A DNA stretch of 22,447 nt from a virus: the IMG/VR virus record IMGVR_UViG_3300000115_000224, positions 1-22,447 of that record; one strand, given 5' to 3'. Below the pieces are notes generated by a model that worked only from the letters and a program-made list of their open reading frames with translations, did no database searches and had not been told where the DNA came from. Shown piece after piece: positions 1-22,447 of the stretch. The position numbers were made by a program, and so were the translations under genes. Numbering within the stretch: the stretch's first letter is position 1; every line of letters starts with the position of its first letter.

Positions 1-1
1 A

Positions 2-340
2 GCATTCTACAACAGACGGGCAGCTTCGGCTGCTCGTACCACAACAGACGGCAATACCGTTTGGCTCCATGGTAACAAAATAGCATGGAGAACTGAAGCT
101 GGTGACATCGGCTTTACCCTCGCAGGGTGGCCCACCGTCACAACACGAGATCGTATCAACGGTATACTCGAAACATTCGGATACGGATACTGGGGCGTAG
201 CACAACGCAACCACGATCAGTATCTAATGTACCTTGCCGAAAAGGTCATGCCGCTCGACGATAACGACTCGTTCTACCTCAGTGACCTCAAAGGATTGCA
301 ACCACATCCAGATACAGAGGAAGCGCTACCATGCGCATAG
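2..340 (+). CDS. Hypothetical phage protein, 5'-truncated by the window edge
   Basis: An open frame runs from the left edge to a TAG at 338-340, giving 112 residues of C-terminus with no start codon in view. The start of the visible part reads FYNRRAASAARTTTDGN, followed by a segment with LHGNKIAW, TLAGWP and TTRDRINGIL. From memory this resembles small conserved phage proteins of unknown function that carry the LHGN and GWPTxTTRxRLN pieces. No catalytic motif is recognisable. The end overlaps the start of the next gene by ten bases, which suggests co-transcription. The missing N-terminus prevents a better assignment. Confidence 0.7.
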   Translation, partial: AFYNRRAASAARTTTDGNTVWLHGNKIAWRTEAGDIGFTLAGWPTVTTRDRINGILETFGYGYWGVAQRNHDQYLMYLAEKVMPLDDNDSFYLSDLKGLQPHPDTEEALPCA

Positions 341-528
341 GCGGATATCAAATGAAGGACCTCGGCTATGGTGTCGAGGTCCGCGAATACGAAGCAGGCT
401 GGTCGTTTTTTATACAAGGCGACGATGCACAGCAGTTTCGTGAAGAGTGGGAGATTTGGGAAGACTTAGTTAGTAGCGACTTCCGACACTTCCTTTCAAC
501 CCACGAATACGACACACTGTTCAAATAG
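331..528 (+). CDS. Hypothetical small protein (65 aa)
   Basis: This is a small acidic and aromatic-rich protein starting MRIGGYQMKDLGYGVEV. The start at 331 has an AGAGG ribosome binding site about nine bases upstream, inside the end of the previous gene. An internal Met at codon 8 is a possible alternative start. A central EEWEIWEDL helix is likely. No family is recognised. It lies between a truncated gene and an 81-residue gene, apparently in one transcription unit that ends at the hairpin at 791-812. Confidence 0.55.
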   Translation: MRIGGYQMKDLGYGVEVREYEAGWSFFIQGDDAQQFREEWEIWEDLVSSDFRHFLSTHEYDTLFK

Positions 529-539
529 GAGAAAGCACA

Positions 540-785
540 ATGAAACCAATGTTCGAATGGAACAACGACGAGATCCGCGATTACTACGACCAAAACCCTA
601 ACCTGACCATCCTAACATATGCAGGTATGTTGGGACTAACAGGAAGCGAACTTAAAAACATCCTCATGACAGACGGTAGCGCCGTCGATAAGGAAGAGGA
701 AGCCATGGCAGAGGAGATGTTCAGCGGTCCCGAACCAACCGAATCCCGAACCGAATACTGCTATCGAATGGGCTTCGACATGTAA
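540..785 (+). CDS. Hypothetical protein (81 aa), possible small DNA-binding protein
   Basis: The start has a clear AGGAG at 527-531, eight bases upstream, overlapping the stop of the previous gene. The protein begins MKPMFEWNNDEIRDYYDQ and contains TILTYAGMLGLTGSELKNILM. That stretch could form a short helix-turn-helix (LTYAGMLGLTGSELKNIL), but this is inferred from its pattern only. The rest is acidic. It is the last gene of the leftmost plus-strand block, and a terminator hairpin starts six bases after its stop. Confidence 0.6.
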   Translation: MKPMFEWNNDEIRDYYDQNPNLTILTYAGMLGLTGSELKNILMTDGSAVDKEEEAMAEEMFSGPEPTESRTEYCYRMGFDM

Positions 786-790
786 ACAAA

Positions 791-812
791 AAAGGGGGCT
801 TCGGCTCCCTTT
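791..812 (+). terminator. Hairpin terminator with TTCG tetraloop
   Basis: A nine-pair stem (AAAGGGGGC against GCTCCCTTT, one G-U pair) closes a TTCG tetraloop right after the stop at 785. An A-run precedes the stem and the 3' arm ends in TTT, but no long T tract follows. It probably ends the leftmost plus-strand transcript. The A-run would serve as a U tract for a transcript on the other strand, so it may act in both directions. Confidence 0.65.
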
Positions 813-832
813 CAACTACTATCATAAATAGA

Positions 833-851
833 GTCACGCTAGTCGCGTGAC
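833..851. promoter_or_regulatory. Perfect 7-bp inverted repeat between convergent genes
   Basis: GTCACGC (833-839) and GCGTGAC (845-851) are perfect inverted copies separated by five bases. The element lies in the 175-base spacer between convergent genes ending at 785 and 961. It has no T tract on either side, so it could be a protein binding site or a transcript-end stem rather than a classical terminator. The remainder of this spacer (852-942) shows no gene and becomes GC-rich. Confidence 0.35.
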
Positions 852-942
852 ACATGATTGTTTAAATTGAGCCTCCTTACGTCGGCACAGGTTAGTGTGC
901 TCGACTCCCTCGTTCCTCGGTCGCCTCGCGGGAAAAAATGCG

Positions 943-1005
943 CGCGTGGGGCCGCAGGGCTTACAAATCAAGGCCCAAAACACTCGCCGCGTGGGGCCGC
1001 AGGGC
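943..1005. repeat. Direct repeat of an 18-bp GC-rich unit around the nuclease gene end
   Basis: CGCGTGGGGCCGCAGGGC occurs at 943-960 and again at 988-1005, 45 bases apart. On the minus strand both copies are in the same reading frame. The 988-1005 copy encodes the ALRPHA near the C-terminus of the VRR-NUC protein. The other copy begins immediately after that gene's stop codon and would read ALRPHA again. The core TGGGGCCGCAGGGC recurs at 12707-12720, and a variant is at 5045-5060. The surrounding 880-1010 stretch is visibly richer in GC than its neighbours. Confidence 0.7.
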
Positions 1006-1371
1006 CTCAAGCGCGTCCTTCACGGTCCCGTACTCATGGCCCTCCGTTCCATTCAAACCATCCCTCGTTAAGCTAGGTCCTTGATTTCCCTTAAACAAAT
1101 ATAGCTTCTTGAAGGAAAGATCCTTTACTAAGAAGAAATTTGCGCCGCCTCGCGCCCAATATGCCATATTCCACGCAACTTGATGCGCAGATAAATTTAT
1201 TGCGTTGCTTTTGATTGTTTTGAGTTCTACCCAAAAAGGCACACCATCGGCAACAATGTGAACGTCAGGTATTCCCCCGCCATGCTTGTTTTCAATCCGT
1301 GTTGCAAACCACTTACTCGGCAGGTTCCGCCTTATCGACTTCCAAAAGTTCGCCTCCGGTCCCGTGCTCAT
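961..1371 (-). CDS. VRR-NUC / Holliday-junction resolvase-like nuclease
   Basis: This 136-residue protein is a compact PD-(D/E)xK nuclease. Visible are HGGGIPD with Asp36, an ELK with Glu49 and Lys51, and a following SAHQ with Gln64. This is the order expected for VRR-NUC enzymes, which cut branched or flap DNA. Length fits stand-alone phage VRR-NUC proteins. The ATG at 1371 lies inside the end of the small terminase gene (59-base overlap) and has only a weak GGATA ribosome site. Its position after a terminase subunit suggests resolution of branched concatemers during packaging, which is inference. The C-terminus (ALRPHAASVLGLDL) contains one copy of a duplicated GC-rich element. Confidence 0.8.
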   Translation of the reverse strand: MSTGPEANFWKSIRRNLPSKWFATRIENKHGGGIPDVHIVADGVPFWVELKTIKSNAINLSAHQVAWNMAYWARGGANFFLVKDLSFKKLYLFKGNQGPSLTRDGLNGTEGHEYGTVKDALEALRPHAASVLGLDL

Positions 1372-1864
1372 TTGGTGTTATATCCTTATAACTTGTCTCT
1401 ATTTGGAACGCTTGTGGATACTGTTTCTGCAAAGCCGCAAGTCGAGATGTGATCTCATCCCTAGATAATTGATCAATTGTGTTGATGGTTTCACGCCTGT
1501 CGATAGTCAGGCCCCCCAATGCTGACCGTATTTTCTCTGCGTTGATTGCCGCAGAAAACATCCCCGCTTCCTCTGCCCCACGGGATAATTGAAACAAGCG
1601 TTCAAGCTGTCCGATTGTGGTTACACCATACCGGCGCTCTCGTTCGTCCCTGAGTTCTTCAATATACTCCACAACATGTGGGTAGTTTTTTCCGTTCAAC
1701 AAACGGGAAGCGTGTTCCGCTGCAAGATCCGCTTTGTATCCCGCTTTACGGGCACTCTCCGCATTGCTGTATATGCCTTCGACGACATGTTTAGCAAAAG
1801 TCATTTGACGAGTAGTTAGGATGCGGTCGTGCTTATCTTCAATCTCAGCTTTAATAATCGGCAT
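1313..1864 (-). CDS. terS: Terminase small subunit (Terminase_2-like)
   Basis: The product would recognise phage DNA for packaging. The N-terminal region reads LTTRQMTFAKHVVEGIYS, then NAESARKAGYKADLAAEHAS, LLNGKNYPHVVEYIEEL and RRYGVT. That is the typical order of the helix-turn-helix DNA-binding part of Terminase_2 small subunits, followed by a helical region and a variable tail. The frame opens at a TTG at 1900. The ATG at 1864 is preferred because GAGAAAG lies just upstream and the protein then starts MPIIKAEIEDKHD, giving 183 residues. It overlaps the VRR-NUC gene by 59 bases. No large terminase subunit follows, which is unusual. Confidence 0.7.
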   Translation of the reverse strand: MPIIKAEIEDKHDRILTTRQMTFAKHVVEGIYSNAESARKAGYKADLAAEHASRLLNGKNYPHVVEYIEELRDERERRYGVTTIGQLERLFQLSRGAEEAGMFSAAINAEKIRSALGGLTIDRRETINTIDQLSRDEITSRLAALQKQYPQAFQIETSYKDITPNEHGTGGELLEVDKAEPAE

Positions 1865-1998
1865 CGGTTCTTTCTCAATGTTTCCCTCACAATACAACAA
1901 ACAAAACCAGTTTGTCTATAAAGGGAAAACACCCCCTCGTGCCTCAAAACAGAACTTTTTTATTTTTGTTGATGCCTTGGAACCAGTAATTTTACCAA

Positions 1999-2112
1999 TT
2001 GAGGACACTACCTTGTCCTCAAATAAAAACGTGTCCTCAAACCCAACACCGTATAAACCCTTGTATACAAACAATAAGTAAGAGGGGTGAGGACGGTGAG
2101 GACGGTGAGGAC
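1999..2112. repeat. Cluster of TGAGGAC-core motifs (iteron- or operator-like)
   Basis: TTGAGGACAC at 1999-2008 is perfectly inverted by GTGTCCTCAA at 2031-2040. A further inverted half, GTCCTCAA, lies at 2015-2022. Three perfect tandem copies of GGTGAGGAC follow at 2086-2094, 2095-2103 and 2104-2112. Six copies of the seven-base core (T)GAGGAC therefore fall in 114 bases of otherwise AT-rich DNA. The arrangement resembles binding sites for a regulator or a replication initiator. Confidence 0.65.
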
Positions 2113-2127
2113 AAGATTTTCACTTAG

Positions 2128-2165
2128 AAAAAAAAAAAAAAACTAACGAGGGGGCAAATCCCCCT
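2128..2165 (-). terminator. Possible leftward terminator (G5/C5 hairpin plus 15-base T tract)
   Basis: GGGGG (2150-2154) and CCCCC (2160-2164) pair around a CAAAT loop, with one extra A-T pair. Read on the minus strand, the hairpin is followed after about six bases by fifteen T residues (A run 2128-2142). It could stop antisense transcription from entering the control region or the terminase operon. The gap between stem and T tract is longer than usual, so confidence is limited. Confidence 0.35.
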
Positions 2166-2199
2166 TTAAGGAAAAATAAATAACTTTTGCATTTCCCTA

Positions 2200-2228
2200 T
2201 TGCATAAGACACTATAAGACGTTATAGT
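2200..2228 (+). promoter_or_regulatory. Sigma70-type promoter of the early operon with palindromic -10
   Basis: TTGCAT (2200-2205) and TATAGT (2223-2228) are separated by exactly 17 bases and lie 29 bases before the first start codon of the rightward operon. The -10 is part of a perfect palindrome: ACTATAA (2211-2217), GACG, TTATAGT (2222-2228). ATAAGAC occurs twice (2204-2210 and 2214-2220). This geometry suggests recognition by host RNA polymerase, with a repressor able to cover the -10. A second TTGCAT at 2187-2192 gives a poorer alternative. Confidence 0.6.
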
Positions 2229-2256
2229 AAGGAATACACAATAGGAGGAGCTTGAG

Positions 2257-2517
2257 ATGTATAACGGATGGAAGAACAAAGAAACGTGGCTCGTGAACCT
2301 GTGGTTGGGCGATACATTAACCGAGGACCAAGATGCGGGTGCTGAGATCACTGCTGACTATATAGAGCGACATGTTGATCTTTGTATTGAGGATAGTGCG
2401 CCAGATGTTAATGATTTTGCTTTGGATTTATTGAACTGTGCGTTGGGTGAGATTGATTACCATGAGATTGCTTCGCATTATGAGGATAGCCTAACTTCAG
2501 AGGAGACGGGACAATGA
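2257..2517 (+). CDS. Conserved small phage protein with NGWKNKETWLVNLW motif (DUF7249-like)
   Basis: The 86-residue protein begins MYNGWKNKETWLVNLWLGDT. From memory this matches a widespread family of short phage proteins with an NGWxNxETWLVxLW signature and unknown function. The DUF7249 label is recalled, not checked. The rest is acidic and helical. AGGAGG at 2243-2248 sits eight bases before the ATG. It is the first gene after the strong promoter, so it is probably among the earliest products after infection. Its stop overlaps the start of the next gene as ATGA, which indicates translational coupling. Confidence 0.75.
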   Translation: MYNGWKNKETWLVNLWLGDTLTEDQDAGAEITADYIERHVDLCIEDSAPDVNDFALDLLNCALGEIDYHEIASHYEDSLTSEETGQ

Positions 2518-2924
2518 AACAGCAGGAGATATTTAACAAGGCTGCAATTCATTTGATGGGCATGGATGGCCCGTGCGTTGATGCGGAAGGTGATGCTTGT
2601 GCGTACCGTGGAACGGTATGTGACGAGTATGATGACTATGAGTTCAACGGCCAGAAGTGCGCTGTTGGTTTGTTTATTGAGGACAAGTATTATACGGAGC
2701 ATTTTGAGGGCAGTGGAATAAACGGCGACGCATCTGTTGCTAATGCTGTTGCGTGGTCATGGGGTCAGGAGCATTTAACTGAAGATCAGCTAGAATTATT
2801 GTCTGATTTGCAGAAGGCGCATGACGACATTAATTCTTCTTGGTCTGAGAACATTGTCCTGTCTTTAGATAAGGTGGCCGACAAACATCATCTGCGCTTT
2901 GATCCGAAGGGGTCCAGCGCATGA
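2514..2924 (+). CDS. Conserved phage hypothetical protein with CAVGLFIxDxYY motif (136 aa)
   Basis: The protein starts MKQQEIFNKAAIHLMGMD and contains CAYRGTVCDEYD, then GQKCAVGLFIEDKYYTEHFEG. The combination of a Cys-x-YRG segment with a KCAxGxLIxDxYYxxxFEG core recalls short phage proteins of unknown function usually found in early regions. Four cysteines lie in the N-terminal half, but no clear zinc motif is seen. The ATG overlaps the previous stop as ATGA and its own stop overlaps the next start in the same way. Confidence 0.7.
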   Translation: MKQQEIFNKAAIHLMGMDGPCVDAEGDACAYRGTVCDEYDDYEFNGQKCAVGLFIEDKYYTEHFEGSGINGDASVANAVAWSWGQEHLTEDQLELLSDLQKAHDDINSSWSENIVLSLDKVADKHHLRFDPKGSSA

Positions 2925-3085
2925 GGGATTTAATAAAAAGATCAGACTTATTTGAGTGGTTAGATACCTGCCCATCAGACAAGTGGAAAATTACCCGCGA
3001 CGATTACGGATATGTTGTTATCGGATTTCCCAACGACGAAGATGACATTGATGACTTGTTCGACGAGAAAGGCGAAGCGGCATGA
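2921..3085 (+). CDS. Small acidic hypothetical protein (54 aa)
   Basis: A 54-residue frame starts with an ATG that overlaps the previous stop (ATGA) and ends at a TGA at 3083-3085. The product reads MRDLIKRSDLFEWLDTCPSD at its start. It continues with WKITRDDYGYVVIGFPND and a strongly acidic tail. The YGYVVIGFP strand and even amino-acid use look like real coding sequence. No family is recognised. A 16-codon frame that begins by overlapping its stop is probably not a gene. Confidence 0.6.
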   Translation: MRDLIKRSDLFEWLDTCPSDKWKITRDDYGYVVIGFPNDEDDIDDLFDEKGEAA

Positions 3086-3164
3086 GGTATATTATTCGAG
3101 ACAAGAGCCGAGCTTACGGTGTGAACCAATAGCACCAATCAAGAAACTACGGAGGAGAAAGTAA

Positions 3165-3677
3165 ATGCCTAATCATTGTTATCAGCAGGTTTTTATAGAG
3201 GGTCCACATTGTTTGGTGTCTCGTTTGTGGGATGGATTAACCGAGAACGGTTATGATCCTTACAATGGCGGTCGATGTAAGGGTCCACAGTTTTGTCAGT
3301 TGATTGTTCCGATGCCCATTGAGCAGTGGCAAGCGCCCAAGACTAACTGGCGGGGGCACGAGGTTTCCGGTTGGTATGACTGGCGCGTTAATAACTGGGG
3401 CACGAAGTGGGATGTGTGTGAGGTTACGATTGATGGGGAGTTTTTACCGACCCATCCAGACGAGGACCAGTGGTCTGCGCTACGTTCAACCACGAGCACG
3501 TCCTTTGATTTTAGTTGTTGGACGGCATGGGGTCCACCTACTCCTGTTTGGGACAAGTTGCATGAGATAGGTGTTGATGTTCATGCTACTTATCAGGACG
3601 AGGGCGGCATGTTTGAGGGTGAGTATGCCTATGGTACGGATCGTTCGTGGGAGCCTGAGTTGATGGAGGAGGCGTAA
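3165..3677 (+). CDS. Api92-like / DUF1281 protein with ferredoxin-like domain
   Basis: The 170-residue protein starts MPNHCYQQVFIEGP and has the core WYDWRVNNWGTKWDV followed by an FSCWTAWGPPTPVW segment. This is the signature of the DUF1281 (YubB/Api92-like) family found on phages and plasmids, which has a ferredoxin-like fold and no known biochemical role. The name refers to the fold only, and no iron-sulfur cysteine set is present. GGAGG at 3151-3155 supports the start. It sits mid-operon among early-type genes, so an accessory or host-directed role is plausible. Confidence 0.85.
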   Translation: MPNHCYQQVFIEGPHCLVSRLWDGLTENGYDPYNGGRCKGPQFCQLIVPMPIEQWQAPKTNWRGHEVSGWYDWRVNNWGTKWDVCEVTIDGEFLPTHPDEDQWSALRSTTSTSFDFSCWTAWGPPTPVWDKLHEIGVDVHATYQDEGGMFEGEYAYGTDRSWEPELMEEA

Positions 3678-3928
3678 TGGGACAACGGAGGCTAGGGATG
3701 TCTTGTTCGGATTGGACTCAGACTTTTGGGCACAAGATGCGGGGGCATCGGTACAGCGAGGCCCTTAATCAAACTGATTTTGGATATATTGTGGGGCTGA
3801 CGCAGCACCAAGTGTCTCGATATGAGCGTGGCGTTGTGCCTGTTCCTATGGAGGTTCAGGCAAAGATAAGCTTGGCTGTAGGAATACTAAAGGAACAAAA
3901 AGTTATGGAGGTTGAGATCGATGGGTAA
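3677..3928 (+). CDS. Cro/C1-type helix-turn-helix regulator (83 aa)
   Basis: The segment from about residue 31 (NQTDFGYIVGLTQHQVSRYE) continues with RGVVPVPMEVQAKISLAVGI. It fits the five-helix XRE fold: QTDFGYIVGLT is the first helix and turn, and QHQVSRYERG is the recognition helix. About 30 residues precede the domain. The ATG overlaps the previous stop by one base, with a GGAGG inside that gene's end. It is the obvious candidate to bind the palindrome or the TGAGGAC cluster upstream of this operon, but that link is inference. Confidence 0.8.
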   Translation: MGQRRLGMSCSDWTQTFGHKMRGHRYSEALNQTDFGYIVGLTQHQVSRYERGVVPVPMEVQAKISLAVGILKEQKVMEVEIDG

Positions 3929-4145
3929 GTTGAGTGGATGGTATGAGGGTGAGAACGGCGCGATCCAGTTCTATGTCCAAACGAAAGAGGGAGAGGACAT
4001 GGTTGACGCCCTTGGTCAGATGTATGCGGAGGACCCTGACTTTGGGGATACTGACATGGAGGTTGATTACGATGGCGAGGATGTCACTGCCAAGGTTTAT
4101 GGGATCATGAAGCAAGTGAATTTTATAAAAATAATGGGAGGTTGA
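3921..4145 (+). CDS. Hypothetical acidic protein (74 aa)
   Basis: The frame opens at a TTG at 3912, but the ATG at 3921 is preferred because GGAGG at 3907-3911 sits nine bases before it. The product starts MGKLSGWYEGENGAIQFYVQ and has an acidic middle (DPDFGDTDMEVDYDGEDV). It looks like a small beta-rich domain with no recognised family. It overlaps the helix-turn-helix gene by eight bases. Its translation start region is nearly identical to that of the following gene. Confidence 0.6.
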   Translation: MGKLSGWYEGENGAIQFYVQTKEGEDMVDALGQMYAEDPDFGDTDMEVDYDGEDVTAKVYGIMKQVNFIKIMGG

Positions 4146-4150
4146 GGTCG

Positions 4151-4339
4151 ATGGATGATGATCGTGTAGACCTTCACTATGTTATTTATCGTTTGGGGGA
4201 CATAGTTTCATCGACCAAGCAAAAGGACATGTCTGTTTTGCGTCAGGTTGAGGAGTTCAAGCGCGAGTTGATTTATAACTTGGGCGTCAATCAGTTAAGG
4301 AGAAAGAACCATGGGCAAGATAAAAAACATATTGATTGA
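4151..4339 (+). CDS. Hypothetical protein (62 aa)
   Basis: The ATG at 4151 is preferred over the TTG at 4142 because GGAGG precedes it at the proper distance, in a copy of the 3905-3924 start region. The product starts MDDDRVDLHYVIYRLGDIVS, followed by a charged helix with QVEEFKRELIYNLG. It is probably an all-helical small protein. No family is recognised. Its end overlaps the next gene by 29 bases. Confidence 0.55.
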   Translation: MDDDRVDLHYVIYRLGDIVSSTKQKDMSVLRQVEEFKRELIYNLGVNQLRRKNHGQDKKHID

Positions 4340-4580
4340 GATGCAAGAGACGCCGATTATGGAGGCGTGTTCTGATTGTTGGGGTGAAGGGACTATTGAG
4401 GTTGAGCACCCTCGGTATCGAGGTCCTTCCCGTGACGTTGGTGTAATCGACGTTGAGACGGAGACATGCGAGACGTGTATGGGCGAGGGTATGGTTGAGC
4501 GTTTGTGTGATTGTGGCGCTTTGGTAACGATGTTTATGGGGCGGGACGCAGATATATGTATGGAGTGTGCGGATGCCTAA
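4311..4580 (+). CDS. DnaJ-type zinc-finger small protein (89 aa)
   Basis: Eight cysteines form two zinc-binding arrangements. Cys20/Cys23 and Cys53/Cys56 lie in CSDCWGEG and CETCMGEG, matching the CxxCxGxG repeats of the DnaJ central domain. Cys66/Cys68 and Cys83/Cys86 form a second CxC...CxxC pair. No J domain is present, so it is a stand-alone zinc protein that may bind a polypeptide or nucleic acid. AAGGAG lies eight bases before the ATG. It overlaps the preceding gene by 29 bases and the next by eight. Confidence 0.75.
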   Translation: MGKIKNILIEMQETPIMEACSDCWGEGTIEVEHPRYRGPSRDVGVIDVETETCETCMGEGMVERLCDCGALVTMFMGRDADICMECADA

Positions 4581-4803
4581 GAAGCTTGAAAAGAGGCATT
4601 GGGCCGAGGACAATTCGGTAACTAATGCTGTTCGGGGTTTTCAAAGTCGTTTGAACCAAGGTAGTTCACTTGGGGGGAAGTTGTACGTTCATCTTCCGCC
4701 CTCGAACCGCAAGGAGCGACGGCTTTTAGGTAAGGAACAAAAGAGAAAGAAAGTCATGGTAGCCAAGAAGGAGATAAACGATGTTTCTAAAAATATGGAA
4801 TAG
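4573..4803 (+). CDS. Hypothetical basic protein (76 aa)
   Basis: An upstream in-frame GTG exists at 4567, but the ATG at 4573 has GGAG at 4562-4565 in good position. The product starts MPKKLEKRHWAEDNSVTNAV. Its second half is very basic, with RKERRLLGKEQKRKK, which suggests nucleic acid or ribosome binding. No family is recognised. It overlaps the previous zinc protein by eight bases and the next gene by 23. Confidence 0.55.
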   Translation: MPKKLEKRHWAEDNSVTNAVRGFQSRLNQGSSLGGKLYVHLPPSNRKERRLLGKEQKRKKVMVAKKEINDVSKNME

Positions 4804-5023
4804 GATTATGGCAAAGCGGATGTCGAATGTGCGTCTTACTCGCAAGGAGCAAGTTCTCCACGAGTTAAATCGTGGAGCGGGGACGGCCCGTCAGTTATCG
4901 GATCGCATGGGTTTAAGGTTAAGTATTATTCGCCCTAACTTGTCTGCTTTGCATAAGTCTGGATTGATCCGAGACACTAAGACTTACGCTGGATTAGAGA
5001 TTGTTTGGGAGGTTGTGAAGTGA
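4781..5023 (+). CDS. Winged helix-turn-helix protein (80 aa)
   Basis: From about residue 18 it reads LTRKEQVLHELNRGAGTARQ, then LSDRMGLRLSIIRPNLSALH, then KSGLIRD. This is a classic winged-helix pattern: helix 1, then ARQLSDRMGL as helix 2, SIIRPNLSALHKSGLI as the recognition helix, and a short wing. The ATG at 4781 is chosen because AAGGAG (4768-4773) precedes it. An internal ATG at 4808 would still leave the whole domain. It is a second DNA-binding protein in the same early operon and probably a transcription regulator. Confidence 0.7.
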   Translation: MFLKIWNRIMAKRMSNVRLTRKEQVLHELNRGAGTARQLSDRMGLRLSIIRPNLSALHKSGLIRDTKTYAGLEIVWEVVK

Positions 5024-5027
5024 TTAG

Positions 5028-5234
5028 ATGGGTTTGTTATTAAGCGCGGGACCGCAGGGCAAACGAGCCAAGTGCGAGGTAGTGTGTGCAGATTGTGAGG
5101 AGGAGTGGGTTATGTTTTATTTTCCTGTTTCGGTAGACACCTTAGAGCAATTGACCCGCAGTTTGTGCATTAGTTGTGGCGGAAAGAACCTTGAGTATTT
5201 TGCTGATTGTTTGAAGGATCCGAACGATGATTGA
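5028..5234 (+). CDS. Zinc-ribbon small protein (68 aa)
   Basis: Cys20-x-x-Cys23 (CADC) and Cys47-x-x-Cys50 (CISC) are placed as in a zinc ribbon, with an EEWVMFYFPV strand between them. An extra Cys16 precedes the first knuckle. A zinc ribbon of this size in an early phage operon may bind host RNA polymerase or another nucleic-acid enzyme, but that is speculation. The ribosome site is weak: the nearest GGAGG is about fifteen bases upstream. The N-terminal AGPQGKR is encoded by a variant of the GC-rich dispersed repeat at 5045-5060. Confidence 0.65.
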   Translation: MGLLLSAGPQGKRAKCEVVCADCEEEWVMFYFPVSVDTLEQLTRSLCISCGGKNLEYFADCLKDPNDD

Positions 5235-5457
5235 GTTTTTTACAGTGTTAGTAATTGAGTACGAGATGCAGTCTAAAACAATACAGTCGCGTATACTTTT
5301 TGAAACGTGGGATCATTGTGAACGAACGTTACGCATAGATGAACTGTACGATGTTTTTTACAACAACTACAAAAACACCAGCATGAAGTGTCGGCAAACT
5401 GAGATGCGTTCTAAACTTATTAGGCCAAAGCTAAGGCCCTCACCGTTAAAACAATGA
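5227..5457 (+). CDS. Hypothetical protein (76 aa), last gene of the early operon
   Basis: The ATG overlaps the previous stop by eight bases. The product starts MIEFFTVLVIEYEMQSKTIQ and has a basic C-terminal part ending in KLIRPKLRPSPLKQ. No family is recognised. The stop overlaps the upstream end of a strong terminator, so it closes the twelve-gene rightward unit that begins at 2257. Confidence 0.6.
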   Translation: MIEFFTVLVIEYEMQSKTIQSRILFETWDHCERTLRIDELYDVFYNNYKNTSMKCRQTEMRSKLIRPKLRPSPLKQ

Positions 5458-5468
5458 GGGTTTTTTTT
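5437..5468 (+). terminator. Rho-independent terminator of the early operon
   Basis: CCCTCA (5437-5442) pairs with TGAGGG (5455-5460) around a twelve-base AT-rich loop, followed at once by eight T residues (5461-5468). It overlaps the end of the last early gene and lies in the short spacer between convergent operons, three bases before the stop of the leftward unit. Confidence 0.85.
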
Positions 5469-5470
5469 AC

Positions 5471-5782
5471 TTAGTTGTTTTCGTATCCATAGCCTTCAGG
5501 ACTACCTTCAAACGTTATCTGATACCGTTTTGATTTAGATATAACCTCCTCTACCGGAGTGCGCGTAATTCGTGCGGCTTCCGCCAGACTAAACCCTTGC
5601 TCCGCTAAACGTAGCAAATCTTGCGCGGGTTTTGATCTTCCGATGTCCGACATGCGGGGCTTTCCGCTGCTTTTTTGGTGTTCTTGTACAATCCCATAAT
5701 TTAAGGAACGTCCCCCGCATTTAGCGATCATTTCTTTATTCTCAATCAAGGCCAACGCCTTCATTTTGTCTAGTCCCGTCAA
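5471..5782 (-). CDS. Helix-turn-helix protein (103 aa) with probable TTG start
   Basis: The C-terminal half reads AQDLLRLAEQGFSLAEAARI, then TRTPVEEVISKSKRYQI, which looks like a helix-turn-helix of the resolvase or sigma region 4 type. The N-terminal 45 residues carry a CGGRSLNYG segment of unknown role. The TTG at 5782 is chosen because AGGAGG lies exactly five bases before it. The first in-frame ATG (5764) has only a weak GGGA. It overlaps the preceding small gene by 41 bases and is the last gene of the leftward helicase operon. Confidence 0.6.
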   Translation of the reverse strand: MTGLDKMKALALIENKEMIAKCGGRSLNYGIVQEHQKSSGKPRMSDIGRSKPAQDLLRLAEQGFSLAEAARITRTPVEEVISKSKRYQITFEGSPEGYGYENN

Positions 5783-5930
5783 TGTTACCTCCTAGTTTTT
5801 TTTTACCTGTAACGTACAAAACAAATAACTGTTGCGTCATTTGATCCAACTCTCTCCGCAACTCACGGTTCTCCTCGCAAACGCGCTCGTATTCGTGGCG
5901 GTTAATCATATTAAAGCTCCACTTTGTCAT
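5742..5930 (-). CDS. Small coiled-coil protein (62 aa)
   Basis: The centre (YERVCEENRELRRELDQMTQ) is a heptad-like coiled coil, so the protein is probably a dimer. The ATG at 5930 overlaps the previous stop as ATGA. A second ATG at 5909 is possible. Near the 3' end it reads through nine A residues as Lys-Lys-Lys and then through the AGGAGG used by the next gene. No family is recognised. It may pair with one of the DNA-binding proteins flanking it, by position only. Confidence 0.55.
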   Translation of the reverse strand: MTKWSFNMINRHEYERVCEENRELRRELDQMTQQLFVLYVTGKKKLGGNIDGTRQNEGVGLD

Positions 5931-6337
5931 ATTTTTCTGTGTTCAAAGACAAACTCATCGTGAAGGGTTCGGCACGTAAGATACCCGTCTCGTTTAAGTT
6001 CCTTTAACATTTGATGTGCTGCGCCTTCCTTCAACTTCATACGTTTTGCAAGGTCGGATACAGTCCAAGCTTCGCGGGTCTTCAACACGTCAAACACCAC
6101 GGCTCGTAAATCTACTTTGTTCCTGTAGTTCCGCCCGTTTATAGCTGAGTTAGGTTGCAGGTTCAGCCGCATATGTTCGTTCTCTATTGATGCTAGTTGT
6201 TTTGGGGTCATCTTGTTTTGTTCTCTCTCCATGATTTGCTTTCTTTGGTTTTGGATTAATTTTTGTTGCTGTTCCAACTCAAGGAACTGCCTGTCCAAGT
6301 CGCTATGCTGTGGGAAGCCTACTATGTTATCATCCAT
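5927..6337 (-). CDS. Winged-helix DNA-binding protein with coiled-coil N-terminus (136 aa)
   Basis: The N-terminal third contains LDRQFLELEQQQKLIQNQRK, a glutamine-rich coiled coil. The C-terminal part (VDLRAVVFDVLKTREAWTVS) continues with DLAKRMKLKEGAAHQMLKEL and KRDGYLTCR, a winged helix-turn-helix with a recognisable recognition helix and wing. The ATG at 6337 is chosen because GGAGG lies five to nine bases upstream. The longer frame opens only at a TTG at 6349. It is probably a dimeric regulator acting within the helicase operon. Confidence 0.7.
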   Translation of the reverse strand: MDDNIVGFPQHSDLDRQFLELEQQQKLIQNQRKQIMEREQNKMTPKQLASIENEHMRLNLQPNSAINGRNYRNKVDLRAVVFDVLKTREAWTVSDLAKRMKLKEGAAHQMLKELKRDGYLTCRTLHDEFVFEHRKI

Positions 6338-6499
6338 GTTCACCTCCAAAATTAGGTGCCCCGTGCTATCACACAGGGACTAACCGTATCGTGGTTTCTG
6401 CCGACAAGATCACAAGGAAGAAAGACATGTGTTATACAACACGGAGGTTTCCTTGCTCTTGCTGCTGTGGTTTATGCGGAACATCCAAAACGCGCCCAC
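6338..6499. other. Spacer inside the helicase operon
   Basis: These 162 bases separate two leftward genes and hold no convincing coding frame. Short leftward frames of 24 codons (from 6484) and 19 codons (from 6428) lack ribosome binding sites. GTGTTATACAACAC at 6429-6442 is a small inverted repeat with five-base arms and could be an operator or part of a weak promoter. Nothing stronger is visible. Confidence 0.4.
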
Positions 6500-6712
6500 T
6501 CACAGCTTGGGTATTCTATTTCCACGGGTGTCTTTGTTGTATCCCCTAATTTGGTTGGGCTGCATCCGCGACCATCCCCTAGAGAAAGCCCTAGCGACAT
6601 CAAAATCCAGTCCCGTCAGCTTTACGATTTCCTCCGCTGCGTTCATTTCCGAGACGTGTCCATTGCATCGACTCTCAAGCAGCTTTGTTATTTTGGGGTC
6701 ATAGTCAGCCAT
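6500..6712 (-). CDS. Hypothetical protein (70 aa) downstream of the helicase
   Basis: The start has a strong AGGAGGTG about five bases before the ATG, inside the helicase gene end, and the two genes overlap by 25 bases. The product starts MADYDPKITKLLESRCNGHV and has a basic tail with GYNKDTRGNRIPKL. Residues 22-45 (EMNAAEEIVKLTGLDFDVAR and the next residues) look helical. No family is recognised. Tight coupling suggests it works with the helicase. Confidence 0.65.
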   Translation of the reverse strand: MADYDPKITKLLESRCNGHVSEMNAAEEIVKLTGLDFDVARAFSRGWSRMQPNQIRGYNKDTRGNRIPKL

Positions 6713-8148
6713 TGTCGCACCTCCTCTCCTAACACCCTTGCACCTAGTTCTATCTTTGATTGCAATGAGCGAACTATCTTCTCGTCTATGGTGCTTTCCG
6801 TAATCAGATCTATGTATGTCACGTTGTTTTTCTGACCAATTCTGTGCGCTCGATCCTCTGATTGGATCCGAGTTTCGAGGTTGAAGTCATTAGCATAATA
6901 CACCACAAGGTTTGCTTCGGTCAACGTTAGTCCGTACCCTGCGGTAGCGGGGTTTCCTACGAAGAACCGTAGCTTTGATCCTTTCTGAAACTCTTTTATG
7001 ATATTGTTCCGTTGATTATCGGAGGTATCCCCAAAGTATGCGGCTGCGCTATCCTTTCCAAACTCTTTATTCAGCATGCTGGTAATGGTTTGGATGTCAT
7101 GACGGAAACGTGACCAGATAATTGCCTTCCCATCATGTTCTTGTAGGCACTCTCGTAGTGTATCTAGCCGCTTTGAAGGAAACGTTACCATCTCTCCCTC
7201 GTCTGTTTTCAAATGCCCTGAAAGGATTTGTTGCAGCCTGAGAAGCTGCGTAATCACAGCGGGAGCCGTAGTCATTTCACCGTCGTCAAGCATGACTAAC
7301 GCATATTTGCGGATGGACTCGTACATCTCCTTTTGTTCGTTGGTCATGTCTACATAACGAACTGTGTATAGCTTTTCGGGTAGGTCAAGGCAGTCTTTTT
7401 TAAGCACTCGATAACTAAAGTCATCGATCTTCTGAGTTAGTTCATTGATGTTGCGATACCCGATTACTTGATTAAAGGATTTTGCTCCCATTGATTGCTT
7501 CACGATGACTGCGTATCGATTTTGAAAGGCGTAATACGAGTCGTATCCCAGAATACCGTTCTGTAGAAAGTCAGCTTGAGCATAAATGTCGAGCGGACTT
7601 TTTGTAATAGGTGAACCAGTAAGCGACCTTTTGAATTTAAAACCCTGGGCGATCTTACATAAGTTTTTAGTGCGTTTGGCTGCATGGTTTTTAATAGTAG
7701 TTGCTTCGTCAAGAGCAATTAAACCGGAAGCTCCAAACTTTAAACGCATCCACTCTCCTGCTTGTTTACCCTTCAACGTGGAAAACGCCTCGACGTTCAT
7801 AACAAAGATAGTCAGGCCATCAAACTTGTCTTTGACCGAGCGCATTTCCTCTTTTTGTTTTTTGTTAGCACCGCTAACCCAACGGATTACGCGATGGGGC
7901 ACATCATCTGACATGTGCTCTGGAATTTCTTTAGTTACCCAGTTGCGATACACGCCCTTTGGGGCAATGACCAAAGCAAAATTGATCTGCCTTGTTTTGT
8001 AAAGCATACCCATGTTATCAATCAGGACCTTTGATTTGCCCGTCCCCATTTCCATAAAAAAACCAAAAGACTGCCGTTGTCCTGCAAGGTCCAGTGCAGT
8101 CTGCTGATGTTTATATGGTGTTGTTTTGAATTTGTACTTGCATTTCAT
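6688..8148 (-). CDS. SNF2-family (SF2) DNA helicase/translocase
   Basis: The 486-residue protein has SF2 motifs in order: Walker A MGTGKS (34-39), Ia APKGVYRNW (62-70), a DEAT box (147-150), motif III LTGSP (176-180) and motif VI QSEDRAHRIGQ (about 429-439). SEDRAHRIGQ marks it as SNF2-like, so it probably translocates on double-stranded DNA rather than fully unwinding it. Such proteins are common in phages, where they aid replication, recombination or removal of bound host proteins. The ATG at 8148 is chosen because AAGGAGG stands just upstream; an ATG at 8193 lacks any ribosome site. It heads a leftward five-gene operon, divergent from the replication operon. Confidence 0.88.
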   Translation of the reverse strand: MKCKYKFKTTPYKHQQTALDLAGQRQSFGFFMEMGTGKSKVLIDNMGMLYKTRQINFALVIAPKGVYRNWVTKEIPEHMSDDVPHRVIRWVSGANKKQKEEMRSVKDKFDGLTIFVMNVEAFSTLKGKQAGEWMRLKFGASGLIALDEATTIKNHAAKRTKNLCKIAQGFKFKRSLTGSPITKSPLDIYAQADFLQNGILGYDSYYAFQNRYAVIVKQSMGAKSFNQVIGYRNINELTQKIDDFSYRVLKKDCLDLPEKLYTVRYVDMTNEQKEMYESIRKYALVMLDDGEMTTAPAVITQLLRLQQILSGHLKTDEGEMVTFPSKRLDTLRECLQEHDGKAIIWSRFRHDIQTITSMLNKEFGKDSAAAYFGDTSDNQRNNIIKEFQKGSKLRFFVGNPATAGYGLTLTEANLVVYYANDFNLETRIQSEDRAHRIGQKNNVTYIDLITESTIDEKIVRSLQSKIELGARVLGEEVRQWLTMTPK

Positions 8149-8221
8149 ATCATCCTCCTTATATAGTCTTATACATGGACTAAGGTAGTTCATAAATCAA
8201 CCCTGAAGAGGAAAAAAACTT
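8126..8221. promoter_or_regulatory. Divergent spacer and possible promoters for the SNF2 and replication operons
   Basis: Two operons diverge from 8149-8221, so promoters on both strands are expected. For the rightward unit, TTGAAT (8126-8131) and TATCAT (8148-8153) are spaced by 16 bases, overlapping the helicase start. On the minus strand, TATAAGAC (8173-8166) and a second TATA follow just before the helicase ribosome site, but no well-spaced -35 is seen. TATAAGAC also occurs at the early promoter (2213-2220). None of these matches is strong. Confidence 0.3.
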
Positions 8222-8779
8222 ATGGATATTTTTGATGACATTTTTGATGAAGGCGGTGCGCTTGCCAACGTCAATACCGGAACAGGAAAGCAGTTAAGCG
8301 ACCTTGTCCGCGTACTTCGTAACGTCGAGCAACAGATAGACGATGCGGAAAAACACCTGAAGACACTCAAGCAAGAGAAGCACAAGCTTTCTGTCGAGAA
8401 CATTCCTGCTCTTATGGACGAGATGGGCGTTGAACGTCTGGACGTTGATGGTTTGACCGTCGAGCGCAAGGTGATGGTTCATGCTTCGATACCTCAAGAC
8501 CGCAAGGATGAGGCGTTTGCGTGGTTGCGTGAAAACAATCTGGACGACATTATCAAGAATGATGTTACTTGTTCGTTTGGTAAAGGCCAAGACAACTTGG
8601 CAGGGGATGCAGTTGGCATCTTGCAAGATCGTGGGTTTGATCCAAAGACCAAAACTCATGTCCACCCATCCACACTCAAGGCGTTTATTAAAGAACGTGT
8701 GACGGACGGGAAACCAATTGACCTTGACATGTTCGGGGCCTTCCTCGCAAACGCTGCACAAATTCGGAGGAAAGCTTGA
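8222..8779 (+). CDS. Conserved phage protein with N-terminal coiled coil (185 aa), replication operon
   Basis: Residues 23-60 (KQLSDLVRVLRNVEQQIDDA onward) form a coiled coil. It is followed by a compact domain containing ALMDEMGVERLDVDGLTVER and later NDVTCSFGKGQDNLAGDAVG. From memory, proteins of this design are frequent just upstream of ssDNA-binding-like genes in marine phages, but their function is not known to me. AGAGG at 8207-8211 lies ten bases before the ATG. It opens the rightward replication operon and is coupled to the next gene, which starts within its stop codon. A role in assembling the replication complex is a guess. Confidence 0.7.
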   Translation: MDIFDDIFDEGGALANVNTGTGKQLSDLVRVLRNVEQQIDDAEKHLKTLKQEKHKLSVENIPALMDEMGVERLDVDGLTVERKVMVHASIPQDRKDEAFAWLRENNLDDIIKNDVTCSFGKGQDNLAGDAVGILQDRGFDPKTKTHVHPSTLKAFIKERVTDGKPIDLDMFGAFLANAAQIRRKA

Positions 8780-8967
8780 TGGGTATTTCAAAGAAAATGC
8801 AGTTGGAAGAAATGGATCGTAACTCAAAAGCCGAGGAGCGTATGAGTGAAATCATTGCGCGAGAAGATGAGGTTGGGTTTAAGGAGTCTGACTTTGTCAA
8901 CACAGAGTTAGTAGAGGTCATTCAAGAACTACAAAATAAAAAAAGCGGAGGAAATAAAGATGAGTAA
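8779..8967 (+). CDS. Small charged hypothetical protein (62 aa)
   Basis: The ATG at 8779 is chosen over the TTG at 8776 because GGAGG at 8766-8770 precedes it by eight bases. The protein starts MGISKKMQLEEMDRNSKAEE and is highly charged and helical throughout. No family is recognised. It is squeezed between two replication genes, overlapping the upstream stop by one base and the downstream start by eight, which suggests an accessory role in the same complex. Confidence 0.6.
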   Translation: MGISKKMQLEEMDRNSKAEERMSEIIAREDEVGFKESDFVNTELVEVIQELQNKKSGGNKDE

Positions 8968-9748
8968 TCAAGTAGCTATGAAAGAAAGTGCAGAGTTAAG
9001 CACAGACCTGATGGATGATATTCTTGAACACGAGGGAGAAGGTGCGGTTTTTGACAGCTCCGAGATGCAAATACCGTTCTTGCGTGTACTACAAGCATTG
9101 TCGCCACAGTTGAACAAGAAAAAGTCTGAGTACATTGAAGGTGCTTCGTCTGGCGACATGTTCAATACAGTGACCCACGAGTTTTTTGACGGCGAGAAAG
9201 GAGTCAATCTTGTGCCGTGCTTTCAAACCACAAAGTATTTGGAGTTCACACCTCGTGAACAGGGGGGTGGTTTTCGTGGTGAAATTCCGGTCAGCGATCC
9301 GATTCTTACTCGTACCACACGCAATGGTTCAAAAGAGATTTTGCCCACGGGTAATGAGTTGGTTAAGTCCGATCAGCATTACTGTTTAGTAGTGGGCGAG
9401 GACGGCTTGCTCCAGCCAGTTGTTGTGGACATGAAGTCTACACAATTGAAGGTAAGCCGCAGATGGAAAACGCAGATTGCGATACAGAAGATTGCGCACC
9501 CAAAAACAGGTAAGATAATCAAACCGCCTTTGTTTGCAACCATGTGGAAGTTGACAACAATGGAAGAAAGCAATGACCAAGGGTCGTGGTCTAACTACCT
9601 AATTGCGAAGGTTGGGGTAGCTCCCCGTGATGTGAGACTTGAGGCAAAATCTTTCCGAGACAGCATTGCTGCGGGTGAGGTAAAAGCTGCACCAGAGGAG
9701 GGGTCTTCCCAAGCCTCTTCCGTAAATAAGGACGACATTCCGTTCTAA
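8960..9748 (+). CDS. Putative single-stranded DNA-binding protein with SSB-like acidic tail
   Basis: The 262-residue protein has a core around IPFLRVLQALSPQLNKKKSE, GASSGDMFNTVTHEFFDG and KGVNLVPCFQTTKYLEFTPR. This resembles a family of phage proteins often annotated, with modest evidence, as ssDNA-binding. The C-terminus is low in complexity (AAPEEGSSQASSVNK) and ends DDIPF, matching the DDDIPF tip that bacterial SSB uses to recruit partners. Such a linker plus tip strongly suggests an SSB-like role. GGAGG at 8946-8950 supports the start. A very strong terminator follows its stop. The core fold assignment is from memory and less certain than the tail. Confidence 0.65.
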   Translation: MSNQVAMKESAELSTDLMDDILEHEGEGAVFDSSEMQIPFLRVLQALSPQLNKKKSEYIEGASSGDMFNTVTHEFFDGEKGVNLVPCFQTTKYLEFTPREQGGGFRGEIPVSDPILTRTTRNGSKEILPTGNELVKSDQHYCLVVGEDGLLQPVVVDMKSTQLKVSRRWKTQIAIQKIAHPKTGKIIKPPLFATMWKLTTMEESNDQGSWSNYLIAKVGVAPRDVRLEAKSFRDSIAAGEVKAAPEEGSSQASSVNKDDIPF

Positions 9749-9754
9749 GCAGCT

Positions 9755-9795
9755 AGGGGCGGCAATTCTCTCCTCATTATTGCCGCCCCTTTTTT
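9755..9795 (+). terminator. Strong rho-independent terminator inside the replication operon
   Basis: AGGGGCGGCAAT (9755-9766) and ATTGCCGCCCCT (9779-9790) form a perfect twelve-pair stem with a twelve-base loop, followed by a run of six T residues (9790-9795). It lies between the ssDNA-binding gene and the primase gene, with only fifteen bases to the primase start. It probably lowers primase and polymerase expression relative to the upstream genes. Confidence 0.9.
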
Positions 9796-9810
9796 AATTG
9801 GGAGCTTAAT

Positions 9811-11349
9811 ATGTCAGTAGCAAAAAGAATGATGTCCGCGTTTGAGGGATCAGACCTTGGGTATCTTGTTACTAGAGTTAAGGGCAAAGGTCACAGAGGT
9901 AAAACTGAGGCCGAGTATCGCACAATTCACGGACAAATTGACGAGAGCGTTATGCAATTGCATTTGGACGGCGTAAGTGGGGTGGGAGTTGTCCCTATTT
10001 CTTCTGGTAATGTATGTATGTTTGGGGTGATCGATATCGACGTGTACGATCTTGACCACAAGGATTTACAGGCAAACATTCAACGTTTGAAGTTGCCGTT
10101 GGTACACTGCCGCTCAAAGTCAGGCGGGGCGCATCTCTATCTCTTTTTTAAGGATTGGGAATCTTGTGCCATGGTTCGGGAACTATTGGTTGAGATGCGT
10201 TCTGCGTTGGGTTTTAGCGGTTCGGGAGAACTATTTCCCGCTCAAGAGGTAATTAATGATAAGGACGGGGAGGTTGGAAACGGGATTAACCTTCCGTATT
10301 TTATGTCAGAAACACCCACCCGCTACGCTTATAATAAAAAAGTGGAGGCGTTGGAGGTTGAGGAGTTCTTAGACTTTGTGGAAAAGAACCGAGTTTCGAT
10401 GGCCTCGGTACAAGAGATCGAGTTAAGCGGGGATCAAAAGTATTTTGAAGACGGACCAATCTGTCTACAAATCCTTGCGTCGATGGGCAAGATCACAGAG
10501 AACCGAAACATTTTTATGTTTAACGTGGGCGTGTATTGTAAAAACAAATGGCCTGATGATTGGGAAACTCACCACGAGGAATACAATCGACAGCTATGTG
10601 ATCCTCCTCTGCCGTCGAAGGAAATTGTCGATCAGCAAAGATCTTTAAAGAAAAAGGACGGATACTTTTACCAATGCACAATGTGTCCTCTCAAGGACTA
10701 TTGTAACAAGTCAAAGTGCAAGATGCAAAAGTATGGCATCGGATCGAGTTCTGAGGATCAGGTTCAGATAGGGAGTATTACTATCATGTTATCGGAACCG
10801 CGCTTATACTTCATGAGTGTGGAGGGAAAGTCACTCACGCTTTCAACAGATCAATTACAAAACCCCACGCTTTGGCAAAAAGCTTGTATGGAACAGTTGG
10901 ATATGATGCCGCCTGTACCAACACGGGGAGATTGGCAACAGTTAATCAATGGTATGTTAAGTACCTCAACCAAACAAGAGGTGGCACCAGAGCTTACACG
11001 GGCAGGGAAGTTTGAAAACCTGCTCCGCAAATTCTGCACAAGCCACATTCGAGCAGTAACACCCGAAGAGGTTCTGTCTGGGAAACCTTGGACAGACAGA
11101 GGCAAGACGATGTTTCGCATCGATTCTTTCGAAAAGTTCCTACGCAACAATGACTTCACTGATTTTACTACGGGTCGGATACAGGAGCACATTCAACGTT
11201 TGAACAGCAACGAAGAGTGCCATGGGAAACTAAACTACACGAAGGACGATGGTAAAAGATCAAACACACGAGTGTGGTGGGTTCCTGAGTTTGAAAACTT
11301 AGACGTAGAAATAGATGTTAAGGAGAATAAATATGATATCCCATTCTAA
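9811..11349 (+). CDS. Archaeo-eukaryotic primase (TOTE-type AEP) with Cys cluster
   Basis: The product would make primers and possibly extend them. The AEP core shows a DxD catalytic pair in FGVIDIDVYD (Asp75, Asp77), a nucleotide-binding SKSGGAHLYLFF segment (His108), and GNGINLPY (157-163), in the order of TOTE-type primases. A second domain holds a four-cysteine cluster CTMCPLKDYCNKSKC (Cys289, 292, 298, 303), which may bind zinc or an iron-sulfur cluster, as in primase large subunits. The last residues are KYDIPF, similar to the SSB tip. GGGAG six bases before the ATG supports the start. The end overlaps the ribosome site and start of the next gene. Confidence 0.78.
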   Translation: MSVAKRMMSAFEGSDLGYLVTRVKGKGHRGKTEAEYRTIHGQIDESVMQLHLDGVSGVGVVPISSGNVCMFGVIDIDVYDLDHKDLQANIQRLKLPLVHCRSKSGGAHLYLFFKDWESCAMVRELLVEMRSALGFSGSGELFPAQEVINDKDGEVGNGINLPYFMSETPTRYAYNKKVEALEVEEFLDFVEKNRVSMASVQEIELSGDQKYFEDGPICLQILASMGKITENRNIFMFNVGVYCKNKWPDDWETHHEEYNRQLCDPPLPSKEIVDQQRSLKKKDGYFYQCTMCPLKDYCNKSKCKMQKYGIGSSSEDQVQIGSITIMLSEPRLYFMSVEGKSLTLSTDQLQNPTLWQKACMEQLDMMPPVPTRGDWQQLINGMLSTSTKQEVAPELTRAGKFENLLRKFCTSHIRAVTPEEVLSGKPWTDRGKTMFRIDSFEKFLRNNDFTDFTTGRIQEHIQRLNSNEECHGKLNYTKDDGKRSNTRVWWVPEFENLDVEIDVKENKYDIPF

Positions 11350-11566
11350 CGATAACAATCCACAGTTGATGAAACTTAAGGAGGTGTGTGAGATGCTAAC
11401 GATTTCACGGGCAACCATCTATCGATGGGTTGATGAAGGCAAGTTTCCTGAACCTGTGGTACTTGGTCAGGAAGATGGCAAGCGCAGCGCGGTTCGTTGG
11501 TACAAGACAGACGTTTTAAACTGGCTAAAAGGACGGCCCAAGGGGGTGCAGAAAAATGATTCCTAA
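11333..11566 (+). CDS. AlpA-family MerR-like DNA-binding protein (77 aa)
   Basis: The protein reads LMKLKEVCEMLTISRATIYR, then WVDEGKFPEPVVLG, and ends with AVRWYKTDVLNWLKGRPKG. That is the full AlpA/excisionase pattern: a winged helix-turn-helix with the typical TIYRWVxxGxFPxPV and RW...V..WL pieces. AlpA-like proteins regulate transcription or assist excision. The ATG at 11333 has AAGGAG seven bases upstream; the ATG at 11315 lacks one. It is embedded between primase and helicase genes with short overlaps on both sides, which is unusual for a repressor or excisionase. Confidence 0.8.
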   Translation: MISHSNDNNPQLMKLKEVCEMLTISRATIYRWVDEGKFPEPVVLGQEDGKRSAVRWYKTDVLNWLKGRPKGVQKNDS

Positions 11567-13097
11567 GTCGGAATTAATTTTTGGTCCGCCAGGAACGGGT
11601 AAAACATACACTTTAATCAAAGAGGTGGAGACAGCCCTTGCAAGGGGCGTTGCTCCTGACCGCATAGGTTATGTGTCTTTTACCAAGAAGGCCATCCAAG
11701 AGGCCATAGAACGAGCCTGTGGGCAATTTGGCATCGACCAGAAGCAGTTGCCATGGTTTCGCACACTGCACTCATGGGGGTTTAATGGCATAGGCGCGAG
11801 TTCTACCGACATGATGTCCTCGGAAGATTGGGGCGTTTTGGGCCGTGAGGTAGGAATGAAATTTTCAGGAGCTTCAAGGGTCAACCCCGATGAAGGGTTG
11901 TTGTTAGCGCCGGAGAGCGAGTTCGAAGCAGGAGACACGTATCTGCGTATGATTGACCGTGCGCGGTATCGAATGGTGTCTATTGAGCAAGAGTTTAATG
12001 AAGCAGAAGATTGGAGCAAAGACTTTAACATCCTGCGCAGGGTGCAAAAAGAGTATGCGCTGTATAAATCTAAGTTAAATAAAATCGATTTCGTGGATCA
12101 GATCGAACTATACATAGACTGCGGTATGCCACCGTATCTTGAAATGTTGATTATTGACGAGGCACAAGACCTAACCCCGTTGCAATGGGCGATGATAACG
12201 AAGATCTCAAAGAATGCCGAGCGTGTACTTATTGCAGGAGATGACGATCAAGCGATCCATAGGTGGACAGGTGTGGACATACGGAAGTTTCTTGAATCAT
12301 CAGACAATATCCGCGTTCTTTCGCAAAGCTATCGAATGCCAGAAAAGGTACACCTTCTGTCACAAAGGATTGTAAAGCGGATTAGTTTACGCAAAGAAAA
12401 GTTGTTCCATCCAACGGATGATGAGGGCCGTGTAGACTGGCATTACAGCGCAGACGACTTGGATTTGGACAATGGTTCATGGACCTTAATGGCTAGAACA
12501 AATAAATACATTCGTCGTTGGGGCGATACGCTGCGGGACCAAGGGTATTTGTACTCTTACAAGGGGCATAGCAGCGTAAATCAAAAGTCTGCCAATGCTA
12601 TGAACACATGGCGCAAGCTGCAAGCGGGTGAAGGTGTTGAACTTGGATTGATCCGTGACTTTTACAAACATGTGCGCAAGCGCGGGGATTTGGCTGTCGT
12701 AAAACATGGGGCCGCAGGGCTTTTAGATGCAGCCGCACCGGATGCGTTTTTGACATGGGATGATTTAGCTATGCAGTTTGGTATGGTCGCAGATAAAGAG
12801 CGCGATGCGTTTGAAGTTGCGAGATTCGGGGATGACGAGCGGATGTACATAGAGTCCCTTATTCGTCGGGGTGAGGATGTGACTTCGACACCTCGGATTA
12901 AACTTTCTACGTTTCACAGCATGAAGGGAGGAGAGGACGATAACTGCGCAGTGTTTTCAAAGGTGCCTCCGATCTGTGACATCAGAACAACAAAGACCCC
13001 AGACGATGAGCACCGTTGTATGTACGTGGGGATCACACGATCAAAGCACAGCTTACACATTATCGATCCTCCAGGGAGAAACAAATATGAGTTCTAA
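11556..13097 (+). CDS. UvrD/PcrA-like SF1 DNA helicase
   Basis: Motifs appear in order: Walker A GPPGTGKT (10-17), Ia SFTKKA (about 41-46), motif II DEAQD (201-205), motif III AGDDDQAIHRW (227-237), motif IV QSYRMP (257-262), motif V STFHSMKGGE (451-460) and motif VI HRCMYVGITRS (486-496). It belongs to the 3'-5' UvrD/PcrA group. At 513 residues it is shorter than bacterial UvrD (about 720), with reduced 1B and 2B insertions. As the only helicase in the replication operon it could serve at the fork. AGGGGGT eight bases upstream supports the start. The segment HGAAGL (384-389) is encoded by a copy of the GC-rich dispersed repeat. Confidence 0.9.
   Translation: MIPKSELIFGPPGTGKTYTLIKEVETALARGVAPDRIGYVSFTKKAIQEAIERACGQFGIDQKQLPWFRTLHSWGFNGIGASSTDMMSSEDWGVLGREVGMKFSGASRVNPDEGLLLAPESEFEAGDTYLRMIDRARYRMVSIEQEFNEAEDWSKDFNILRRVQKEYALYKSKLNKIDFVDQIELYIDCGMPPYLEMLIIDEAQDLTPLQWAMITKISKNAERVLIAGDDDQAIHRWTGVDIRKFLESSDNIRVLSQSYRMPEKVHLLSQRIVKRISLRKEKLFHPTDDEGRVDWHYSADDLDLDNGSWTLMARTNKYIRRWGDTLRDQGYLYSYKGHSSVNQKSANAMNTWRKLQAGEGVELGLIRDFYKHVRKRGDLAVVKHGAAGLLDAAAPDAFLTWDDLAMQFGMVADKERDAFEVARFGDDERMYIESLIRRGEDVTSTPRIKLSTFHSMKGGEDDNCAVFSKVPPICDIRTTKTPDDEHRCMYVGITRSKHSLHIIDPPGRNKYEF
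12707..12720. repeat. Third copy of the TGGGGCCGCAGGGC element, inside the helicase gene
   Basis: TGGGGCCGCAGGGC here is identical to the cores at 947-960 and 992-1005. The match to the first copy extends through the following TT. It is in-frame coding DNA for part of HGAAGL in the helicase, at a place between conserved motifs. Three exact 14-base matches in 22 kb are far more than chance would give. Confidence 0.6.
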
Positions 13098-13257
13098 GTG
13101 GGATTACTACTGGAGTGTTAGAGATGACGCTTTGTATATTTGGGAAAAGGGCGGTGTTTTAATAGCCAAAATCGACCCAGAACATTTTACTGCAATAATC
13201 GCAGAGTTGGCGGAGCACCTTAAATGGCAAGAAACAAGTCAGACAAAAAAACAATAG
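13087..13257 (+). CDS. Small hypothetical protein (56 aa) between helicase and polymerase
   Basis: The open frame extends upstream to 12976, but the ATG at 13087 is chosen. GGGAG lies about eight bases upstream and the start overlaps the helicase stop. The product starts MSSKWDYYWSVRDDALYIWE and continues with a KGGVLIAKIDPEHF strand and a helix. It looks like a small alpha-beta domain. The family is unknown to me. It overlaps the polymerase start by 34 bases, so expression is probably coupled. Confidence 0.6.
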   Translation: MSSKWDYYWSVRDDALYIWEKGGVLIAKIDPEHFTAIIAELAEHLKWQETSQTKKQ

Positions 13258-15149
13258 CGTTTTTAGAACGAATGGAGATGGACAACCCAGAGCCGGATTG
13301 GAATTGCCCTCCAGAATACCCTGACCTATCGAAGTATAAAACTATTGCGATAGACTTGGAAACTCGTGATCCGAACCTCACAACCATGGGACCAGGATGG
13401 CCTCGTAACGATGGTTACATTGTCGGAATTGCTGTGGCTGGTGGGGATCAATCTTGGTACTTTCCAATCCGTCACCAACACGGGCAAAACATGGACCCCA
13501 AGTTTACGCTCAAGTGGTTCAAGAAACAGATGGCAACGCCACACATAGACAAACTTTTTCACAACGCGACATACGATGTTGGTTGGTTGTTGGCAGAAGG
13601 AATTGAGGTCCAAGGACGGATCCTCGATACGATGGTTGCCGCGCCTTTAGTGGACGAAAATAGGTTTTCTTACAGCTTAAATCTTTTGGGTTTCGATTAC
13701 GTGGGGCAACGAAAAAGCGAAAAGCTTTTACGCGCCGCCGCAAAAGACTGGGGCGTTGATGCAAAAGGTGAAATGTGGCGGCTTCCTGCTAAGTATGTAG
13801 GGGATTACGCAGAGCAAGACGCCTCTCTGACATTACGGTTGTGGGACCGCATGAGGAGTGAGATCAACGGGCAGGACCTACATCACATTTTCGCACTAGA
13901 AACTAGCCTCATTCCACTTATGATTAAGATGCGGTTTAACGGTGTGCGTGTAAACTTGGACAAAGCAGATCGTGTTAAGAAAGAACTAAAGATCAAGGTT
14001 CAAAACCTGAAAGCCGATATCAAACACCGTACAGGTGTGGACCTAGAACCATGGGCCAGTGCGTCTGTTGCAAAGGTTTTTGAGGCACTAAACCTCAAAT
14101 ACCCTATGACGGATTCTGAAAAGCCAGTGCCGTCGTTCACAAAGAGTTATCTCAAGGCTCACCCGCATGAGGTGGCGCAGATGATTGTGAAGCTAAGAGA
14201 ATTTGACAAAGCAAGTGGGACATTTGTAGAGTCAATTCTCAAGCACGAACATAAGGGTCGTATCCATTGCGAGTTTCATCAGCTTCGCTCTGACGATGGC
14301 GGAACGGTAACGGGGCGGTTCTCGTCTTCAAACCCAAACCTTCAGCAAATTCCTGCGCGTGACCCAGATATTAAGAAGTTAATTCGTGGGTTGTTTATGC
14401 CAGAAGAGGGAACCAAGTGGGGATCGTTTGATTATTCGAGCCAAGAACCAAGGCTCTTGGTGCATTTTGCTGCGTCCATGCCAGACTCCATGCGGCATCC
14501 AATGGTTGATACGATTGTGGACGAGTATCACAAGGGGGATGTGGATCTACACCAAATGGTAGCAGACATTGCAGGGATTAATCGCAAGGAGGCAAAGGTT
14601 GTTAACCTTGGGATTATGTATGGCATGGGCAAAGGCAAACTGGCAGCGCAGCTTGGTATCTCTGAAAACGAGGCCAGTATGTTATTGTCAACGCACCAAG
14701 AAAAGGTTCCGTTTGTTAGACAGCTTGCTAAAATTGCTTCGAACAGAGCCGAGGAGTACGGACAGATACGAACATTGCTTGGACGCTTGTGTCGTTTTGA
14801 TAAGTGGGAGCCTAAAGGGTTTGGGTTTAAGGAAGCTCTGTCGTTGGAAAAAGCGCAGGAAAAGTATGGCGACGTAGGCAGCTTGAAAAGATCGTTTACT
14901 TACAAAGCGTTAAACAAATTAATTCAAGGATCAGCAGCCGACCAAACAAAAAAGGCAATGGCAGATTGCTGTTCTGAGGGCTTGACCCCTTTGTTGACGG
15001 TGCATGATGAGTTATGCTTTTCTGTAGAGGGCGACGACCAAGCGAGACGCATTAAAGAGATAATGGAAAACGGGTTGTCCGATATATTGAAAGTTCCCTC
15101 TAAGGTAGATGATGAGTATGCTGACGATTGGGGAGGTATTGAAGGATGA
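13224..15149 (+). CDS. polA: Family A DNA polymerase with 3'-5' exonuclease
   Basis: The 641-residue enzyme replicates the phage genome. The exonuclease domain has ExoI IDLET (Asp44, Glu46), ExoII NATYD (Asn114, Asp118) and ExoIII YAEQD (Tyr195, Asp199), so proofreading looks intact. The polymerase domain has motif A DYSSQEPR (403-410), motif B RKEAKVVNLGIMYG (454-467) and motif C HDE (594-596). There is no 5' nuclease domain, as usual for phage PolA. The residue matching E. coli Phe762 is Leu462. GGAG nine bases before the ATG supports the start. It overlaps genes on both sides. Confidence 0.95.
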   Translation: MARNKSDKKTIAFLERMEMDNPEPDWNCPPEYPDLSKYKTIAIDLETRDPNLTTMGPGWPRNDGYIVGIAVAGGDQSWYFPIRHQHGQNMDPKFTLKWFKKQMATPHIDKLFHNATYDVGWLLAEGIEVQGRILDTMVAAPLVDENRFSYSLNLLGFDYVGQRKSEKLLRAAAKDWGVDAKGEMWRLPAKYVGDYAEQDASLTLRLWDRMRSEINGQDLHHIFALETSLIPLMIKMRFNGVRVNLDKADRVKKELKIKVQNLKADIKHRTGVDLEPWASASVAKVFEALNLKYPMTDSEKPVPSFTKSYLKAHPHEVAQMIVKLREFDKASGTFVESILKHEHKGRIHCEFHQLRSDDGGTVTGRFSSSNPNLQQIPARDPDIKKLIRGLFMPEEGTKWGSFDYSSQEPRLLVHFAASMPDSMRHPMVDTIVDEYHKGDVDLHQMVADIAGINRKEAKVVNLGIMYGMGKGKLAAQLGISENEASMLLSTHQEKVPFVRQLAKIASNRAEEYGQIRTLLGRLCRFDKWEPKGFGFKEALSLEKAQEKYGDVGSLKRSFTYKALNKLIQGSAADQTKKAMADCCSEGLTPLLTVHDELCFSVEGDDQARRIKEIMENGLSDILKVPSKVDDEYADDWGGIEG

Positions 15150-15337
15150 AAACTCTTGGTTTCCGTGAGATGCACAAAAGTCAAGTGATCGAACTTCTGG
15201 AGTTTATTAGCTGTTCACTGAATGCCGCTGCAATGGCGGATCCCGAAGTATACGAGGAGATGAACGAGAAAGCCCAAGATTTAGTAGAGATCTTTGGAGG
15301 GCTTCAAATTGTTACCCAGACCTCCCTAGAGATTTAG
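15146..15337 (+). CDS. Small helical hypothetical protein (63 aa) after the polymerase
   Basis: The ATG overlaps the polymerase stop as ATGA, with GGAGG about ten bases upstream. The product starts MKTLGFREMHKSQVIELLEF and is almost entirely helical (LNAAAMADPEVYEEMNEKAQ, DLVEIFGGLQ). No family is recognised. It is the last gene of the replication operon, and its end overlaps the end of the leftward 1469-residue gene by 26 bases. Confidence 0.6.
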   Translation: MKTLGFREMHKSQVIELLEFISCSLNAAAMADPEVYEEMNEKAQDLVEIFGGLQIVTQTSLEI

Positions 15338-18300
15338 CCAAAGCCTGTGTTGCCGGATCATTGCCAAGGATTGTGGGGTCCACTTGGGCCGTTGCCGTTT
15401 GAATCGGCTGTGGCATAGGTGGAGTCAACATTCCCTGCTGTTGGGGGATTAAGTCGTCGAAGTTCAACGCCGGAGGTTGTTGTTGTGGGATCAAGTCGTC
15501 GAAGTTCATTGCCGGAGGCGCGGCACGAGGTGCGGGTTCCGGCGAAGCAACGGACAGAGGCTGTCGTTTACGGTCTCTGGAGCGTTGATTGAACGGAGAA
15601 AAGTCAGACATATCTGTTAAAAACGTCCGGCCTTCAGCTTTACGCATTCTTATCAAATCTTTCCACAATTCTTGACTTGCATCAGTGGGCCAAAACTCTC
15701 CGTTCATAATAGCGTTGGCTTCGGCATTACCTAATCGTGCTCCTTGAACCAAGTTCTGTCTGATAATTGTGTTCTGACGAGATTTACTTAGACCAGGCAT
15801 CAACTTCCGAGCGGCCTCTATGTCTTGGTACAATTTGCTTTGCTCACGATACAAGTTATCAAGATAAGTATCCCAAGAACGAACCATATCAGATTGTGTA
15901 AGGTTCGCCCGTTTCATGTCTCGTTGAGCAGCACTTTTTGCCTCTGTGCGGCGAGGGGTATATGCCTTCCCTGCAAAAGCAAAATCGTTGCGGATGTCTA
16001 GGGTCATGGGTGTAAACCCTGTTACCAAACGAGCGCCTTCTTTAAAAATGTTATACTCTTCACCACGGTTTCCTGGGGATCCAGTAATCGAGCGTAATAC
16101 TCGACCCTGATTGAACATTTCTCTTGGTACTGTAACAGAAAGTGGGCGATCAACTTCCGCAATTAGTTTAGCGTATTCAGGAATCACACCATTCATTATG
16201 TGCCCAAGAGACTTATCAATCTTGTCACCCAAAGAATCTGTGCGGTTGTAAATCGGAATACCATCTTGGTTTCGGCCCCCGCGTCCAAAGACAGACGCGA
16301 CAGGAACCCCCGAAGACGGTAATACATCTGCTAGTCTTTCATAAATTAAAGATTCTTCCCCAAACGGCTCTGCAAACATCCGTAAACCTGTGAATGCCGC
16401 TGCGCCTATGCGTTCTACTTGGTTCTTGTCGAGCTTTCCTTGTCTACCATACACTTCTAATGCTGCACGAACAGGATCAAGGACAAAGGCGTAAGGGCTA
16501 ACGTAGCTAAGATCAATGTAATCCAGCTTTCCTTTCTGGTCGTTGTTCAAAATTACCAGTTGATGCCCTGCCATATACGTTGGCAAACGAGATTTTAAGG
16601 CGTCATATTGCTCTTCAGTAGTTCCGGTTGCATACATCGAGGCTTTAACAGCCTGCGAGGGGCCGATAGATGCGACAGTCGCATAGGACATGAGACGTTG
16701 AGCACCCGCACCACGGATTTGTTTCTCAAAAATAGAAGCAGCTTCCTCTCCGATCTCTGCTCTGGTGTCCGCAGGAATTGTGAAAGACATTTCTTTCAGC
16801 CCACGGTCCAAGATGTTTGCTGAGTTACGAATATTTTCTGAAGCAAAAGAAGTAAAATTACCAATTAGAGGAACAATGTCCAAAGCACGGACAGCCTTAC
16901 CAATCCGTGTGTAGATAGGCATGGTGTCTTTAACTATATCTGCTGCCATAACTTCATGCGGTAAAAGGTCTGAACCCTTGTCAAACTCTGTCACCGCGCT
17001 CTTATAACGCTTGGCAAGTCCTCCTTGAATCAATGCTTCATAAACTCGAAAATCGTCAGGATTAAGTCCTGACGCTTCAAACGCATTTAAAATTTTCTTT
17101 TCTTCTCCCAACAAAGCAAGAGCTTTAAAGAAAGTGTCCGATTCACCATAGACTTTTTCAAACGTCTGCATGAAAGGGATCTTGTCTGTCCATACATCAA
17201 CTGTTTTGGCGACTTTCATTGCGCTACCAGTAAGGTCTTCTCCTGCTCTTGCAAAATCCTTCAGGGATCGAACAACCAAGTTGGTATCTTCAACGCCGGA
17301 CAAAGAAATCTTTTTTGCCATACGTGTAAGTCCAGCCTCTTCCATGTCCGCAAGGCTAGAAGTTAAAACCTTAAACACATCGCTAAAGTCAGTGTCCCTT
17401 CCTATATTTGCGTTGCCACCAAGCATCGCAAGGTTGCCTGCAACATTTCGAACTTGCGCCCCAGGATTTGGTACGATTGTCATTTTTTGAGACAAAGACC
17501 GTAGCTGAGATAACACACCCGCTGCTTCACCCAAAAAGGTATTGCTGCCAAATCGTAACGGAGCAGTGATTGCCCCGTAGGTTTCAGGGGAAACCAACCG
17601 ACCTGTTAACTCTCCGTAAGATCCACCAAAAACATGCTGAATATCACGGCTTTCACCTAACTGGCGATACCCCTTTTTGTTGATTAAGTCATCGCGGAAT
17701 TGCTTAATAACTTGTTCAGCGGGATCGACATATACTACATTCCCCGCTTGATCAACGACTTCGGCTTTAAGTCCTTGATCTCTTGCGATTGTTCTGAACG
17801 GCTGCTTGGCGAGATCATACTGCTCTGGAGTCATCCGCATTGCGTCGGGTAAATCAATAATTGCTGGACGACCACCTTGGTTAAGCATCTTCATGCCTTC
17901 GACCGCATCGACGGCTAGACCCTGATCAAGCATGGCTCGATACATATCAGCCGCTGCATTGGCCTGTGCCACATCAGAAATAGTCTTTTTGTAGACTTCC
18001 CTAGTATTTGTTATTTCGCCTTTTAGCTTTCTTAGATTGGGACTTTTATCTAGCAAAGGTTCCCTAGCAATGAACAAATCATCAAAAGAAGTAAGCACGG
18101 GGCGATCAGTGGCAACAAGTCCTGTTTTGCCGCCTTTTGCTGCTCTAGTAACCTCTTTAATCTTATCTTTTAAAACTACATCAGGAGGTGTCCCTGTTAT
18201 TGTATAAAGGCCAAGTGTGTCTAACACACGCTCTTTGGCTAATGCACGAGTGTTGTCGTCAACAACCTGACCAGACGGAACAACAATCCTCGCAACTTCC

Positions 18301-19721
18301 TCGACAGCATCGTCAAACTCCTTAGACGAAAGATCTAATCCTTTGTAAAAATTAATAGGATTAATATACTGATCAAACTGACGACGTAAATGTATACCCT
18401 GGTTGTTTTGGTTTTGAAGCATTTCTTCCAAGGCTTCGGCGGCTCTTTTTTTCGCAGGAGTATCTACTGGAAGTAGTTCACCAGTCTTTTTATCTGTTCC
18501 AATGACGGTCTCAAGGTTTCGAATTGTTTGTTCATTAAGACCTACACTAACATTGATCATAGAATCCGCTGCTTGGATCATTTCTTTTGAAGCAAAACTC
18601 TCTAAAGGCTTTCGATTTCCCAATAGAAAAGAGTTCAAAGCGGATTCAACTCTTTGCGCGTCCACAGGCGTTTTGTCTTTAAGTTTGGAACTCTTTAAGA
18701 ACTTCATAGAGGCTTTGTCCCAATCTAGCGAGGCTGCCACACCACGACGTTTAAACATATCTCTGGTAGCCAAACCATCTTGAACAGTTTCATACACACG
18801 CGGGTCGGCTCCAGCGCCTGCGGTGAAATACTTTACGAAAAGGTCTTTTGCTCCTTTTGCTCCTGCGTTTACCGCACCTAAACCAATAGCATCGAAACCT
18901 TGGGACATTCCTTCTGCCACTTTACTCGGCGCTTGACGCACTGCTCCAGCAACCCTTGCGCCTGTTTCCGTGCCTCCGATGCCTCGTGCAATCATTCCAG
19001 CCCCTCTAAGAGCCGTGTCCACAGCGCCACTGACAAACATATCTTCGACGCCTACACGAAGTTTGTTGCTAAACCTACGACTCGCTTCAGAGCGCCCTCT
19101 TAAACCCGTGTCCGCTTCTGTCTTCAGAGCGTCAGGAAAAACCTTAAAGTTATCGGACAGAGTGGCCTGCCCGTCACTAGCCACTGCTGCACTGTATCCA
19201 AGGGCACCTACTGCAGTGCTGCCAATCATGCCTGGGGTAGAACCCACTAAAGACTGCCCAAGTTTTGAGGACCCAAAATCGATAGCCGAGCTACCAAATT
19301 TTCCACGCCCTGCTTTCGACAGTTGTTGCCCAGTTTTAGCTGCTTTCGCCGCCTGCCCCGCACGACCAAGCCATCCTGCCACTGGGACAAAACCAACGCC
19401 AAAGGCCACAAGGTCCTCCGTCACTTCTCCTGCGGTCCCTAACTCTGGTTTAACGTACTCAAAGGCTTTCGTAACCGCCCTAGAGGTATTTGTATCTAGG
19501 GCCGCATCAACGCCTATAGCAGCAAGTTCCACGATTCCTTGTGGGACGGACACAACACCAGAGTAAATACCTTTGCCAATGTCTTCCGCTACATCCGGCA
19601 CAAGACCTTGATCACCGGACAAATAAGAGCCTTTTTCTTCAGGGATAAGGTCATCGAATGAAATTGTTGGCGACTCATTATCGTTCTTGGGAATCAAGTC
19701 ATCGAAGGATATATCCGCCAT
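15312..19721 (-). CDS. Giant virion-associated protein, probable internal/ejection protein (1469 aa)
   Basis: This is the largest gene in the window. It encodes a mostly helical protein with hydrophobic stretches near residues 50-80 and 104-118 (VAFGVGFVPVAGWLG). Its size, position and composition fit internal core or ejection proteins of short-tailed phages, which enter the host with the DNA. No lysozyme, transglycosylase or protease motif is evident. FDDLIP occurs four times, at residues 6-11 and 22-27 and again at 1407-1412 and 1421-1426, with proline/glutamine-rich sequence around the C-terminal pair. GGAG seven bases before the ATG supports the start, which overlaps the upstream stop. 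Structural assignment is by context. Confidence 0.7.
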   Translation of the reverse strand: MADISFDDLIPKNDNESPTISFDDLIPEEKGSYLSGDQGLVPDVAEDIGKGIYSGVVSVPQGIVELAAIGVDAALDTNTSRAVTKAFEYVKPELGTAGEVTEDLVAFGVGFVPVAGWLGRAGQAAKAAKTGQQLSKAGRGKFGSSAIDFGSSKLGQSLVGSTPGMIGSTAVGALGYSAAVASDGQATLSDNFKVFPDALKTEADTGLRGRSEASRRFSNKLRVGVEDMFVSGAVDTALRGAGMIARGIGGTETGARVAGAVRQAPSKVAEGMSQGFDAIGLGAVNAGAKGAKDLFVKYFTAGAGADPRVYETVQDGLATRDMFKRRGVAASLDWDKASMKFLKSSKLKDKTPVDAQRVESALNSFLLGNRKPLESFASKEMIQAADSMINVSVGLNEQTIRNLETVIGTDKKTGELLPVDTPAKKRAAEALEEMLQNQNNQGIHLRRQFDQYINPINFYKGLDLSSKEFDDAVEEVARIVVPSGQVVDDNTRALAKERVLDTLGLYTITGTPPDVVLKDKIKEVTRAAKGGKTGLVATDRPVLTSFDDLFIAREPLLDKSPNLRKLKGEITNTREVYKKTISDVAQANAAADMYRAMLDQGLAVDAVEGMKMLNQGGRPAIIDLPDAMRMTPEQYDLAKQPFRTIARDQGLKAEVVDQAGNVVYVDPAEQVIKQFRDDLINKKGYRQLGESRDIQHVFGGSYGELTGRLVSPETYGAITAPLRFGSNTFLGEAAGVLSQLRSLSQKMTIVPNPGAQVRNVAGNLAMLGGNANIGRDTDFSDVFKVLTSSLADMEEAGLTRMAKKISLSGVEDTNLVVRSLKDFARAGEDLTGSAMKVAKTVDVWTDKIPFMQTFEKVYGESDTFFKALALLGEEKKILNAFEASGLNPDDFRVYEALIQGGLAKRYKSAVTEFDKGSDLLPHEVMAADIVKDTMPIYTRIGKAVRALDIVPLIGNFTSFASENIRNSANILDRGLKEMSFTIPADTRAEIGEEAASIFEKQIRGAGAQRLMSYATVASIGPSQAVKASMYATGTTEEQYDALKSRLPTYMAGHQLVILNNDQKGKLDYIDLSYVSPYAFVLDPVRAALEVYGRQGKLDKNQVERIGAAAFTGLRMFAEPFGEESLIYERLADVLPSSGVPVASVFGRGGRNQDGIPIYNRTDSLGDKIDKSLGHIMNGVIPEYAKLIAEVDRPLSVTVPREMFNQGRVLRSITGSPGNRGEEYNIFKEGARLVTGFTPMTLDIRNDFAFAGKAYTPRRTEAKSAAQRDMKRANLTQSDMVRSWDTYLDNLYREQSKLYQDIEAARKLMPGLSKSRQNTIIRQNLVQGARLGNAEANAIMNGEFWPTDASQELWKDLIRMRKAEGRTFLTDMSDFSPFNQRSRDRKRQPLSVASPEPAPRAAPPAMNFDDLIPQQQPPALNFDDLIPQQQGMLTPPMPQPIQTATAQVDPTILGNDPATQALAKSLGRSG

Positions 19722-20884
19722 TACAAGTCTCCTGGGTCAACCCCTGCTGCTACCAGCCTGTCAACAACATCTTTTCTGGGGGCACCAAGTCTAATGGCAC
19801 GACGTGCTTTTTCTATCGGGGTCATCGGTGTAGAACCACTTGCCCCGCCGCCACCAAGAGGGGCGCTTTGCAAATAAACTAGGATGCGATCTCCTGAACC
19901 TGGAATATCTTGGTTAAAAGCCTCCGCAACGACCGCAGGGTCCTCACCCTTTTTCACGCGATCAGCAAACATATCCATTAGTTCTTTGTCCGCACCAGAC
20001 AGTTTAGATGTCGTAGATTTAGACCTTGCACGAATATTGGCCTCCGCAAGTGCAGCTTCCTGTGCCGCACGACGTGTTTCTGTTTCACGGGACACGGCCA
20101 AGCCTTCAACTGCCGCTTGTGCAATACGAGAACCTGCTGTTGGGCGTAGCTCTTGACCTGTGTTTGGATTAACGTAGTTACCTGCAATTGCACCCGCAAG
20201 TTTCGCACCAAAGATGGCCTTGTTTAGTTGATCGATTTCAGCTTCTGCTGGAACACGCTGTATGCCTACCACTGCCGCCGCTTTGCGAAGGTCGCTTTTT
20301 GTGTTCCCTGTTCGGTCTTTTTTAGGAACTGTTTCCGCAATAAATTCCTGTGCCGACGCCCCAGGGTTATTCGTCAACTCGTCCCTCGCCTTTTTAATTC
20401 CGGCTCTTGCGCCTTTAGGCAAACCAAGTTCTTCGGGGTTCTCAGTCGTAATCGCCGTCGAACCAAATTCAAACGCTTTGCCAAAGGGCATCGCTAAAGC
20501 GTTCTCCATGTATTTTGAAATCTGATCCGTTTGTATTTTAGGCATGCCGCCTTCGTTAAACTTTGCTACCCCAGGTTTCTGAGCCATGGGCCGAGGAGCA
20601 GGAGCCTTGGGACTAGAACCTTGAGGAATACCTGAGATGTTGGGAATGGGCTGCGACGGAGGTAGCATCTGCGGAGCGGGGGATGACGCAGGAGCCATCA
20701 TGGGTTGATTTGTTGCAGGCATAACAACGGGACGCCGCATTGCAGCTTGCATTAGTTCTGGTGACGAGGCCATAATCCCACCCATTTGTGGGGCCATGGG
20801 CGCTACGCCACCCATATCACGAAGTTTATTTCGTGCCTCTTGGGATTTATTTGTAAAGAGCTTACGGTTGTACACGCCATTCAT
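19721..20884 (-). CDS. Virion structural protein, GGIMASSPELMQA type (387 aa)
   Basis: The N-terminus (MNGVYNRKLFTNKSQEARNK) is followed by a proline/methionine-rich low-complexity stretch to about residue 105, including GGIMASSPELMQAAM. From memory this pairing is common in structural proteins of marine phages. The rest is helical and alanine-rich with no enzyme motif. It probably belongs to the internal or tail-associated complex with its neighbours. The ribosome site is weak (AGATAAAC before the ATG). Its stop overlaps the start of the 1469-residue gene by one base. Confidence 0.65.
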   Translation of the reverse strand: MNGVYNRKLFTNKSQEARNKLRDMGGVAPMAPQMGGIMASSPELMQAAMRRPVVMPATNQPMMAPASSPAPQMLPPSQPIPNISGIPQGSSPKAPAPRPMAQKPGVAKFNEGGMPKIQTDQISKYMENALAMPFGKAFEFGSTAITTENPEELGLPKGARAGIKKARDELTNNPGASAQEFIAETVPKKDRTGNTKSDLRKAAAVVGIQRVPAEAEIDQLNKAIFGAKLAGAIAGNYVNPNTGQELRPTAGSRIAQAAVEGLAVSRETETRRAAQEAALAEANIRARSKSTTSKLSGADKELMDMFADRVKKGEDPAVVAEAFNQDIPGSGDRILVYLQSAPLGGGGASGSTPMTPIEKARRAIRLGAPRKDVVDRLVAAGVDPGDL

Positions 20885-20894
20885 GTTTATCTAC

Positions 20895-22052
20895 CTATCT
20901 CTTAGAACCAAGGCCCGAAGATCCGCCATACATTTGCTGATATGAATCAAGACCCATAGCAGTTCCGACCGTGCTGCCAAGAACATTCTGTTCTGGCGCT
21001 ACACCCAAGGTTAAGGAGGAAGCAGGGGTGCCTCTGGTTGCCGTGGCAAAAATGTTTGCCAAAGACTCAAACCGTGTAAACGGTTCGTACATTTCTTCAA
21101 TCCCCGACTGACGTTGTACGTCGTACTCAGACTGCCTCTGCGTTTGTTCAATGCCACCTAAATCCATTAGGCTCTTTACGTCTCGGCCTCCAAGAAGTTG
21201 TGCAAACTGACCCAATCCAGCTTGTGCAGTACCCAGACCTTGGAAAACTTGAGCACCAGACTGACCACGGGCCAGTTGGTTTTCAAACGCATTCTGCGAT
21301 CCTTTTAAAGCGTCGGTGTACGCTGCAGAACGCAACTGTGCCCCTGTTCTAGCAGCACGGTCATCGGCTGCGCGTTGAATTTCTTGTTCCGCTACAACAG
21401 CGCGAGATCCGCCAAACGCCCCCTGACCTACAGCTTGCCCTGCTGATCTACCACGTTCAATATTAGCTTGCCGTTGAATGTCCTGTTGTGTGACATCAAT
21501 TACATCTTCAACAAACGGATCATAAAACTCTCGATAGGACGTGGGATCATAAGCCAGAGCTTGCCCCGTCACAGGATCAAACCCAGTACTTAGAGCCGAG
21601 ACCCCTTTTTCATACGTCTGCTTACTCTCTTCAAGCATCGGTGCATACGCACCAATTCCCTCTGTACCTAGTTTTATACCCGCAAGTTGCGTGTCTGTAA
21701 GAGGTATAACATCAGGAGCCGGAATGCCGCCAACAACGTCCTGAACAGGCTCTCCACGAGCGTCAAGAATTAAATTACCTTCGGCGTCACGACGGTAAAT
21801 AGGGTTCCCCGCCTCATCTTCTCGTGGAGTTCCATACAACGGAGCCATAGAACCTATGCCTGCGGCATAAGACTCCATTACAGGAACCTGTTCTCCTGTC
21901 TCAGAATCCGTTTCGAACAGAAGATTACCTTCTGCGTCCACCGATTGACGCTCTTCTGTGCGGTACAGATTAGCTAAGAGATCTTTTATAAACTTCTCTT
22001 GATACTCAGGGAGAAGCTGCAACTGTTGTTGCGTGACGACTGACTCCGCCAT
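20895..22052 (-). CDS. Virion-associated protein of marine podovirus type (385 aa)
   Basis: The protein contains YDPFVEDVIDVTQQDIQRQA, then NIERGRSAGQAVGQGAFGGS and RAVVAEQEIQRAADD. The VxQQDIxRQ...GAFGGSR pattern is one I associate with structural proteins of marine short-tailed phages, function unproven. A region around residues 40-115 contains DAEGNLLFETD and DAEGNLILDARGEP, a repeated DAEGNLxxD unit. Helical, alanine/glutamine-rich sequence dominates the C-terminal half. GGAGG six bases before the ATG supports the start, which overlaps the upstream stop as TAATG. Confidence 0.7.
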   Translation of the reverse strand: MAESVVTQQQLQLLPEYQEKFIKDLLANLYRTEERQSVDAEGNLLFETDSETGEQVPVMESYAAGIGSMAPLYGTPREDEAGNPIYRRDAEGNLILDARGEPVQDVVGGIPAPDVIPLTDTQLAGIKLGTEGIGAYAPMLEESKQTYEKGVSALSTGFDPVTGQALAYDPTSYREFYDPFVEDVIDVTQQDIQRQANIERGRSAGQAVGQGAFGGSRAVVAEQEIQRAADDRAARTGAQLRSAAYTDALKGSQNAFENQLARGQSGAQVFQGLGTAQAGLGQFAQLLGGRDVKSLMDLGGIEQTQRQSEYDVQRQSGIEEMYEPFTRFESLANIFATATRGTPASSLTLGVAPEQNVLGSTVGTAMGLDSYQQMYGGSSGLGSKR

Positions 22053-22447
22053 TAAGCCCTCCTTTCAAACCTGTTCATCATCTTGTACATCTCAGCAGCC
22101 CCTTTTGATCGATTGCCGCCTCCTGCACCCTTGACTGCATCCGCCGTCATGACGAACTCACCGTCTGAAAGCCGAGCCTCTTGAACCCTGCCGCCGTTTT
22201 GATAAATCGCTGCGGGTATACTGTCGCTCTTGCCCGTTCCTGGTCCTTTAACAAAACCACCTTGCATCATTGTTGCAATACCACGGCGGCGATAGTCAGG
22301 AGCAGCCGTACCTTGATAATCAGGAACCCGCTCACCCGTCCTCGCCATTCGACGTTGTTCCGGTGTCAAAGGAGTTGGTTTCGGTTCTCCTGCTTGAATT
22401 AATCCCGCAAGAAGTAAGTTGTCGCTTATTCCACCAAACAACCCTTG
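22052..22447 (-). CDS. Virion-associated protein, 5'-truncated by the window edge
   Basis: The frame is open to the right edge. The only candidate start in view is a TTG at 22441, so the true start is probably outside. The visible 131 residues include LTPEQRRMARTGERVPDYQG and then a C-terminal domain with GFVKGPGTGKSDSIPAAIYQ, RLSDGEFVMTADAV and AAEMYKMMNRFERRA. The GxGxxKSDSIPAxxxxGEFVMxAD pattern recurs in marine phage structural regions. The GPGTGKSD stretch resembles a P-loop but lacks the required spacing. It is the first visible gene of the leftward structural operon. Confidence 0.65.
   Translation of the reverse strand, partial: QGLFGGISDNLLLAGLIQAGEPKPTPLTPEQRRMARTGERVPDYQGTAAPDYRRRGIATMMQGGFVKGPGTGKSDSIPAAIYQNGGRVQEARLSDGEFVMTADAVKGAGGGNRSKGAAEMYKMMNRFERRA

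Follow-up and report, generated by a model that had tools for sequence, protein, structure and literature searches.

A GC-rich 18-base unit, GCCCTGCGGCCCCACGCG, is found twice at the 3' end of a small nuclease gene that adjoins the gene of the terminase small subunit (TerS) in a 22,447-bp virus record, taken here at full length as the window. An exact duplication on both sides of a stop codon raises the question of what is conserved, the end of the protein or the DNA itself, and of which function such a repeat might serve beside terminase genes.

The repeat and the genes around it

Both exact copies are on the minus strand, 45 nt apart. Copy 1 (988-1005) lies inside the nuclease gene, where it is read as ALRPHA, and copy 2 (943-960) stands directly 3' of the stop codon, followed in this class by a T-run. 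A previous sequence-only reading had described this in-frame arrangement correctly, together with the open frame beyond the gene: the minus strand reads ...EALRPHAASVLGLDL up to the stop and then ALRPHARIFSREATEERGSRAH up to the next one, 22 codons being open after the first stop. It erred in taking ALRPHA for the very C-terminus, since these are residues 123-128 of a 136-aa protein and eight more precede the stop. The GC-rich patch that it reported is confirmed by a GC content of 0.66 in positions 901-1020 versus ~0.4-0.5 in the surrounding DNA.

Apart from the two exact copies, the only window matches to the 18-mer with up to 3 mismatches are two minus strand sites with 3 mismatches each, while dinucleotide-preserving shuffles yield a mean of 0.02. 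The first (12703-12720) is antisense to a UvrD-like helicase gene and carries the 14-base core exactly at 12707-12720, as had been noticed before; the second (5043-5060), previously seen as a variant at 5045-5060, overlaps in antisense the opening codons of a 68-aa ORF. The window also encodes a primase with an AEP-TOTE domain match (9811-11349), and a 41-nt direct repeat with 42-nt spacing (15436-15518) forms part of the coding sequence near the C-terminus of a 1469-aa ORF.

The nuclease gene (961-1371, minus strand) is overlapped at its start, by 59 nt, by the terS gene (1313-1900, minus strand; PF03592). Its product is predicted, from profile matches and a structural model, to be a PD-(D/E)XK nuclease with the Holliday-junction-resolvase fold. 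The profile matches are to PHROG 2165 and 93 only, and the best hit of a PDB profile search is Hjc (E 0.04). The AlphaFold2 model (pLDDT 88) has its best PDB matches in Hjc and RecU and a weaker one in VRR_NUC 4qbn (E 4e-3), and it resembles also the homing endonuclease I-Ssp6803I. The protein features PD...ExK...Q residues, which we take to be the motif of VRR-Nuc enzymes and Holliday-junction resolvases. The VRR-NUC label given earlier holds for the predicted fold but not for Pfam, which assigns the protein to none of its families, VRR_NUC included. VRR-Nuc-like is a fair name for the predicted protein; membership of the family is not proven by sequence.

Repeat arrays in related viruses

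Relatives of the nuclease came from a scan of viral contigs in which the best 80 of 438 were used, further ones being added later. Altogether 133 nuclease loci were examined, two of them left out because the nuclease gene runs off the contig, and each of the 131 closed nuclease genes shares its locus with a TerS match. In the whole viral contig collection 60 stretches contain the exact 18-mer, 45 of them twice. Every one of the 60 adjoins this nuclease and TerS; a host-derived fragment, among the options first raised, is not supported. Five candidate stretches were retrieved from bacterial genomes scanned with the nuclease protein, none of which encodes a relative. No tRNA was found in the window, and an attachment-site reading of the repeat has nothing seen here in its favour. 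The idea of a short dispersed phage repeat holds in so far as weaker oriented copies are present elsewhere in the genome, but the repeat is chiefly an array at one place. A tandem duplication that shortened the gene does not account for the data either: the nucleases vary from 129 to 164 aa and the repeat is found on both sides of the stop and in any of the frames, so that no single shortening event explains it. Rather than homologues ending at the same residue and devoid of the repeat, more copies and varying C-termini are observed. A DNA search of the repeat patch against deposited phages gave no match, and a literature search found no description of the array in print, which is no proof of its absence. 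Judged from sequence, the repeat is a phage array with oriented weaker copies and not a stray fragment.

In the 18-mer class copy 1 always spells ALRPHA. Copy 2 is found in all three frames (ALRPHA, CGPTRA, SPAAPRA), on either side of the stop and at a spacing of 27-72 nt from copy 1 across loci. Synonymous-codon identity of the ALRPHA codons among 16 non-redundant ALRPHA nucleases reaches 0.958, compared to a mean of 0.584 (sd 0.135) over 131 six-codon segments. This is the highest value of them all, the next independent peak being at the gene overlap with TerS. ALR is invariant among 20 aligned nucleases, yet in three loci (L113, L122 and L130) its codons differ from the repeat and an intact array stands just beyond. 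A conserved ALRPHA protein tail was rejected on account of these frozen codons, of the three frames of copy 2 and of the arrays past ALR; as far as codons and frames can tell, the repeat is conserved as DNA rather than as protein.

Homologues without the 18-mer carry a repeat of their own in its position: either GCCTTGCGGCTC or TCTTGCGGCCCG, or else CTTGCGCC or TCTGCGCC in runs. A second copy of the 12-mer was searched for in the 130 nt downstream in 41 of 44 representatives, the three without ALR being left out. The best second copy is on average 0.61 bases off, versus 3.88 upstream and 4.35 in shuffles, and is significant (p<=0.05) in 36 of the 41. The two copies match each other far better within genomes than between them, with a mismatch sum of 25 against 65.9 (sd 4.7) when permuted, none of 5000 permutations reaching the observed sum. 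The basic unit behaves as a 7-8-bp word, YYTGCGSC, whose clusters are found 70 times on the nuclease strand and never on the other one. Thirty-seven of these octamer clusters are at the nuclease end, counting those of L174, L176, L177 and L178 that start at -167, and 33 are farther away. Clusters of at least three units occur at the nuclease end and, in several lineages, again 0.8-1.6 kb downstream with an identical unit, giving one to three array clusters per locus with a variable number of units. In L208 (G023) a conserved gene of 226-230 aa with Cys (phrog_2554) lies on the opposite strand between arrays 1 and 2, at ~12.5-13.4 kb. In the genomes in which terL was located the array runs along it, TerL being on the array's strand in G002. 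A guessed pattern, GCCGCAGGGCNNCAG, had no match in six contigs.

The nuclease of phage psg01 is only 33% identical to that of the window, and repeats GCTTGCTC are present between its terS and terL. In psg01 and 63 distinct related loci a GC-rich GCTTGCTCGCTC array is found at the nuclease end (GC 0.58 versus 0.38 for the 63 loci overall), GCTYGC occurring in the 63 loci 519 times forward and 9 times in reverse at the nuclease 3' end. The TerS of psg01 is divergent, hence the array follows the nuclease end in this phage. HTVC027P has heptamer arrays GCTTGNN between terS and terL; its 16 GCTTGNNGCTTG doublets are all forward and all in that interval, with none elsewhere in 50 kb. A 33-bp x 2.9 array stands directly past terS in HTVC023P, and DSL-LC04 features GC-rich arrays just before terL. 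A tblastn search with the nuclease gave no match in HTVC023P and HTVC027P. Over nine genomes, of which four named records were taken for their first 45-50 kb only, tandem repeats are ~3-fold enriched between terS and terL (13 in 63.6 kb versus 23 in 345.1 kb, p 0.002). This count excludes periods divisible by 3, so the HTVC023P 33-mer array is not part of it, and under the same rule three R18-class contigs score 0 in the interval.

Departures between the nuclease and TerS lineages are informative on what the unit follows. L182 combines a TerS of R18-type lineage with a TGCGC-type array, and L130 and L113 have nuclease and array type in common but different TerS. On the strength of these mismatches the unit goes with the nuclease beside it and not with TerS, and the comparison of the TerS and nuclease trees leans at most slightly against TerS as the putative reader of the array.

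Weaker copies and the flank of the array

Outside the array, sites with up to 3 mismatches in six R18-class genomes are all on the array strand (11 versus 0), while shuffled motifs give a mean of 0.03; some of them are homologous positions in related phages, so the 11 do not all represent independent events. Their distance from the array is 4-13 kb on its upstream side; most are antisense to early genes, and genomes of the TGCGC and GCTC classes nearly lack such sites. Antisense control of early mRNAs was considered and rejected, the early-gene sites showing no general closeness to starts.

The array is followed first by short stem-loops, from one to several of them, next by a fixed linker and then by the opposing gene's terminator. 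In the window these are a GC-rich block, GGCGACC-GAGGAACGA-GGGAGTC (903-925, minus strand), an imperfect stem-loop conserved as judged by eye and whose GAGGAACGA loop was tabulated; a stem-loop GTCACGC-GACTA-GCGTGAC (833-851, minus strand) that belongs to a family with a fixed loop and compensated stems; the linker TTCAACTACTATCATA (811-826), conserved in relatives; and a terminator-like hairpin GGGGGCTTCGGCTCCC (794-809, plus strand) of the convergent gene 540-785, beyond which the variable gene content of the relatives begins. Pairing is kept in GACTA-loop hairpins while the stem varies, a single one of 30 having a mismatch. Fixed loops with compensated stems (GACTA, GAGGAACGA, GACGAAGGA, CTTG and TCATTA) occur in variable number, and the fixed-loop hairpins, at 833-851 and in the equivalent region of relatives, are common to phages with quite different nucleases.

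Alignments end 0-10 bp past the terminator in 19 of 33 pairs with nucleases at least 97% identical and a recognised terminator, some of the pairs coming from near-identical contigs. The array is thus also at the edge of variable gene content. Phages that are near-identical in other respects have different small genes convergent to the nuclease (331-810 in the window), the swap falling exactly at the terminator. Variable gene content at nuclease genes is described for other phages (PMC10448857). A different set of repeats lies between terS and the early genes, at 1999-2112, with TTGAGGACA/TGTCCTCAA boxes and three consecutive copies of GGTGAGGAC; these iterons could be an operator or an origin.

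Candidate functions and known counterparts

The two 18-mers are, by comparison with the relatives, the form taken in one lineage by a short array of direct repeats, all in one direction, between the terminase genes. The reading that we favour, with a probability of about 0.4, is a pac-like array recognised for initiation of DNA packaging, likened to SPP1 pac because of its place, orientation, repetition and lineage-specific units. TerS, or terminase together with the adjacent resolvase-fold nuclease, would bind the repeats on concatemeric DNA, TerL would cut nearby and packaging would proceed in the direction of terL and of the structural genes. The unit would diverge along with its reader, and copy 1 would overlap the nuclease C-terminus because the array spread over a variable gene end. 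The array is found, as expected of a pac site, in or adjoining terS or between terS and terL, and it is made of repeated elements. Repeats are not universal in pac sites, the P22 pac being a 22-bp asymmetric sequence, and TerS specificity is debated (PMC9611059). In vitro, SF6 TerS is reported to be little selective for its repeats (PMC4737164), which counts against a pac. So do the departures of unit type from TerS type in L182 and L130, as regards TerS binding, and a tandem-repeat enrichment of only ~3-fold between terS and terL; the oriented weaker copies in early genes (11 versus 0) are unexpected for a single pac. Two relatives are deposited as circular records, which fits permuted ends and proves nothing. 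Most relatives' contigs run across the array region, nearby contig ends coinciding with the variable junction.

The strongest rival, though rather unlikely, is that the array is the address of the adjacent nuclease, which would nick or cut there to set off packaging, recombination or an exchange of gene cassettes. It would then be loosely comparable to the HNH-cos pair of HK97, or to a homing nuclease whose resident site is fixed. The array tracks the nuclease 3' end even in psg01 with its divergent TerS, the unit type goes with the nuclease, gene content changes within 10 bp of the array-side terminator in the 19 of 33 pairs, and the fold is akin to that of I-Ssp6803I. Array and nuclease are, however, physically linked, so that tracking is expected whatever the reader; HTVC023P and HTVC027P have arrays and no tblastn nuclease match; and standalone VRR-Nuc enzymes are structure-selective, one that was assayed not cleaving linear duplex (PMC4103454). 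A bolder reading is doubtful: a structure-selective resolvase-fold family would have turned into a sequence-addressed packaging partner, always travelling with TerS and a 3'-fused directional array whose unit changes with the nuclease lineage and not with TerS. The site of the array may double as an edge for swaps of small accessory genes.

Improbable is a multi-site operator through which a phage regulator would control both the convergent small genes and the terminase operon. In its favour, other lineages have arrays 2 and 3 ~100 nt upstream of the start codons of opposing genes, and weaker sites are present in early genes. Operators do not usually have so strict a single orientation or stand at the 3' ends of genes, and the early-gene sites are found in mid-gene and near starts equally often.

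Chi octamers are GC-rich, octamer-sized and polar, like the array unit with its single orientation. Polar sites of this kind would stop a host RecBCD/AddAB-type enzyme that entered from the terminase cut and ran away from the packaged side, and the weaker copies are confined to one side of the array, at 4-13 kb, with none at up to 3 mismatches on the other. Such a role is very unlikely, since HTVC023P and HTVC027P, recorded on one host strain, carry unrelated arrays, which a motif read by the host would forbid; genomes of the TGCGC and GCTC classes have, moreover, nearly no dispersed copies. Array units thus differ from Chi in being clustered at one locus and in varying between phages of one host.

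Replication origin iterons, suggested by the direct repeats and AT-rich stretch of SPP1 origins (PMC6316719), are very unlikely: no turn of the GC skew coincides with the array in psg01, HTVC027P and HTVC023P, and the window has separate iterons at 1999-2112. Equally unlikely is an RNA element from the end of the terminase operon, be it a terminator, an antisense regulator or a structure in the 3'UTR. In many loci copy 2 is followed by a T-run, and real stem-loops stand farther on, but in five sequences the array did not surpass shuffles in folding (z -0.39 to +1.73) and an Rfam search gave no match.

To our knowledge, packaging sites are rarely known outside model phages. An array readable from sequence, running along terL in a widespread marine phage group, predicts the start and direction of packaging, and two relatives in which this prediction could be examined, HTVC023P and HTVC027P, are in culture. 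Should the nuclease be the reader of the array, a repair-type nuclease would be tied to packaging or gene exchange.

Standalone phage VRR-Nuc enzymes and Holliday-junction resolvases share the predicted fold and PD...ExK...Q residues with the window nuclease, which differs from them in being constantly accompanied by TerS and by a repeat array where its gene ends. Another small nuclease gene adjoining terminase and the packaging site is that of the HK97 HNH nuclease gp74 (PMC10448857, PMC11331095); here the predicted fold is of the resolvase and not the HNH type, cos-type ends are not indicated and many contigs cross the region. The closest comparison is with SPP1 pac (pacL/pacC/pacR, boxA/B/C), which has direct repeats in and beside terS with a lineage-specific sequence, as found here (PMC4737164, PMC6316719). 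Unlike in SPP1, the candidate site described here occupies the 3' end of a nuclease gene past terS and has one to three clusters of 7-8-bp units, in variable number and in a single orientation.

Follow-up and report, generated by a model that had tools for sequence, protein, structure and literature searches.

For many environmental tailed phages the origin of replication and its initiator are both unknown. A 22,447-bp phage record from IMG/VR, analysed over its whole length and here termed the window, poses the question in a concrete form: six copies of the heptamer TGAGGAC lie within 114 bp between terS, which encodes the small terminase subunit, and the early genes that diverge from it. What does such an array do, and which protein reads it? 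The preliminary description of the locus left two options, an operator array or an iteron origin, and proposed as binders the Cro-type, winged-helix and AlpA-like proteins encoded nearby.

The repeat array and its surroundings

On re-reading the sequence, all six cores were found at the coordinates first given for them, and the same holds for the inverted pair (TTGAGGACAC at 1999-2008 with its perfect reverse complement at 2031-2040), the further inverted half (TGTCCTCAA, 2014-2022) and the three tandem units (GGTGAGGAC three times, 2086-2112). The features of the region are as follows.

1999-2112, no strand: iteron array, proposed core of the replication origin, with six TGAGGAC cores (3 + 3)
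2000-2006, plus strand: core 1, TGAGGAC
2015-2021, minus strand: core 2, TGAGGAC
2033-2039, minus strand: core 3, TGAGGAC
2061-2070, no strand: AT-rich spacer between the repeat groups, with the palindrome TTGTATACAA; candidate unwinding region
2088-2094, plus strand: core 4, TGAGGAC, unit 1 of a head-to-tail 9-bp triplet
2097-2103, plus strand: core 5, TGAGGAC, of the 9-bp triplet
2106-2112, plus strand: core 6, TGAGGAC, of the 9-bp triplet
2128-2142, plus strand: 15-base A-tract beside the tandem triplet
1313-1864, minus strand: terS, small terminase subunit (Terminase_2 match), conserved neighbour of the array

The second group (2088, 2097 and 2106, all on the plus strand) is spaced at exactly 9 bp. 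TGAGGAC occurs nine times in the window, compared with 2.6 expected, and six of the nine copies are in the 114-bp array; in 150 dinucleotide shuffles of the window, the maximum for a complex 7-mer was three copies per 114 bp. The A-tract and the hairpin (GGGGG-CAAAT-CCCCC, 2150-2164) noted earlier just beyond the array are both present. Most of the tabulated arrays have an A-tract or T-tract close to the triplet; L407 has none of at least seven bases. As minor observations, a palindrome similar to that of the spacer, GTTTGTATACAATAAG, is present in the contig L005; the GC-rich hairpin (2148-2165) together with a minus-strand T-run is terminator-like, and its GGGGATTTGCCCCC stem is also found in the closest relatives.

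The array separates terS, on the minus strand, from a plus-strand early/replication region that encodes small genes, Pam3 gp33-like and gp34-like proteins and an AEP-type primase, as well as an AlpA-like protein, a UvrD-like helicase and a DNA polymerase I-like protein (named from their translations). A gene for an SNF2-type helicase is within the same stretch on the minus strand. Elsewhere in the window, the GC-rich CGCGTGGGGCCGCAGGGC occurs twice at 943-1006, near the 3' end of a VRR-NUC-like gene.

A fixed layout with changing letters

Searching with terS yielded 80 loci, and the array was compared in about 30 related phage contigs; because most contigs are fragments, only those spanning both the array and the primase gene were counted for pairing. 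TGAGGAC repeats are found by terS essentially in L001 alone, which is 97% identical to the window, a result that resembled a refutation until the repeats of each relative were derived from its own sequence. All relatives examined in detail have an array at the window-equivalent place, upstream of terS. The preliminary description had made its reading depend on conservation of the array in related phages, and in this regard only the letters fail: L001 keeps TGAGGAC, and the others keep the array with another core.

The cores observed by lineage are TGAGGAC, TGAGTAC, TGATTAC, TGTTTAC, TGAGAAC, TGGATAC, GATTTAC and TCGTTAC. De novo word counts on the 18 longest contigs gave GTACTCA, GTAATCA, GTAAACA, GATTTAC and others as the top repeats by terS, and contigs added later had TGAGAAC, TGGATAC, TGAGTCA/TGCGTCA and TCGTTAC. 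The lineage-private cores show no enrichment elsewhere in their own contigs.

The two triplets face each other in most relatives, and in four contigs (L254, L271, L250 and L274) the cores share a single frame, at 88, 97 and 107 (minus strand) and 149, 158 and 167 (plus strand) from the terS start, save that L274 is without one unit and L250 has one unit mismatched. Within that frame the core is TGTTTAC in L254 and L271, TGAGAAC in L250 and TGAGTAC in L274. Since the layout is fixed and the letters differ, the repeats of a genome all change together while the scaffold stays. Two contigs, L265 and L266, have mixed cores upstream of terS, TGAGTCA and TGCGTCA, which end in CA instead of AC; these perhaps represent a genome caught between two specificities. 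In a distant clade with Arg at primase residue 475 (L424, L427, L428) the repeats are GTATCAC/TGTATCA, with an ambiguous register relative to the other cores.

The primase and its predicted winged helix

The protein that tracks the core, as described below, is the AEP-type primase of the early/replication region, the relevant features of which are as follows.

9811-11349, plus strand: AEP-type primase, 512 residues, proposed reader of the array (Pfam AEP-TOTE PF22548, 3.1e-13)
10999-11286, plus strand: predicted C-terminal winged-helix domain of the primase, approximately residues 397-492 (AlphaFold2 models)
11221-11286, plus strand: wing beta-hairpin, residues 471-492, which varies along with the core (primase pair comparison)
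11227-11229, plus strand: codon of Lys473, linked to core position 4 (covariation)
11233-11235, plus strand: codon of Asn475, which predicts core position 3 (covariation)
11257-11259, plus strand: codon of Arg483, linked to core position 2 (covariation, three variant rows only)
11263-11265, plus strand: codon of Asn485, linked to core position 5 (covariation)

The protein matches the primase family PHROG 21866 (6.7e-74), and its catalytic part resembles CRISPR-associated Prim-Pol (CAPP) structures, at 1.5e-6 by sequence and 1e-10 by fold; searches of the protein against Pfam and PHROG gave no helicase family match. AlphaFold2 was run on the whole primase and on its last 123 residues, and both models have helices at 437-446 and 454-464 followed by a two-stranded wing (471-477/483-492), with a local pLDDT of about 85-92. 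The C-terminal domain is thus predicted to have a winged-helix fold, for which the best Foldseek matches, all weak (best E 0.09), are PadR, FOXC2 (FOX) and TFIIE.

Covariation of the core with the primase wing

An unbiased scan was made of the 15 protein families with enough members, comprising more than 2,000 alignment columns. For core position 3 the top column was primase residue 475, with an adjusted mutual information of 0.85 (next 0.54), and for position 4 it was residue 473 (0.70 versus 0.58 for the next); residues 483 and 485 were top or joint top for positions 2 and 5, where few genomes vary. The pairing of residue 475 with core position 3, i.e. Asn with A, Ala or Ser with T, and His or Arg with G, fits all 31 distinct genomes, with L265 and L266 combining Asn475 with mixed A/C at this position. 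The exceptions at position 4 are Val473, which occurs with both T and G, and Arg473 in L265. In these comparisons the row for L217 (TGAGGAC) takes the wing of L209, the two primases being identical over the 470 residues of L217.

On a tree of the 31 genomes there are at least 10 changes at core position 3 and at least 16 of the whole core, and when the winged-helix domain is left out of the tree, 8/8 independent pairs agree for position 3 (p 0.008; 7/7, p 0.016, in an earlier run). When the rule for residue 475 had been fixed, all 10 newly fetched contigs, some of them near-duplicates, agreed with it, four having Ala with T (L271, L287, L317, L398) and six Asn with A (L274, L299, L381, L385, L387, L406). 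The pairs His with G (L289 group) and Arg with G (L407, L412) are states that were met after the rule was set.

Pairwise comparisons place the changes in the wing. Between the L254 and L265 primases 10/33 wing residues differ, compared with 4/474 elsewhere (p 2.8e-10), and between those of L250 and L274 the figures are 11/33 and 5/474 (p 5e-11), whereas primase pairs with the same core have no changes in residues 455-490 despite up to 37 elsewhere. At the DNA level L254 and L265 are 98-100% alike across most of the replication region that they share, identity dropping at the wing, and their arrays also differ. The primases of L381 and L387 differ at 26 residues, only one of which is in the wing, i.e. 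Asn485/Thr485, matching G/T at core position 5. The close relatives G015 (TGATTAC) and G016 (GATTTAC) differ at the primase C terminus. Recombination could have carried the wing and the array together, though they are 7-12 kb apart.

Asn with A, His or Arg with G, and Ala or Ser with T are ordinary residue-base preferences. Because the single-residue covariation recurs in unrelated branches and follows these preferences, it is most simply explained by direct readout through the wing. We give roughly even chances to the more specific proposal, based on comparative sequence data, that residues 473, 475, 483 and 485 would read four adjacent bases in a one-residue-to-one-base manner, and that the origin would have been repeatedly rewritten into many mutually exclusive specificities.

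Role of the array and alternative explanations

We consider it likely that the array is a replication origin, the iterons of which would be direct targets of the AEP-type primase that the phage encodes, acting via its C-terminal winged helix; the six repeats are probably the landing sites at which the primase of this ocean phage begins copying the genome. The reasons for taking the bound site to be an origin are that its apparent reader is a primase, that the iterons are in tandem, that an AT-rich spacer and tract are present, and that the cumulative GC skew has its minimum there. Iteron origins are a known kind of origin; the array has both several short repeats, mostly at a helical-turn-like spacing (six cores, with the 9-bp triplet), and adjoining AT-rich DNA (the spacer and the 15-base A-tract). 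As to the cumulative GC skew, which the preliminary description had proposed to compute, it does turn at the array, with the minimum in the window at 2072, and the minimum is at the array or within approximately 230 bp of it in five of eight contigs (G000, G001, G003, G004, G007). This evidence is weakened because transcription diverges at the same place, which alone can cause a turn, and because in G009, G015 and G016 the global minimum is 3-5 kb from the array. Of the two options originally left, the iteron origin is the better, because the primase covaries with the core and the skew turns there.

In the following mechanism, the direct contact, the action of the array as an origin, and the melting and priming of the DNA are inferred. 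The wing hairpin, near residues 473, 475, 483 and 485, would read core positions 4, 3, 2 and 5, respectively; several primase copies could load side by side on the repeats, given their 9-bp spacing and arrangement in two triplets; the AT-rich spacer or the A-tract would then open, and the primase would synthesise the initial primers for the PolA of the phage. Within a lineage the wing would change jointly with every repeat, such that each phage has a private origin specificity.

An alternative, which we regard as unlikely, is that the primase binds the array chiefly to repress or switch the divergent promoters of terS and the early genes, rather than to start replication there. The position of the array between diverging genes, and its overlap with the terS start in several relatives, are consistent with such a role; that the reader is a primase is less so, the skew turn, tandem iterons and AT-rich tracts suit an origin, and a scan of the array, by consensus only, found no clear sigma-70 promoter.

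Much less probable is a lambdoid-style immunity or early control region, with the array serving as operators for a repressor of the Cro, winged-helix or AlpA-like type, despite the mixture of direct and inverted sites between divergent operons and the HTH genes nearby. In lambdoid-style regions the repressor gene would be expected to covary with the operator, and in none of these proteins does any column follow the core as it does in the primase. Among 33 genomes, all of which have the array, only the window contains the Cro-type gene (3677-3928), and the same is true of one winged-helix gene (5927-6349). The AlpA-like protein is nearly identical in G015 and G016, the cores of which differ, and its best column scores 0.14, compared with 0.85 for primase residue 475; the other winged-helix gene (4781-5023) reaches 0.49. 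All of the binders first proposed were accordingly rejected as readers of the core.

To a packaging site (pac or cos) read by the small terminase we assign an equally small probability. Wherever terS could be reached in a relative, the array is directly upstream of it, but TerS is 100% identical in G015 (TGATTAC) and G016 (GATTTAC), and its top column scores 0.39; TerS was therefore rejected as the core reader. That the repeats are chance or low-complexity sequence without function, as the short core and the lack of conservation of its letters beyond the closest relative might suggest, has a negligible probability given that none of the 150 shuffles exceeded three copies, and is refuted by the comparison with relatives, in which the layout is kept to the base and the letters change in concert.

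Relation to known initiators

The alpha protein of satellite phage P4 has a Toprim primase and a fused helicase, whereas the primase studied here is of the AEP type and no helicase domain was found in it. The two are alike in that alpha is a primase-bearing initiator that binds origin repeats via a winged-helix domain (summarised in PMC4234260); switching of wing and repeats is not described for P4 in the papers examined. In the initiator helicases SaPI Rep and SCCmec Cch2 a C-terminal domain recognises origin iterons (PMC7581432), but both belong to staphylococcal elements, act as helicases or primase-helicases and have their origin beside the rep gene, in contrast with a stand-alone primase and an array 7-12 kb away. 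Geminivirus Rep provides a precedent for initiator residues (in its iteron-related domain) that vary with iteron sequence across viruses (PMC10653810), although it starts rolling-circle replication in small ssDNA viruses of plants, with a different fold and mechanism.

Origin recognition by a helix and wing has been proposed for PolpTN2, PrimQH and initiator primases such as ColE2-P9 Rep (PMC5862659). PolpTN2 and PrimQH combine an AEP primase with a C-terminal winged helix, and the primase in the window has both (the winged helix from AlphaFold models); the role of the former was suggested from fold, whereas here covariation points to specific wing residues. Priming by the AEP primase-polymerase of phage NrS-1 needs a specific 8-nt sequence (PMC7102993), which has two genomic copies; that enzyme, unlike ours, has a fused helicase domain, and neither an iteron array nor covariation is reported for it (PMC7102993). 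Near-identical Gordonia phages have a replication initiator that differs in its winged-helix domain (PMC10684548); matching origin repeats are not known to have been reported for them, whereas here the repeats change with the wing.

We found no description of a primase-iteron pairing of this type in open-access papers, and a residue-resolved, repeatedly switched pairing in an environmental phage group appears to be new. A probable origin and its putative reader can here be named from sequence alone. The residue-to-base rule would amount to a lock-and-key code for the start of replication, which is testable on natural variants, and the variants themselves form a natural data set on DNA reading by a winged-helix wing. 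They also raise the question of why iterons and initiator change together so often; a phage might thereby evade satellites or defences that hijack its origin, or exclude relatives that infect the same cell.

Arrays in more distant phages

A blastn search against cultured phages gave almost no matches, and a scan of IMG/VR for the tandem GGTGAGGAC pair gave 21 contigs, one being a known close relative. A scan of bacterial genomes gave only distant relatives, with at most 45% identity in the long matches; most of these were in metagenome bins, and no host could be named from them. In Pelagibacter phage HTVC023P (L332, 1276-1367) approximately five copies of CTAGGAAA closely precede terS, forming the same kind of array around a different core. 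Phage 023Pt_psg01 (L330, 2584-2800) has seven TGTGCCA, some 9 bp apart, with a T-tract, near terS and in a stretch without annotated genes. In a contig binned as Burkholderiales that encodes a related primase (L343, 11238-11327), AGACGTAAT is repeated three times, with more copies, beside an AT-rich tract. In L145 (4563-4858), a GATTTAC phage, ACTCAAC occurs 11 times in 300 bp, apparently within a repetitive gene.
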